Shown piece after piece: positions 1-59,192 of a stretch of DNA of 59,192 bases. Below the pieces are notes generated by a model that was given only the letters and a program-made list of their open reading frames with translations, did not search any database and was not told the DNA's origin. Every line of letters begins with the position of its first letter. Positions within the stretch are counted from its first letter, which is position 1. Origin of the DNA: an uncultured Rhodobiaceae bacterium (lineage in GTDB: Bacteria; Pseudomonadota; Alphaproteobacteria; RS24); assembly GCA_937876775.1 (NCBI GenBank), contig CALEFA010000006.1, positions 1 through 59,192 of the forward strand, written 5' to 3'. The translations under genes and the position numbers were made by a program.

Positions 1-441
1 ACACAGAGCAGCGGCATCAGCCGTGACATTCGGGCGGCTTTCATAAATCACCCCAATAACCCCTAAAGGCACACGCACGCGGTCGATATCAAGGCCGCTT
101 GGCACTTGCCATCGCGCCAAAGACTGGCCGACCGGATCGGGTAGGTCAATAATTGCTTCAATGGCCTTGGCGATGCCCTCAAGGCGATTTTCATCCAGCA
201 TAATACGGTCGAGGCGGGCCTGATTAACGCCTTCGGCTTGCGCCAATTTCATATCTTCCCCATTGGCGGCGAGAATATCGTCGGCGGCGGCACGCAATTC
301 ATTGGCGGCGTTTTGCAAGGCCTGATTCTTGACCGAGGTGTGACTAATCGCCAATTGCCGTGCAGCGGCGCGCGCCTTGGCGCCAATATCGAGCATAAGG
401 GTTTGTAACTCTGCCTGATTATCTGCTTTTCTATCTGACAT
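1..441 (-). CDS. proA: Gamma-glutamyl phosphate reductase ProA, N-terminal part (cut by window edge)
   Basis: Second enzyme of proline biosynthesis: NADPH-dependent reduction of gamma-glutamyl phosphate to glutamate semialdehyde in the cytosol. The first 147 codons are present, reading leftwards off the window. The start is an ATG at 439-441, and the product begins MSDRKADNQAELQ. The ordered features match the ProA family: an N-terminal helix with ARAAARQLA, the stretch AANGEDMKLAQ, and the diagnostic RVPLGVIGVIYESRPNVT just before the edge. The aldehyde-dehydrogenase catalytic cysteine lies outside the window. It starts 5 bases after the proB stop, so proB and proA form one transcript and their products act in succession. 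Confidence 0.95.
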   Translation of the reverse strand, partial: MSDRKADNQAELQTLMLDIGAKARAAARQLAISHTSVKNQALQNAANELRAAADDILAANGEDMKLAQAEGVNQARLDRIMLDENRLEGIAKAIEAIIDLPDPVGQSLARWQVPSGLDIDRVRVPLGVIGVIYESRPNVTADAAALC

Positions 442-446
442 ATCGA

Positions 447-1613
447 TTACTTTCCGTTGCTTGTCGTTTGGCCGTTGCTTGCCGTTTGGCCGTGGCTTGT
501 CGTTTGGCTCATCACTAAATCATCGCGGTGGATCATTTCAGAGCGACCATTATAGCCTAAGAGTGAGACGATTTCTGAACTTTGCCGGCCAATAATGCGG
601 TCTGCTGAAGCGCTGGCATAGGCGGTGAGGCCGCGCGCCATATCGACACCGTCGGGGCCGATAATCGCCACGCAATCGCCGCGTTCAAACTCGCCATCAA
701 TTGCCGTCACGCCAATCGGCAACAGCGACTTACCGGCCTGCAAAGCGGCGCAGGCACCAGCATCAATATGTAAGCTACCGCGCGGCTTGAGATTGCCACC
801 AATCCAGTTTTGCCGTGCCGAACGTGGGTTTTCATGCGCTTTAAAAAGCGTTGAAGCGGCGCCTTGTGACAGCGCGACCAAAGGATTATGCATGCGGCCA
901 TCGGCCAAAACCATGTGACAGCCGCTTTGCATAGCAATACGTGCGGCTTCCAGTTTGGTGACCATGCCGCCAGAACCATAATCACTATTGGAACCGCCTG
1001 CCATGGCCATGACCGCCTCATCAACCACGTCGATTTCGGTGATTAATTCAGCCGAGGCGTCTTTCCCCGGGGCGGCGGTGTAGAGCCCGTCGACATCAGA
1101 AAATAAGATCAGGCAATCGGCAGAAATCATACCGGCAACGCGGGCGGCCAAGCGGTCATTGTCGCCATAACGCAATTCTTGCGTGGCCACTGTGTCATTC
1201 TCATTGATAATTGGAATGGCACCTAAATCGAGCAGGCTTTGCAATGTCCGCCGACCGTTCAAATAGCGGCGCCTTTGCTCTGTGTCCTCAAGGGTCAATA
1301 AAATTTGCGCCGCTGACAGACCAAGTGGTTGCAAAACCTCTTTCCAGCCATGCGCCAGATCAATCTGTCCGGTGGCCGCCGCTGCTTGGCTTTGTTCAAG
1401 TGTGAGCGTGTCGCGCGATAAGCCCAGGGCGGCGCAGCCAAGCGCCACGGCGCCCGATGACACAACAATAATTTGTTGTCCATTGGCCCGCGCTTGCGCC
1501 AAATCAGCGGCCAGCGCGGCTAACCATGTCCGGTTGAGTTGATTGCCATCAATCAGCAGCGATGAGCCGACTTTGACGACCAGAATTTTAGCATTGGAAA
1601 CTTCGGCACGCAT
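447..1613 (-). CDS. proB: Glutamate 5-kinase ProB with C-terminal PUA domain
   Basis: Phosphorylates glutamate to gamma-glutamyl phosphate, the first committed step to proline. The N-terminal amino-acid-kinase domain shows VVKVGSSLL, SSGAVALG, NENDTV, SDVDGLYTA and GGMVTKLEAA in the expected order; a PUA domain fills about the last 100 residues. I chose the ATG at 1611-1613 (MRAEVSNAKI) over a start 10 codons upstream, because the longer form would run into obg and family members start just before the kinase strand. The protein is 388 residues, slightly longer than usual because of the repeat-encoded polar tail. The start lies two bases after the obg stop, so translation is probably coupled. 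Activity is normally feedback-inhibited by proline. Confidence 0.95.
   Translation of the reverse strand: MRAEVSNAKILVVKVGSSLLIDGNQLNRTWLAALAADLAQARANGQQIIVVSSGAVALGCAALGLSRDTLTLEQSQAAAATGQIDLAHGWKEVLQPLGLSAAQILLTLEDTEQRRRYLNGRRTLQSLLDLGAIPIINENDTVATQELRYGDNDRLAARVAGMISADCLILFSDVDGLYTAAPGKDASAELITEIDVVDEAVMAMAGGSNSDYGSGGMVTKLEAARIAMQSGCHMVLADGRMHNPLVALSQGAASTLFKAHENPRSARQNWIGGNLKPRGSLHIDAGACAALQAGKSLLPIGVTAIDGEFERGDCVAIIGPDGVDMARGLTAYASASADRIIGRQSSEIVSLLGYNGRSEMIHRDDLVMSQTTSHGQTASNGQTTSNGK
454..507. repeat. Three tandem 18-bp units in the 3' end of proB
   Basis: Three head-to-tail 18-base units lie at 454-471, 472-489 and 490-507; each differs from its neighbours by one or two bases. They are in frame with proB and encode a repeating six-residue Ser/Asn-Gly-Gln-Thr pattern at the very C-terminus of glutamate 5-kinase (SHGQTA, SNGQTT, SNGK). 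They look like a slippage-type expansion of a dispensable tail. No such tail is expected in a standard ProB. Confidence 0.85.
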
Positions 1614-1615
1614 CG

Positions 1616-2686
1616 TCACGAGCCCTGAGCTAGCGGGTGCCAAGGGGCGTCATCATCAGCGTCGTCTGACGGGAATGGACTGTCTGATGCAGGTTTGCCC
1701 TTATTGTCAATGATGCCTAAAAGTGTGTCATTGAGCTCTTGCATATTGAGGCCGGTTACGGCTGAAATTTGTCGGACGGGCGTGTCGCAAACGGCTTGTA
1801 GTGTTGCCAGTTTTTCAGCCAATATTTCATCGGTCAGCGCATCGCATTTTGTCAGGGCGACAATTTCTTGCTTTTGCGACAGGCCGTCATCGTAAGCGGC
1901 CAATTCATTGCGAATAATTTGGTAAGCGCCGACCAAATCTTCTTGCGTCGCATCGACCAAATGCAGCAAAACGGCACAGCGTTCAACATGGCCGAGGAAG
2001 CGATGGCCCAAGCCGGCGCCTTCGCTGGCACCCTCAATGAGACCAGGAATATCCGCCATGACAAATTCGCGCCCACGCGCGCCAACGACTCCCAAATTGG
2101 GGTGCAATGTGGTAAAAGGATAATCAGCAATTTTTGGCCGCGCGCGACTGACATTGGCCAATAAGGTGGACTTGCCAGCATTCGGCAGACCAATCAAACC
2201 AATATCAGCAATTAACTTAAGGCGTAGCCATATCCAAGCCTCGCGACCTTCAAGGCCGGGGTTGGCATGGCGCGGCGCGCGATTAACGGGGCCTTTGAAA
2301 TGGGTGTTTCCAAAGCCGCCATTGCCGCCCTTGGCAAGGATTTCAATCTGGCCAATTTCGGTTAAATCGGCAATCAGCGTTTCATTGTCTTCGGCAAAAA
2401 TTTGCGTACCGACCGGCACGCGCAAGATACGGTCTTGGCCATCGGCACCGGTGCGGTTGCTCCCCATACCATGAACGCCGGTGCTGGCTTTGAAATGCTG
2501 CTGGTAGCGATAGTCAATCAGCGTGTTTAGCCCGTCGACACATTCGGCAATAATATCACCGCCCCGGCCACCATCGCCGCCGTCGGGGCCGCCAAATTCA
2601 ACATATTTCTCGCGCCGGAAGCTAATGCACCCAGCCCCGCCATCGCCAGAGCGAATATAGACTTTCGCCTGATCGAGAAATTTCAT
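1616..2686 (-). CDS. obg: Obg/CgtA family GTPase
   Basis: Essential ribosome-associated GTPase involved in 50S assembly and stress/cell-cycle control. The glycine-rich Obg fold is at the N-terminus ([22 protein letters not shown]). The G domain follows with P-loop GLPNAGKST, switch [15 protein letters not shown] in place of the common NKxD, and SAVTG. A short acidic C-terminal tail ends the protein. The start at 2684-2686 is preceded by a good Shine-Dalgarno (AAAGAGGTAAG) and gives the canonical [17 protein letters not shown]; a longer frame upstream adds nothing conserved. 356 residues, normal length. It sits between rpmA and proB, as in many alphaproteobacteria. Confidence 0.97.
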
Positions 2687-2715
2687 CGTCTTACCTCTTT
2701 GGCCATGTTCAGGCC

Positions 2716-2752
2716 TAATGGCCATTATGGCCGTATGCGCGCCCTGTCTGAA
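2716..2752 (-). promoter_or_regulatory. Possible obg promoter overlapped by a 12-bp palindrome
   Basis: On the minus strand TTCAGA (2747-2752) and CATAAT (2724-2729) are 17 bases apart, a weak sigma-70-like pair about 40 bases upstream of obg. A perfect palindrome TAATGGCCATTA (2716-2727) overlaps the -10 box, so it could be an operator or simply part of the repeated GGCC texture here. The rpmA terminator lies immediately upstream, so a separate promoter for obg-proB-proA is reasonable. This is inference from sequence match only. Confidence 0.25.
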
Positions 2753-2819
2753 CGCCTTCTAATTTACGTGTTTGCTCGTGTTGTTCAAATTAAAACTTCA
2801 CGGCTGCCTTACAGGCATG

Positions 2820-2847
2820 AAAAAAGGGAGATGGTGGCCCATCTCCC
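2820..2847 (-). terminator. Rho-independent terminator after rpmA
   Basis: A perfect 9-bp stem, GGGAGATGG/CCATCTCCC (arms 2826-2834 and 2839-2847) with a four-base loop, is followed on the minus strand by six T residues (2820-2825). It lies about 40 bases past the rpmA stop. A second GC-rich hairpin without a T run (about 2870-2886) sits directly after the stop codon. Together they should separate rplU-rpmA from obg-proB-proA. Confidence 0.85.
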
Positions 2848-2886
2848 TGAATTTCAGCTGGCCACCCGTTACGGGCCGCCGGCCCG

Positions 2887-3156
2887 TTATTCTGCTGCTT
2901 CAGCCAGTGGTGTGACGGATACAGTCGTCCGGCCACCACGGGTTTGAGCAAAAGTTACATTGCCTTCGACAACGGCAAAGATTGTGTGGTCCTTACCCAT
3001 GCCGACATGCTCGCCCGGGTGCCATTTGGTGCCGCGCTGACGGATAATGATGTTGCCTGGAATGACGTGCTCGCCACCAAATTTTTTCACGCCAAGACGG
3101 CGTCCGGCGCTATCGCGACCGTTGCGGGATGAACCGCCAGCTTTTTTATGAGCCAT
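2887..3156 (-). CDS. rpmA: Large-subunit ribosomal protein bL27
   Basis: Small basic 50S protein whose N-terminal tail reaches the peptidyl-transferase centre. It begins [16 protein letters not shown] with the family signature [12 protein letters not shown] and a second block [15 protein letters not shown]; 89 residues, normal length. There is no Firmicutes-type N-terminal extension needing cleavage. It follows rplU after a 5-base gap, the usual rplU-rpmA pair, and a strong terminator lies downstream. Confidence 0.98.
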
Positions 3157-3161
3157 TTATT

Positions 3162-3551
3162 CTACTCCTCGCTTGCGCCCGCATCGGCGCTTTCATCTGC
3201 TTTAGCTTTTTTCGGCGCCGCTTTTTTGGCTGCCGCTTTAGCTGAAATATCGGTGATCTTTACAACAGTCTGGTGTTGCTGGTGACCCTTGGTGCGGTGA
3301 TAATTTTTCCGCCGCTTAAACTTTACGACAGTAATTTTATCGGCCCGATCTTGACCCAAAACTTCTGCCTTAACGCTTGCACCGGTTACCGTAGGTGCAC
3401 CAATTGTAGGCTCTTTACCAGCTTCGCCGACAATCAGAATATCGTCAAACGTGACTTTATCACCTGCGTTGCCTTCGAGACGTTCCACAGCAATGACATC
3501 ATCTTTGCTGACGCGGTATTGTTTCCCGCCGGTGCGAATTACTGCATACAT
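3162..3551 (-). CDS. rplU: Large-subunit ribosomal protein bL21
   Basis: 50S protein that binds 23S rRNA. The start at 3549-3551 gives MYAVIRTGGKQYRVSKDDV, the canonical bL21 N-terminus. The conserved core ends at about residue 102 (GHRQ-like block KRRKNYHRTKGHQQHQT). A lysine/alanine-rich, then acidic, extension of about 27 residues follows (AAAKKAAPKKAK, ending in GASEE); such tails are common in alphaproteobacterial bL21. It is first gene of the rplU-rpmA unit and is preceded by a convincing promoter and a leader hairpin. Confidence 0.97.
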   Translation of the reverse strand: MYAVIRTGGKQYRVSKDDVIAVERLEGNAGDKVTFDDILIVGEAGKEPTIGAPTVTGASVKAEVLGQDRADKITVVKFKRRKNYHRTKGHQQHQTVVKITDISAKAAAKKAAPKKAKADESADAGASEE

Positions 3552-3611
3552 CGTTCTGTTGCCTTTATCTAAATCGCCGTGTTTTTGCCACACGTCTGTA
3601 TAATCTCAAAA

Positions 3612-3628
3612 GGGCTGAAACCCAGCCC
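3612..3628 (-). promoter_or_regulatory. Stem-loop at the start of the rplU leader
   Basis: An inverted repeat GGGCTG/CAGCCC (arms 3612-3617 and 3623-3628), followed on the minus strand by four T, lies about 6-22 bases into the transcript predicted from the rplU promoter. It could be an RNA-stabilising 5' cap hairpin, a protein-binding leader for ribosomal-protein autoregulation, or a weak terminator for the upstream gene. It resembles a leader more than a terminator because it lies downstream of the promoter. Confidence 0.45.
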
Positions 3629-3640
3629 TGACAAGCGGCG

Positions 3641-3668
3641 AATATACAAAGCCGCCTGCGCAAGTCAA
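3641..3668 (-). promoter_or_regulatory. Sigma-70-type promoter for rplU-rpmA
   Basis: On the minus strand TTGACT (3663-3668) and TATATT (3641-3646) are separated by 16 bases, close to the housekeeping consensus. The predicted start near 3634 leaves an 80-base leader before the rplU ATG. The same -35 hexamer TTGACT appears in front of rpmH. Confidence 0.65.
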
Positions 3669-3706
3669 GCATTAATCAACGCCGCCTATGTGAGTAAAAA
3701 AACTGA

Positions 3707-4693
3707 CTAAAAACGGCTCGGGTCTACAATCACGCGGCCGACCAGTTGACGGTTTTCCATCCGCGCAAAAGCGTTGCGCCATTGGCTCAGTGGTAGTTCA
3801 CAATCGACATAGGGGGTAATCTTGCCCTGCGCCGCTAAATCCCACACGGCGGCCATATTTTCGATACCGGCTTGTGGTGCGCGGCGGCCATATTCACCGG
3901 CCCGCACGCCAACCACACTAAACCCTTTAATCAGCGGCATATTGGCGGAAATATTAGGAATTCGCCCTGAAGCAAAGCCGACGACAAGCAAGCGTCCCCC
4001 CCAGGCAATACATCTGACGCTTTCGTCGAACACGTCGCCGCCGACCGGATCATAAATAACATCGGCACCCATGCCGCCAGTGATTTCTTTGACTTGTTCG
4101 CGGAATCCATTTTGTGAATTAAGCGCCGCTTCAACCGGCACATGGGCCTTGATTTTCGCCAGTTTTTCATCTGATGAGGCGACGGCAATGACTTTTGCAC
4201 CCAAATGATGCGCCAAATCAACTGCTGCTAGCCCAACCCCACCGGCAGCGCCATGCACCAAAAGCCATTCATCCTTTTGCAAATAACCGCGCCGCACCAA
4301 TGACACATAGGCCGTCAAATAGGCGCTGGTGGTCGCGGCGGCTTGCGCATAGCTTAAATTATCTGGTTTCAGGCGGCTGGTGGCGGCTTCAAAAACCCCA
4401 TATTCGGCCAAACCGCCGCCCAATTTGCTGGCCACCACGGCTTGCCCAACGGTAAAACCTTCAACCCGATCGCCAAGCGCAATAATATCACCGGCGATTT
4501 CCGTGCCCGGGATAAAAGGCAGGTTTGGTTTGTGCTGATAAAGCCCTTGGGTCATAAGCAAGTCAGGAAAGCCAATGGCGGCGGCACGAATTTGCACCAA
4601 AATTTGCCCCTTTTGGGGAGTTGGACGGTCGATGTCGACAATCGAACAACCAGCGAAATCTTCAGCCAACTCACTTACACTTAAGGCTTTCAT
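3707..4693 (-). CDS. NADPH:quinone oxidoreductase-like zinc-less MDR enzyme
   Basis: Cytosolic medium-chain dehydrogenase/reductase of the quinone oxidoreductase (QOR) group, which reduces quinones or enones with NADPH; the substrate cannot be read from sequence. The GroES-like half contains IRAAAIGFPDLLMTQG and FIPGTEIAGDI. The Rossmann half has VHGAAGGVGLAAVDLA, the AAxGGVG signature of zinc-independent members. No structural or catalytic zinc cysteines are evident. The start at 4693 (MKALSVSEL) matches family N-termini and has GGGGAAA upstream; a start five codons earlier is possible. 328 residues, normal. It stands alone between rplU and the TetR region, with its own likely leader. Confidence 0.85.
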   Translation of the reverse strand: MKALSVSELAEDFAGCSIVDIDRPTPQKGQILVQIRAAAIGFPDLLMTQGLYQHKPNLPFIPGTEIAGDIIALGDRVEGFTVGQAVVASKLGGGLAEYGVFEAATSRLKPDNLSYAQAAATTSAYLTAYVSLVRRGYLQKDEWLLVHGAAGGVGLAAVDLAHHLGAKVIAVASSDEKLAKIKAHVPVEAALNSQNGFREQVKEITGGMGADVIYDPVGGDVFDESVRCIAWGGRLLVVGFASGRIPNISANMPLIKGFSVVGVRAGEYGRRAPQAGIENMAAVWDLAAQGKITPYVDCELPLSQWRNAFARMENRQLVGRVIVDPSRF

Positions 4694-4782
4694 GATATTT
4701 TTCCCCATATCTTGCTCAGTCGCTCCGATAAGCTAGGGACGACTTGTCGCTGCACTATAATCGTAAAATGGCGATTGCGCTA

Positions 4783-4819
4783 AAAAAATGCCGGCCGGTC
4801 TGGGGACAGACCGACCGGC
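4783..4819 (-). terminator. Strong minus-strand Rho-independent terminator
   Basis: A 13-bp stem (arms 4790-4802 and 4807-4819, loop of four bases) is followed on the minus strand by seven T residues (4783-4789). The single imperfection, C-A on the plus strand, becomes a G-U wobble on the minus strand, which argues that minus is the working direction. It lies upstream of the quinone-oxidoreductase gene, so it ends some other RNA coming from 4820-5000 or acts as an attenuator. Confidence 0.7.
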
Positions 4820-4863
4820 TCATATGGCCTCGAAAAAGATAGGGAGAGCTATCGAGACGCCAC

Positions 4864-4959
4864 ATGAAACTCGAAACCGAAGCTGTTTGGCAAAAGCCAG
4901 AATTTGATTCGGTTCAAAACATAGTTCAACCTAACCAGCTACCCCAAGTTTGTCCATAA
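4864..4959 (+). CDS. Possible 31-residue small protein
   Basis: An ATG-to-TAA reading frame encodes a 31-residue peptide beginning MKLETEAVWQKPEF and ending LPQVCP. Codon choice looks like that of real genes here, but the ribosome-binding site is weak: GGGAGAG lies 16 bases upstream and GAG 7 bases upstream. The segment W-x-K-P-x-F recalls the N-terminus of PqqA-like precursor peptides, but the Glu-x3-Tyr pair of PqqA is absent and no radical-SAM or PqqD-like gene is nearby. It may be chance. It overlaps the candidate minus-strand RNA. Confidence 0.2.
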   Translation: MKLETEAVWQKPEFDSVQNIVQPNQLPQVCP

Positions 4960-4995
4960 AATTTAACACGTTTCAATTATATGCGCGGTACAGGC

Positions 4996-5039
4996 GGAAC
5001 ATTGACGCCGTTCTCTTTTGGGCGCATAAATGGAACATT
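4996..5039 (+). promoter_or_regulatory. TetR-gene promoter bracketed by GGAACATT direct repeats
   Basis: TTGACG (5002-5007) and CATAAA (5025-5030) are 17 bases apart. The octamer GGAACATT occurs twice, at 4996-5003 and 5032-5039, 36 bases apart, touching the -35 box and the predicted start site. If this promoter is real, translation of the regulator must begin at 5057, not at the ATG at 5030. The repeats are plausible binding sites for the regulator itself, by inference. Confidence 0.4.
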
Positions 5040-5056
5040 ATCAAGAAAGTTTAAAT

Positions 5057-5692
5057 ATGCCCATTTCGCCTGAGCGGCAGGACCAGCGCCGCAAGCAAAT
5101 TTTAGCTAAGACCAGAGATTTAATTCGTCAAAATGGTATTAAGGCTCTGAACATTCGCGACTTGGCGGCTTTTTGCGGCGTTTCAGTGCCGACACTTTAC
5201 AATCAGTTCGGCAATAAGGATGGTCTGCTGAAGGCCGCAGGCGAAGAGGTATTTCTTCAACATTATGACAATATTATCTACCCATCTAACAGTCGCGGTC
5301 TGACGCGGATCCTTTTTATTGATGGCAAGAATGTCGATATGATCCTCGAGAATGGTGAATTGTCAGTTTATCTCACGCGGGCGGGGCGGGTGGCCAGCGA
5401 CTCATTAAGTGCGGCGCAAAGAGCCATTGGCGAAGCGATTGATGAAATTAAACAACAAGGCGATTTAGTCGACTGGATCGACTCGCATTATATCGCTGGT
5501 CGCATTTATGCTCGTGCGCGCGGCGTCGTCGCCGAATGGGCCATTGGCGCGATTAACGACGACCAATTACGGCGCATTCGGCGCAATGATATGGCGTTGG
5601 CTTTGCTCGGGGTAACCACCGGCGAAACCCACGCTTCTCTGAAACAAATGTTGATCGACGATAGGAGTCATCGTGAAAAAAATCATTCTTAA
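5057..5692 (+). CDS. TetR/AcrR family transcriptional regulator
   Basis: DNA-binding repressor with an N-terminal helix-turn-helix: the block LNIRDLAAFCGVSVPTLYNQ followed by FGNKDGLL matches the TetR signature at about residues 35-65. The C-terminal ligand domain has no recognisable specificity. I chose the ATG at 5057 (MPISPERQ) because the likely -10 box covers the alternative ATG at 5030, and AAGAAAG lies just upstream of 5057. The stop lies 20 bases inside the following dehydrogenase gene, so the regulator is co-translated with it and probably controls the cluster through the sulfatase. 211 residues, normal. Confidence 0.88.
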   Translation: MPISPERQDQRRKQILAKTRDLIRQNGIKALNIRDLAAFCGVSVPTLYNQFGNKDGLLKAAGEEVFLQHYDNIIYPSNSRGLTRILFIDGKNVDMILENGELSVYLTRAGRVASDSLSAAQRAIGEAIDEIKQQGDLVDWIDSHYIAGRIYARARGVVAEWAIGAINDDQLRRIRRNDMALALLGVTTGETHASLKQMLIDDRSHREKNHS

Positions 5693-6677
5693 AAAGCCAG
5701 GTGGGTTAGAAAATTTAACCTTTGTCGACGCCGCTGATTGCACGCCAGGATTTGGTGAAGTTTGCGTCAATTGGAAAGCCAGTTCGCTTAACTATCACGA
5801 TTTATTGGTCGCTCTCGGGGCGATACCGGTTGTCGAAGATCAAATTCCAATGTCCGATGGGGCCGGCGAAATCATCGCCGTCGGCGAGGGGGTTAGCCAA
5901 TGGCAAAAGGGCGATAAAGTGATGTCCTTGTTTTTCCCAAATTGGATGAACGGCCATCCGACGCCGCAAAACACAGCCGCTGTCACTGGCGATACGATTT
6001 TTGGCACGGCCACCCAGCGACAATGTGTGGCGGCCACGGCCCTCACCAAAATGCCGGTTGGCTATAGTTTTGAGCAGGCCGCCACTTTGCCCTGCGCGGC
6101 TTTGACGGCTTGGCGCGGTTTGGTTAGTGAAGGTGGGCTTAAGGCTGGCGACACCGTATTGGTTGAGGGCACAGGCGGCATGTCAATTTTCGGTCTGCAA
6201 ATCGCCAAGGCTGCCGGCGCTTATGTTTATGCGACCTCATCAAGCGATGAGAAACTAGAAAAACTAAAGGCTTTGGGTGCCGACCATGTGGTCAATTATA
6301 AAACCGATGAGAATTGGGGCGCGTCGATTGCCAAACATTCGGGCGGTGGTGTTGACCATGTGCTGGATGCTGGCGGCGATGCGACGATGAAACACTCGAT
6401 TGCCGCGGCCAAAATGGGCGGTAATATTTCATTGATTGGCGTGCTGGGCGGCTTTAGCACAGAGATTGTTTTGCCGATTGTCTTTGGCAAGCATTTGCGC
6501 CTTACAGGCATTGCTGTTGGCAGTGGGCAGCAACAATTGGATATGATTGCCGCCATTGATGCCAGCGGTTTGCAGCCAGTGATTGATAAATCTTTCAGCC
6601 TAGAAAACCTTGCTGATGCTTTTGCTTATCAGCAATCAGGCGCACATTTTGGCAAAATTACCGTGGTTTATGATTGA
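5673..6677 (+). CDS. Medium-chain zinc-type alcohol dehydrogenase/quinone reductase-like oxidoreductase
   Basis: NAD(P)-dependent MDR enzyme. GroES-like half: NWKASSLNYHDLLVALG and MSDGAGEIIAVG. Nucleotide-binding half: TVLVEGTGGMSIFGLQIAKA, then SSDEKLEKLKALGADHVVNY. It starts at GTG (5673) five bases after a clear AGGAG, and overlaps the TetR gene by 20 bases, a strong sign of an operon. The classic catalytic zinc cysteine is replaced in the Asn-Tyr-His-Asp segment, so it may be a zinc-less form. Context with a P450 and sulfatase suggests it oxidises or reduces an alcohol/ketone intermediate, which is inference. 334 residues. Confidence 0.85.
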   Translation: MKKIILKKPGGLENLTFVDAADCTPGFGEVCVNWKASSLNYHDLLVALGAIPVVEDQIPMSDGAGEIIAVGEGVSQWQKGDKVMSLFFPNWMNGHPTPQNTAAVTGDTIFGTATQRQCVAATALTKMPVGYSFEQAATLPCAALTAWRGLVSEGGLKAGDTVLVEGTGGMSIFGLQIAKAAGAYVYATSSSDEKLEKLKALGADHVVNYKTDENWGASIAKHSGGGVDHVLDAGGDATMKHSIAAAKMGGNISLIGVLGGFSTEIVLPIVFGKHLRLTGIAVGSGQQQLDMIAAIDASGLQPVIDKSFSLENLADAFAYQQSGAHFGKITVVYD

Positions 6678-6682
6678 TCAAC

Positions 6683-6713
6683 CCACATTCCAGACTGTGG
6701 CTCAGACTGGAAT
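6683..6713. promoter_or_regulatory. Two mutually exclusive inverted repeats ahead of the P450 gene
   Basis: CCACA/TGTGG (6683-6687 and 6696-6700) and ATTCCAG/CTGGAAT (6687-6693 and 6707-6713) overlap, so only one can form. Neither is followed by a T run, so a terminator is unlikely. Being between the dehydrogenase and P450 genes they may be a regulator site or an RNA switch point. No function can be assigned. Confidence 0.3.
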
Positions 6714-6798
6714 AAGGACGGCTGACAGATATTCTGAATTCACTTGAGTTTGAGGCTTCTTAGGCGATATGCTGTGCGCTCAATTGAGGAGAGAAGTC

Positions 6799-8133
6799 GT
6801 GGACCCTTTATCGCAGACCATTACCGCAGAAAATAATTCATACCGCCCACCGCATATCAAATATCAAGTGCCCGAGGGTTTCGACTTGTTGGACATTAAG
6901 GGTTTTGAAGCGGTCGGTCAGCCGCACGAATATTTTCATAAATTGCGCGCCGCCGCCCCAGTATCGTGGTGGCAACCGCCTGAAACTTCTGATGTCGCAG
7001 GCTTTTGGTCATTGACGCGTTATGAAGATGTAAAAAAATGCGACCTCGACGCCAAATCTTTTTCATCGCAAGAGGGTGGAATTTTGATGGGCTACAGCGA
7101 GAAATCGTCGGGCCCGAAACGTCTGCGGGCGGCGGCGCTGGATAGCATGATCAATATGGATCAGCCGTTTCATATTCCGCTGCGCATGTCGCATCGCTCT
7201 TTCTTCACGCCGGATTATGTTGGGCAATTGCAAAAACGCGTTGAGGGCGAGGTCGATCGCCTGCTTGATAATATGGAAGCACTGGCCGCCAAGAATGACG
7301 GCAAGGTTGATATGGTCACTAATTTTTCTGAATGGCTGCCGCTTTATACATTGTGCGAAATGCTCGGCATTGACGAAAAGGATCGTCCAAAAATTGTCAA
7401 ATGGATGCATTATCTGGAATTGGCGCAATATATTACCACCGACCCTGATGCCAATATTTCGCCGTTATTTGTCGCCAAATTTCTCTGGAATATTCGCCAG
7501 ATGTTTAGATTTGGTCAAAAAATTCTGGCCGATCGGCGCAAAAACCCACGCGATGATTTGCTGACCGTTATTGCCACCACGCAAGTTGATGGCGAGCCCA
7601 TGGATCAATCCTATCTTGACGGGTCTTGGCTGCTGATTATTTTTGCCGGTAATGATACGACGCGGAATTCTTTGTCGGGCACCATGCGGTTGCTAACGCA
7701 ATTTCCTGAGCAAAAGCAGATGCTTATCGACCAGCCTGATCTCGTATCAAAACTGGTGCCGGAAGCCTTACGCCTTGTGTCGCCAGTCATGTATATGCGC
7801 CGCACAGCCAAGGTTGAAAGCGAATTTTCGGGGCAAACCATCATGCCGGGCGAGAAAGTCTTAATGTGGTATGGCGCCGCCAATCGCGACCCTGAGGTTT
7901 TTGAAAACCCCGACCAAATGGACATACACCGCAAGAATGCCGGCGACCATTTGGCTTTTGGTACCGGCCCCCATGTGTGTCTCGGTCAGCGTATTGCCAT
8001 TATGCAATTGCAAACCGCCTATTCACGTATTCTGGATCGGTTCCCGAATGTGCATTGGACTGGCAATCAACGTCATGCACCAAATAATTTTGTTCATGCG
8101 ATTTCGCATCTGGAAGTTAATTTGGGGAAATAG
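6799..8133 (+). CDS. Cytochrome P450 (CYP125/CYP124-like group)
   Basis: Heme monooxygenase. The I-helix oxygen-binding motif is IIFAGNDTTRN at about residues 278-288, the K-helix ExxR is EALR near 322, MRRTA follows, and the heme loop FGTGPHVCLGQR puts the thiolate cysteine near 393. The AGNDTTRN form is typical of bacterial lipid, terpenoid and alkane P450s; the subfamily is uncertain. I chose GTG at 6799 (product starting MDPLSQ) because GGAG stands 7-10 bases upstream; the ATG at 6769 lacks such a site. It is soluble, with no membrane anchor. A sulfatase gene starts two bases after its stop. No ferredoxin or reductase gene is adjacent, so electrons must come from elsewhere. Confidence 0.92.
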   Translation: MDPLSQTITAENNSYRPPHIKYQVPEGFDLLDIKGFEAVGQPHEYFHKLRAAAPVSWWQPPETSDVAGFWSLTRYEDVKKCDLDAKSFSSQEGGILMGYSEKSSGPKRLRAAALDSMINMDQPFHIPLRMSHRSFFTPDYVGQLQKRVEGEVDRLLDNMEALAAKNDGKVDMVTNFSEWLPLYTLCEMLGIDEKDRPKIVKWMHYLELAQYITTDPDANISPLFVAKFLWNIRQMFRFGQKILADRRKNPRDDLLTVIATTQVDGEPMDQSYLDGSWLLIIFAGNDTTRNSLSGTMRLLTQFPEQKQMLIDQPDLVSKLVPEALRLVSPVMYMRRTAKVESEFSGQTIMPGEKVLMWYGAANRDPEVFENPDQMDIHRKNAGDHLAFGTGPHVCLGQRIAIMQLQTAYSRILDRFPNVHWTGNQRHAPNNFVHAISHLEVNLGK

Positions 8134-8135
8134 CG

Positions 8136-9620
8136 ATGAAGCAAGCCATCAAACGCTGGGGCCGACGGCTCGCCCTGATACTCTCTCTACCTGCGTTTTT
8201 GGTGGTTTTCTTCATTGGCTACGTCGTCATCAAATTGGCGACTTATGAGCAGCTCGATGATGCTGCCCGCATGCAATCGAAACAGGCCTATCTGTCCGGC
8301 CTTGCTGAACAAGCCCAACAAAATATGGCGCGCCCTGATGTGGTGGTGATTTTATTCGACGACCTTGGTTATGGCGACCTTGGTTTCACGGGCAATAATA
8401 TGATCAAAACCCCGCATATTGACGCGCTGGCGCGCCATGGCGTGGTGTTGGAGAATTATTATGCCCCGTCGCCAGTTTGTTCGCCGTCGCGCGCCTCCAT
8501 GTTGACTGGCCGTTTGGCGCCGCGCAATGGGTTGACGGCGGTGCCGTTTCCAACCGGTCATGCGGTGGATCGCATTAATCGTCTTTTCAATAATCCGGTA
8601 CGCCTGCCGCGTGAAGAAATTATCATTGCTGATGTTTTGCGCGCGACCGGCTATCACACAGCCATGGTCGGCAAATGGCATATGGGTGACCACGATCAAT
8701 CAATTCCGACAGAATTTGGTTTCGACAATTTTTTTGGCACTTATCATTCCAATGATATGACCCCTTTTAATTTGCATGAAGGACGCCATGGGGCTGGCGA
8801 AAAACTGGCGGTGGCGGCACCGGTTGACCAGACTCAGCTCAATCAAATTTATGGCGATAAGGCGGAAGAATTTATCGCCGCTGCGCCGCGCAACAAACCA
8901 ATGTTCTTATATTTCGCGCATAATTTCCCGCATGTGCCGCTTTACGCCGCCGCGCATGAACACGGGCGCTCGGACGCTGGTCTTTATGGCGATGTCGTGC
9001 AGGGGCTTGATTATACGGTCGGGCGTGTTGTTGCGTCTTTGAAAAAACGCGGGCGTTTTGACAATACGCTGATCATCATCACCAGCGATAATGGTCCATG
9101 GTGGGAAGGGCGCGCCAGTGGCGAGGCCAGCTCACGTGGCCGTAAAGGCGAGACATTTGATGGCGGCATGCATGTGCCCTTCATCGCCCATTGGCCAGCC
9201 CAATTAGCGCCGCGCGTGTCGTCAGCCATGGCCATGGGCACAGATTTATTGCCGACGCTTTTGCAAGAGCTTGACCTGCCAGCTCCTGATGACCGAGTGC
9301 TTGATGGCCGTTCTTTAAGCGCCACTTTGCGCGGCGGTGACAGCCCGCATGAAGCGCTATATTTTTATGGTGCTGGCACGTTGATGGCGGTGCGCGATGA
9401 GCGGCACAAATACCGTGATGCCAAACCAATAGTCTATGCCACGGATCCGATTTCAATTCCGATTTGGCCGAGTATGGGGCCGTTTCTTTTCGATCTCAAA
9501 AACGATCCGCAAGAGGCTTATGATGTGACCAATCGACGGCCCGACATTGCAGCGCGGTTGAAAGCTGTTCTGGACGCACGCAATGCCGAAATGAGTGAAA
9601 ACCCGCGTGGCTGGAAATAG
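8136..9620 (+). CDS. Arylsulfatase-family sulfatase, N-terminally membrane anchored
   Basis: Hydrolyses sulfate esters. One hydrophobic segment at about residues 13-34 (LALILSLPAFLVVFF) acts as signal or anchor, placing the enzyme in the periplasm. The metal site DDLGYGDLG follows, then VCSPSRASMLTGR at about 114-126; its cysteine is the one converted to formylglycine in type I sulfatases. Later blocks include GKWHMGDHD and TSDNGPWWEGR. 494 residues, normal. It begins two bases after the P450 stop, so the two are translationally coupled. This suggests joint attack on a sulfated lipid-like or alkyl compound. No formylglycine-generating enzyme gene is in the window. Confidence 0.92.
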   Translation: MKQAIKRWGRRLALILSLPAFLVVFFIGYVVIKLATYEQLDDAARMQSKQAYLSGLAEQAQQNMARPDVVVILFDDLGYGDLGFTGNNMIKTPHIDALARHGVVLENYYAPSPVCSPSRASMLTGRLAPRNGLTAVPFPTGHAVDRINRLFNNPVRLPREEIIIADVLRATGYHTAMVGKWHMGDHDQSIPTEFGFDNFFGTYHSNDMTPFNLHEGRHGAGEKLAVAAPVDQTQLNQIYGDKAEEFIAAAPRNKPMFLYFAHNFPHVPLYAAAHEHGRSDAGLYGDVVQGLDYTVGRVVASLKKRGRFDNTLIIITSDNGPWWEGRASGEASSRGRKGETFDGGMHVPFIAHWPAQLAPRVSSAMAMGTDLLPTLLQELDLPAPDDRVLDGRSLSATLRGGDSPHEALYFYGAGTLMAVRDERHKYRDAKPIVYATDPISIPIWPSMGPFLFDLKNDPQEAYDVTNRRPDIAARLKAVLDARNAEMSENPRGWK

Positions 9621-9622
9621 GC

Positions 9623-11700
<2,078 letters not shown>

Positions 11701-11744
11701 GCTGGTCACTTCGGGCAAGTGGGCTGGCGCGAAAACATGTGTAT

Positions 11745-11808
11745 TTCAATGAAAAGAACTTGCGGCAGTATAATTTGCGTGGTTAAATTTTTATGACGCT
11801 GGCGTCAT
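11745..11808 (+). promoter_or_regulatory. CYP153 promoter with a 16-bp palindromic operator candidate
   Basis: TATAAT (11769-11774) lies 18 bases after TTCAAT (11745-11750). Just past the expected start site is the inverted repeat ATGACGC-TG-GCGTCAT (11793-11808), a position where a bound protein would block transcription. A leader of about 100 bases precedes the P450 ATG. The rest of 11701-11885 is the divergent thiC promoter region with nothing else recognised. Confidence 0.45.
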
Positions 11809-11885
11809 TTAATCATAAGTCAGCAATTGAGATTGAGTTTGGTACAAATTGTGAAACCGAATAATTCGTCTCCGAGGAGGAAAAA

Positions 11886-13166
11886 ATGAGTGAAGCAATT
11901 AAAATGTCGACATCTGAAGCAGAAGATTATGCTTATTCGACACCTTTAGAGAATTTGGATGTATCCAATCCTAATCTTTGGGACAATCAAGATTATTGGC
12001 CGATTTTCGAACGCATGCGCAATGAAGCGCCGCTTCATTTCTGCAAAACGCCATGGGAATCACCGTTCCGCCTAGAGAATTCGCGCGGTGTTGGTTCTTA
12101 TTGGTCGGTAACCCGCTATGACGATATCATGGCGATTGACACCAACCACAAGGCGTTTTCATCTGAGCCAACGATTGTTTTACCAGACCCAGATGATGAC
12201 TTCACTCTGCCGATGTTTATCGCCATGGACCAGCCAAAACACGATGTGCAACGCAAAACTGTTGCGCCGGCTGTATCGCCACAAAGTCTGGCGCAAATGT
12301 CGACGCTTATTCGCGAGCGCACCATCAGCGTGTTGGATAGCCTGCCAATCAATGAAGAATTTGATTGGGTCGACAAAGTTTCGATTGAGTTGACCACCAT
12401 GATGTTGGCAACTTTGTTCGATTTTCCATTTGAAGATCGCCGCAAGCTGACACGTTGGTCAGATGTTGCCACGGCCGGCCCTGAAACCGGTTTGGTTGAA
12501 AGTGAAGAACAGCGCCGCGCTGAGCTTTATGAATGTCTCGAATATTTCACACGTTTGTGGAACGAGCGGGTCAATGCAGAGCCAAGCTTTGATTTGATTT
12601 CAATGCTGGCGCATGGCGAAGAAACTCGCAATATGGATCCGCTGGAATATCTCGGCAATTTGATCTTGCTGATTGTTGGCGGCAACGACACCACACGCAA
12701 CTCCATGTCAGCCAGCATTTATGCGACAAACTTGTTCCCATCTGAATGGGATAAAATGAAGCAAAATGTTGATCTGGTGCCTAATGGCGTGGCCGAAATT
12801 ATCCGCTGGCAAACACCATTGGCTTATATGCGTCGTACAGCTTTGGAAGATTATGAAATGCACGGCCAGACCATTAAAAAGGGCGACAAAGTTGCCATGT
12901 GGTACGTGTCAGGCAACCGTGATGAGCGCAAATTTGAGCGGCCAAACGAGTTGATTGTTGATCGTCCGAATGCACGCAATCACATTTCATTCGGTTTTGG
13001 TATTCACCGTTGCTTCGGCAACCGCCTTGCTGAGCTACAGTTGCAAATTTTGTGGCAGGAAATGCTGAAGCGTTTTGAAAAGATTGAAGTCATTGGTAAG
13101 CCGACATTCTCGCACTCTTCATTTGTGAAGGGTTACACGAAAATGATGGTCAAAATTAAAGGCTAA
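11886..13166 (+). CDS. Cytochrome P450 alkane hydroxylase, CYP153 family
   Basis: Soluble heme monooxygenase that hydroxylates the terminal carbon of medium-chain alkanes or related chains. The CYP153 signatures are clear: LLIVGGNDTTRNSMS at about residues 261-275, YMRRTA, and the heme loop SFGFGIHRCFGNRLAELQLQ with the cysteine near 376. The ending FVKGYTKMMVKI matches the family's C-terminus. 426 residues, normal. A very good ribosome-binding site (GAGGAGG) stands five bases before the ATG. A short-chain dehydrogenase follows after three bases. Typical CYP153 loci encode a ferredoxin and ferredoxin reductase alongside; neither is present here. Confidence 0.93.
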   Translation: MSEAIKMSTSEAEDYAYSTPLENLDVSNPNLWDNQDYWPIFERMRNEAPLHFCKTPWESPFRLENSRGVGSYWSVTRYDDIMAIDTNHKAFSSEPTIVLPDPDDDFTLPMFIAMDQPKHDVQRKTVAPAVSPQSLAQMSTLIRERTISVLDSLPINEEFDWVDKVSIELTTMMLATLFDFPFEDRRKLTRWSDVATAGPETGLVESEEQRRAELYECLEYFTRLWNERVNAEPSFDLISMLAHGEETRNMDPLEYLGNLILLIVGGNDTTRNSMSASIYATNLFPSEWDKMKQNVDLVPNGVAEIIRWQTPLAYMRRTALEDYEMHGQTIKKGDKVAMWYVSGNRDERKFERPNELIVDRPNARNHISFGFGIHRCFGNRLAELQLQILWQEMLKRFEKIEVIGKPTFSHSSFVKGYTKMMVKIKG

Positions 13167-13169
13167 AAA

Positions 13170-13976
13170 ATGCTCAATGATTGTACGGGCAAAATTGCCT
13201 TAGTTACCGGTGCGGCAACGGGTATTGGTTTGGCGTGCGCGACGGCTCTTGCTGACGCCGGAGCCCGCGTGATTATGACGGATATTGATGCCGCTCGCGT
13301 GTCAGAGGCGGCAGAGAAAATTGTCGCCAATGGCGGGCAGGCGCGTGCTCTGGCCCATGATGTGGTCAGTGAAAGTGCTTGGCAATCGGTTTATGACGAT
13401 ATTCGCGCCCATGAAGGCGGCCTGAATATTCTGGTCAATAATGCTGGCATTGCCGTGGGTGCCATGGTTACAGAAATGAGCCTTGAGGATTTCCGCCGTC
13501 AAAATGCGGTCAACATCGATGGCGTGTTTCTTGGCACCAAACATGGCATTCCGCTGATGGCAGAAACTGGCCCGAGTTCGATTATTAATATCTCATCAAT
13601 TGCAGGCATGGTTGGGGCGGCCGGTCTAGCTGGCTATTGTGCCAGCAAGGGCGCGGTGCGCTTGTTCAGTAAAGCCTGCGCCATGGAATGCGCCGATGCC
13701 GGATTTAACATTCGGGTGAATTCAGTACATCCCGGGCTTATCGACACAGAGATTTGGGGCAAGGAAATCGCATCTATTGCCGCGCAAAACCCGGATTTGA
13801 TGGCTGAGGGTGCCAATAAAATTGACATTAACACTTTCAGTGCTGTTAGCGTTCCTGGAGGCCGTGCGGGGCAACCGGCGGAGATAGCCCAAGGGGTTGT
13901 ATTTTTGGCTTCTGATGCGTCATCTTATGTATCGGGTACTGAGTTGGTTATTGATCACGGACAAATCTCGCGATAA
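13170..13976 (+). CDS. Short-chain dehydrogenase/reductase (alcohol dehydrogenase-like)
   Basis: Classical SDR of 268 residues. NAD(P) fold TGAATGIG at about 14-21, acidic MTDID after strand 2 (favouring NAD), NNAG near 90, catalytic Ser near 142 (NISSIAG), and Tyr155/Lys159 in YCASKG. Its start lies three bases after the CYP153 stop, so it is co-translated with the hydroxylase. It probably oxidises the alcohol produced or acts on a cyclic alcohol; this is inference. The C-terminal VSGTELVIDHG is typical of the group. Confidence 0.9.
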   Translation: MLNDCTGKIALVTGAATGIGLACATALADAGARVIMTDIDAARVSEAAEKIVANGGQARALAHDVVSESAWQSVYDDIRAHEGGLNILVNNAGIAVGAMVTEMSLEDFRRQNAVNIDGVFLGTKHGIPLMAETGPSSIINISSIAGMVGAAGLAGYCASKGAVRLFSKACAMECADAGFNIRVNSVHPGLIDTEIWGKEIASIAAQNPDLMAEGANKIDINTFSAVSVPGGRAGQPAEIAQGVVFLASDASSYVSGTELVIDHGQISR

Positions 13977-14005
13977 ATCATCATCTCCAATTTTAGGGGC
14001 GTTTC

Positions 14006-15409
14006 ATGGTTTTTTCTCATCGCGAGCCACAAGCTATTTATCTGGTTGATAAAGGTAAGCCTGCTTGTCTCATTCGCTGTATGACGCCAAGCGATTTTGC
14101 CGCGTGGAAGAATGACGAGAGCGGCGCCAGTTTAGCGTGGGCTGAAACGACAAATTTTTCAGCCAGTGCTGGCGAGATTTTACTTCTGCCCGATAGTGCC
14201 GGTGGTCTCAGCGGCGTATTATTGGGAGTCGGTACGCAAGCCGATGCGATGGCGTTAGCGGCGCTACCGGCCAAATTGCCACCCGGTGCCTATCGCTTGG
14301 CAGATGGCGCGCCAGCTGCGGTGGCCGCCAATGCCGCCCTAGCATGGGCCCTTGGGTGCTATCGTTTCACAACATATAAATCATCCCCAAAAGCCAGCGA
14401 GTGGCCGCAACTTGTGGTGTCGAAAGAGACAGATTTGGCCCGTCTCGCGCGGCTTAATAGGGCGATTTACATGACCCGCGATTTGATCAATACGCCGGCT
14501 GCCGATATGGGGCCTGAGGTTTTGCATCATCTGGTTGAAGATTTGGCTCAAACCCATAATGCCAGTTTCACGGCGATTGTTGGCGATGAGCTGTTGGCGC
14601 AGAATTATCCTTTGATTCACGCGGTTGGCCGGGCTGCTATGCAAGCGCCGCGCTTGCTTGATCTGCGCTGGGGGCGCGCCGACGCGCCGCGCGTCACATT
14701 GGTCGGCAAGGGTGTGTGTTTTGACACGGGCGGATTGAATTTGAAGCCGGGTAATTATATGGAGCTGATGAAAAAAGACATGGGCGGGGCGGCGATCGCC
14801 ATTGCCCTTGCCGATGCGCTGATGTCCGCCGGATTTGATATTCAATTGCGTCTGGTGGTTGGGGCGGTCGAAAATGCCATTGGCCCAGACGCTTTTCGGC
14901 CAGGCGATGTGTTGCCAAGCCGCAAGGGTTTGAGTGTCGAGATTGGCAATACGGATGCTGAAGGGCGGTTGATTTTGGCCGATATGTTGGCCGAAGCCGA
15001 TACCGAAACCCCCGCTTTGATGGTCGATTTCGCTACTTTGACCGGCGCGGCGCGTGTCGCCATGGGGCCGGAAGTGGTGCCGTTTTATACCCATGATGAC
15101 GCGCTCGCCGCAGACCTTCAGCAGCGGTCGCATGAAATCCATGATCCGATGTGGCGGCTACCACTGTGGGCTGGCTATCAAGGCTGGCTGGAGAGCCAAA
15201 TTGCTGATGTAAATCATATTTCCAATTCGCCGATGGCTGGCTCAATTACCGCCGCTTTATTCTTGTCGAAATTCGTCGAACCGACGACCTCGTGGATGCA
15301 TTGCGATGTGTATGCGTGGAACGTCAAGGCGCGTGTCGGGCGCCCCGTGGGCGGTGAGGCACAGGCTTTGCGCAGCATCTATAGTTATGTGGAAGAGAAG
15401 TTTGGTTAA
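14006..15409 (+). CDS. Leucyl aminopeptidase family M17
   Basis: Cytosolic two-metal aminopeptidase that removes N-terminal residues from peptides. The C-terminal catalytic domain carries VGKGVCFDTGGLNLKP at about residues 232-247, KKDMGG, and the M17 signature NTDAEGRLILADML at about 313-326. 467 residues, somewhat short because of a compact N-terminal macro-like domain, as in the PepB-like branch. Ribosome-binding site AGGGG precedes the ATG. An NlpC/P60 peptidase starts 13 bases downstream, and the yej peptide importer converges on the pair. That context suggests use of imported peptides. Confidence 0.93.
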   Translation: MVFSHREPQAIYLVDKGKPACLIRCMTPSDFAAWKNDESGASLAWAETTNFSASAGEILLLPDSAGGLSGVLLGVGTQADAMALAALPAKLPPGAYRLADGAPAAVAANAALAWALGCYRFTTYKSSPKASEWPQLVVSKETDLARLARLNRAIYMTRDLINTPAADMGPEVLHHLVEDLAQTHNASFTAIVGDELLAQNYPLIHAVGRAAMQAPRLLDLRWGRADAPRVTLVGKGVCFDTGGLNLKPGNYMELMKKDMGGAAIAIALADALMSAGFDIQLRLVVGAVENAIGPDAFRPGDVLPSRKGLSVEIGNTDAEGRLILADMLAEADTETPALMVDFATLTGAARVAMGPEVVPFYTHDDALAADLQQRSHEIHDPMWRLPLWAGYQGWLESQIADVNHISNSPMAGSITAALFLSKFVEPTTSWMHCDVYAWNVKARVGRPVGGEAQALRSIYSYVEEKFG

Positions 15410-15422
15410 GCCCCTGAAGGAT

Positions 15423-16253
15423 ATGACGAAACCTGACCCGCGCCTTAATCCGTGGCGCGATGATTTGGCGGCTGACCATTTGCGTGGCGAAGTTGATGCG
15501 CCGCGCTATGTCAAGGGCACCGACTATCAAGTCATCGCTCCCGTGAGTGCCTTGCGCCGCGCCGCCGCGCATGGCGCTATGCAAGATAGTCAGCTGTTAT
15601 TTGGTGAGCTGATTCGGGTCTATGATACGCAAGGCGTGTGGTCTTGGGGGCAGTCGCAAAGCGACGATTATGTCGGCTATGTGCTCAGCGAAGACCTTGG
15701 TGTCAGTGAGAAACCGACACATTATCTGACGGCTTTGCGCAGTTTTATTTACACCGATGCGGATATTAAATCGCGTCCGCTAATGGCGATTTCTTGCGGT
15801 GCGCGGCTGACGATTGTTGCCCATAAGCCACCATTTTATGAGCTCAGCAATGGCGCCTATATTTTTGATGCGCATGTCGCCGCGATTGGTGATTGGCAGA
15901 AAGATTATGTCGCTGTGGCGCGACAGTTCATTGGCATGCCGTATCTTTGGGGCGGGCGCGAAAGCACGGGGCTGGATTGTTCGGGCTTGGTGCAAACCAT
16001 CCTGATGCAATGTGGGCTCGCCTGTCCTCGCGATAGCGACATGCAAGAGCAAGTCCTTGGGCGCTCGGTCGAAACGGCTCAAGCTGGCGATTTGGTGTTT
16101 TGGAAGGGCCATGTCGGCCTGATGAGCGATGACAAAAATTTATTACACGCCAATGCAACAACCATGAATGTTTGCCAAGAAGACTTTGCCACAGCCTGTG
16201 CCCGCATTGAAAAAATCGCTGGGCCAGTGCGTGCCATCAAGCGTCTTTCTTAA
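15423..16253 (+). CDS. NlpC/P60 family cell-wall peptidase with SH3-like N-terminus
   Basis: Cysteine peptidase that usually cleaves the gamma-D-Glu-diaminopimelate bond of peptidoglycan peptides. The C-terminal NlpC/P60 domain has PYLWGGRESTGLDCSGLVQ with the catalytic cysteine near residue 186 and a histidine near 230 (KGHVGLM). The N-terminal half (VIAPVSALRR and later strands) resembles bacterial SH3 modules. No signal peptide, so it may work in the cytosol on imported muropeptides, like YkfC-type enzymes. The start at 15423 has GAAGGAT directly upstream; longer frames run back into the aminopeptidase gene. Its stop overlaps that of yejF. Confidence 0.9.
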   Translation: MTKPDPRLNPWRDDLAADHLRGEVDAPRYVKGTDYQVIAPVSALRRAAAHGAMQDSQLLFGELIRVYDTQGVWSWGQSQSDDYVGYVLSEDLGVSEKPTHYLTALRSFIYTDADIKSRPLMAISCGARLTIVAHKPPFYELSNGAYIFDAHVAAIGDWQKDYVAVARQFIGMPYLWGGRESTGLDCSGLVQTILMQCGLACPRDSDMQEQVLGRSVETAQAGDLVFWKGHVGLMSDDKNLLHANATTMNVCQEDFATACARIEKIAGPVRAIKRLS

Positions 16254-17866
16254 CCATTGGTGCCGCCTGTATCCAGCGCCGCTTCAATTAACTGGCGCGT
16301 ATAAGGGTTTTGCGGCGCATCGAAAATCTCCGCCGTCGGCCCATATTCGACGCATTTGCCATGTTGCATCACCATAACCTGATGGGCCAATGCCCGCACC
16401 ACTTTCAAATCATGGCTGATGAATAAATAGGTCAGCCCTTTTTCAACCTGCAGGCGGCGCAGCATATCAATAATTTGTGCCTGAACGGACCGGTCGAGAG
16501 CGCTGGTTGGCTCATCGAGAACGATAAACCGTGGTTGCAAAATCAGCGCCCGTGCAATGGCAATACGCTGGCGTTGTCCGCCGGAAAACTCATGCGGATA
16601 GCGATTGGCCGTGTCCGGATCCAGCTCTACTTCGCGTAAAATATCTCTGACTCTTTGCAGTCGTTCCGCGGCCGTCAATTCTGGCTCATGAAGTCGCAGG
16701 CCCTCGGCAATAATCTCGCTGACCGACATGCGCGGGCTGAGTGCCCCATAAGGGTCTTGAAAAACGATTTGCATTTGCCGCCTGAGGGCGCGCCTTTCCG
16801 CTTTATTGGTATTGAGCACCTGCGTGCCGTTAATCAACGCTGTACCAGTGGCTTTTTGCAGTCCCAATATGGCGCGGCCCAATGTGGTTTTTCCGGAACC
16901 GCTTTCGCCGACGACCCCAAGAGTTTGACCTTGTGGAATGGTGAACGAAATATCATCGACTGCTTTTACATGATCATATACGCGCCGCAATAAACCGCGC
17001 TGCATAGGAAACCAGACTTTCATATTGTCGGCTATCACCAAATTTTCACCCTTTGGCGGGGTTTCTAAAAGGCCGGTTGGTTCGGCTTCCAACAAGCGTT
17101 GTGTATAATTATGTTGCGGAGCGTTGAAAATATCGGCCTGTGCACCGGCCTCGACAATCTCGCCCGACTGCATGACGCAAATTCGTTTAGCCATTTTGCG
17201 TACCACGCCCAAATCATGAGTGATCAGCAAAATCGCCATACCAGTTTCAGCTTGCAGGTCGAGCAGCAAATCCAGAATTTGCTTTTGAATGGTCACATCA
17301 AGGGCGGTGGTCGGTTCGTCGGCGATCAATAATTTCGGCTGATTGGCCAGCGCCATGGCAATCATCACCCGTTGGCGCTGTCCGCCCGATAATTCATGCG
17401 GCAGGGCGGCGAGGCGTTGTTCGGCATTATCAATACCAACCCGTTCGAGTAGCTCAATGGTCTCAGCGCGCGCCTGCGCCCGTGTGCTGCCACGGTGCAA
17501 TTGAATGATTTCACAGATTTGTTTTTCAATATTATGTAGCGGGTTCAGCGATGACATAGGTTCTTGAAAAATCATCGCGATATCATTGCCGCGTATTTCT
17601 TGCAGGCGATTTTGCGAGACAGCAGTTAAGTCTTCGCCGTCAAAAATAATCCGTCCCGAATTATGAAATGCCGCCGGATAGGGCAGAAGTTTCAAGATTG
17701 ATAGGGCAGATACTGACTTGCCGGAGCCGCTTTCGCCGACCAAGCCGACGGTTTCGCCGCGCTCAATATCGAAGCTAATATGTTTGACGGCATCGCTGTG
17801 CTGGCCGTCATTGGTAAAGCCCACGTGCAGGTTCTCGACGCGTAAAAGGGGTGCCACTTTGCTCAT
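16250..17866 (-). CDS. yejF: Peptide ABC transporter, double ATPase subunit YejF
   Basis: Fused pair of ABC ATPases powering oligopeptide import. First half: Walker A GESGSGKS near residue 40, signature LSGGQRQRV, Walker B LLIADEPTTALD. Second half: GESGSGKTTLGRA near 318, signature FSGGQRQRI, FIVLDEPTSALD. 538 residues, matching YejF. The start overlaps the yejE stop by four bases (ATGA), and the 3' end overlaps the convergent NlpC gene. Cytosolic face of the inner membrane. Confidence 0.95.
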   Translation of the reverse strand: MSKVAPLLRVENLHVGFTNDGQHSDAVKHISFDIERGETVGLVGESGSGKSVSALSILKLLPYPAAFHNSGRIIFDGEDLTAVSQNRLQEIRGNDIAMIFQEPMSSLNPLHNIEKQICEIIQLHRGSTRAQARAETIELLERVGIDNAEQRLAALPHELSGGQRQRVMIAMALANQPKLLIADEPTTALDVTIQKQILDLLLDLQAETGMAILLITHDLGVVRKMAKRICVMQSGEIVEAGAQADIFNAPQHNYTQRLLEAEPTGLLETPPKGENLVIADNMKVWFPMQRGLLRRVYDHVKAVDDISFTIPQGQTLGVVGESGSGKTTLGRAILGLQKATGTALINGTQVLNTNKAERRALRRQMQIVFQDPYGALSPRMSVSEIIAEGLRLHEPELTAAERLQRVRDILREVELDPDTANRYPHEFSGGQRQRIAIARALILQPRFIVLDEPTSALDRSVQAQIIDMLRRLQVEKGLTYLFISHDLKVVRALAHQVMVMQHGKCVEYGPTAEIFDAPQNPYTRQLIEAALDTGGTNG

Positions 17867-18900
17867 GACAATGTCTTTCTGGGGTCAAAGGCATCGCGCA
17901 CTGCCTCGCCGATGAAAATCAGCAGTGACAGCATGACTGCAATCGTGAAAAACCCTGAAAGGCCGAGCCAAGGGGCTTGCAAATTAGCTTTGCCCTGCGC
18001 CAGTAATTCGCCTAAAGAGGGCGAGCCCGGCGGCATGCCAAAGCCTAAAAAATCTAATGATGTCAATGTGGTAATGGAGGCGTTTAGAATGAAAGGCATG
18101 AAAGTTAGGGTCGCCACCATGGCGTTGGGTAAGACGTGGCGCCACATAATGGTGGCATCGCCAATACCCAGAGCGCGCGCCGCTTCAACATATTCCAGAT
18201 TGCGCGCCCGCAAAAATTCAGCTCGCACCACGCCGACCAGAGAGACCCATGAGAAAAGCAGTAGAATGCCGAGCAGAATCCAAAACCCTGGCTCAATAAT
18301 TGCCGCCATAATAATCAGCAAATAAAGTGAAGGCACGGATGTCCAAATCTCAATAAATCGCTGCATGGCCAAATCGACCCAGCCGCCAAAATAACCCTGC
18401 ACAGCCCCCGCTAAAATACCGATGAGCGATGAGGCAATGGTGAGGGCGAGGCCGAAGAAAACCGAAATGCGGAATCCGTAAATCAGCCGTGCCACAACAT
18501 CGCGCCCTTGATCATCTGTGCCGAGCCAGTTTTCAGCACTAGGAGGTGCTGGAGCCGGCACGGTGAGGTTGAGATTAATTGTATTATAGCTATAGCGTAA
18601 CGGCGGCCAAAAAATCTTCCCCCCCTTGCTTTCAATCAAATCGACAACAAACGCGTCACGATAATCAGCCTCAGTGGCGAAATCGCCGCCAAAATCAGTT
18701 TCCGGATAGGCTTTGAAAACCGGCACGTAAACACTGCCCTGAAGGATGATCAATAGAGGTTTATCATTGGCGAGAAATTCGGCAAAGCTGGTGGCGATGA
18801 ATAGAAAAGCAAACAGCCATAGGGAGATATAGCCGCGTCGATTGGCTTTGAAATTGCGCCAGCGGCGCTGATTAATCGGCGATAGCGACAGGCGTTTCAT
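17863..18900 (-). CDS. yejE: Peptide ABC transporter permease YejE
   Basis: Inner-membrane permease. The N-terminal cytoplasmic stretch NQRRWRNFKANRRGYISL precedes the first membrane span; a long periplasmic loop follows, then further spans with the permease motif EAARALGIGDATIMWRHVLP. The block NWLGTDDQGRDVVARLIYGF is typical of DppC/OppC-type subunits. 345 residues, expected for YejE. One-base overlap with yejB and four-base overlap with yejF show tight coupling. Confidence 0.95.
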   Translation of the reverse strand: MKRLSLSPINQRRWRNFKANRRGYISLWLFAFLFIATSFAEFLANDKPLLIILQGSVYVPVFKAYPETDFGGDFATEADYRDAFVVDLIESKGGKIFWPPLRYSYNTINLNLTVPAPAPPSAENWLGTDDQGRDVVARLIYGFRISVFFGLALTIASSLIGILAGAVQGYFGGWVDLAMQRFIEIWTSVPSLYLLIIMAAIIEPGFWILLGILLLFSWVSLVGVVRAEFLRARNLEYVEAARALGIGDATIMWRHVLPNAMVATLTFMPFILNASITTLTSLDFLGFGMPPGSPSLGELLAQGKANLQAPWLGLSGFFTIAVMLSLLIFIGEAVRDAFDPRKTLS

Positions 18901-19997
18901 CAGCCAGCCTCGCGGGCGTTGAAATCAATGCGCGGGTCAATCCACATATAGGTGAGGTCTGAAATTAACGTCACGACAAGACCGATGAGCCCGAAAATAT
19001 ACAGCGAGGCAAAGACCACGGGATAGTCGCGATTGATAATGCTTTCATAGGATAAAAGGCCGAGCCCATCGAGTGAGAAAATGGTTTCGATTAAGAGGGA
19101 GCCAGTGAAAAAGGCACCAATAAAGGCGCCGGGAAAACCAGCAATCACAATCAGCATGGCATTGCGGAAAACATGGCCGTAAAGCACGCGGCCCTCGGTC
19201 AGGCCCTTGGCGCGCGCCGTGGTGACATATTGCTTACGAATTTCGTCAAGAAAAGCGTTTTTGGTCAGCAGGCTTGTTGTAGCAAAACCGCCAATGCTGA
19301 GCGCCAGAACCGGCAAAAATATATGCCATAAATAATCGCCAATACGGGCAAAAAACCCTAATTCCTGCCAGTTTTCTGAGGTTAGGCCACGTAAGGGGAA
19401 CCAGTCGAAATAGCTACCGCCGGCAAAAAATACAATCAGCGCCACGGCGAATAGAAAGCCGGGAATGGCATAACCAATAATGATGATCCCTGAAGTCCAT
19501 ATGTCGAAAGCCGTGCCGTCGTTGCGCGCTTTGGCAATGCCCAACGGAATGGAGATTAAATAAGTTAACAAGGTGGTCCATAGGCCAAGGGTGATGGACA
19601 CGGGCAGTTTTTCTTTAATCAAATCGATCACTGCGACATCGCGATAATAGCTCTCGCCAAAATCAAATCTCGCATAGTCGTAAATCATTTTGAAAAATCG
19701 TTCATGCACTGGCTTATCGAATCCAAACTGGCGCTCGAGCTCAGCTATAAATTCTGGATCAAGCCCCTGCGCGCCGCGATATTTACTATTGGTGGCGGCG
19801 GCGCTGCCGGTTTGCGACATGGCATCGTTGACGGAAGAAAAACGTGCCGTGGCACCGACATCATGGCCTTGCAATTGGGCGATAATGCGTTCGACAGGCC
19901 CGCCAGGGGCAAATTGAACAATCGCAAAACTAATCGCCATAATACCGAAAATCGTCGGGATCATCAGTAACAGACGGCGCAAAATATAAGCGGCCAT
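18900..19997 (-). CDS. yejB: Peptide ABC transporter permease YejB
   Basis: Inner-membrane permease of the DppB/OppB type. It begins with the membrane span of [19 protein letters not shown] and shows [19 protein letters not shown]-like [12 protein letters not shown], and the coupling loop [20 protein letters not shown]. 365 residues. I used the ATG at 19997; a TTG two codons upstream has better spacing from GGAG and is a real alternative. About 75 bases separate it from yejA. Confidence 0.94.
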
Positions 19998-20072
19998 AGC
20001 CAATCCAACTCCGTTAAACCCGTCTCACGGGCCTTTAGTATGCCGATTGTAGCACGTCGGGCAAGGGTTCGC

Positions 20073-21884
20073 TTAATTACTGCTGCCGCTCGGATGCAGC
20101 CCATCGCGCCACCATAATTTCGGGAAACTGAGATTGTTCAGGGGCTTCGGCGTTTCATGCGCCAACCCTTGCCAATAGGCCAAACGCTCATGTGGAGAAT
20201 ACCATTGCGGCACCACATAATGATTGGCTAGCAATACCCGATCTAAGGCGCGGCAGGCCGCGACAAGCTCTTCGCGGCTTTTAGCAAATATCAGATTTTC
20301 GACCAGACGATCGACCGCTTCGTCTTTTATGCCAATGACATTGCGCCCGCCGGGGCGATCAGCTGCAGCGCTGGACCAATAGTCACGCTGTTCATTGCCC
20401 GGCGATTCAGATTGCGCGAAACTATAAACAATGGCGTCAAAATCATAATTGGTCACGCGGTTCTGATATTGCGTTGGATCGATGACGCGCATGCGGGCGG
20501 CAATACCGAGGCGTTTCAAATTTTGAATATAGGGCGCCACGATACGTTCAAAAGCCGGCTGCACGAGGATAAATTCAATCTCGAAAGCCTCGCCATTCTT
20601 GCTTAACTGGCCATTCTCGATACGCCAGCCAGATTTTTCCAGCAAGGCGCGAGCCTTACGCAATTGCGGGCGAATATTGCCGCTGCCATCGCTGACAGGA
20701 TTGGCGACCGGCTCGCCAAATACGGATGCTGGAACCAAATCGCGCAAAGGCTGCAATAATTTCAACTCGGCTTCGGATGGTAAACCACGGGCGGCCAATT
20801 CTGAGCCCTGAAAAAAACTGCCGTTGCGGGCATATTGGCCGTAGAACAAATTTTTATTGGTCCATTCGAAGTCATAAGCCCAGTTCAAAGCCGCGCGCAC
20901 GTTAATGTCATCAAACGGCGCCCGTCGTGTATTGAAAATAAATGCCTGCATGCCGGCGCTTTTATTGACGACGACGGTTTCGCGTTTCAGCAGGCCAGCG
21001 CTGACGGCTGGTGTGTCATATCCGGTTGCCCAAATGCGCGAAGAAAACTCGCGGCGATAATGCACCTCGCCAGCCTTTAAAGCCTCAAACGCCACCGTGT
21101 CATCGCCGAAATAAATATATTTAATCGTGTCAAAATTATAATGCCCGACCGAGACATTCAAATCTTTGGCCCAGTAATCCGCCACCCGCTGATAGCTGAT
21201 GGAGCGCCCCGGCTCGCGGGCACCAATATAATAAGGCCCCGAGCTTGGCGGAATATCCAGCGTGGTATCGCCTAAAGAGCGCCCTTCGGCACTCCAATAG
21301 GCTTTAGAGAGGATTGGCAATTGCCCGAGGATGAGCGGCAATTCGCGATTGCCAGTCTGGTCAAAGCGAAACTGAATATCATGTGGCCCGTTAATTTGAG
21401 TGTCTACCACATTGCCATAATAAGCGCGATAAAAGGGGTGCGCTTTGGTTAAGGCCTGCAGAGAGAAAGCCACGTCTTCGGCGGTAATCGGCGTGCCATC
21501 GTTAAACCGCGCTTCAGGACGCAAAATGAACCGCGCCCAGCTATAGTCATCGGCATGCGAGACGCTTTCGGCGATCAACCCATAGCTGGCACTCGGCTCA
21601 TTCATGCTTGAGTGCATAAGGGTGTCATGAATCATGCCCAAGCCATCGGCGGTATTGCCTTTGATGGTAAACGGGTTGAGGTTGTCGAAGCTGCCGATGG
21701 CGGCAATGCGCACTTCACCGCCTTTCGGGGCATCAGGCTTGGCATAAGGAAAATGGGTAAAGCCTTTTTCAAGTTCCGGCGCCCCAAACAACGACAGCCC
21801 ATGGCGCATGGTCTCAGCACTGGCTGCTGACATCAGTAAGCTGAAGGTTAAAACAGATGAAAAAACAGTGGCGAGCAGACGCAT
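20073..21884 (-). CDS. yejA: Peptide ABC transporter substrate-binding protein YejA/YepA-like
   Basis: Periplasmic solute-binding protein (SBP family 5). A cleavable signal peptide begins MRLLATVFSSVLTFSLL and ends in ASA before ETMRHG. Characteristic blocks are FDNLNPFTIKGN, FNDGTPITAEDVAFSL and NVRAALNWAYDFEW. The start at 21884 has GGAG upstream; a start 14 codons earlier lacks one. 603 residues, normal. It heads the yejABEF unit. In E. coli this system imports peptides such as microcin C; in Agrobacterium YejBEF with YepA imports muropeptides. The adjacent NlpC/P60 and aminopeptidase genes favour the latter. Confidence 0.94.
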   Translation of the reverse strand: MRLLATVFSSVLTFSLLMSAASAETMRHGLSLFGAPELEKGFTHFPYAKPDAPKGGEVRIAAIGSFDNLNPFTIKGNTADGLGMIHDTLMHSSMNEPSASYGLIAESVSHADDYSWARFILRPEARFNDGTPITAEDVAFSLQALTKAHPFYRAYYGNVVDTQINGPHDIQFRFDQTGNRELPLILGQLPILSKAYWSAEGRSLGDTTLDIPPSSGPYYIGAREPGRSISYQRVADYWAKDLNVSVGHYNFDTIKYIYFGDDTVAFEALKAGEVHYRREFSSRIWATGYDTPAVSAGLLKRETVVVNKSAGMQAFIFNTRRAPFDDINVRAALNWAYDFEWTNKNLFYGQYARNGSFFQGSELAARGLPSEAELKLLQPLRDLVPASVFGEPVANPVSDGSGNIRPQLRKARALLEKSGWRIENGQLSKNGEAFEIEFILVQPAFERIVAPYIQNLKRLGIAARMRVIDPTQYQNRVTNYDFDAIVYSFAQSESPGNEQRDYWSSAAADRPGGRNVIGIKDEAVDRLVENLIFAKSREELVAACRALDRVLLANHYVVPQWYSPHERLAYWQGLAHETPKPLNNLSFPKLWWRDGLHPSGSSN

Positions 21885-21990
21885 AAAATCTCCAAAGTCG
21901 TGATCATAAATCAGACCATTACTCAAGCAAAAGCCTTGCTTTCATACAAGGGGGCTATTGCCCCAAAAGCAGACCATTAACCGTAAAGGT

Positions 21991-22506
21991 TTATTTTAAG
22001 CTGTCGAGATAAGCGATGATGTTGGCGCGGTCGTTGGCTTTGCGGAGTCCGGCAAACGCCATATTTGTGCCAACGGCATATTTTTTCGGGTTTTCCAAAA
22101 AGCCATTCAGCGCTTCATAGTCCCAATTGCCGCCGTGTGAGCCAAGTGCTTCGGAATAAGTGAAACCAGCAACGCCACCAACAGAGCGGTCAACGACGCC
22201 CCAAAGTGCGGGCCCAATTTTATTTGCGCCTCCGGATTCGAAACTATGGCAAGAAACGCATTTTTTTGCGGTTTTCATACCCTTTTCGATGGATGCGGTT
22301 TGTAGCAATTCAGCGATTGGCACAATTTCTTCGGCTTCTGCGGCCTGCGCGACAGCGCCTTCTTCAATGACACCCTCAACAACATAGGCCTGCGGGTTAG
22401 CGGGTTCTGTTTGAAACAAAATGTCGCCCAAGTTCTGAACACCAAGATAGACCAGCAGTGTGAACAGGACGGCACCTGCAATTTTATTTAGCTCGAAAGA
22501 ATCCAT
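21991..22506 (-). CDS. Membrane-anchored class I cytochrome c (CycM/c552-like)
   Basis: Electron carrier between respiratory complexes on the periplasmic side. An uncleaved N-terminal span (AGAVLFTLLVYLGVQNL, about residues 10-26) and an alanine/glutamate-rich linker precede the cytochrome domain. Heme-binding CVSCH is at 83-87, IGPALWGV follows, and the axial methionine lies in GTNMAFAGL near 148. 171 residues, matching CycM-like proteins, which pass electrons from bc1 to an aa3 oxidase. It stands alone, divergent from kdsB. The gap to yejA (21885-21990) holds only a small GGGGC/GCCCC hairpin without a T run. Confidence 0.92.
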   Translation of the reverse strand: MDSFELNKIAGAVLFTLLVYLGVQNLGDILFQTEPANPQAYVVEGVIEEGAVAQAAEAEEIVPIAELLQTASIEKGMKTAKKCVSCHSFESGGANKIGPALWGVVDRSVGGVAGFTYSEALGSHGGNWDYEALNGFLENPKKYAVGTNMAFAGLRKANDRANIIAYLDSLK

Positions 22507-22667
22507 TTTTTACCCCAATTTCGTATTGTGCGGGTTGTTAAAAATCTGACTGCACCTTACGCTTTTAGCACGCTTTAGGCTTGCGGCGTAGCGTCGCACA
22601 GATTAGGAAAAGAGGCGCCGAGTCGCAAGTGTTGTGAGACTCCTGCGTTCGGTGATTTGGAGATAAA

Positions 22668-23411
22668 ATGTCGGCTGTGGAAAACCCTATTATTCTGATT
22701 CCAGCGCGTATGGCGTCAACCCGCTTGCCCAACAAGCCCTTGGCGATGATTGCTGGTCTGCCGATGATTGTGCAAGTCTGGCAGCGCGCCATGGAAGCTG
22801 ATTGTGGCCGCGTGGTGGTGGCGGCTGCTGAGCAAGAAATCGCTGATGCGGTAAAAGCAGTGGGGGGCGAAGCCATTTTGACCGACCCTGACTTGCCATC
22901 TGGCTCAGACCGGATTTTTCAGGCCCTGATGCGGGTGGATGCCGACGGTAAACATGATGCGATTATTAATCTACAGGGTGATTTACCAACCCTTGATCCG
23001 CAAATTGTTAAAACCGTTGTTGATATCCTGCCGGGCCATGATATGTCGACCTTGGTGGCTGAAATTACGACGCCGGAAGAACGCGATAATCCAAATGTCG
23101 TGAAAGCTATTTTGTCGATGGCACCGCAGGCAAAAATCGGCCGCGCCTTATACTTCACACGGTCGACTGCGCCGAGCGGCGAGGGCCCGCTTTATCACCA
23201 TATTGGCATTTACGCCTATCAGCGCGCCGCTTTGGAAAAATTTGTGTCACTGCCGCCATCGCCTCTTGAACAGCGCGAGCGGTTAGAACAATTGCGCGGC
23301 TTGGAAGCCGGCATGAGCATTGCCGCGGCCTGTGTTGACACGGTACCTGTTGGCGTTGATGCGCCCGATGATCTTGCGCTTGCCGATAGGCTGCTAAGCG
23401 CTAAAACGTAG
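22668..23411 (+). CDS. kdsB: 3-deoxy-manno-octulosonate cytidylyltransferase KdsB
   Basis: Activates KDO with CTP to CMP-KDO for lipid A-core assembly, so the organism makes LPS. Nucleotidyltransferase motif IPARMASTRLPNKPLAMI at about residues 11-28, then LPSGSDRIFQAL, NLQGDLP, and YHHIGIYAYQRAALEKF near the C-terminus. 247 residues, normal. GGAG precedes the ATG. The prephenate dehydratase gene follows after 26 bases. Confidence 0.96.
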   Translation: MSAVENPIILIPARMASTRLPNKPLAMIAGLPMIVQVWQRAMEADCGRVVVAAAEQEIADAVKAVGGEAILTDPDLPSGSDRIFQALMRVDADGKHDAIINLQGDLPTLDPQIVKTVVDILPGHDMSTLVAEITTPEERDNPNVVKAILSMAPQAKIGRALYFTRSTAPSGEGPLYHHIGIYAYQRAALEKFVSLPPSPLEQRERLEQLRGLEAGMSIAAACVDTVPVGVDAPDDLALADRLLSAKT

Positions 23412-23437
23412 AATATAGTCAAGGTTAGGAATCGATT

Positions 23438-24280
23438 ATGGCGAAAATAGCATTTCAAGGTGAGGCTGGGGCCAACTCGCATATTGCGTGTCAGCGGCTC
23501 TATCCTGATATGGAGGTTTTACCATGCGCCACTTTCGATGACGCTTTTGCGGCCTTGCGCGATGGAGATGTGGCTCTGGCAATGATGCCAATCGAAAATA
23601 CGGTAGCCGGTCGTGTGGCCGATATTCACCGGCTTTTGCCCGGCGGTGGTCTGTATATTATTGGCGAATATTTCATGCGCATTAACCATTGCCTATTGGC
23701 CATGCCGGGCGCCAAGGAAGCTGATTTGACCCATGTGCACAGCCACGAAATGGCTTTGGGCCAGTGCCGTAATGTGATCCGCGAATTATCGCTGAAACCG
23801 GTCGTGGCGGCGGATACGGCGGGCGCGGCGCGTGATTTAGCGGCATTAAAAACCGCCACTCATGGTGCCATTGCCAGCCAACTGGCAGCACAGATTTATG
23901 GCCTTGATGTCCTGCGCGAGAATATTGAAGACAGCAGCACCAACACCACACGGTTTTTGGTGATGTCGGCCAGTCCAGATGATGCTGAACCCGATGCTGG
24001 TGATGTGATTACGAGTTTCATTTTCCGTGTCCGCAATACCCCCGCCGCGCTTTATAAAGCGCTCGGCGGTTTTGCCACGAATAATGTCAACATGACCAAG
24101 CTTGAGAGCTATCAACCAAATGGCTTTCTGGCGACGCAATTCTATGCCGATGTTGAGGGTCATCCGGAAAGTGAGCCGGTACGCCTAGCCTTAGAAGAAC
24201 TGAATTTCTATTGTTCTGAAATGGATATTTTGGGCGTGTATAAAGCCGCACCGGAGCGTGCCGCTCTAAAAGACGGATAA
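23438..24280 (+). CDS. pheA: Prephenate dehydratase PheA (with ACT domain)
   Basis: Converts prephenate to phenylpyruvate in phenylalanine synthesis. The catalytic domain opens with IAFQGEAGANSHIAC, then MMPIENTVAGRVADIHRLL and the TRFLV block (NTTRFLVMS). The C-terminal ACT domain (ALYKALGGFATNNVNMTKLE) would bind phenylalanine for feedback; its usual ESRP is ESYQP here. There is no fused chorismate mutase. 280 residues, normal for the stand-alone form. kdsB-pheA neighbourship is common in alphaproteobacteria. Confidence 0.95.
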   Translation: MAKIAFQGEAGANSHIACQRLYPDMEVLPCATFDDAFAALRDGDVALAMMPIENTVAGRVADIHRLLPGGGLYIIGEYFMRINHCLLAMPGAKEADLTHVHSHEMALGQCRNVIRELSLKPVVAADTAGAARDLAALKTATHGAIASQLAAQIYGLDVLRENIEDSSTNTTRFLVMSASPDDAEPDAGDVITSFIFRVRNTPAALYKALGGFATNNVNMTKLESYQPNGFLATQFYADVEGHPESEPVRLALEELNFYCSEMDILGVYKAAPERAALKDG

Positions 24281-24299
24281 TTATCCGCTTGGTTTTGGT

Positions 24300-25238
24300 T
24301 TAGCCCTCAGCAAAAGCTTTCATCAGCTGATGGGCAATCGCCATTTCTGGCGGCACGCCGAGCGGCCCATTGCCAGCCATTGAGCTTTGCGCTTCCGCCC
24401 GTGTTACCCATTTGGCGTCTTCCAATTCGTCATCACCCAAATGAATACCCATATGCGTGGCTTCGGCCATGCAGCCTATCATCAGCGAGCCGGGGAAGGG
24501 CCATGGCTGGGTACCCAAATAGCGTACGCTGTTAATTTCAATACCGGCCTCTTCCATTAACTCGCGGGCCACCGCTTCTTCAATTGTTTCGCCCGGCTCC
24601 ATAAAGCCAGCGAGGGCTGAAAACATATTTTCAGGCCAACCTTTTTGCCGCCCGACAAGGCAGTTTTCGCCATGTGTAGCCAACATGATGACCACCGGAT
24701 CGGTGCGCGGGAAATGTTCGGTTTGGCAACTGCCGCAGCTCCGCTTATAGCCGCCTTCAGCGATTTGGCTGGGCTGGCCACATTGGGCGCAAAAGCCATG
24801 GCGCATATTCCAATCGAGCATGCCTTTGGCCTGCGCCAAAATTGCCAATTCAGTGCGCGGCATATCGCCGACGGCGGCCAGCGCGCGTAAATCTTCGAAT
24901 AGACCCATACCTTTGAACGGGCCCATATCTTCAGGATTGCTCATCTCGCTAATGTCGACAGCAAAAAGCGGCTTGCCGCGTCGGTTGAGGCCGAGAAAGA
25001 CCACCAAACTATCTGGCCGCAGGGCGTCGGCAAAAGCCGCGCGTGGCAACCAACCGACATCGCGGCCTTGGCCAGCCTCAATTTCGGGCAGTACCAGCGG
25101 CGCCAGACGCCAAAATGGAACAAGAAGCGCCGAATCACTTGCGAATTGTCCAGCCAACCAAACGTCATTACTGCGCAAATGCCCAGCGCGATCCAGCGGG
25201 TTATTGGCAAACATAATCGGATTTTCAGATAAGGCCAT
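24300..25238 (-). CDS. nudC: NAD(+) diphosphatase / mRNA decapping enzyme NudC
   Basis: Nudix hydrolase that cleaves NADH and removes NAD caps from RNA. A zinc ribbon is seen as CAQCG...CGSC near residues 145-167, followed by the Nudix box GFMEPGETIEEAVARELMEE with EEAGI, and the SQPWPFPxS-type motif TQPWPFPGSLM that defines the NADH pyrophosphatase branch. 312 residues, normal. It converges with pheA across 19 bases. Confidence 0.95.
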   Translation of the reverse strand: MALSENPIMFANNPLDRAGHLRSNDVWLAGQFASDSALLVPFWRLAPLVLPEIEAGQGRDVGWLPRAAFADALRPDSLVVFLGLNRRGKPLFAVDISEMSNPEDMGPFKGMGLFEDLRALAAVGDMPRTELAILAQAKGMLDWNMRHGFCAQCGQPSQIAEGGYKRSCGSCQTEHFPRTDPVVIMLATHGENCLVGRQKGWPENMFSALAGFMEPGETIEEAVARELMEEAGIEINSVRYLGTQPWPFPGSLMIGCMAEATHMGIHLGDDELEDAKWVTRAEAQSSMAGNGPLGVPPEMAIAHQLMKAFAEG

Positions 25239-25385
25239 TGTGCTCTCCTCGGGGGCTTACGCGATTGCAGTCGAAATCGACCTAAATCTGCCACGCTGAG
25301 GCCAAACGGGCAAGGGCTTGCGGGTTTGTTCAGAATCAATTGGGTGCAAGTGCGATAAGGGGGTTTTGTCAGCGCCGCTGTCTGC

Positions 25386-25391
25386 TATATT
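25386..25391 (+). promoter_or_regulatory. -10 box of the SRP RNA gene
   Basis: TATATT stands five bases before the predicted first base (25397) of the SRP RNA. A weak -35 (GTTTTG, 25363-25368) lies 17 bases upstream. The spacing fits direct transcription start at the mature 5' end. Confidence 0.5.
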
Positions 25392-25396
25392 GCCTT

Positions 25397-25492
25397 GGGA
25401 GATTGGCGGCAGACGTATTCCTCGCCAACCGGGTCAGGTCCGGAAGGAAGCAGCCCTAACGAGATCGGTGCGGGTTGCCTGTCCAGTCTCCC
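25397..25492 (+). ncRNA. ffs: Signal recognition particle RNA (4.5S-type)
   Basis: RNA core of the signal recognition particle that binds Ffh and targets membrane proteins. The universally conserved apical part is unmistakable: GGTCAGGTCCGGAAGGAAGC, then AGCCCTAACGAGA and GTGCGGGTTGCC on the returning arm. The ends GGGAGATT and AGTCTCCC pair to close one long hairpin of about 96 bases. Position just upstream of dnaX is common in alphaproteobacteria. Confidence 0.95.
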
Positions 25493-25537
25493 ACCTATGC
25501 GCTCAGCGCGTCTTGTAAGAGGAAACGGTCAGCAATA

Positions 25538-27451
25538 ATGGATTCTGAAGACGACTTAAGCGTTGCCGACCAAGGGCCAGTCATAACCGAGGATGCGCCG
25601 GGTTTTGATATGTTGGCCGACGCCGATTCTGACAATCAAATCGCTGTCCAAAAAAGCTATCAAGTTTTAGCGCGCAAATATCGCCCCCAAAACTTTGACG
25701 ATTTAATTGGCCAAGAAGCCATGGTGCTAACCCTGACCAATGCGTTTGAAAGCGGCCGTATTGCTCATGCCTTTATGTTGACCGGTGTGCGTGGGGTCGG
25801 CAAAACCACCACCGCGCGGATTCTGGCGCGGGCTTTGAATTACGCCGCCGATGGCGTCGATGGCCCGTCTATAGAGCTCGACGAAATGGGTTTTCATTGC
25901 GATGCCATTATGCAGGGCAATCATGTCGATGTGATGGAAATGGATGCGGCCTCGCGCACCGGCATCAATGACATTCGCGAAATTATTGAGAGCGTGCGTT
26001 ATATGCCAGCCTCAGCACGCTATAAAGTCTATATTATTGATGAGGTGCACATGCTTTCAAAGGCGGCCTTTAATGGCTTGCTGAAAACCTTGGAAGAACC
26101 GCCCGAACACGTCAAATTTATCTTTGCGACGACTGAAATTAGGCAAGTGCCAGTAACGGTTTTGTCGCGCTGCCAACGTTTTGATTTGCGTCGCCTCGGA
26201 GCTGATGACACACAAAAATTACTGCATAAGGTTTGCGCCGCAGAAAATGAGTCAGTGCCTGATGAAGCGCTGGCGCTCATAGCGCGCGCCGCTGATGGTT
26301 CGGCGCGTGATGCGCTGTCTTTGCTCGATCGGGCTTTGGCTCACGTTGATCCGGCGCAAGGCGATGGCGCCGCCCTGACGGCCGATACCATGCGCGGCCT
26401 TTTGGGGTTGGCCGATCGCGGGCGGGTGTTCGACCTTTTTGACATGATGATGAGCGGCCGCGTCTCTGAGGCGCTGGCTGAATTTGAAGCACAATATAAT
26501 ATGGGCGCCGATCCAGCTGTTATTCTGGCCGATTTGGCTGAGTTAACACATTGGCTGACGCGGCTAAAATTCGTTGAGGGGGCAGGCGATGATGTTACGT
26601 TTTCAGCTCCGTTGCGCCTGCGTGGTCAACAAGCCTCGGAAGCCTTGTCGACCCGCGTATTATCGCGCGCTTGGCAGATTTTGCTGCAAGGCCATGACGA
26701 AACCTTGCGCGCTTTGAATGGTCGTGCGGCAGCTGAAATGGTCATCATTCGCATGGCTCACTTGGCCGACGCGCCGACGCCGGAAGAATTATTGAAACAA
26801 TGGGAAAGCGCACCGGCAGAGGTGGCCCCCTCAGCATCGACCGGGTCTCCGGCGCCAGCGTCACCTGCGCCTCAGGCTTCCGCCGCCCCATCGTCCCAGA
26901 CCCAAGCCAGTTCGTCGGCTTCCGTGGGCAATGGCGGCAGCAGCGGTGCGGCCAATGGCGAAACTGCTCGCTTGACGCAGCCGCAGACAGAGTTTCAGCC
27001 GCCCGTTTTACAAAATTTTGCGGCCCTGATTGCCTTGGTCGAGCAGAACCGCGACATTGGCCTAAAACACGCGCTTGAGAATGGCGTGCATTTGGTGCGT
27101 TTTGAACCGGCGCATGGCGAGCGCGCTGGCCGCGTTGAACTGCGCTTGGCTGAGGGGCAGGCTAATATCGCACAAGATTTGACCCGCAAATTGCGCCAAT
27201 GGACGGGGCAGAATTGGGTGATTTCATTGTCCAGCGAGCGCGGTGCGGTGACGGTTGCCAGCGTACGCCAATCGGAAGCCGAACTCCGCCATGCAGCAGC
27301 TTTGGAAGATCCGCAGGTGAAATCGGTTTTGTCGATTTTTCCCGACGCACAAATTGTTTCGGTTAGTGATTTCTCAGCTGATGCCCTGCCTGCTGTCGAT
27401 GATGGCATGACGCCGGTAGATGCCGATGAGTATCCGGATGAGGATGCATAG
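25538..27451 (+). CDS. dnaX: DNA polymerase III subunit gamma/tau DnaX
   Basis: Clamp-loader ATPase. AAA+ domain: Walker [12 protein letters not shown] at about residues 84-94, DEVHML (Walker B), SRC motif SRCQRFD. The zinc-binding cysteines between Walker A and [10 protein letters not shown] are gone; only one cysteine (FHCDAI) remains, as in other alphaproteobacterial DnaX. A Pro/Ala/Ser-rich linker at about 430-480 leads to tau-specific domains that bind DnaB and the polymerase. The ATG at 25538 (MDSEDDLS) has GAGGAAA upstream; earlier starts lie in the SRP RNA. 637 residues. No frameshift slippery site for gamma was seen. Confidence 0.96.
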
Positions 27452-27456
27452 GGGCG

Positions 27457-28044
27457 ATGGCAGGGCAGGAAATTGAAGATTTAGTCAAATATTTGGCGCG
27501 TCTGCCGGGCTTGGGGCCACGTTCAGCGCGGCGTGCGGTTTTGCAATTAATGCGGCGGCGCGAGAGCTTGCTCGACCCGCTTTCCGATGCGTTGCAAGCG
27601 GCGCGCGATAATGTGAAAACCTGCAGCTCGTGCGGCACTATTGATACACGCGATCCATGCACAATTTGCACCGACCCACGTCGCGACGAGTCAGTGATTT
27701 GCGTGGTCGAGGATGTGGGTGATTTATGGGCGTTGGAACGCGCGCAGGCCATGAAAGGGCGCTATCACGTTCTGGGTGGCTGTTTATCGGCGCTCGATGG
27801 TGTTGGGCCGGAAGAACTCAATATGTCGGGGCTAAGAAGTCGTTGCGCCAAGCCCGAGGTCAGCGAAATTATTATCGCCACCAATGCTACGGTCGAGGGG
27901 CAAACAACGGCGCATTATATTATGGACATGCTGGATGACACGCCGCTGAAGGTGACGCGTCTGGCGCATGGCGTTCCGGTCGGCGGTGAGTTGGATTATC
28001 TCGACGATGGCACGCTGATTGCCGCTATGAAATCGCGACGCTAG
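27457..28044 (+). CDS. recR: Recombination protein RecR
   Basis: Works with RecF/RecO in gap repair. Helix-hairpin-helix [17 protein letters not shown] at about residues 14-30, zinc finger [16 protein letters not shown] at about 57-72, and a Toprim domain ([28 protein letters not shown]). 195 residues, normal. It starts five bases after dnaX. The gene normally between them, ybaB/ebfC, is absent. It converges with rmuC with a one-base gap. Confidence 0.96.
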
Positions 28045-28045
28045 G

Positions 28046-29152
28046 CTAATCTAGTAAATCAGGCGTGGCTTTCTCTTCCACCTCGAGGCTGGTGATTTTA
28101 TCACCACGACTGATGATTTTGCGGGTCGAAACCTCAATCTGCTCAATGTCCTTATCGGCCTGTTCAAAATGCGACCGTAGCTTGCCTACTCTCTCGTTCA
28201 AGCGCGACACGTCTTCCAGCAAATTGCCGACTTCTTTTTGAATCAAACCCGCTTGCTCGCGCATTTTGACATCGCGCATGATGGCGCGCACTGTATTCAG
28301 GGTCAGCGACATGGTGTTCGGCGACACTGGATAGACGCGCAGGGCGCGGCATTTGTCGACCACATCGGGCAGGCTCAAATGCAATTCAGAAAAAATACTC
28401 TCCGAAGGCAGAAACATTAAAGCCGCATCGGCGGTTTCGCCGGAGACAATATATTTTTCAGCAATATCCGTCGCATGTTTCAGCGTATCGGTTTTCATTT
28501 GCGCCAGCGCCGCGCGTTTGTCGGCATCGCTGTCGGCACCACGAAATTTTTGAAACGCCTCCAGCGGAAACTTGCTATCGACAACCACCGGGCCAGGCGG
28601 GTTAGGCAATCGAATAAGGCAGTCTGCGCGCTTATTATTCGATAAAGTGTGCTGGAAACTATAGGCACTATCGGGCAGGCCATCGCGCACAATATCGGCT
28701 AATTGCGCCTCGCCAAATGCCCCGCGCGCTTGTTTGTTGTCGAGAATATGTTGCAGTTCAACAACTTGCCCCGATAGGGCGGTGATTTCTTGTTGTGCTT
28801 TATCGATGATTTGTAGCCGTTCCCCCAAATCACCGAGCGATCGGGTGGTTTTCTCGCGGCTTTCCTTGAGGTTCTCATTCACCGTTTTGAACACATTACC
28901 CAATTGCTCTGTCATGGTGCGGCTCAATTCACCACGCGCGACTTCCTGCGCTTCAGCCAGAGTGGCCAATCGCCCCGTCAATTCGCTTTGTTGTTGGTGC
29001 ATCATATTTAATGTGTGCAGCATGGTTTGCCGTTCAGCATCGGCTTGTGCCGCTTTTGTGGCCTCGGGCCCGGCTCTGCGGGTCAGCAGATAGGCCAGCC
29101 CAGCACCGATGGCCAGCGCCAGTGAAACAGCAATTAGTGTCAGTATATCCAT
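28046..29152 (-). CDS. rmuC: DNA recombination protein RmuC
   Basis: Putative nuclease-fold protein that limits rearrangements between inverted repeats. N-terminal membrane span (LIAVSLALAIGAGLAYLL), then a long coiled coil rich in Gln/Glu (about residues 30-130), then the RmuC core with GAFGEAQLADIV, DCLIRLPNPPGPVVVDSKFPLE and FLPSESIFSELH. 368 residues, normal. It diverges from def; about 80 bases separate the starts. Confidence 0.94.
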   Translation of the reverse strand: MDILTLIAVSLALAIGAGLAYLLTRRAGPEATKAAQADAERQTMLHTLNMMHQQQSELTGRLATLAEAQEVARGELSRTMTEQLGNVFKTVNENLKESREKTTRSLGDLGERLQIIDKAQQEITALSGQVVELQHILDNKQARGAFGEAQLADIVRDGLPDSAYSFQHTLSNNKRADCLIRLPNPPGPVVVDSKFPLEAFQKFRGADSDADKRAALAQMKTDTLKHATDIAEKYIVSGETADAALMFLPSESIFSELHLSLPDVVDKCRALRVYPVSPNTMSLTLNTVRAIMRDVKMREQAGLIQKEVGNLLEDVSRLNERVGKLRSHFEQADKDIEQIEVSTRKIISRGDKITSLEVEEKATPDLLD

Positions 29153-29231
29153 CTTTTCAGCTTACCCGATTCGGTGTTCTTGTTCGCCGCCAACCCTTGA
29201 CGCTCTGGGATCTAGGGCTTATTTCAAATAC

Positions 29232-29795
29232 ATGAGTGTAAGACCGATTATTGAAGTGCCCGACCCGCTTTTGAAAACCATCTCAACACCTGTTGAGGCG
29301 GTGACCGATGAAACGCGGGCCTTGATGGATGATATGGTGGAAACCATGTATGACGCCAATGGTATCGGCTTGGCGGCGATTCAGGTCGGCGTGAGCCAAC
29401 GTATTGTGGTGATGGATATTTCGCCCGATACTGATGAGCAAGACGACAAAGCTGAACGCTATGATTTATCGGGTCTCGAAGATGAAGGTGTGCGTTATTT
29501 CGTCAATCCAGAAATCACATGGGCATCGGATGAAACCAATAATTACCAAGAAGGCTGTTTATCCGTGCCCGGTTTTTATGATGATGTTGAGCGGCCTGCC
29601 CAATGCCGGGTGAAATTTCTCGATTATCATGGTGTCGAGCAAGAAATTGACTGCGACGGGCTGTTGGCGACATGTATTCAGCACGAGCTAGACCATTTGA
29701 ACGGCATTGTTTTTCTTGACCGCTTGTCGCGGCTGAAAAGACAGATGATTCTTAAAAAAATCCGCAAAGCCGAGCGCGACGCGGACGTCGCCTGA
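29232..29795 (+). CDS. def: Peptide deformylase
   Basis: Metalloenzyme that removes the formyl group from new proteins. Motif 1 GIGLAAIQVG near residue 46, motif 2 EGCLSVPG near 105, motif 3 QHELDHLNG near 148, giving the Cys-His-His metal set. An insertion of about 20 residues rich in Asp/Glu (after MDISPDTDEQDDKAE) lies between motifs 1 and 2. The ATG at 29232 (MSVRPIIEVPDPLL) matches family starts but lacks an evident Shine-Dalgarno. Heads the def-fmt-truA unit. 187 residues. Confidence 0.96.
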   Translation: MSVRPIIEVPDPLLKTISTPVEAVTDETRALMDDMVETMYDANGIGLAAIQVGVSQRIVVMDISPDTDEQDDKAERYDLSGLEDEGVRYFVNPEITWASDETNNYQEGCLSVPGFYDDVERPAQCRVKFLDYHGVEQEIDCDGLLATCIQHELDHLNGIVFLDRLSRLKRQMILKKIRKAERDADVA

Positions 29796-29802
29796 GCTGC
29801 CC

Positions 29803-30732
29803 ATGGCAATGCGTATCGTCTTCATGGGGACCCCCGATTTCGCGGTTCCCGCTTTCCAAGCCATTGTGGATGAGGGTCATGAGGTGATTGCCGCCTACAC
29901 ACGGCCTCCAGCTAAATCTGGCCGTGGCATGAAGCTCACGCCATCGCCGATTCACAGACTGGCGGAAGCGGCGCATGTGCCAGTGAAAACGCCTGATCGT
30001 TTGAAAGATCCGATTGAGCTAGCGACATTTGCTGACATGAAGCCTGATTTAGTCATTGTTGTCGCTTATGGGATGATTTTGCCGCAAAGCTGGCTCGACG
30101 TGCCGACACTAGGCTGCTGGAATATTCACGCGTCGCTATTGCCGCGTTGGCGCGGAGCGGCGCCTATTCAGCGGGCAATTATGGCTGGCGATCAAGAAAC
30201 CGGTGTCGCCATTATGCAAATGCAAGCTGGGTTGGATACCGGCCCCGTATTATTGAGTCAATCATGCGCTATTGCTGCCGATGACACGGCCGCCAGCCTG
30301 CACGATAAGTTGGCAATTCTTGGTGGCGCGGCTTTGCGGGAGGCGTTGCGCCAAGCTGATCGGCTCACGCCGCAGGCGCAGGAGCAACAAGGCATTTGCT
30401 ATGCCGAAAAAATTGATAAAGCCGAAGCGCGTCTTGACTGGCACAAGCCAGCCTCACTTCTTGACGCTCAAATTCGCGGGCTTTCGCCGTTTCCCGGGGC
30501 TTGGTTTGATATTGATGGCACGCGGGTAAAAATTCTGCGAGCGCGACCGCTCGATTTATCAGGGCGAGCCGGTCAAGTGGCCGATGCGGGTGCCGTTATT
30601 TACTGCGGCCAAGGGGCGTTAGAGCTGATTGAGGTGCAACGGGCAGGCAAAGCGGCCATGCCGGCAACCGAATTTATGCGGGCTGGCCTATTACCAGCTG
30701 GTAAAGTTTTGACCTCGGCTGAGGGCGATTAA
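29803..30732 (+). CDS. fmt: Methionyl-tRNA formyltransferase
   Basis: Formylates initiator Met-tRNA using 10-formyl-tetrahydrofolate. N-terminal catalytic domain: MRIVFMGTPDFAVPAFQAI, VVAYGMILPQ, and NIHASLLPRWRGAAPIQRA carrying the Asn-His-Asp catalytic set with LDTGPVLL. The C-terminal OB-like domain (INxLSPFPGAWF-type RGLSPFPGAWFDI) binds tRNA. 309 residues. Either ATG 29803 or 29809 could be used. Seven bases after def; the two act at opposite ends of the formyl cycle. Confidence 0.96.
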   Translation: MAMRIVFMGTPDFAVPAFQAIVDEGHEVIAAYTRPPAKSGRGMKLTPSPIHRLAEAAHVPVKTPDRLKDPIELATFADMKPDLVIVVAYGMILPQSWLDVPTLGCWNIHASLLPRWRGAAPIQRAIMAGDQETGVAIMQMQAGLDTGPVLLSQSCAIAADDTAASLHDKLAILGGAALREALRQADRLTPQAQEQQGICYAEKIDKAEARLDWHKPASLLDAQIRGLSPFPGAWFDIDGTRVKILRARPLDLSGRAGQVADAGAVIYCGQGALELIEVQRAGKAAMPATEFMRAGLLPAGKVLTSAEGD

Positions 30733-30733
30733 T

Positions 30734-31504
30734 ATGCGCTATCGATTGACGATTGAATATGATGGCGCGCCTTTTTGCGGTTGGCAAAGCCAAGCCGATG
30801 GCGGCGCTGTGCAAGACGCCCTAATGCGAGCGATTGAAAATTTTTGTGCTGAAAAAGTGACTGTCTTTGGTGCCGGTCGTACCGACACTGGTGTGCACGC
30901 TCGCGGGCAGGTGGCGCATATTGACCTGCAAAGCGCACCACGGCCAGACAAATTGCGCGATGGGGTGAATTATCATCTCAAGCCCTTACCGGTCGCCTTG
31001 ATAGACGTTAGCCCGGCCCGCGATGATTTCGACGCACGGTTTTCGGCGCTGGCGCGGCATTATGAATATCGCATTATTTCGCGCCGCGCGCCGTTGGCGC
31101 TTGACCATCAACAGGCTTGGTGGGTGCCGCAACCCCTTGATGTCGCTGCCATGAATGATGCGGCGCAATGCCTTTTGGGGCGGCATGATTTTACCACCTT
31201 TCGTTCCACCCAATGCCAGGCGGCGTCACCAGTGCGTTCGCTCGACCGTTTGAGTGTCGAGCAGCGCGGCGATAGTATTGTGATTTCAGCGTCAGCGCGG
31301 TCTTTCTTGCACAATCAAGTGCGCTCACTGGCTGGCAGTTTGAAACGCGTCGGTGATGGCAAATGGCAAAAACAAGACCTTGCCAATGCGCTGGCGGCTT
31401 GCGACCGCGCCGCTTGTGCGCAAGTGGCACCCGGCCATGGCCTGACATTCTTGCACGTCGATTATCCGGCTTACATGCTCGAGAGCCCAGATCAGGCGAA
31501 ATAG
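30734..31504 (+). CDS. truA: tRNA pseudouridine(38-40) synthase TruA
   Basis: Isomerises uridines 38-40 in tRNA anticodon arms. The signature GRTDTGVHARGQVAH contains the catalytic aspartate near residue 54; later blocks FLHNQVRSLAGSLKRVG and APGHGLTFLHVDYP are typical. 256 residues. The start follows the fmt stop by one base (TAATATG junction). The last 13 bases overlap the convergent dapE gene. Confidence 0.96.
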   Translation: MRYRLTIEYDGAPFCGWQSQADGGAVQDALMRAIENFCAEKVTVFGAGRTDTGVHARGQVAHIDLQSAPRPDKLRDGVNYHLKPLPVALIDVSPARDDFDARFSALARHYEYRIISRRAPLALDHQQAWWVPQPLDVAAMNDAAQCLLGRHDFTTFRSTQCQAASPVRSLDRLSVEQRGDSIVISASARSFLHNQVRSLAGSLKRVGDGKWQKQDLANALAACDRAACAQVAPGHGLTFLHVDYPAYMLESPDQAK

Positions 31505-32640
31505 CTGGTCAATAAAATACGGTAAATATCATTGAGCTGGCGGATGTCGTCCAATGGCACGCGCTCATCAACCTTGTGCATGGTTTGGCCGACAAGACCG
31601 AACTCTACGACGCGCGTAATGTTTTTAATAAAGCGCGCATCGGAGGTGCCGCCGCTGGTCGACAGCACCGCTTCGCGGCCGGTCACTTCAGTGATGGCGG
31701 CACTTAATTGCTCAACAAAAGGCCCGGGCTGCGTCAGAAAACAATCGCCAGTGTGTGACAGCTCAAGATCATAGCCGGCCGTGCCAGCGCTTTCGTCAAG
31801 CCGCGCGCGCACCCAATGGCTGATGGTCTCGGCATTCCAATGGTCATTATAGCGAATGTTAAACCTTGCATGAGCTTGGGCCGGAATAATATTGGTCGTT
31901 GCATTGCCGACGTCGAAACTGGTGATTTCTAAATTCGACGGCTGGAAATGTTCGCTGCCATCGTCCAGTGACTGACTGGCCAAATGATTGACCATGGCAA
32001 TCAGTTGCGGCACTGGATTATCGGCCAAATGTGGATAGGCGACATGGCCCTGTGTGCCAACGACGCTGATCACCCCATTGACGCTGCCACGGCGGCCAAT
32101 TTTGATCATATCGCCCAAAACATCAGGATTGGTCGGCTCGCCAACAAGACAATCATCAATGATTTCGCCTTGTTCTTCGAGCCAGGTGAGCATTTTTCGT
32201 GTGCCATTGATCGACGGGCCTTCTTCATCGCCGGTGATCAATAGGCTGATAGAGCCATCGGGTGCGCCATGGGCGTCCAAAAATTGTGACACGCCACCGA
32301 CGAAAGCGGCGATGGCGCCTTTCATATCTGCGGCGCCACGCCCCCATAGGGCTTGCTCGCGAATTTCGCCAGCGAAGGGGTCGACCTGCCAGTCATCAGC
32401 GGCGCCAACCGGCACCACATCTGTGTGGCCAGCGAAACAAATATTTGGCCCCAGCGTGCCGAGGCGCGCATAGAGATTATCGACATTGGCCGTGCCTTCT
32501 TCGCTAAATGGCAAGCGCGTACAGGTGAAGCCAAGGCTTTCCAGTTCGGCTTGTAATCTATCCAAAGCGCCAGCGTCTTCTGGCGTTACCGACGGGCAAC
32601 GAATAAGATCAGCGGCAAAGGCGACGGGATCAATGGCCAT
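31492..32640 (-). CDS. dapE: Succinyl-diaminopimelate desuccinylase DapE
   Basis: Two-zinc M20 hydrolase making LL-diaminopimelate for lysine and peptidoglycan. Metal ligands appear in CFAGHTDVVP, GRGAADMKG, TGDEEGPS and, near the C-terminus, TMHKVDERV. 382 residues, normal. It starts one base after dapD (TAATATG junction), so successive pathway enzymes are co-translated. Last gene of the rpmH-to-dapE block. Confidence 0.96.
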   Translation of the reverse strand: MAIDPVAFAADLIRCPSVTPEDAGALDRLQAELESLGFTCTRLPFSEEGTANVDNLYARLGTLGPNICFAGHTDVVPVGAADDWQVDPFAGEIREQALWGRGAADMKGAIAAFVGGVSQFLDAHGAPDGSISLLITGDEEGPSINGTRKMLTWLEEQGEIIDDCLVGEPTNPDVLGDMIKIGRRGSVNGVISVVGTQGHVAYPHLADNPVPQLIAMVNHLASQSLDDGSEHFQPSNLEITSFDVGNATTNIIPAQAHARFNIRYNDHWNAETISHWVRARLDESAGTAGYDLELSHTGDCFLTQPGPFVEQLSAAITEVTGREAVLSTSGGTSDARFIKNITRVVEFGLVGQTMHKVDERVPLDDIRQLNDIYRILLTSYFA

Positions 32641-32641
32641 A

Positions 32642-33469
32642 TTAATCTCTCAACAGCTCATTGACGGAGGTTTTTGAACGGGTCTGGGCGTCGACGGTTT
32701 TGACAATGACCGCACATGCTAAAGCGGGCTGATCGGGGCCAGCCGGCAAAGTGCCCGGCACCACAACCGAATAGGCTGGCACTTCACCGCGGTATATTGT
32801 GCCGGTGGCGCGGTCTACGATTTTGGTCGAACCGGAAATAAACACGCCCATGGACAGCACCGCGCCTTCGCGCACAATGACCCCTTCAGCGACTTCTGAA
32901 CGCGCACCGATAAAGCAATTATCTTCAATAATCACCGGCCCAGCTTGCAATGGCTCCAACACACCACCAATACCCGCGCCGCCTGAAATATGAACATTCT
33001 TACCGATTTGCGCGCATGAACCGACAGTCGCCCATGTGTCGACCATGGTACCGCTATCAACATAGGCGCCGAGGTTCACAAAACTTGGCATCAGGACGAC
33101 ACCGGGCGCAATATAAGCGGAGCGGCGCACGATACAATTTGGTACAGCGCGGAAACCAGCCTGTTGAAACGCTGCGGCATCCCAGCCATCAAATTTTGAC
33201 GGCACTTTGTCCCACCAGCTCGAGTCGCCTGGGCCATTTGAAATGGTGGTCATATCATTCAGACGGAAGGACAAGAGCACGGCTTTCTTCAACCATTGGT
33301 TGACATGCCATTGGCCATCCTTTTTCTCGGCCACGCGGGCTTTGCCGCTATCTAGCAATGAAAGGGCTTGGTTCACACCGTCGCGCACATCGCCATGCGT
33401 TTCGGCATTGATTGTTGCGGCATCCTTAAAGGCGGCGTTGATAAGCTGTTCTAGCGCGTTCATATCCAT
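32642..33469 (-). CDS. dapD: Tetrahydrodipicolinate N-succinyltransferase DapD
   Basis: Adds succinyl to tetrahydrodipicolinate in diaminopimelate synthesis. An N-terminal helical domain precedes a left-handed beta-helix of hexapeptide repeats ([40 protein letters not shown]). 275 residues, normal. AGGAA stands before the ATG. Confirms the succinylase branch of the pathway in this organism. Confidence 0.97.
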
Positions 33470-33522
33470 CGAAATTCCTATCTGTAAATCTACGGGGGAA
33501 ATTAGCAGTCACTGAGCACAAG

Positions 33523-34227
33523 TCAATGAGCGGCGTCGAGTGAGACCAGAATAGAGCGCAAAAAAGCCGTCAAATCAGTGGTCTTATGGTCGATAAAATT
33601 AATCTCATCCATCGGCGTGCGTCCATTCATGCCAATATGACCGTCGCCATTATCATCTTCATGATGCACCAGAACGGTTTGCATGCCGATTTTATGGGCG
33701 GGCGCTAAATTGCGAGCCATATCCTCGAAAAACACCGCCTGATTGGCTTCGATGCCAAATCTTTCGGTCATTGTCGGATAAATATCGGCATTGGGTTTGG
33801 GAATATAATTGGCCGCCACAATGTCAAACACATCGGTAAATAAATGCCGCACGCCAAGCCGTTCCGAGACCCGATCAGCATGACCAGTGGTGCCATTGGT
33901 AAAAATAAATTTGCGGCCGGGCAAGGCGTCAATGGCGGCGGCTAACTCTGGGTCTGGCGACAAAACGGTGACGTCAATGTCATGCACAAATTCGAGGAAT
34001 TCGTCTGGCGGAATATTATGACGGTTCATCAACCCCGACAGGGTGGTGCCATATTCGCCAAGATAATCTTTTTGTAGGCGAAAGGCCTCATCTTTATCGA
34101 CGTTCAGCACGCGCTGGATAAAGCCGGTCATGCGGACATCAATCTGGTGGAATAAATTATAATCTGTTGGGTAAAGCGTGTTGTCGAGGTCGAACACCCA
34201 AGCGTTAATGTTGGAAAAATTTTGCAT
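33523..34227 (-). CDS. HAD-family pyrimidine 5'-nucleotidase-like phosphatase
   Basis: HAD hydrolase: nucleophile motif WVFDLDNTLYP at about residues 11-21, second motif FTNGT near 110, and an acidic C-terminal motif FFEDMARNL. The pattern DLDNTLYP with the cap region matches the pyrimidine 5'-nucleotidase (SDT1/yjjG-like) group; the physiological substrate is uncertain. 234 residues. It lies between DUF1036 and dapD, a position conserved in many alphaproteobacteria. Confidence 0.85.
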   Translation of the reverse strand: MQNFSNINAWVFDLDNTLYPTDYNLFHQIDVRMTGFIQRVLNVDKDEAFRLQKDYLGEYGTTLSGLMNRHNIPPDEFLEFVHDIDVTVLSPDPELAAAIDALPGRKFIFTNGTTGHADRVSERLGVRHLFTDVFDIVAANYIPKPNADIYPTMTERFGIEANQAVFFEDMARNLAPAHKIGMQTVLVHHEDDNGDGHIGMNGRTPMDEINFIDHKTTDLTAFLRSILVSLDAAH

Positions 34228-34241
34228 GGCTTGGGGTACCC

Positions 34242-35276
34242 TTACTCTTCAAGATTGACAAGCCATTTGCTGGTGGCGCCTGTGTCAATTTTTACAAACT
34301 TTGCTGTTTCATATCCGCGTGCGCGGCAATTTTGCGTGCCTACGATTGAAAAACGCGTGTTTTTTATACACATGTCGAAATCACCGCTCCATTTTTTTTG
34401 CCTTCCGGCATGGATGATGGCTTGGTCGTTCTCATCGACGGCTTCGGCATAGTAGAAATAGAACCGGTCGTTCAAATCTTGGTTAATCGCTTGCGCGCAC
34501 TGTTTGGGCGCAATCCGCAACCAGCCACTGCTGACGAAACCCTCATCGACCAATTGCCCGCTGGCGGCCCAGATGAGATTATCGGTTTTATTGCATAAAA
34601 TAAGCCCGCGTTCGGCGGCTTTTTGGCGTGCGGTTTTAATCATTTGGGCAATTAATTTTTTACCCTCCGGCTTGCCTGAAATTTGAAACCGAAGGCGATA
34701 GGCGGCCTCTGCATCGTTGGTACGTCGGCCGCCAAAACCGTCAATCACCCCAATATCATATTGCAGGTCAGACAAAAGGCGTTGAACGCCCGCCATAGTG
34801 GCGCGGCGTTTGCCGTAATTATTCTTCTCGGTAAAGGTGACCAAAAGATTGGCGCCTCGCCCCGCCACTGGAGCAAAATTGGCTTCGACATAACCGCGTC
34901 GGCGGCATTCGCGGCGCCCTTCGACGACAAAATCCTTGCCATTTTCGCCAATGCAAAACCGTTCAAGCCCATCAAAAACCAAGCCGTCACCGGCATGGGC
35001 TCGGTCTGATTTGGCAAATACAAAGGCTTGCGCTTGCTCGGGAATTTCTGCCCGTGCGGTTACGCAATCACCGGGTAAAATAACCTGCCACCCTTCGGCT
35101 TTGCTGGCCACACCCAAAGTATAGGCGGTAGCGGCTTGCAGCACATAGCTGGTTTCATTGCATAATTTGACACTGGCGTGGGCGCTCATATGGCTGCCGA
35201 AAGCCGGCATAAACAGGATTGCGAGCGCAAGAATGAAGGCGCTGAAGGCGGCAGATATGTGACGCCCAAATGCCAT
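34242..35276 (-). CDS. Secreted protein with two DUF1036 domains
   Basis: Function unknown. A signal peptide (FILALAILFMPAFG) opens the protein. A first DUF1036 copy (VKLCNETSYVLQAATAY through WQVILPGDC and RRECRRRGY) is followed by a small helical segment with a peptidoglycan-binding-like pattern (VQRLLSDLQYDIGVIDGFGG). A second DUF1036 copy follows (LILCNKTDNLIWAASGQ, WLRIAPKQC, TQNCRARGYETAKF). The cysteines recur at matching positions in both copies, so disulfides in the periplasm are likely. It starts one base after argB (TAATATG). Confidence 0.8.
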   Translation of the reverse strand: MAFGRHISAAFSAFILALAILFMPAFGSHMSAHASVKLCNETSYVLQAATAYTLGVASKAEGWQVILPGDCVTARAEIPEQAQAFVFAKSDRAHAGDGLVFDGLERFCIGENGKDFVVEGRRECRRRGYVEANFAPVAGRGANLLVTFTEKNNYGKRRATMAGVQRLLSDLQYDIGVIDGFGGRRTNDAEAAYRLRFQISGKPEGKKLIAQMIKTARQKAAERGLILCNKTDNLIWAASGQLVDEGFVSSGWLRIAPKQCAQAINQDLNDRFYFYYAEAVDENDQAIIHAGRQKKWSGDFDMCIKNTRFSIVGTQNCRARGYETAKFVKIDTGATSKWLVNLEE

Positions 35277-35277
35277 A

Positions 35278-36204
35278 TTAATGCACCAGCGTACCGGCGC
35301 CTAATTCGGTGAATAATTCGAGCAAAATCGCGTGCGGCACACGGCCGTCCAAAATCGCCGTCGCTGTGACGCCGTTTTTCACCGCATCAATGGCGGTTTG
35401 CAATTTTGGAATCATGCCACCTTGCGCTGTTCCATTGCGAATCAATGTTGCCGCTTGGCGGGTGCTTAGGCGTTCAATCAAGGCGCCTTTTTTATCGAGC
35501 ACGCCAGTCACATCCGTCAGCATCAACAGCCGTTCGGCATTTAAGGCGGCGGCCAAGGCACCGGCAGCCGTGTCGGCGTTTACATTCAGCGTCTGTCCGT
35601 CTTCGGAAGTGGCAATCGGTGCCACCACTGGAATCAGGTCAGATTTTAGCATCACATCCAGCACATCTGTGTTGATGGTTTTTGGCGTGCCGACAAAGCC
35701 CAAGTTAACCGCCTTATCAATATTTGATGACGGGTCAGCTTTGCGCGCACGGGTTTTTCTGGCGATGATTAAATTGGCGTCCTTGCCCGACAGGCCAACG
35801 GCGCGCCCACCGGCTTGGTTAAGAGCAGTGACAATTTGCTTATTAATGGCGCCCGCTAAAACCATTTCGACAACTTCAATCGTTTGCGCGTCAGTGACCC
35901 GCAAGCCGTTTTGAAATTGGCTTTTAATATTTAACCGTTCCAGCATAGAGGCAATCTGTGGGCCACCGCCATGCACGACGATTGGGTTGACGCCAGATTG
36001 TTTCAGCAAGACAACATCGCGGGCGAAAAGCTCTGCCAAGGCAGCATCACCCATGGCGTGCCCACCATATTTGACGACCACGGTTTTGCGATCATAGCGC
36101 TGCATAAACGGCAAGGCTTCTGTCAGCACATGCGCTTGTGCCAGCCAATCCGCACTATTGGTAGCTTGTTTCTGATCAATCTTTGATTTGCTTTTCGACG
36201 CCAT
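35278..36204 (-). CDS. argB: Acetylglutamate kinase ArgB
   Basis: Phosphorylates N-acetylglutamate in arginine synthesis. Amino-acid-kinase fold: [10 protein letters not shown] near residue 44, VVHGGGPQI, the arginine-pathway block [10 protein letters not shown], and a C-terminal [18 protein letters not shown]. An extra N-terminal helix ahead of the kinase fold ([20 protein letters not shown]) is the part that confers arginine feedback in hexameric forms. 308 residues, normal. Confidence 0.96.
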
Positions 36205-36228
36205 GACGCGACCCTCATAACCTATTGA

Positions 36229-36903
36229 TTAAGCTTTATAGCCTAATTGATCGATCTCAACCAGACTTGCAAATGCCGCGCGCACATCATCAATGCCGGT
36301 GCCTTTTTCGCTTGAGCTTGGCAAGACCACCGGGTGGGCTGCGGGACGTTTGAGAAGCGCGGTTTGCGTTTCTTCTATAACCCGCGCCAATTGGGTTGTT
36401 TTGATTTTGTCGACCTTCGTCAGAACGATTTGATAAGACACAGCCGCCTTGTCGAGGTCATCCATCATCAGCAAATCATTGGCTTTCAGACCATGGCGGC
36501 TATCGACCAGCATGAACACGCGCCGCAAATTGGGTCGGCCGCGCAAATATGTGTTGAGCAATTCATTCCACGCAGCGATTTTAGACTTGCTCTCTCGGGC
36601 ATATCCATAGCCCGGCAAATCTACCAGCCAGGCTGCGCCAGGTTCACGATTGGGCGCCAGCATGAAAAAATTCAGCTCCTGCGTGCGCCCAGGTGTGTTT
36701 GACGTGCGCGCCAGCCCTTTTTGATTGGTGAGCGCATTAATCAAGCTGGACTTGCCTACATTGGAACGGCCAGCAAAGGCGATTTCAATATGGTCGGCTT
36801 CGGGCAATTTCTCTAAAGCAACGACGCCGAGGCGAAACTCAGTGCCTTGGGCAAATAGCCAGCGCCCGCGTTTGCGTTGGGCTTCTTCTTCGCTCATCGA
36901 CAT
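36229..36903 (-). CDS. engB: Ribosome biogenesis GTPase EngB/YihA
   Basis: Small essential GTPase in late 50S assembly. P-loop FAGRSNVGKSSLINALTNQ at about residues 43-61, TSNTPGRTQELNFF, VDLPGYGYA, and TKVDK. 224 residues, normal. It starts three bases after the yidC stop. rnpA-yidC-engB order is typical of alphaproteobacteria. Confidence 0.96.
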   Translation of the reverse strand: MSMSEEEAQRKRGRWLFAQGTEFRLGVVALEKLPEADHIEIAFAGRSNVGKSSLINALTNQKGLARTSNTPGRTQELNFFMLAPNREPGAAWLVDLPGYGYARESKSKIAAWNELLNTYLRGRPNLRRVFMLVDSRHGLKANDLLMMDDLDKAAVSYQIVLTKVDKIKTTQLARVIEETQTALLKRPAAHPVVLPSSSEKGTGIDDVRAAFASLVEIDQLGYKA

Positions 36904-36906
36904 TGG

Positions 36907-38721
36907 CTAGTCGCCTTTTTTGTCAGCGGGTGATTTGCGTTTCAAACCGAGATTGGCAAAGAGTTCAATATCGACGCCATTGCGCCGCATGATATAGCCT
37001 TGTTGCATAACTGAAAGCAGGTTATTCCACGCCCAATAAATCACCAAGCCGGCGGGGAAGCTGGCGAGAATAAAGGTGAAGAAAATTGGCAGAATTTGGA
37101 ACATGCGCGCTTGAATTGGGTCGGGCGGCGGGGGGTTCATCTGCATTTGAACGAACATGGTAATGCCCATCAATAGCGGCCAGACGCCGACCAGCAAAAA
37201 GCTCGGAACATCGTAGGGCAACAGACCAAATAGATTAAACAAAGACGTTGGATCGGCGACCGACAGATCTTGAATCCAGCCGAAAAATGGGGCGTGACGC
37301 ATATCAATGGTCACAAACAACACTTTATAAAGAGAGAAAAACACGGGAATTTGGAGCAAAATCGGTAGGCAGCCAGCCAATGGATTGAGCTTTTCTTCTC
37401 GGTAAAGCTTCATTAATTCCTGCTGTTGCGCTTGTTTGTCGTCTTTATAGGTTTCACGCAATTGCACCATTTGGGGCTGCAATTTTTTCATTTTCGCCAT
37501 CGTCTCATAAGATCGGCTGGCCAATGGGAAGAAGGCTAGTTTGATCAAAATCGTGACGATTAAGATTGCCAGACCATAATTGCCAACGAGCCCGTAGAAT
37601 AATTGTAGGGCTTTGAACATTGGTTTGGTCAGGAAGTAAAACCATCCCCAATCGACCATCAAATCAAATTGTGCAATGCCTTTATCGGCATAGCCGTCAA
37701 TGACGTCCACCACTTTGGCGCCAGCAAAAAACTGGCTGCTGAACTGAGCCGTCGCGCCACTGGCGAGGGTTTGTCCGGCCATGAGAAAATCTGTACGAAA
37801 CTCAACAAAGGCTGGATCGGTTGCATTTTTCCCTACAAAACGAGCTTTAAAGGCCTGGTCTTGCGGCGGAATAATGGCGGTCGCCCAATATTTATCGGTA
37901 ATGCCAAGCCAGCCAGTTTCAGCGTCTTCTTTGACCATACCGTCTTCCAATAGGTCGCTATAGTCGACTTCCAGTAGGCCTTTTTCACCGACAAAACCAA
38001 TGCCACCTTCATGCAAAATGAACAGGCCGCTGGTTTCCGGCAGACCGGTTCGGACAATTTGACCAAATGGATAAACCGTCAGTGGTTTGTTGGTTGTGTT
38101 CTCGAGGCTTTGCTCAATGGTGAACATGAAATGCTCGTCAACGCGAATGTGCTGGCGCAGCACCACCCCTTCCGGTGTTGTATGCGATAGCGTAATTGGT
38201 GTCTCTGGGGTTAAAACCCGCCCTTCGGTCAAAGTCCAAAGGCTGTTCTCATTGGGCAGGGTGATGCCATTGGTTGGTGTGCCAACAAAGCCATGTCGCG
38301 CTTGCCATGCTTGGCTGCGGCCGGTGCGCTGCAAAACCCGTTGTTGGGGCGCGTCCGAGGCTAATGACTGGCGATATTCAACCAATGTCAAATCATCGAA
38401 ACGCGCACCCATCAGGGCAATTGAGCCTTGAACTTCGCCAGTCTGAATTTTCACCCGAGGCGAACGCTCAAAGGCAGAGGCGCTGGTGGAGGTGCTCACC
38501 GGTTTGGTGACACTTTGGCTCGGCACCGGCAGAGCGTCTGGCGAATTTGGCTGGCCTAGTGCTGCTTGTTGTCCGGCTTGCGGTTGAGTTTCGGTTTCGC
38601 TCTGCGCTGCAATCTGCGCGCGCTCGGCCTGTACTTTTGGCTCGACCACAAAAAACTGCCAGCCCAGCAAGACGGCCAAACATAGAACCACGGCCATCAG
38701 AAAATTATTCTGCTCGTTCAC
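36907..38721 (-). CDS. yidC: Membrane protein insertase YidC
   Basis: Inserts and folds inner-membrane proteins alone or with SecYEG. N-terminal span (FLMAVVLCLAVLLGWQFFVV), then the large periplasmic beta domain of Gram-negative YidC (about residues 50-350), then the conserved insertase core: YGLVGNYGLAILIVTILIK, PLAGCLPILLQIPVFFSLY, and a final span with FPAGLVIYWAWNNLLSVMQQ. 604 residues, normal. Nearly at the head of the operon, 11 bases after rnpA. Confidence 0.97.
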   Translation of the reverse strand: MNEQNNFLMAVVLCLAVLLGWQFFVVEPKVQAERAQIAAQSETETQPQAGQQAALGQPNSPDALPVPSQSVTKPVSTSTSASAFERSPRVKIQTGEVQGSIALMGARFDDLTLVEYRQSLASDAPQQRVLQRTGRSQAWQARHGFVGTPTNGITLPNENSLWTLTEGRVLTPETPITLSHTTPEGVVLRQHIRVDEHFMFTIEQSLENTTNKPLTVYPFGQIVRTGLPETSGLFILHEGGIGFVGEKGLLEVDYSDLLEDGMVKEDAETGWLGITDKYWATAIIPPQDQAFKARFVGKNATDPAFVEFRTDFLMAGQTLASGATAQFSSQFFAGAKVVDVIDGYADKGIAQFDLMVDWGWFYFLTKPMFKALQLFYGLVGNYGLAILIVTILIKLAFFPLASRSYETMAKMKKLQPQMVQLRETYKDDKQAQQQELMKLYREEKLNPLAGCLPILLQIPVFFSLYKVLFVTIDMRHAPFFGWIQDLSVADPTSLFNLFGLLPYDVPSFLLVGVWPLLMGITMFVQMQMNPPPPDPIQARMFQILPIFFTFILASFPAGLVIYWAWNNLLSVMQQGYIMRRNGVDIELFANLGLKRKSPADKKGD

Positions 38722-38732
38722 GAGAAACTCCT

Positions 38733-39083
38733 TTATGCCGTTTCGGCATGAATGGCTTGCAAGGCCGATGTTAGATCAGATTGCAAATCGTCCCATTTGC
38801 TATCCTTGGTGTGTACGCGACCAATCAGCACATAGTCATAGCCGGTCTTGGCGTGGCGCGGGAATAAATCGCGTGCCAAAGCCCGCAAGCGCCGCTTGGT
38901 GCGATTGCGGATGACGGCGTTACCGATTTTTTTAGTAGCTGTGAGACCAATACGGGCTGGTTGCGCGTCGCCTCTGTTTCTGGCTTGTAGAACAAATCCG
39001 CGGCGCACTTGTTTATCAGCGCGTGCGGCGGCCAAAAAATCCCGCCGCACGCGAATATGTTCGAGCGCTTTTCGGGAAGTCAT
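38733..39083 (-). CDS. rnpA: Ribonuclease P protein component
   Basis: Basic protein cofactor of RNase P for tRNA 5' maturation. N-terminal RRDFLAA, then the RNR motif NAVIRNRTKRRLRALAR near residues 56-72. 116 residues, normal; about a quarter of residues are Arg or Lys. Eight bases after rpmH, eleven before yidC. Confidence 0.94.
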   Translation of the reverse strand: MTSRKALEHIRVRRDFLAAARADKQVRRGFVLQARNRGDAQPARIGLTATKKIGNAVIRNRTKRRLRALARDLFPRHAKTGYDYVLIGRVHTKDSKWDDLQSDLTSALQAIHAETA

Positions 39084-39091
39084 AGGAAGTC

Positions 39092-39226
39092 TTAGGCTGA
39101 GAGGCGTTTACGGCCACGCGCACGACGACGGGCTAACACCAAACGGCCACCCTTAGTTGCCATACGGGCGCGAAAACCATGGCGCCGTTTGCGCACGAGA
39201 TTGCTCGGTTGAAAGGTTCTTTTCAC
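39092..39226 (-). CDS. rpmH: Large-subunit ribosomal protein bL34
   Basis: 44-residue very basic 50S protein, recognised directly: it starts [18 protein letters not shown] and ends GRKRLSA, with [20 protein letters not shown] between. The start codon is GTG at 39224-39226, eight bases after a clear AAGGAG. It leads the rnpA-yidC-engB-argB unit. Confidence 0.97.
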
Positions 39227-39293
39227 GTCACCCACTCCTTGTCATGCGCGGCTTGTTAATTCAGCAGGCGCATATGTCACTAGTTGATGGGCG

Positions 39294-39322
39294 GATGTAA
39301 CCAAAAATGGCGCGAAAGTCAA
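39294..39322 (-). promoter_or_regulatory. Promoter candidate for the rpmH operon
   Basis: On the minus strand TTGACT (39317-39322) lies 17 bases before TACATC (39294-39299), with a leader of about 60 bases to the rpmH start. The -35 matches that of rplU exactly; the -10 is weaker. No DnaA-box cluster was seen here, so there is no sign of an origin. Confidence 0.45.
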
Positions 39323-39407
39323 TGATAGAAGCCGGAGTTTTGCAAATGCTTTATCATTTGCTTTCATGTGGCCCGTGTTATATCCATGAAATATTGAGGA
39401 AACAAAA

Positions 39408-40163
39408 ATGCAGACTAATGAAAATCCCCCTAAATCCAGTTTTTTAAGCGCAAAAAGGCTTATACTTTTGGCCATTATTGCGGCTATTTTTGCGGTTTTA
39501 TGGGTCGCCGATGTCACGCAATATTTGAGCTATCAGGGGCTCGTTGACAATGAAGCGGCGCTGAAACAAGCGGTTGCCGGGGCGCCGTTAATCGCCGCTT
39601 GGGCTTATATGGCGGTGTATATTTTGGCGGTGGCATTTTCCCTGCCCGGCGCCATTTGGCTGAGCCTGGCTGGCGGCTTAATGTTTGGCACGTGGCAAGG
39701 CGGGCTTTTAATTGTCACGGCGGCGACGATTGGTGCGTCGGTTTTATTTTTGGCGGCGCGCTATTTGGTCGGCGAAGTTTTGCGCGCACGAGCCGGGCCA
39801 GCTTTACAAAAATTTGAACAAAATTTTAACCGCGATGCCGTATCGTATTTGTTAGCCATGCGGCTCCTGCCGGTGTTTCCGTTTTTCATCGTCAATTTGG
39901 GCGCCTCATTGGTTGGCGTGCGCTTTGGCATATTTGTCGCCACCACCTTTATCGGTATTATTCCCGGCACGTTTGTTTTTGCCTCTATCGGCAATGGCAT
40001 TTCAGTGCTGTTGCAAGAGGGCGCGCAGCCCAATCTATCGGTCGTCACGCGGCCTGAAATTATTTTGCCATTGGCCGGTTTAGCAATTCTATCGCTATTG
40101 CCAGTGGTGTGGCGGCGCTTCTCGGCTGATCGCCAAAACACCAATGTGGATGGTCAATCATGA
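39408..40163 (+). CDS. TVP38/TMEM64 (VTT-domain) membrane protein
   Basis: Polytopic inner-membrane protein of the SNARE-associated/DedA-like superfamily, possibly a lipid scramblase or transporter; substrate unknown. N-terminal span (LILLAIIAAIFAVLWVA), then VTT-domain hallmarks FSLPGAIWLSLAGGLMFG, and LLAMRLLPVFPFFIVNLGAS followed by FVATTFIGIIPGTFVFASIG. 251 residues. The stop overlaps the next gene by four bases (ATGA); this pairing with a flavin disulfide oxidoreductase recurs in many bacteria. Confidence 0.9.
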   Translation: MQTNENPPKSSFLSAKRLILLAIIAAIFAVLWVADVTQYLSYQGLVDNEAALKQAVAGAPLIAAWAYMAVYILAVAFSLPGAIWLSLAGGLMFGTWQGGLLIVTAATIGASVLFLAARYLVGEVLRARAGPALQKFEQNFNRDAVSYLLAMRLLPVFPFFIVNLGASLVGVRFGIFVATTFIGIIPGTFVFASIGNGISVLLQEGAQPNLSVVTRPEIILPLAGLAILSLLPVVWRRFSADRQNTNVDGQS

Positions 40164-41605
40164 GTAAAGTCATCAAAACAGATATTTGCGTCATTGGCGC
40201 TGGTTCTGGCGGTTTGTCGGTCGCGGCAGGAGCGGTGCAAATGGGCGCCCAGACGGTGCTTGTCGAAGGCGGCAAAATGGGTGGTGATTGCTTAAATTAT
40301 GGCTGTGTGCCCTCGAAAGCTCTTTTGGCGGCAGCGCATCGGGCGCAAGCGCCTGCGGGTAACAAGCCGTTTGGCTTGTCGGCCACGCGCCCTAAGGTTG
40401 ATTTCGCAGGCGTCATGCAGCATGTCCGAAACACCATTGAAGCGATTGAACCAATGGACAGTGTGGAACGCTTTTCGCGCCTCGGTGTCAATGTGGTGCA
40501 AGCCTATGGGGAGTTTATTGACGCTCATACATTGCAGGCCGGTGAGCAAACAATCCGCGCCAAACGATTTGTTATTGCCACTGGATCGAGCGCCTATATA
40601 CCGCCGATTCCTGGTCTAAGCTCGGTTCCTTATTTGACCAATGAAACCCTATTTGAACTGGAAGAAAAGCCGTCACATTTGATGATCTTAGGGGCTGGCC
40701 CTATTGGCGTCGAAATGGCGCAAGCCTTTGCCCGTCTGGGTTCTCAAGTTACTTTGATTGAGAGTGCGCCGCGTATTTTGGGGCGCGATGATAGCGAGCT
40801 GACGGCAACCATTGAGGCGCAATTGGTGGCTGATGGCGTCAACATTAAATGCGGCGTTGTGGTGCAGCGCGTGTCCCATGAAAGTGATGAAAATGGCCAC
40901 ACGATAAGCCTCAAAATTGATGGTGAGACGGTGCAGGGAGACCAATTATTGGTCGCCACAGGGCGCCGCGCCAATATTGATAAGCTCAATCTTGAGGCCG
41001 CCAATATTGCAACGAGCGAGAGCCCACTGGGGCTGGCATATATTGGCGTGGATAATCGTCTACGCACCAGCAACAAGAAGATTTTTGCCATTGGCGATGT
41101 CTCTGGTGGGCCGCAATTTACTCATGCGGCTGGTTATCATGCCGGTATTGTCATTCGCAATATTTTATTCCATCTCCCAGCCAAGGTTGACCTTCGGGCT
41201 TTGCCGCGGGTCACCTATAGTCGCCCCGAATTGGCGCATGTTGGGTTAAGCGAAGAAGACGCTCGGCAACAATATGGCGCGGTACGGGTTTTGCGCTGGC
41301 CATTTGAAGAAAACGACCGCGCCCGCGCCGAGGGCGATATGGCTGGCATGGTGAAAGTTGTGGTGACAAAAAATGGTCAAATTCTGGGCGCTTCCATTGT
41401 GGGCGCGCAAGCTGGTGACCTGTTAGCGCCTTGGACATTGGCGATGTCACAGGGGTTAAAAATATCTGCCATGGCTGGCGTTATTGCGCCTTACCCGACA
41501 CGCGGTGAAGCCAGCAAGCGGGCGGCTGGTGATTATTACACGCCAACCTTGTTTAGTGCCCGTACCCGAAAAATTATTGGATTTTTATCATTTTTCCGAC
41601 GTTAA
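40160..41605 (+). CDS. FAD-dependent pyridine nucleotide-disulfide oxidoreductase (mercuric reductase/LPD-like)
   Basis: Flavoprotein with the redox disulfide in GGDCLNYGCVPSKALL at about residues 40-55, N-terminal FAD motif GAGSGGLSVAAGA, NAD motif LGAGPIGVEMAQAFARLG near 175, and AIGDVSGG near 310. The C-terminal interface has APYPTRGEASKRA: where lipoamide dehydrogenase has its catalytic His, Tyr stands here, so it is not a true LPD. It lacks an N-terminal HMA domain or C-terminal cysteine pair, so mercury reduction is unlikely. 481 residues. Translated with the upstream VTT protein. Confidence 0.9.
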   Translation: MSKVIKTDICVIGAGSGGLSVAAGAVQMGAQTVLVEGGKMGGDCLNYGCVPSKALLAAAHRAQAPAGNKPFGLSATRPKVDFAGVMQHVRNTIEAIEPMDSVERFSRLGVNVVQAYGEFIDAHTLQAGEQTIRAKRFVIATGSSAYIPPIPGLSSVPYLTNETLFELEEKPSHLMILGAGPIGVEMAQAFARLGSQVTLIESAPRILGRDDSELTATIEAQLVADGVNIKCGVVVQRVSHESDENGHTISLKIDGETVQGDQLLVATGRRANIDKLNLEAANIATSESPLGLAYIGVDNRLRTSNKKIFAIGDVSGGPQFTHAAGYHAGIVIRNILFHLPAKVDLRALPRVTYSRPELAHVGLSEEDARQQYGAVRVLRWPFEENDRARAEGDMAGMVKVVVTKNGQILGASIVGAQAGDLLAPWTLAMSQGLKISAMAGVIAPYPTRGEASKRAAGDYYTPTLFSARTRKIIGFLSFFRR

Positions 41606-41617
41606 CCTTTTGTTAAC
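41602..41617 (+). promoter_or_regulatory. CtrA-like TTAA-N7-TTAA site
   Basis: TTAA (41602-41605) and TTAA (41613-41616) are separated by seven bases, matching the alphaproteobacterial CtrA box, here as TTAACC...GTTAAC. It overlaps the stop codon of the flavoprotein gene and precedes the P1 peptidase gene by about 125 bases. About one such match is expected by chance in a window this size, so evidence is weak. Confidence 0.2.
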
Positions 41618-41741
41618 TATTTCCCGCCATTATTTCGCGTAGTTTACGTTTTAGCCGTTCTGCCGCGAAACGCAACCAAGCCATCACTCATTTCAGAAGC
41701 AAAGAATTGACGCCATCGCAGTGACTGGCTAGTTTTTGGCC

Positions 41742-42815
41742 ATGACAGATAAAACACCTCCTCGCTCATCAAAGCTGCTGCCAGTGCAGACCGGGCGACG
41801 CAATTTGATTACTGATATTGATGGCCTGCAGGTTGGTCAAGCGCATGATGTCAAGGCGCGAACGGGGGTGAGTGTTATTGTGCCACAAAACCCCGCCATT
41901 GCCGCATGCTCTGTGCCTGGCGGAGGGCCGGGCACACGTGAAACCGATGCGCTGCAGCCGGCTAATTTGGTCGAGCGGGCAGACGCCATTGTTCTATCTG
42001 GCGGCTCGGTTCATGGGCTTGACGCAGCATCTGGTGTGACGGCGGCGCTGGCTCAAGAGGGGCGCGGCTATCAAACCGGTGCGCCGATTAGCTCGCCGAT
42101 TGTGCCGGCAGCGATTTTATTTGATTTGGCAAATGGCGGTGACAAGCAGTGGGGCATGACCCCGCCCTATCGCCAATTGGGCATACAAGCCTATGGCGGG
42201 TTGCAAGCTGATTTTGCCTTGGGCAATCATGGTGCTGGCTATGGCGCGCAGGCTGGCATGTTCAAGGGCGGTGTCGGCAGCGCCTCGGCAGTCCTAGCGG
42301 ACCAATTCAGTGTTGGCGCGCTGATTGCCGCCAATCCGGTTGGCTCAGTGGTCGATGCGCAAGGTCGGTTCTGGGCCCAACCGATGGCCATGCAGACTTC
42401 GACCGGCCTTGAGTTTGGTCATCCGCATTTGGCGACAATGGCGGCTGATGCTCAAGCGCAGCATCCCCTAGCTGGCACAAAATTGGGCGGTCAAATGGCC
42501 GGCGCCAACACCAGTATTGGCGTGGTGGCCACGGATGCGGATTTGACCAAGGCGGAAGCTCAGCGGGTGGCCATTATGGCGCAGGATGGTCTGGCGCGCG
42601 CGGTGCGCCCCATTCATACCCCATTTGATGGTGATGCTATTTTTGTGTTGGCCACCGGCAGCAAGCCGCTAGCGGCGTCTCCTGAACAGCGAGCCAGAGC
42701 TGTGGCCATTGTTGGTGCTTTGGCGGCTGATTGCGTGGCCCGCAGTGTGGCGCGCGCGATATGGGAAGCCGAAGATTTGGCTAATGCGCAATGTTATCGT
42801 AGCCATTTTCAGTAG
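41742..42815 (+). CDS. P1 family (DmpA-like) aminopeptidase
   Basis: N-terminal-nucleophile peptidase related to L-aminopeptidase D-Ala-esterase DmpA and beta-peptidyl aminopeptidases. The N-terminal part has LITDIDGLQVGQAHD and TGVSVIVP; CSVPGGGPGTRETDAL and VLSGGSVHGLDAASGV follow. The self-cleavage region is GANTSIGVVATDADLTK near residue 252, where a Ser/Thr becomes the nucleophile. 357 residues from the ATG at 41742; a TTG two codons earlier is less likely. No signal peptide. Stand-alone gene; substrate unknown. Confidence 0.88.
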   Translation: MTDKTPPRSSKLLPVQTGRRNLITDIDGLQVGQAHDVKARTGVSVIVPQNPAIAACSVPGGGPGTRETDALQPANLVERADAIVLSGGSVHGLDAASGVTAALAQEGRGYQTGAPISSPIVPAAILFDLANGGDKQWGMTPPYRQLGIQAYGGLQADFALGNHGAGYGAQAGMFKGGVGSASAVLADQFSVGALIAANPVGSVVDAQGRFWAQPMAMQTSTGLEFGHPHLATMAADAQAQHPLAGTKLGGQMAGANTSIGVVATDADLTKAEAQRVAIMAQDGLARAVRPIHTPFDGDAIFVLATGSKPLAASPEQRARAVAIVGALAADCVARSVARAIWEAEDLANAQCYRSHFQ

Positions 42816-42876
42816 GTGCTTTGATCAGGTCAATCAACGGGCTTGCAAATTATCAAACAAGCCAGTAAGAACAGGC

Positions 42877-42890
42877 ACTGCCTCGGCAGT
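42877..42890. repeat. 14-bp perfect palindrome just upstream of tRNA-Arg
   Basis: ACTGCC-TC-GGCAGT ends two bases before the first base of the tRNA. It could fold in the precursor leader or bind a protein. No second copy was seen downstream of the tRNA, so it does not look like half of an integration scar. Confidence 0.5.
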
Positions 42891-42892
42891 TT

Positions 42893-42969
42893 GCACCGGT
42901 AGCTCAGCTGGATAGAGCACCAGACTACGAATCTGGGGGTCGGGAGTTCGAATCTTCCCCGGTGCGCCA
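42893..42969 (+). tRNA. tRNA-Arg(ACG), CCA encoded
   Basis: Full cloverleaf of 77 bases: acceptor GCACCGG/CCGGTGC, D-arm AGCTCAGCTGGATAGAGC, anticodon stem CCAGA/TCTGG with loop CTACGAA giving anticodon ACG, T-arm with GTTCGAATC, discriminator G and encoded CCA. The A34 would be converted to inosine by TadA to read CGU/CGC/CGA. Confidence 0.96.
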
Positions 42970-43045
42970 TTCCCAAGTTCCAAGTGCCGTGTTTCACGGC
43001 TCAAGCCATTGACCTTCAAGCATATTTTTTTGAGGAGCGGAAATC

Positions 43046-43090
43046 ATGGTTTCTGTGGTGGTTTGGTTAAATTCTTATTGTCTTCCATGA
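43046..43090 (+). CDS. Possible 14-residue peptide with a strong ribosome-binding site
   Basis: ATG at 43046 is preceded by GAGGAGCGG at near-ideal spacing, and the frame runs MVSVVVWLNSYCLP before a TGA. It lies in an AT-rich 290-base stretch (42970-43259) between the tRNA and the convergent dioxygenase gene, in which nothing else was recognised except a weak CCCAAG/CTTGGG pairing at 43206-43250. It could be a leader peptide or chance; no gene follows on the same strand. Confidence 0.2.
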   Translation: MVSVVVWLNSYCLP

Positions 43091-43259
43091 ATTATTAAAC
43101 TTTTCAAAATTTATCAGCACAGCAACACAAAATGTTACCTTCTATTAGTTTTGTGTATTCAAATGAAAATAGATGGCCTTTAAGGCGCCCTCTGCCTCAC
43201 TAACCCCCAAGCTACCCATGTTTCCCGGACCGTGCGACCCGGAACTTGGGTCTTGCTAT

Positions 43260-44117
43260 TTAGGCCGATGCGCCATCCCAGGCGCCAATGGTTGTGCGAT
43301 GCAGGCGACGGGCATGGCCGTCATAGCCGCCACTGGCGCGGTGCAAGACAGATCGGTTGTCCCACATCAGCAAATCACCCTTGTGCCATTGATGACGATA
43401 GATGAACTCCTCCCGACCTTGCCATTCTTGCAATTCGATGAGCAGTGGCCAGCTTTCTTCCGCATCCATACCTTCAATGCCGATAATATAGCCAAATGTT
43501 GAAAACAGCCCCAACCGGCCAGTTTCCGGATGCGCTCTTATCAATGGGTGCAACATCGTTTCTTTGGCGTCCTCTGACGGGCGTATATCCATACTACGGT
43601 CGCTGGCGGCGTCATCATCGCCATAAGAACCTTCCGGTGCATAAGCTAATTGCGCAGAGTGGATGGCCTGTTTGCCCTCAATCTTGGCGCGTAAATCATC
43701 TGGCATGGCGTCAAGCGCCATATGCTGGTTGGCAAAGAATGTGTCGCCGCCTTTTGGCGGAATGGTAATGCCATAAAGGCAGGTGCCAGCCGGTGGACGG
43801 GCCTGAAAGCTCCAGTCTGTGTGCCAGTTCTCCGCAAAAATTGGCGCCGTCTCGTCGGCGGCGCGCTGCACGGCGATAACATGCTGGCGACCTGCAATCG
43901 GCGCAATGAACGGATCATCGCCGAAATTACCAAAGTTCAAGGTAAAGCGTTCCAAATCATCATCGCTCAGTTCTTGGTCGGCAAAACACAGCACGTGATG
44001 TTCCAACCAAGCGGTACGAATTTCTCTGACTAATGTTTCATCAAGTGGTTTCGAGAGGTCGAGGCCAGTCACTCTGGCGCCGCAGGCCTGCCCTGATTTG
44101 GTAATATTCAGTGTCAT
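43260..44117 (-). CDS. TauD/TfdA family Fe(II)/2-oxoglutarate dioxygenase
   Basis: Cytosolic non-heme iron dioxygenase. Iron ligands His-x-Asp in NWHTDWSFQ near residue 98 and distal His in SVLHRASGGYDG near 260; the 2-oxoglutarate-binding arginine is in RRLHRTT. TauD acts on taurine, TfdA on phenoxyacetates, others on alkyl sulfates; substrate here cannot be told. The ATG at 44117 (MTLNITKSG) has AAGGG upstream. 285 residues, normal. Twenty bases after the MATE gene, so probably co-transcribed. Confidence 0.9.
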   Translation of the reverse strand: MTLNITKSGQACGARVTGLDLSKPLDETLVREIRTAWLEHHVLCFADQELSDDDLERFTLNFGNFGDDPFIAPIAGRQHVIAVQRAADETAPIFAENWHTDWSFQARPPAGTCLYGITIPPKGGDTFFANQHMALDAMPDDLRAKIEGKQAIHSAQLAYAPEGSYGDDDAASDRSMDIRPSEDAKETMLHPLIRAHPETGRLGLFSTFGYIIGIEGMDAEESWPLLIELQEWQGREEFIYRHQWHKGDLLMWDNRSVLHRASGGYDGHARRLHRTTIGAWDGASA

Positions 44118-44137
44118 TTCTATCCCTTTCAACCAGC

Positions 44138-45520
44138 TTAAATTGTGTCATTTTTGGCGACTATTGGCAAGCCGCGCCGCCAAGCGCCAAGCCATACAGA
44201 ACCAGCGATAATGAGACCGTAAACCACCATACCGAAGGCGATGAGTTGGAATAAACGCTCGGTGGTGACAGCGTTATACTGGTATAGAACCAAGCCGCTA
44301 ATGAGGACGATAACGAAGCGAACGACATTGCCAAAGGCGGCCCAAGATACGCGGCCAGTGCCCTGCGAGGCGAAATATAGACACAAGCCAAGGCCGAAGA
44401 ATGCGTAGAAAGGTGCCACCACTTGCAAGTAGAGCCGCGCCGCGTCGCGGGCCATTTGATTGTCGGTAAAGGCATTTGATAAAAGCGCCGGGAATAGAGC
44501 AAAAAACAAGCCCACCCCGCCGGTTAATAAGGCCGACGCTAGACCGCCAGTCCAACCAATCCGATGGGCGCGATCAATTTTACCTGCGCCATAATGCACG
44601 CCAATCATATTAATACAGGCCGCGCCAATGCCAAAAATGACCGGAATCATGATGAATTCCAAACGCGCGCCAATGCCATATCCGGCTAATATTTCTGGCC
44701 CCAGTCGGGCGGCAAAGGCTGACACGGCAATACTGGTGCCAATCATTGACAAAGAGCCAATGGAAGCGGTGAGGCCAATGCTCAAAATCGCCTTGAAATA
44801 TTTGACATCAATGGCGATGCCAGTGAAGCGCAGGCGAATTTTGCGGTCGGCGCGCATCAAATGATAGGCTTGCCCCGAAGTGCTGACACTCATCCCTAAA
44901 AGTGCTGCATAGGCCGCGCCTTTAATCCCCATAGGTTCCACCAGACCAGCGCCAGAAATGAAGATAATACCGGTGATGACTTGCACCAACGAGCCGGCGA
45001 TGGTCCAGGCTGCGGTGGCTTTCATTTCTCCTAGACCACGCAGAATACTGCCTAATGTATTAGCTAGCCAGACCAGCACAACGCCGGTAAAAAAGATTTG
45101 CGAATAAGACAGGGCTTGTTCAAGCACCGCTTCTTGGGCACCAAGGAAAGTGAAAATCTGCCCACCAAGGGTCAAAAATAAAATAGCGAAAAATGTCGAC
45201 ATGCCGAGTGCCACGAGAATGGCATGAAAGGCAATAGCCTCGGCACCCTCAATATCATTGCTACCGGCATGGCGCGCCATCAGACCGGAAATCGCTCCGC
45301 CAATGGCACCGGCTGACAACATACCCATCATCATGAACATGGGAAACACCAAGGCCAAACTGGCGAGTGCAATTACCCCGTGCAAGCCAACAAAATAGGC
45401 CTCGGTCACGGAAGTCATCATCGATAGAACCATGGCGATGGCATTGGGGGTCGCCAGAATGAACATGGTCTTACCAATCGGCGCTGTAAGCAGCGGATGT
45501 TGGGTTGATGCGTTTGACAT
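44138..45520 (-). CDS. MATE family efflux transporter
   Basis: Polytopic exporter driven by Na+ or H+. About 12 membrane segments and two repeated halves: the first begins FILATPNAIAMVLSMMTSVT and EAYFVGLHG, the second ASIGSLSMIGTSIAVSAFAA. Asn/Gly-rich turns such as GLGEMKATAAW match the family. 460 residues, normal. It diverges from the 3-hydroxyacyl-CoA dehydrogenase gene (127 bases between) and leads the dioxygenase. Confidence 0.92.
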   Translation of the reverse strand: MSNASTQHPLLTAPIGKTMFILATPNAIAMVLSMMTSVTEAYFVGLHGVIALASLALVFPMFMMMGMLSAGAIGGAISGLMARHAGSNDIEGAEAIAFHAILVALGMSTFFAILFLTLGGQIFTFLGAQEAVLEQALSYSQIFFTGVVLVWLANTLGSILRGLGEMKATAAWTIAGSLVQVITGIIFISGAGLVEPMGIKGAAYAALLGMSVSTSGQAYHLMRADRKIRLRFTGIAIDVKYFKAILSIGLTASIGSLSMIGTSIAVSAFAARLGPEILAGYGIGARLEFIMIPVIFGIGAACINMIGVHYGAGKIDRAHRIGWTGGLASALLTGGVGLFFALFPALLSNAFTDNQMARDAARLYLQVVAPFYAFFGLGLCLYFASQGTGRVSWAAFGNVVRFVIVLISGLVLYQYNAVTTERLFQLIAFGMVVYGLIIAGSVWLGAWRRGLPIVAKNDTI

Positions 45521-45647
45521 GAGACCTCACAAAACAAAGAGCGTTACTGTAGCTTCTGATGCAAAAATACCGAAACGTTAAATCTGTTGTCGCGACGCGC
45601 TTTGTTATGGATAATGCCTGTCTGCAAACACAATAGGGGATAGAGCC

Positions 45648-46940
45648 ATGCAAAATGTGACCGACTATATGAGCGAAGCCAATAAAAAAACTTGGGAAAT
45701 CGAGGGGTTGGCCGCAGGCACGCCGCTGCGTGATATTCAATCGGTTGGCATTATTGGTGGCGGCACAATGGGGGGCGGCATTGCCATGAATTTTGCTACT
45801 GCAGGTATTCCCGTAACTATTGTTGAGACCAAAGCTGAAGCGCTGGAGCGCGGGCTTGGGGTGATTGAGAAGAATTATCAACGCAGTGCTGACCGTGGTC
45901 GGTTTCCGCAAGAGGAAGTTGGCATACGGATGAATAATATCACAGGCACATTAGATTTTGATGCGCTGGCCAGTTGCGATTTGATTATCGAAGCGGTGTT
46001 TGAAGATATGGATTTGAAAAAAACCATTTTCACCAATCTCGATAAAATATGCAAATCGGGTGCTATTTTGGCGACCAATACATCGGCCTTGAATATTGAT
46101 GAAATTGCCGCCGTCACCAAGCGGCCGCAAGATGTCATTGGCCTGCATTTTTTCTCGCCGGCTAATGTGATGAAACTTCTCGAAATTGTGCGGGCTGATG
46201 AAACCGCCGATGACGTGGTGGCGACGTCGATGAATCTGTCGAAGAAAATTGGTAAAATCGCCGCTCTGGTTGGCGTTTGCCCTGGCTTTGTTGGCAATCG
46301 TATTCTCGCCAGCCGCCAGATTCAGGCTATGGAAATGGTCAATCGCGGGGTCATGCCGTGGGACGTTGATGCGGCCTTTAATGAATTTGGTTTCAAAATG
46401 GGCCCGTTCCAAATGTCTGATCTTGCGGGTCTGGACATTGGCTGGAAAAAGGGGGCAAAAACCGCCAGCCCGATTCGGGACGCCTTGTGTGAAATGGACC
46501 GTCGCGGTCAGAAAACCGGCGCTGGCTATTATGACTATGATGAAAACATGCAGCGCTTGCCATCTGACGTGACGATGAAGGTCATTGAAGAGGTGACTGG
46601 CATTGCGGCCGGTGCCGGCAGTCTGTCATCGAATGAGATTATCGAGATCTGCGTTTATCCCATGATTAATGAAGCGGTAAAAATTATGGAAGAGAACAAA
46701 GCTCAGCGAGCCTCTGACATTGATGTGATCTGGGCCTATGGCTATGGTTGGCCGGCCGACAAAGGCGGGCCGATGTTCTATGGCGACCAAATCGGTGCTG
46801 ATAAAATTCTCGCACGTATGGAAAAACTTGCGGCTGAAGACCCGCGTTTTGCTCCGGCAGAGACGTTGAAAAAACTGGCAGCCTCGGGTGGTAAATTTAC
46901 CGAACTGAACACTGGTGGCTTGAAAACCGGCAGCCAGTAA
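45648..46940 (+). CDS. 3-hydroxyacyl-CoA dehydrogenase (without hydratase domain)
   Basis: Beta-oxidation enzyme oxidising 3-hydroxyacyl-CoA with NAD. Nucleotide motif [18 protein letters not shown] near residue 34, [22 protein letters not shown], and the catalytic-histidine block [17 protein letters not shown] near 165. Two copies of the C-terminal 3HCDH domain follow ([24 protein letters not shown]). The N-terminal enoyl-CoA hydratase domain of FadB/FadJ is absent. 430 residues; GGGGATAG precedes the ATG. A hot-dog thioesterase gene follows after 26 bases. Confidence 0.93.
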
Positions 46941-46966
46941 CTGGCTCTCATGTTGCGAGATAGCCA

Positions 46967-47422
46967 ATGAATAATTTAGACCAGCTCCTTGATGGCTATA
47001 AAAACAGCTGCGATATTTACCGATATATTGATCTGCGTTTGCTGAGCAATGAAAATGGCGTGTTTCGGTGCAAGGTGCCCTTGAGTAAACAGACGAAGAA
47101 CCATGTGAATATGATGCATGCCAGCGTGCTTTTCGCCATTGGTGAACTTCTCGGCGGTATGGTGTGTTCGCAGCATATCGCCAAGCCGGAAAAATTCCAG
47201 CCAGTGGTGCGTGATTTCAAAGTTGATTTCAGAGCACCGGCTTTTACCGATGTTACCGCTGAAGCGTTTTTTGATGCGGCGCAGGCGGAAGAGATGAATA
47301 AGCAGCTTGAAGAAAATGGCCGGTTTGATTTCCAACTGGCCGCCAAATTGACCGATGATAATGGTCAATTAGTGGCAGAAACGCTTGGCAGTTACGCCAT
47401 TCGCAATTTCATGGGTGGCTAA
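46967..47422 (+). CDS. Hot-dog fold thioesterase, DUF4442/YiiD-like
   Basis: Probable acyl-CoA or acyl-ACP thioesterase. The hot-dog helix with HVNMMHASVLFAIGELLGG at about residues 45-63 and strand KFQPVVRDFKVDFRAPA match the PaaI/DUF4442 group. 151 residues. It follows the 3-hydroxyacyl-CoA dehydrogenase, suggesting release of CoA from a beta-oxidation intermediate (inference). The stop overlaps that of the convergent acylase by four bases. Confidence 0.8.
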   Translation: MNNLDQLLDGYKNSCDIYRYIDLRLLSNENGVFRCKVPLSKQTKNHVNMMHASVLFAIGELLGGMVCSQHIAKPEKFQPVVRDFKVDFRAPAFTDVTAEAFFDAAQAEEMNKQLEENGRFDFQLAAKLTDDNGQLVAETLGSYAIRNFMGG

Positions 47423-49581
47423 CGGCTTTTCGGTAAACGCTCAATCTGGTGTGGTCCGGCCAAAACATCATCTCGGGTTAAAGCTATAGGACGGAAGGTC
47501 TCAGCGGCAAACAGTGGCGCTTGGTCGGCGTAATGCGGCGACTGCGGGCGGGTTGAAGCGGCACCAAAATTATGCACCATGGCTGCACTTTGTTTCCCGT
47601 TTTTGTCCCATTGGCTGTAGACCACCAGACCATCGCCGGCCACTGCTTTTAAGCGACCATCGGGGTCAGCAATGCCGTAAATCGCACGCAAGACATCTGG
47701 CCCGCCACCCAAGGCAAGGTCAGCTGTGCCGTGCCGCAACCGATTAACTTGCGACCAAAGCGGGTCAAGGCGCCCGAAATGTTCTTGCAAATCGTCGAGG
47801 CAGTCATCGTAAACCGGTAAAATATCCGGCGCTGGTTTGCTCTTTTGCTCAGCCTTCCACTCAGCCGATAGAAGGCATACGGCCAATGCTGCCGCCCGAT
47901 TGTCGAGCTCTGTGGTGCCATCCCAGCTGTTCAGCAAGGTCTGGCCACGTCCCTGAGGGCTATCGGCGTCAAATTCTAAACTTCTGATTTGATTGACATA
48001 ACGCCGCGCCCGCGACTGCGGATGATAGGTTTTGTCCCATTTCACCGCCAGAAAATCGGTCTCCGTCATGCGCGCTTTAGCCGCCAACATAGCCAGACCT
48101 TGGTCAGCCCGATTGGTCATACGGGTTTGAAAACCGAGGCTTTCAGCATAATCGGCGCGGCGTAAATTATCCGCCTTTGCGGTCACATTAAACGGGGTTT
48201 GATTGGCGCTCAGCAAATAGCCAGACGCGGGATTGGTGATTTGTGGCATATCCTCAAAACCGATTTGGTTTTGCCAAATCAAATCGCTGCGGTCGCCGGG
48301 TAGATATTGGCTCCAGTCCCATCCGGCGGCGCGTTCTGGAATTTTGCCATTGTGCAGGAAATAAACATTGCCGCTGGCGTCGGCATACACAAAATTGAAA
48401 GAGACGATGGCCTGCATGGCCATGGCGGCTTTAAACTCTTCAAGCGAGCGCGCCTTATTCATCGCCAGCCATTGTGCTGGTTGGCGCAATTCTTTGTGAC
48501 CAGCAAAACGCAAGGCGTAAGTGCCATGGTTGGTTTCAATCGCTGGTCCGTGTTGGCTGGCCAGAGCGGTGCGCGGAATGGGAACAAATAAATTGCCAAT
48601 GATTTTCAGCTTCAGCCAAATCGTTCGCTTATCTAGCGTTAGCGATTGGCCGTCGAGCATGTAGTGGTCATCATTTTGCGGATCGCGGGTCAGCTTATAG
48701 GTATCGACCAAATCTGGTTTATTGACCGTCACCCCCCAACCAATATCTGGATTGAAGCCTTTTGAAATAAATGGGCTGCCGGGAAATAGCCCGCCATGCA
48801 TGTCCCAGCCTTCCTGACTTTTGACATGCGCCTCATACCACGCCACGGGTCCGGTGAGCGGCTGGTGTGAATTAATAACAATGCGGGTCGCGCCATCAGC
48901 AGATTTATGTCGGTTCACCGCAAAAGCATTGGAGCCGACGGGCAGGCCATTGGCACCAATTTTTCGGCTAATCGGGCTATGGGCCGGTGGGTGCGCCAAT
49001 TCGCGTTGCGGGCTGTCGGCGAAAAGCTCAATGACGTGGCTTTCAAAGCCATAAAATAATAAATGCTGTAAGCTAAAACCAGTGGCCAAATCTTCCACTG
49101 TCATCGGGAAATAGGCTGGATTCATCTCGTCTGGATTCAGCGCTGCATAATAATTGACGCCATCGGCATAGGCCTGCAAATGGGCCCGCAGGGCTGGCGT
49201 AATTTGCTTATCGAGATGATTGACCACGTGCGCGCGCGCATCCAGCCATTCGACCAGAAAATCAATGGCTAGCCCGTCCATGCCCAAAGAACGACCCAAT
49301 TGGCCGCGATAAAATGGAATAAGACCCTGCATGGTTTTGAAGTCATCTTGTGCATGCGCATAGGCCAAGCCAAAGGCAGCGTCGACATCGCGCTGGCCGT
49401 AAATATGCGGCACGCCAAAGCTGTCGCGGATAATTTCAACATCGTAAGTGTCGGCTGCATCGAGGGCGGCGCTGCGATCCCAATGGCGCCCCTCCCATAA
49501 TTGCAAAGCTAGACTAGCGCTTGTCGCCAGCAAGGCGACCAGTAGGACACTGACGGCAATCCGTTTAACCCATTTCATCAT
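47419..49581 (-). CDS. Penicillin acylase family N-terminal-nucleophile hydrolase
   Basis: Amidohydrolase related to penicillin G acylase and AHL acylases (PvdQ/QuiP), matured by self-cleavage. Membrane/signal segment (VKRIAVSVLLVALLATSASL), alpha-chain block IIRDSFGVPHIYG and FGLAYAHAQDD, then LPVGSNAFAVNRHKSADG near residue 220: the serine after Gly becomes the beta-chain N-terminus. GWGVTVNKPDLVDTY and LLNSWDGTTELDNRAA follow. About 720 residues, normal. GGAGAG precedes ATG 49581 (or 49578); longer frames reach into the divergent lactone-oxidase gene region. Periplasmic amide substrate unknown. Confidence 0.9.
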   Translation of the reverse strand: MMKWVKRIAVSVLLVALLATSASLALQLWEGRHWDRSAALDAADTYDVEIIRDSFGVPHIYGQRDVDAAFGLAYAHAQDDFKTMQGLIPFYRGQLGRSLGMDGLAIDFLVEWLDARAHVVNHLDKQITPALRAHLQAYADGVNYYAALNPDEMNPAYFPMTVEDLATGFSLQHLLFYGFESHVIELFADSPQRELAHPPAHSPISRKIGANGLPVGSNAFAVNRHKSADGATRIVINSHQPLTGPVAWYEAHVKSQEGWDMHGGLFPGSPFISKGFNPDIGWGVTVNKPDLVDTYKLTRDPQNDDHYMLDGQSLTLDKRTIWLKLKIIGNLFVPIPRTALASQHGPAIETNHGTYALRFAGHKELRQPAQWLAMNKARSLEEFKAAMAMQAIVSFNFVYADASGNVYFLHNGKIPERAAGWDWSQYLPGDRSDLIWQNQIGFEDMPQITNPASGYLLSANQTPFNVTAKADNLRRADYAESLGFQTRMTNRADQGLAMLAAKARMTETDFLAVKWDKTYHPQSRARRYVNQIRSLEFDADSPQGRGQTLLNSWDGTTELDNRAAALAVCLLSAEWKAEQKSKPAPDILPVYDDCLDDLQEHFGRLDPLWSQVNRLRHGTADLALGGGPDVLRAIYGIADPDGRLKAVAGDGLVVYSQWDKNGKQSAAMVHNFGAASTRPQSPHYADQAPLFAAETFRPIALTRDDVLAGPHQIERLPKSR

Positions 49582-49724
49582 ACACTCTCCAAGACTATGC
49601 CTCGGTTTTAGGTGGTTTTTGTGGTCAGGCAAATCAAAATCGCGGTGCGGCGCAATAAAATTTGCAAATCCGGCGCTTGGATTATAGCCTTTACTGATTG
49701 GGCTACGATTGAGGAGAGCGGCGC

Positions 49725-51101
49725 ATGAACCGGCGGAAATTATTGGAGGCGATTGGTGGCACCACTTTGGCGTCTTATTTCTCTGGCACCGCACTGGCGC
49801 AAAATGTGACGCCTCCTGCGTCGGCTTCAGGCTGGCAAAATTGGTCGAAATCCCTCCCGTCTTCGACGGCGCAAATTAAGGCGCCGCAAGATCTTGCCGC
49901 GCTAAAAAAACTGATTGCCTCGGCTGAGGGGCCGGTGCGTCCGGTCGGGGCCGGCCATAGTTGGATGCCCTTGGTGCCGAGCGATTACGCAATTGTGAAA
50001 CTCGATCATTTTGCCGCCGTCGACGATATTGACACAAAGGCGCAAACCGCCTGGATTGGCGCTGGCGCAAGGCTGCATGATGTGTCGCCGATTTTGGCAC
50101 AATCGGGACTGGCGTTTCGAAATTTGGGTGATATTGACGTGCAAACATTGGCCGGCGCTACAAGCACGGCAACACATGGAACAGGCCGCGATTTGAGCTG
50201 TCTGTCGGCTGAAATTCTTGGCCTGCGCATGGTAACCGGCGATGGTGATGAGATTGAAATTAGTGCCACACAAAATGCCGATATGCTGGCCGGCGCGCGC
50301 GTTGGTCTCGGCAGTCTTGGGGTGCTGACGGAAATGAAAATGCAATTGGTGGCGCGCCATAAACTGCACCGCCGTGTCTGGTTTATGCCGCATGAGGCAC
50401 TTTTGGCGCAGGCCAACAAGCTTTGGGAAACGCATCGCAATTTTGAATTTTTCTATATTCCGTTTTCAGGCATGAGCATGTGTATTGCGCATGATGAGAC
50501 GCAGGCCGCCGATACGCCAAGGGCTGAGGATGAAAGCGATGATGCGGTGGCGCAATTAAAGGCCCTGCGCGATTATGTGTCGTGGTTTCCGGCTCTGCGC
50601 AAACGGCTTTTGGGATGGGCCATTGGCGCGGCGCCGGAGGAAAATGTGGTTGGCGAAAGCTGGCAATTGTTGTCGAGCGCGCGCAATACTTTGTTCAATG
50701 AAATGGAGTATCATTTGCCTGAAGACGCCGGTTTGGCGGCTTTGGAAGAAGTGCGCCACTATATTGAGAGGCAACGCTCTGATGTGTTTTTTCCTTTTGA
50801 AACGCGGATGACACAGGCTGATGAAAATTGGTTGTCGCCGTTTCAAGGCGCGCGGCGCATGTCGGTTGCTGTGCATTGCTATCACGCTGATGAATATCAA
50901 TTTTTGTTCACGCATGTAGAGCCGATTTTGCGCAAATATGGCGGGCGGCCGCATTGGGGAAAATTGAACAGCCTCACGGGCCGAGATTTTGCTGCCCTTT
51001 ATCCACAATGGGAGGCCTTTGCCGATATGCGCCGCCGTTTGGATCCGCGCGGTCGCATGTTGAACCCCTATTTAACCAACTTGTTTGATGGTGCCGCATG
51101 A
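49725..51101 (+). CDS. FAD-linked sugar-lactone oxidase family protein (Tat-exported)
   Basis: Member of the aldonolactone oxidase/vanillyl-alcohol oxidase superfamily (L-gulonolactone, D-arabinonolactone oxidases). The N-terminus MNRRKLLEAIGG with a hydrophobic stretch ending TALAQ is a likely Tat signal. FAD_binding_4 domain: RPVGAGHSWMPL near residue 68, whose His could bind FAD covalently, and TLAGATSTATHGTG. C-terminal ALO domain with RPHWGKLNSL and RLDPRGRMLNPYL. 458 residues. Four-base overlap with the next gene (ATGA). Confidence 0.9.
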   Translation: MNRRKLLEAIGGTTLASYFSGTALAQNVTPPASASGWQNWSKSLPSSTAQIKAPQDLAALKKLIASAEGPVRPVGAGHSWMPLVPSDYAIVKLDHFAAVDDIDTKAQTAWIGAGARLHDVSPILAQSGLAFRNLGDIDVQTLAGATSTATHGTGRDLSCLSAEILGLRMVTGDGDEIEISATQNADMLAGARVGLGSLGVLTEMKMQLVARHKLHRRVWFMPHEALLAQANKLWETHRNFEFFYIPFSGMSMCIAHDETQAADTPRAEDESDDAVAQLKALRDYVSWFPALRKRLLGWAIGAAPEENVVGESWQLLSSARNTLFNEMEYHLPEDAGLAALEEVRHYIERQRSDVFFPFETRMTQADENWLSPFQGARRMSVAVHCYHADEYQFLFTHVEPILRKYGGRPHWGKLNSLTGRDFAALYPQWEAFADMRRRLDPRGRMLNPYLTNLFDGAA

Positions 51102-52288
51102 GCCGTTTGACCCGCGATTATTTCATTGGCCTACAAAAAGCCCTGCATAAAAAGGCTGTTGGCGAGCCCGTGCTGGTCATCGATATGCCAAGGTTGAACC
51201 GCAATATTGATAAGTTGCGGGCTGATTTACCCGCCGATATGAACTATCGGATTGTCGCCAAATCTTTACCGGTGCCGAATTTGCTGAGCCATATCGCCAA
51301 GCGCGCTGGCACAGATCGGTTTATGAGTTTTAATGCGGTAATGACGCGCCAAGTGCTGGATCACATGCCAAGGGCTGATATTTTGCACGGCAAACCCTTT
51401 GCGGTGGCGGCGGCAGCGCAGTTTTTACAAGATTTGCCGAAATCGCGGCGCGCGCAGGTCAAACAAATTCAATGGCTGATTGATAGCCCAGCGCGTTATC
51501 AACAATATGCCAAACTGGCGCGCAAAACCGGCCATGACTTGCATTTTAATCTGGAAATTGACGTCGGCCTGCACCGCGGCGGCTTAACCCCCGGGCCGGA
51601 ATTAGAAAAACTGCTGCGTGCGCTGGCCGCCAATCGGCAATGTCACTTGGCTGGCTTTATGGGTTATGAGCCGCATTTGCCAAAACTGCCTAATTTGCAA
51701 GGTTGGCCGGCCCGCGCCAAAGTCGGTGCCTGGTCGCTTTATGGTGCGGCGCTTGATCAGGCAAGGGCGATTTTCGGTGAGACACATGTCACCAATATGA
51801 CCCGCAATATGGGCGGCAGCCCAACCATTCGTATGTATAAAAATACTGATTTAGCCAATGAGCTGGCGGCCGGGTCGGCGCTTGTTAAGCCATCTGTTTT
51901 TGACACGCCATTATTGCGGGTTTTTGAAGCCGCCAGTTTCATTGCCGCACCCGTGCTTAAGGTCAGTCGAAATGTGCATTTTCCGGCCGCCGAATTTGCC
52001 GATGGCCTGTTGGGTGCGCCACCGTCTGAGACCAGTATCTTTACCCATGGTGGATATTGGATGGCGACGCCGGTGTTTCCTAAAGGGCTGGCTTATAATG
52101 ATATTTTTGGCCGCTCGACCAATCAGGATTTTATGACCGGCCCGGCCAAGCTGGCTATTGAACCTGATGATTTTATTTTTCTGCGTCCTCACCAAAGCGA
52201 AGCGGTATTTTTACAGTTTCCGAAAGTGGCGGTGTTTGATGGCCGCAAAATTAGCGAAATTTGGGCACCTTTCAGCGTCTCAGCATAG
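51098..52288 (+). CDS. DSD1-like PLP enzyme (D-threonine aldolase/D-serine dehydratase family)
   Basis: Alanine-racemase-type TIM barrel. VLVIDMPRLNRNIDKL near residue 25, the PLP lysine in YRIVAKSLPVPNLL near 52, NLEIDVGLHRGGL near 150, and GGSPTIRMY. C-terminal domain has LRPHQSEAVFLQF near 365: the His of the usual His/Cys metal pair is present but the Cys is Ser, so metal use may differ. 396 residues, normal. Coupled to the lactone oxidase gene upstream; the reaction is not clear. Confidence 0.83.
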   Translation: MSRLTRDYFIGLQKALHKKAVGEPVLVIDMPRLNRNIDKLRADLPADMNYRIVAKSLPVPNLLSHIAKRAGTDRFMSFNAVMTRQVLDHMPRADILHGKPFAVAAAAQFLQDLPKSRRAQVKQIQWLIDSPARYQQYAKLARKTGHDLHFNLEIDVGLHRGGLTPGPELEKLLRALAANRQCHLAGFMGYEPHLPKLPNLQGWPARAKVGAWSLYGAALDQARAIFGETHVTNMTRNMGGSPTIRMYKNTDLANELAAGSALVKPSVFDTPLLRVFEAASFIAAPVLKVSRNVHFPAAEFADGLLGAPPSETSIFTHGGYWMATPVFPKGLAYNDIFGRSTNQDFMTGPAKLAIEPDDFIFLRPHQSEAVFLQFPKVAVFDGRKISEIWAPFSVSA

Positions 52289-52297
52289 GAGTTTGAG

Positions 52298-52738
52298 ATG
52301 AAGCTTTACCCACCATTTTTGGTCCTGATTGGTATTTTAGGACAGATACTTGTTGGTCAATTCGTCCCCATAGAACCGGTTCTGGGACCGATCTGGCAGA
52401 CCATCGGCATTGTTTTGGTTATCCTTGGATTGGTCATGATTCTCGCTACCAGTCGCTCTTTCCGTCAGGCGGAAACAACCATTATCCCCGATGGCGCGCC
52501 GTCGATTTTATTGCAAACCGGCCTGTATACCTTATCGCGCAATCCTATTTATGTCGGCATGGCGGTGATTTTATCTGGCACGGCTTTGTTGACCGCGCAT
52601 ATTTGGGCCTTCATTTTTGTGGCGCTATTTGTGGTCGCTGTTGACCGTATGTGGATTGTCAAAGAAGAGGTCAATCTGGAAGCTGAATTCGGCCAGCAAT
52701 ATCGCGACTACAAGCAACGTGTGCGGCGCTGGCTTTAA
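52298..52738 (+). CDS. Isoprenylcysteine carboxyl methyltransferase/PEMT-like membrane protein
   Basis: Small integral membrane protein with about four spans (FLVLIGILGQILVGQFV; TIGIVLVILGLVMILA; two near the C-terminus). The methyltransferase-type motif is LYTLSRNPIYVGMAVILSG near residues 76-94, then KEEVNLEAEFGQQYRDYKQR. Bacterial members methylate small thiols or lipids; target here unknown. Nine bases after the DSD1-like gene. Stop overlaps the convergent DUF3426 gene by four bases. Confidence 0.88.
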   Translation: MKLYPPFLVLIGILGQILVGQFVPIEPVLGPIWQTIGIVLVILGLVMILATSRSFRQAETTIIPDGAPSILLQTGLYTLSRNPIYVGMAVILSGTALLTAHIWAFIFVALFVVAVDRMWIVKEEVNLEAEFGQQYRDYKQRVRRWL

Positions 52739-53796
52739 CGTGCCGGATAGCGTATCGACACGCGGTCGATGTTTTTCGGCGGATTAAATAACGTACTGCT
52801 GACTTCATGCACGCCATTGGGCTCCAATGTGTGGCCGCGTCCGGTGACTCGCCAACTGGCCAATGTTTGGTCTTGCGCGTCAAGCAGCACAATATAGAAC
52901 CCCTCAATGGCGCCCTTGCGCAAACCGGTATTGGCAAATTGTACAAAGACTTTGGCGACACTGCCGTAATTGTCAGTAATAATTTCATGACGTACTTCGC
53001 CGACTCTTATGTTTGATTGGACGATGGCCGGAGCCGTTGTTGCTGGTGGCGCATTTGGCGCCGTTTTCTTTTGGCTTGGCTGGATGGTTTGCTGATAGGC
53101 CATATAGCCAGCCGCTGCTAGGCCAGCTAGCAAGACTAACTTCCAACTCACAGACAAAAACTGGCGGCCGAAAGACGCGCGGTCGACGGCCACGACTGGC
53201 ACCGCGTCTTGCGCGACGGGAACCGAATCTGGGACGGCTGTTGAAGTTGAGGCCGGTTCCACCTTGGCCTCTTCAGCGTCTTCGGCTTTCTTCGACTTCT
53301 TTTTGTCTGCTTTATTTTTCGGTTCTTTGGTTGGCGCGGGTTGCGCTGGGGGACTAATAACGGGGTCCCCCATATCTGCTTTGATGAAAGCTGCGATCGC
53401 TTCCAAGGCCTGCGAGTCAGGCGTTTTATCGGTATTTTCTGCCGCTTTGGGTTGCTCGGTGGCTGCCTCATCATCTTTGTGATCTGGACGCAACCAAGCC
53501 GGCAGGGCACCGAACTCATCGTCAATAATCGGCAAGTCAGCCGGCGCTGGCGTGGCGACTTCCTCAAAGGCGGCGGTCAATTCCGATACATCAACGGTGG
53601 TTGCAATCGTGCTGGCAAAAGCCTCTGGGCTGGCCCGATGATTGGGGTCAAATTTATGCAGACACGAGGTGCAGGTGATGCGGACATAGGGGCTGGTTTT
53701 AATCGCCTGATCAAAATCTTTGGTGAGCACAGCTCCGCGCTGCCCACATTCGGGGCATTGAAAATGCGTTTCTGTTTCGGATTGAAATAAATACAC
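52735..53796 (-). CDS. Zinc-ribbon (MJ0042-type) and DUF3426 membrane protein
   Basis: N-terminal zinc ribbon FQCPECGQRGAVL...RITCTSCLHKF (CxxC x ~24 CxxC, about residues 14-45), a long acidic and Lys/Ala/Pro-rich linker (KNKADKKKSKKAEDAEEAK), one membrane span (LVLLAGLAAAGYMAYQQ near 225), and a C-terminal DUF3426 beta domain. Family role is not established. The start appears to be GTG at 53796 with only a weak ribosome-binding site. 353 residues. Confidence 0.8.
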   Translation of the reverse strand: MYLFQSETETHFQCPECGQRGAVLTKDFDQAIKTSPYVRITCTSCLHKFDPNHRASPEAFASTIATTVDVSELTAAFEEVATPAPADLPIIDDEFGALPAWLRPDHKDDEAATEQPKAAENTDKTPDSQALEAIAAFIKADMGDPVISPPAQPAPTKEPKNKADKKKSKKAEDAEEAKVEPASTSTAVPDSVPVAQDAVPVVAVDRASFGRQFLSVSWKLVLLAGLAAAGYMAYQQTIQPSQKKTAPNAPPATTAPAIVQSNIRVGEVRHEIITDNYGSVAKVFVQFANTGLRKGAIEGFYIVLLDAQDQTLASWRVTGRGHTLEPNGVHEVSSTLFNPPKNIDRVSIRYPAR

Positions 53797-53915
53797 CTAA
53801 TTTGCCCCTGTTGGGTTGAAGATACCAGTGATGCCGCCTTGAATTCAAGATGTTAAGTTTTTCTCCACCGAACAAGGGTGGCGTGCTACACCGAGACATT
53901 AAATAAGGGGTTATT

Positions 53916-54467
53916 ATGCAGAAGTTCTTTGTGCTTGCGAGTCTGATTTTTAGCCTAACCAATATCGCATCTGCGGCGCCGGATAGCGGCACGCTTGAGC
54001 AATTTTCTTTGCCGTCTATTGACGGTGGAACACTAGATTTGGCGCAGTTTAAGGGCAAAACGGTGCTGATCGTTAACACCGCTTCGCAATGCGGTTTCAC
54101 CCCGCAATATGACGGTTTGCAGAGCCTTTGGGAAGAATATCAAGGCCGTGGCTTTGTGGTTCTGGGTATTCCCAGCAATGATTTCGGCACCCAAGAGCCC
54201 GGCAGTAAGGACGAGATCAAGGAATTTTGCAGCGTCAATTTCGATATTGATTTTCCGATGAGTGACAAGCTGGTTGTCAAAGGCGATGGGGCGCATCCGC
54301 TTTATCAATGGTTGCGTGCCGAATTGGGCAAAGGCAGTCAACCAAAATGGAATTTTTACAAATATCTAATCAATGCCGAGGGCAAGCCAGTGACTTACTT
54401 CTCATCAATGACCAAGCCAAATTCTTCGCGCTTGCGCAAAGCCATCGAAGCCAATTTGGTTAATTAG
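53916..54467 (+). CDS. Glutathione peroxidase family, exported
   Basis: Thiol peroxidase with a signal peptide (MQKFFVLASLIFSL, cleavage after SAA or ASA). Peroxidatic cysteine in VNTASQCGFTPQY near residue 61 (Cys, not selenocysteine), Gln in FGTQEPG, and Trp in PKWNFYKYL. 183 residues. Reduces hydroperoxides in the periplasm, probably with thioredoxin-like donors. It ends 8 bases inside the convergent photolyase half gene. Confidence 0.9.
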   Translation: MQKFFVLASLIFSLTNIASAAPDSGTLEQFSLPSIDGGTLDLAQFKGKTVLIVNTASQCGFTPQYDGLQSLWEEYQGRGFVVLGIPSNDFGTQEPGSKDEIKEFCSVNFDIDFPMSDKLVVKGDGAHPLYQWLRAELGKGSQPKWNFYKYLINAEGKPVTYFSSMTKPNSSRLRKAIEANLVN

Positions 54468-54891
54468 CCCCATTGATATCAAATGCGGTTTTGCGCGCTT
54501 GGTTCCAGTAGCGGAAAAACCTTTTCAAATCAGCTGGCCCCTCTAGGGTCACAAATGGTTCATCGTCAACTTGCTGCAGTTCATGGGTGGCACTGAGTTT
54601 TTGCATGATTTGTTGCAAGGCTGGATTGGGTGTAGAGCCAGTGACAATCTTCTGAGCCAGCGCCGTTTCGGCCAGTTGCCCAATGCGCTTTGCCGTATCG
54701 CCGCGATAAATATCGACCGGCAAGTGGCATATGGTTTCATATAAGAACACCCGCCGTTTCAGACTATAACCGGCCATGTCAAAATAATTGTCATCCCAAA
54801 TGAAGACGGCGGTTGCGTCCTCGCCGGCGTGTTCAAATACCGGATGAGTGGCGCGCAGCATATCTTCGTGAAACCATATTAAATCAGCCAT
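54460..54891 (-). CDS. Photolyase/cryptochrome-like N-terminal alpha/beta domain encoded alone
   Basis: Opens with LIWFHEDMLRATHPVF, a clear variant of the photolyase start WFRxDLRxxDxxAL, then AVFIWDD and GYSLKRRVFLYETICHLPVD with YRGD, matching the antenna-binding domain. 143 residues, then the protein stops; it has no FAD domain. The gene starts inside the last 8 bases of the FAD-domain gene, which is upstream in the same transcript. So the two halves of a photolyase are separate proteins in reversed genetic order. It may bind an antenna cofactor and dock to the other half (inference). Confidence 0.75.
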   Translation of the reverse strand: MADLIWFHEDMLRATHPVFEHAGEDATAVFIWDDNYFDMAGYSLKRRVFLYETICHLPVDIYRGDTAKRIGQLAETALAQKIVTGSTPNPALQQIMQKLSATHELQQVDDEPFVTLEGPADLKRFFRYWNQARKTAFDINGAN

Positions 54892-55681
54892 TTAGCGCCT
54901 CGCTATGGGGGAATAATCCGGCGGCAAGAGCGTCATAACTATCGTCGAAATCGGCGTTATCATCAGCGGCGCAAGGAGCCACGGAACCGGCAAATTTTTG
55001 TAAATTCTCAAGGTTGAAAAAATATGGCTTATTGGCAAATGTGCTGGCCACCCATTGGAAAGACAGATTATTGCTCGCCGGGTCGCCATCTAAAAGGTGG
55101 GTAAGGAAAAATTGCGCTCCTGCCTGCCATGCGATATGGCGCCAATGAACAATATAAGCAGCTAAATACATGCGCGCGTGATTGTGCAGGTAACCGGTGT
55201 CGATTAATTGCTTGATGAAAAAATTCATCGCGGCGCTTGGGGTGCGGGCTTGGCGGATATCGTCAGGTAAAACGGTGGCATAATGGTTGGCTGGGTAGCC
55301 GGTTTTATAAGGCTCTATATCGCGCCAGATTTTAGCTGGTGACTGATGATAAATCCGCTGCCAAAAATCGCGCCAAGCAAGTTCTTGGACGAATTTTTCT
55401 ACCTGTTTAGGCGCCCCCTGCTGAATGGCTAGATTGCGGGTTTCGTTCAGCGTCACAATGCCGTGGCGAATATACGGCGATAAATAAGATACCGCCCCGT
55501 CGAGATAATTGCGGGTGCTGCCATAGGCCTGCGCGTCGAGCTGGGCCAAACGTGCGGCGCCGGCTTGACGTCCCCCTTCTGTCTGGCTGATGGGCTCGTC
55601 GGCAATCTCTGGCGAGAGGGCGCGCACATAGTCAATGAGGGCGCCACGGTCAGCGAAATCTTTTAGCAGTTTCTCTGTCAT
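54884..55681 (-). CDS. Photolyase/cryptochrome FAD-binding catalytic domain encoded alone
   Basis: 265 residues equivalent to the C-terminal half of photolyase. Signatures in order: YGSTRNYLDGAVSYLSPYIR, ELAWRDFWQRIYHQ, TGYLHNHARMYLAAYIVH, and LLDGDPASNNLSFQWVAS, the FAD-binding core. No alpha/beta antenna domain is attached; translation begins about 35 residues before the core. The antenna-like domain is encoded by the next gene, overlapping by 8 bases. Likely role is light-driven repair of UV lesions or a photosensor; which lesion is unknown. A sequencing frameshift does not explain it, because domain order is inverted. Confidence 0.85.
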   Translation of the reverse strand: MTEKLLKDFADRGALIDYVRALSPEIADEPISQTEGGRQAGAARLAQLDAQAYGSTRNYLDGAVSYLSPYIRHGIVTLNETRNLAIQQGAPKQVEKFVQELAWRDFWQRIYHQSPAKIWRDIEPYKTGYPANHYATVLPDDIRQARTPSAAMNFFIKQLIDTGYLHNHARMYLAAYIVHWRHIAWQAGAQFFLTHLLDGDPASNNLSFQWVASTFANKPYFFNLENLQKFAGSVAPCAADDNADFDDSYDALAAGLFPHSEALNG

Positions 55682-55810
55682 CTATCAGAGATAATGCGAT
55701 GGCAGGTTTCGTCCAGTTGGCATGATGTTTTTCATTGGCAGACGGGCGTGAATATGGTTTGTCTTGGCTTCTATCGAAAGCCAGTTTCATCAGCTGGAGT
55801 GGGGGCAAAC

Positions 55811-56764
55811 ATGTTCACATCACTGGGGGTGATTGCCCCCGTTATCGCTATTATTGCGACCGGATTTTTGGCGGCTTTGTTTGGCCTGTTTTCGGCGCAA
55901 CAAGTCGCCACCATGAACCGCATCGTTTTCTTGATTGCTGCGCCGGCTCTGCTGTTTCGTAATGTCGTTCTGACCCAAATTCCTGAGCTGGTCCCCTGGG
56001 GTTTGTTCATTTCCTATTACGGCGCCATGTTTATCTGTCTCGCGATGTCGCTGATCATCAGCCTTGTGGTGTTTGCTCAGCGCCGACAAGCCGAGCGGGT
56101 GATTATTGCTTTCGGCAGTTGTTTCTCCAATACGGTGATGTTGGGGATACCGATTATTTTGACGGCTTTTGGTGCAGCGGCCAGTCTGCCTTTGTTTTTA
56201 ATTTTGGCGTTTCATGGGCTTTTGGTGTTCAGCGTCGGCACATTTCTATTGGAGTTAAGCACTCGCCCGCAGATAGATTGGCGCCGGCTTGGCCCAGAGT
56301 TTCTGCGCAGCATGGCCAGCCAGCAGATTATGATTGCCTTATTGGCGGGCGTGATTTGGAATTTTACCGGCATTGGCCTGACCCCAGTGGTTGACCAATT
56401 TCTGGAGCTATTGGGTCAGGCGGCCATTCCCTTAGCTTTATTGGCGGTCGGCGGCCTGCTGGCGCGCACACCTTTTCGCGCCTCATTGTCGGGGGCTGCT
56501 TACATGAGTGTTTTTAAATTAGTGTTGATGCCGTTGATGGTTTTTGCCAGCGCCCGCTATTTGTTTGATTTACCGCCGATATGGGTGGCCAGCATTACGG
56601 TTCTGTCGGCCATGCCCACTGGCGTGTTCACCTCAGTGTTTGCCAGTCGTTATCAGGCAGCCGAACAAGAAGCCTCAAGTGCCATTGCCTTATCCAGCGT
56701 CGCTGGCATTGTGACCATTTCGGCATGGTTGATTTTTTTTCAGGATTTGGTCATCACACCGTAA
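55811..56764 (+). CDS. AEC (auxin efflux carrier) family permease
   Basis: Inner-membrane transporter with about ten spans in two five-span halves: FTSLGVIAPVIAIIATGF, NRIVFLIAAPALLFRN, SCFSNTVMLGIPIILTAFG, and C-terminal ASITVLSAMPTGVFTSVFAS. Bacterial AEC proteins move small carboxylates or amino acids. The ATG at 55811 has GGAGTGGGGG upstream; the frame upstream is hydrophilic and not conserved. 317 residues, normal. Confidence 0.88.
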   Translation: MFTSLGVIAPVIAIIATGFLAALFGLFSAQQVATMNRIVFLIAAPALLFRNVVLTQIPELVPWGLFISYYGAMFICLAMSLIISLVVFAQRRQAERVIIAFGSCFSNTVMLGIPIILTAFGAAASLPLFLILAFHGLLVFSVGTFLLELSTRPQIDWRRLGPEFLRSMASQQIMIALLAGVIWNFTGIGLTPVVDQFLELLGQAAIPLALLAVGGLLARTPFRASLSGAAYMSVFKLVLMPLMVFASARYLFDLPPIWVASITVLSAMPTGVFTSVFASRYQAAEQEASSAIALSSVAGIVTISAWLIFFQDLVITP

Positions 56765-56773
56765 ACACGCAAC

Positions 56774-56805
56774 AAAAAGGGCGCTTGCGATAAACACAAG
56801 CGCCC
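56774..56805 (-). terminator. Rho-independent terminator after the crotonase gene
   Basis: Perfect 9-bp stem GGGCGCTTG/CAAGCGCCC (56779-56787 and 56797-56805) with a nine-base loop, followed on the minus strand by TTTTT (56774-56778). It lies 25 bases past the crotonase stop and, in the other direction, ten bases past the AEC stop, so it may serve both. Confidence 0.85.
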
Positions 56806-56830
56806 CTCAAATTTAGCGTTCTGAGTTTGG

Positions 56831-57595
56831 CTATTCGCCTTTCCAGACAGGTGCACGTTTCTCAGCAAATGCCGTCGCGCCTTCGCGGGCATCTTTTGAG
56901 GAGAACACCGGATCCATAATGGCTTGCTGACGCTGCCAAATTTCATCATGTGGCCAGGTTTTATATTCCTGCATGATTTTCTTGGTGGCTGCGGTTGCCA
57001 ATGGGCCATTGCAGGCAATGCGGGCGGCCAATTTTTTGGCACCCTCAAGGGCTTGGCCAGTGGCGACAACTTCATTGATCAAACCAACATCAAGCATGCG
57101 TTGGGCTGTATAATGATCGCCTGTCAAAGCCATTTCCATGGCAATGCGTGGCGGAATTTGTTGTGGCAAACGGAACACGCCGCCAGCACCAGCCACCAAT
57201 GAGCGCTTCACTTCTGGAATGCCGAATTTGGTTGTTTCTGTCGCAACCACGAGGTCGCAAGCCAGAACCAGTTCAAACCCACCGGCCAGCGCATAACCTT
57301 CAGCAGCGGCAATCAGTGGTTTGGATGGTGAATATTGGGTGATGCCGCCAAAGCCACGGCCTTTGACGGTTGGTGTTTCGCCGGCCAAAAAGCCTTTCAA
57401 ATCCATGCCTGAGCAGAAGGTGCCGCCAGCGCCTGTCAGAATGGCGACGCGAATGTCATTGTCCGCTTCGAAATTGTCAATCGCCGCTGAAATGGCTTCT
57501 GCCATTGATTTATTCATGGCATTCTTGGCTTGCGGACGGTTCATTGTCATCGTCATGACGCCATCTTCTACCGATACAAGAAGTTCTTCACTCAT
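56831..57595 (-). CDS. Enoyl-CoA hydratase/isomerase (crotonase) family protein
   Basis: Acyl-CoA enzyme. NRPQAKNAMNKSM near residue 20, first oxyanion-hole segment LTGAGGTFCSGMDLKGFLAG near 55-74, second IAAAEGYALAGGFELVLACD near 100, then GIPEVKRSLVAGAGG. At the usual hydratase glutamates the sequence has FELVLACD and PEVKRSL, so hydratase chemistry is possible. 254 residues, normal. The ATG at 57595 is chosen since GAGGAG stands six bases upstream. Alone on its strand. Confidence 0.9.
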   Translation of the reverse strand: MSEELLVSVEDGVMTMTMNRPQAKNAMNKSMAEAISAAIDNFEADNDIRVAILTGAGGTFCSGMDLKGFLAGETPTVKGRGFGGITQYSPSKPLIAAAEGYALAGGFELVLACDLVVATETTKFGIPEVKRSLVAGAGGVFRLPQQIPPRIAMEMALTGDHYTAQRMLDVGLINEVVATGQALEGAKKLAARIACNGPLATAATKKIMQEYKTWPHDEIWQRQQAIMDPVFSSKDAREGATAFAEKRAPVWKGE

Positions 57596-57767
57596 TTTCA
57601 TCTCCTCTGAAAAACCTGATTAATTGCTATGTTTTGATGAGAAAATTGACCACGCGCGCTAACGCTTGTCAAATCATATGCTCAATTTGGCGTTTGACAA
57701 ATCGACGTTGCGGCTAGACAAATCACCGGATTTTGCGGTACTCAGTTGGCACCTTGGGGAGGGAATT

Positions 57768-58568
57768 ATGAAACCAGAAGTCATTGCTGTCTTAATCGTT
57801 TTTGCGCTTTTTTCTTTCATTGAAATGTGGCGCGTGGGCTTATTCAAAAAAGCCCAAGCGCGCGCCGGTGACGGCATGGTTGAGCTGATCAGCACGCTGA
57901 CTTTGTTGATTGTCACCCAGCCGATGATTTTATTCGTCGCTTTTATGCTGATGAGCCAATTCTTCCCAAGCTATGAAGGCAGTCTGGCTGGGCTCGCGAT
58001 TTGGGCACAGATTGGTCTGCTGCTTATCTTTGACGACATGCTGCAATATTGGTGGCACCGGCTTTCGCACACAGTGCCGTTTTTATATAAATTGCACCGG
58101 CCACACCACAATGCTGGATATATGAGCGTGCGCTTGGTTTATCGCAATTCCATCCTTTATTATATGACGATGCCGTCAATTTGGGGGTCGGCCGTCTTGG
58201 TCTATCTCGGTCTGGGCTGGACATATGCGTTTTACATTGTTGTCAAATTGACAGTCATCACCGGCGCTCATTGCGATGTGCAATGGGATGCGCCGTTGTA
58301 TAAAATCAAAGCGCTGTCGCCGATCATGTGGGTTGTTGAGCGGATTATTTCGACACCATCAACCCATTCGATGCATCACGGCAAACATAAGGCCGATGGC
58401 ATTACCCATTATAAAGGCAATTACGGCAATCTGCTGTTCTTCTGGGATGTGCTGTTTGGCACGGCTCAGATTACCCGTCAGCGGCCGCCCGAATATGGCG
58501 TCGAAGACTTGCCAGACAGCAGCGTTGGTGAACAATTATTATGGCCTTTGGTGCGGGTGAAATCTTAG
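57768..58568 (+). CDS. Sterol desaturase/fatty acid hydroxylase family membrane protein
   Basis: Di-iron membrane oxygenase. Histidine clusters HRLSH (near residue 100), HRPHH (near 115) and HSMHHGKHK (near 205) bind the metals; hydrophobic spans surround them (VIAVLIVFALFSFIEMW; LLIVTQPMILFVAFMLM). Family members hydroxylate or desaturate lipids, including 2-hydroxylation of fatty acids; regiochemistry unknown here. The start at 57768 has GGGGAGGG upstream. 266 residues. Nine bases before the DUF962 gene. Confidence 0.9.
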   Translation: MKPEVIAVLIVFALFSFIEMWRVGLFKKAQARAGDGMVELISTLTLLIVTQPMILFVAFMLMSQFFPSYEGSLAGLAIWAQIGLLLIFDDMLQYWWHRLSHTVPFLYKLHRPHHNAGYMSVRLVYRNSILYYMTMPSIWGSAVLVYLGLGWTYAFYIVVKLTVITGAHCDVQWDAPLYKIKALSPIMWVVERIISTPSTHSMHHGKHKADGITHYKGNYGNLLFFWDVLFGTAQITRQRPPEYGVEDLPDSSVGEQLLWPLVRVKS

Positions 58569-58577
58569 GAGGGCAAA

Positions 58578-58913
58578 ATGTCCGAGCAAAAATTGACAAG
58601 CTATGCCGCTTTCTGGCCGTTTTATTTACAAGAACACGCCAAGCCGGTGAGCCGCGCGCTCCACTATATTGGTACCAGTGGCGTTATTGGCTTCGCGATT
58701 GCTGGTTTGTGGTTGGATAATCTGGCGCTTTTGTGGCTGATGCCAGTTTTTGGTTATGGTTTTGCTTGGGCGGCACATTTCTTCGTTGAGAAAAATAAAC
58801 CTGCCACTTTTACCTATCCGCTGTGGTCTTTAATCAGCGATTTTAGAATGTATGGGCTGTTTGTCACCGGCCGATTACGCCCACATTTAGCTTCCGCTGG
58901 CGTCATTGATTAA
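58578..58913 (+). CDS. Mpo1-like (DUF962) membrane protein
   Basis: 111-residue membrane protein of the DUF962/YGL010w family. Conserved parts are [20 protein letters not shown], then [19 protein letters not shown] and [10 protein letters not shown], with the His residues that bind iron in yeast Mpo1. Yeast Mpo1 is a dioxygenase that shortens 2-hydroxy fatty acids by one carbon. The adjacent hydroxylase-family gene makes a two-step alpha-oxidation plausible, which is inference. AGGAGGG precedes the ATG. Confidence 0.88.
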
Positions 58914-58939
58914 AATATAGGCAAAAAATAATCCGTAAA

Positions 58940-58967
58940 TTTAACGCCTAAAAAATAGGCATATAAT
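58940..58967 (+). promoter_or_regulatory. Sigma-70-like promoter just ahead of a terminator
   Basis: TTTAAC (58940-58945) and TATAAT (58962-58967) are 16 bases apart, and the spacer holds the inverted repeat GCCTA/TAGGC. A start near 58974 would run into the terminator within about 45 bases, giving a very short RNA or a leader controlled by attenuation. Confidence 0.4.
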
Positions 58968-58993
58968 GGAAGCGATAAAATCTTCTCTGTGTT

Positions 58994-59020
58994 AAAGCCC
59001 CCGTTTGCTGGGGGTTTTTT
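58994..59020 (+). terminator. Rho-independent terminator after the DUF962 gene
   Basis: CCCCC/GGGGG stem (58998-59002, 59010-59014) extended by AAA/TTT pairs, with a seven-base loop, then six T (59015-59020). About 80 bases past the DUF962 stop, and directly in front of the sigma-54 promoter. Confidence 0.85.
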
Positions 59021-59022
59021 GT

Positions 59023-59040
59023 TTGGCACGTAAATTGCAT
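59023..59040 (+). promoter_or_regulatory. Sigma-54 (RpoN) promoter
   Basis: TTGGCACGTAAATTGCAT reproduces the -24/-12 consensus (TGGCACG, four bases, TTGCW) with exact GG-to-GC spacing. Predicted start near 59050, 27 bases before the ATG of a secreted protein with an AAAGGAG site. The inverted repeat GCATAAGT/ACTTATGC (59037-59044 and 59053-59060) overlaps the -12 element and start, a possible repressor site. An enhancer-binding activator would be required; no binding site was recognised upstream. Confidence 0.85.
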
Positions 59041-59076
59041 AAGTCGGGTAGCACTTATGCTGTAAAGGAGATTACT

Positions 59077-59192
59077 ATGACTAACTTTATTTTTTCTAAA
59101 TCGTCGCTCACCGCCGCTCTGTTGGCTGGTTCTATGTTGGCAACACCGGCTTTGGCCGTCACCATTAAAGGTAACATTGGTGCGACGACAGA
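59077..59192 (+). CDS. Secreted protein, N-terminal fragment (cut by window edge)
   Basis: Only 38 complete codons are present. The start ATG follows AAAGGAG at good spacing. The product begins with a clear signal peptide: a basic SKSS region, LTAALLAGSMLATPALA as hydrophobic core and cleavage site, then VTIKGNIGATT. The mature start is beta-strand-like; no family can be named. Being under a sigma-54 promoter, it belongs to a conditional regulon such as nitrogen, flagellar or surface functions, which cannot be decided here. Confidence 0.85.
   Translation, partial: MTNFIFSKSSLTAALLAGSMLATPALAVTIKGNIGATT

Follow-up and report, generated by a model that had tools for sequence, protein, structure and literature searches.

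A split photolyase-like gene pair of reversed domain order and without Fe−S cysteines in an uncultured Rhodobiaceae bacterium

The window, a stretch of 59,192 nucleotides from an uncultured Rhodobiaceae bacterium, carries two overlapping genes for the two domains of a photolyase, arranged in the order opposite to the canonical one: the FAD-binding catalytic domain is encoded first and the antenna-type domain second. Judging from sequence comparisons, the pair probably encodes a two-subunit enzyme of the Phr4/Phr5 (Phr6) type that uses light to repair DNA. The layout itself was published in 2022 (mBio) for picocyanobacteria, in which it occurs either split, as phr4/phr5 of marine Synechococcus, or fused, as phr6 of Cyanobium (PMC9426592). 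Nostoc punctiforme is said to carry the same gene set, the phr4/phr5 pair of strain RS9916 raised the UV-C survival of phr-negative E. coli, and a phr4 mutant was sensitive to UV-C (PMC9426592); for this enzyme type, light-dependent UV protection is published for RS9916 alone. New here are the wider distribution of the pair, its obligate character, junction evidence for separate subunits, and an Fe−S-free variant.

The gene pair and its FAD-binding subunit

The features of the locus are as follows.

55681-54884, minus strand: gene 1, FAD-binding catalytic subunit, 265 aa, ATG start
54884..55681, minus strand: type of gene 1, Phr4 or short photolyase-like and Fe−S-free, by PF03441, PDB matches, orthologues, and clade
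54891-54460, minus strand: gene 2, antenna-type subunit (photolyase N-terminal alpha/beta domain) of the Phr5 type, 143 aa, ATG start
54884..54891, minus strand: 8-base overlap ATGGCTGA, comprising the gene 2 start codon and the gene 1 stop codon
55058..55060, minus strand: codon for Phe208 in gene 1, which aligns with the FAD-proximal Trp W390 of S. elongatus photolyase
55682..55810, no strand assigned: intergenic stretch upstream of gene 1, ending at the likely true start of a divergent AEC-type permease gene

The two reading frames given in the first-pass annotation are exact, both on the minus strand with 8 shared bases, and its total of about 408 residues is correct (265 aa + 143 aa = 408 aa). 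Purifying selection acts on both genes (dN/dS of 0.06 for gene 1 and 0.18 for gene 2, against the relative locus L003); with their conservation as a pair, this places the occurrence of the pair far beyond chance. Gene 2 also overlaps tail-to-tail, by 8 bases (54460-54467), with a glutathione peroxidase gene on the plus strand (53916-54467), and relatives such as L005 show a comparable overlap of tails. On the other side, the AEC-type permease frame (55694-56764, 356 aa) probably has an over-extended start: in relatives the homologous region starts at residue 37-40, which leaves ~130 bases up to the photolyase pair. The promoter of the pair would be expected within 55682..55810; a promoter and terminator consensus scan returned sites no more numerous than in shuffled sequence and no promoter in this stretch.

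Gene 1 belongs to the photolyase/cryptochrome FAD-domain superfamily, matching PF03441 (FAD_binding_7) with an E value of 2.3e-20 and class I photolyases in the PDB (1tez/1owl) with an E value of about 3e-19. In Synechococcus elongatus photolyase numbering, it keeps the equivalents of Y228, S241, L243, S244, E283, W286, R287, N349, R352, M353, D380, D382, N386, and W392, so that the FAD-contact residues are conserved with the exception of T240, W280, and A385, which are replaced by Val, Phe, and Ser, respectively. The residues for contact with and repair of cyclobutane pyrimidine dimers (CPDs), namely E283, W286, N349, M353, N386, and W392, are all retained. The residue at the W390 position is Phe in each of the nine window-family sequences and Trp in all 11 other members. 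The Fe−S cysteines of RS9916 Phr4 are C169, C254, C257, and C263, spaced by 85, 3, and 6 residues (PMC9426592). All four are present in L038 to L040 and in the Deinococcus members described below, with a spacing equal to that of RS9916 in L039 and L040 and near it in the others, while the gene 1 protein has only one of the four left; by this comparison, the window lineage has lost the Fe−S cysteines.

Because the Fe−S site is absent and the FAD-proximal Trp is replaced, the activity of the window enzyme need not match that of the published Phr4 and Phr6 proteins, and the Phe at this position means that photoreduction of FAD may go by another path. The Fe−S site is the published ground for predicting (6-4) activity of Phr4 (PMC9426592); its loss, together with the retained CPD contacts, would favor repair of cyclobutane dimers over that of (6-4) products. 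In the mechanism that we propose, a single message would carry both genes, gene 2 would be translated by ribosomes terminating on gene 1, and the catalytic subunit from gene 1 and the small antenna-type subunit from gene 2 would associate into a photolyase-like heterodimer. The small subunit would bind a light-collecting cofactor or else stabilize the catalytic subunit, and excited reduced FAD would pass an electron to the UV lesion. A cofH-type FO synthase was not detected in the window's genome, which makes 8-HDF produced by the cell itself an unlikely antenna cofactor.

Cryptochromes generally arose from photolyases through loss of repair, and the pair might analogously be a light or redox sensor in which repair was lost along with the Fe−S site and the FAD-proximal Trp. 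The missing cysteines and the Phe at the W390 position would fit such a sensor, as would the two further photolyase-family genes kept in the same genome: contig C31 encodes a canonical class I-like photolyase of 476 aa, and contig C34 a protein of the DPRP/FeS-BCP type. We nevertheless regard a sensor as unlikely, since every one of the six CPD-contact and catalytic residues is retained and no gene for a signalling or DNA-binding output adjoins the pair.

Two separate proteins or a frameshift fusion

The junction ATGGCTGA is that of the window's genus and recurs in L003 and L005, and a like 8-base overlap occurs in L037. Most other relatives have 4-base or 1-base junctions (ATGA, GTGA, TGATG, TAATG) at which gene 2 has its own start codon, and in L038 the two genes are separated by a gap. 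In the window's genus, the frame of gene 2 is shifted by +1 with respect to gene 1; in genus g5 of the same family, the shift is the opposite one. Because the junction frames differ between genera, two separate proteins appear likelier than a frameshift fusion.

The alternative is that programmed +1 frameshifting near the gene 1 stop codon joins the two frames into one reversed-order, Phr6-like polypeptide. Such a mechanism has been raised as a possibility for Synechococcus, fusions with this domain order do occur in Deinococcus and in Cyanobium (as Phr6; PMC9426592), and gene 2 of the window indeed lies in the +1 frame. Conserved programmed frameshifting does not, however, fit the junctions as a set: the frame is reversed in g5, one relative is gapped, the relatives share no slip sequence, and most junctions supply a start codon of their own. 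One polypeptide is thus improbable, and the arrangement fits coupled termination and reinitiation, by which translation of gene 2 would be tied to that of gene 1 through the overlap. The roughly equal synthesis of the two subunits suggested at first pass is plausible, given that junctions of the termination-reinitiation type are found in nearly all relatives.

The antenna-type subunit and the distribution of the pair

Clear photolyase signatures had been ascribed to both halves at first pass. This holds for gene 1 but not for gene 2, which matches PF00875 with an E value of only 0.041, below the Pfam cut-off, has no PDB match, and by itself falls below the cut-off in every family library searched. 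We therefore compared a profile of gene 2 and its relatives with one built from ten canonical photolyases, restricted to their N-terminal domains. The match to the canonical antenna domain had a probability of 96.2% (E value of 2e-9) over 136 columns, nearly the full length, against at most 2.2% for 50 column shuffles and 0.7% for the reversed profile; the probability was 4% against the FAD domain and 3 to 12% against the Z-domain of NewPHL-type proteins. In the alignment, the gene 2 start motif WxHxDxLR falls on canonical WFRQDLR and the end motif FFxYWNK on VFTPFWK. By these comparisons gene 2 encodes a rather short domain of the antenna type. AlphaFold models made for the individual subunits, with two-sequence alignments, had a mean pLDDT of 44, too low to be informative.

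Pairing was examined with an antenna profile over 385 alphaproteobacterial genomes and then, independently, with a FAD-subunit profile. The latter singled out ten genomes at 391 to 438 bits, with the next matches at 176 bits or below, where single-gene proteins of NewPHL length came first and canonical ones lower; this profile was partly built from genomes of the antenna search, although lone relatives of the FAD subunit would still score equally. The same ten genomes contain a full antenna match, and the FAD and antenna genes are adjacent in 10 of 10. An eleventh antenna match, in genome G237, is weak (E value of 3e-4), contains internal stops, and is most likely due to chance. No further case came from 398 genomes drawn from the phylum, and no lone FAD half was found among the 385 alphaproteobacterial genomes, the 398 phylum genomes, or the plasmid records. 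Among plasmids, the FAD type occurs in four Deinococcus records, all four with the antenna domain: three encode fused FAD-first proteins (456 to 472 aa) and one a split pair with a 4-base overlap. That gene 2 is an unrelated small protein adjoining a short photolyase by chance could be argued from its subthreshold scores in the family libraries; it is highly improbable in view of the profile match (96% versus at most 2% for shuffles), the fusion of the same FAD domain to an antenna domain in Deinococcus, and the co-occurrence of the two gene types in all ten genomes.

Genera g1 and g5 of the window's family have the pair, whereas searches of the g3 and g4 genomes did not find it. The order glutathione peroxidase-pair-AEC-type permease is conserved between g1 and g5; in g4 the peroxidase and permease genes adjoin with no trace of the pair in between, while in genome G001, of the window's own genus, the permease is present and both the peroxidase and the pair are missing at the locus. 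From these loci, the pair appears to come and go as a unit. The pair is also found in several other alphaproteobacterial families. That the reversed domain order is real, and neither a frameshift break nor an assembly error, as had been proposed, is borne out by its recurrence at the same locus in two genera. The first-pass annotation had suggested that the pair might be sought in relatives and that a single fused gene there would point to an assembly error. The pair does recur, in g1, g5, other Alphaproteobacteria, and Deinococcus plasmids, and fusions do exist in Deinococcus, but these are likewise FAD-first, lie at another locus, and come from distant bacteria, and so give no sign of such an error. 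An artefact of assembly or sequencing, conceivable for a draft genome of 80 contigs, can be set aside almost entirely because the pair occurs in independent genomes of two genera and several other families.

Several individual loci deserve mention. Most g3 and g4 genomes (L015 to L021) encode a 412-aa, FAD-first single protein of the NewPHL type elsewhere than at the pair locus, as if one FAD-first enzyme stood in for the other. In L014 (1489-2208, genome G023), the FAD gene ends early, at 239 aa and ~60 bases before the antenna gene, possibly through a frameshift or assembly error. Genome G765 of g5 has two antenna-subunit matches on separate contigs (L058, L064) and a listed contamination of 4%. 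A small-genome family (~1.4 Mb; L041, L042, L043) has a very short Fe−S-free pair of 244 to 245 aa and 131 aa. The Persicobacter megaplasmid pPP1 (L050, 1863-3038) encodes a 391-aa FAD-first protein whose C terminus, FFAFWKKCKK, is similar to that of gene 2, and a second photolyase frame, of canonical order, comes immediately after it; the 391-aa protein is possibly another fused form, in Bacteroidota.

Two candidate origins were rejected. A split of a NewPHL gene does not account for the pair, as the second domain of the 412-aa proteins does not match gene 2 and these proteins stand outside the peroxidase-permease locus. A viral origin was dismissed because IMG/VR scans gave no relatives and a phage search gave only distant photolyase matches (~30% identity).

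Relation to known photolyases and wider meaning

In a tree of 44 FAD domains, which did not include picocyanobacterial Phr4, the window protein falls into a Phr4-type clade (support of 96/97) that is sister to the NewPHL type (100/100) and separate from the canonical photolyases, although the tree has long branches. This placement agrees with the published closeness of Phr4 and Phr6 to Phr7 (PMC9426592). Compared by published description, the window pair and Phr4/Phr5 (Phr6) share a FAD gene that comes first with the antenna-domain gene adjacent and second, FAD domains nearest the clade of single-stranded-DNA photolyases (Phr7/NewPHL), and relatives fused in the same order; the relatives L039 and L040 also have the four Fe−S cysteines at the RS9916 spacing. 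Unlike all published Phr4 and Phr6 proteins, however, those of the window family have no Fe−S site, and they carry Phe at the W390 position; further, the published separation is a fixed seven G-C pairs, while the window has an 8-base overlap and relatives vary. Because the Fe−S cysteines are missing, we classify the pair as a variant of Phr4/Phr5 rather than a full member. The first-pass reading of a local rearrangement or one-off invention gives way here to an inherited pair, whose lineage was known before from picocyanobacteria (phr4/phr5), and the earlier interpretation as a whole is partly supported.

Other photolyase types resemble the pair less closely. Short photolyase-like (SPL) proteins (Xu et al. 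2021), as characterized in PMC9649867 and PMC9178010, lack an antenna alpha/beta domain and were proposed as family ancestors. Gene 1 alone fits this description; the window differs in that the next gene encodes an antenna domain and in the lack of Fe−S cysteines. The NewPHL/Phr7 single-stranded-DNA photolyases (Emmerich et al. 2020), described in PMC9426592 and PMC13274461 as a FAD domain followed by a Z-domain, share the FAD-first order, and their FAD domains form the sister clade. Gene 2 and the second domain of these proteins do not align, the window has no fused C-terminal Z-domain, and each NewPHL member found here is a single gene rather than two. The canonical class I-like photolyase on contig C31 is homologous to the pair in both domains, in contrast to which it has the opposite domain order in a single, longer gene and a FAD domain in a separate clade.

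These findings take the split photolyase of reversed order beyond cyanobacteria, into several alphaproteobacterial families and Deinococcus, and the varying junction frames together with the obligate pairing provide comparative evidence for separate subunits, a point left open in 2022 (PMC9426592). Since short photolyases have their antenna domain, in every genome examined, either in the adjacent gene or joined to their C-terminal side, the view of them as primitive, antenna-less ancestors is weakened. It is tempting to go further and assume that short photolyases in general work only together with a second subunit, as parts of a two-subunit light enzyme, that the antenna subunit was overlooked because its family scores fall below cut-off, and that the window lineage is an Fe−S-free branch whose subunits stay separate and assemble after synthesis; taken jointly, these propositions are tentative and somewhat less likely than not. 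With a natural two-piece photolyase, what the antenna domain contributes could be tested directly, by supplying one subunit or leaving it out.
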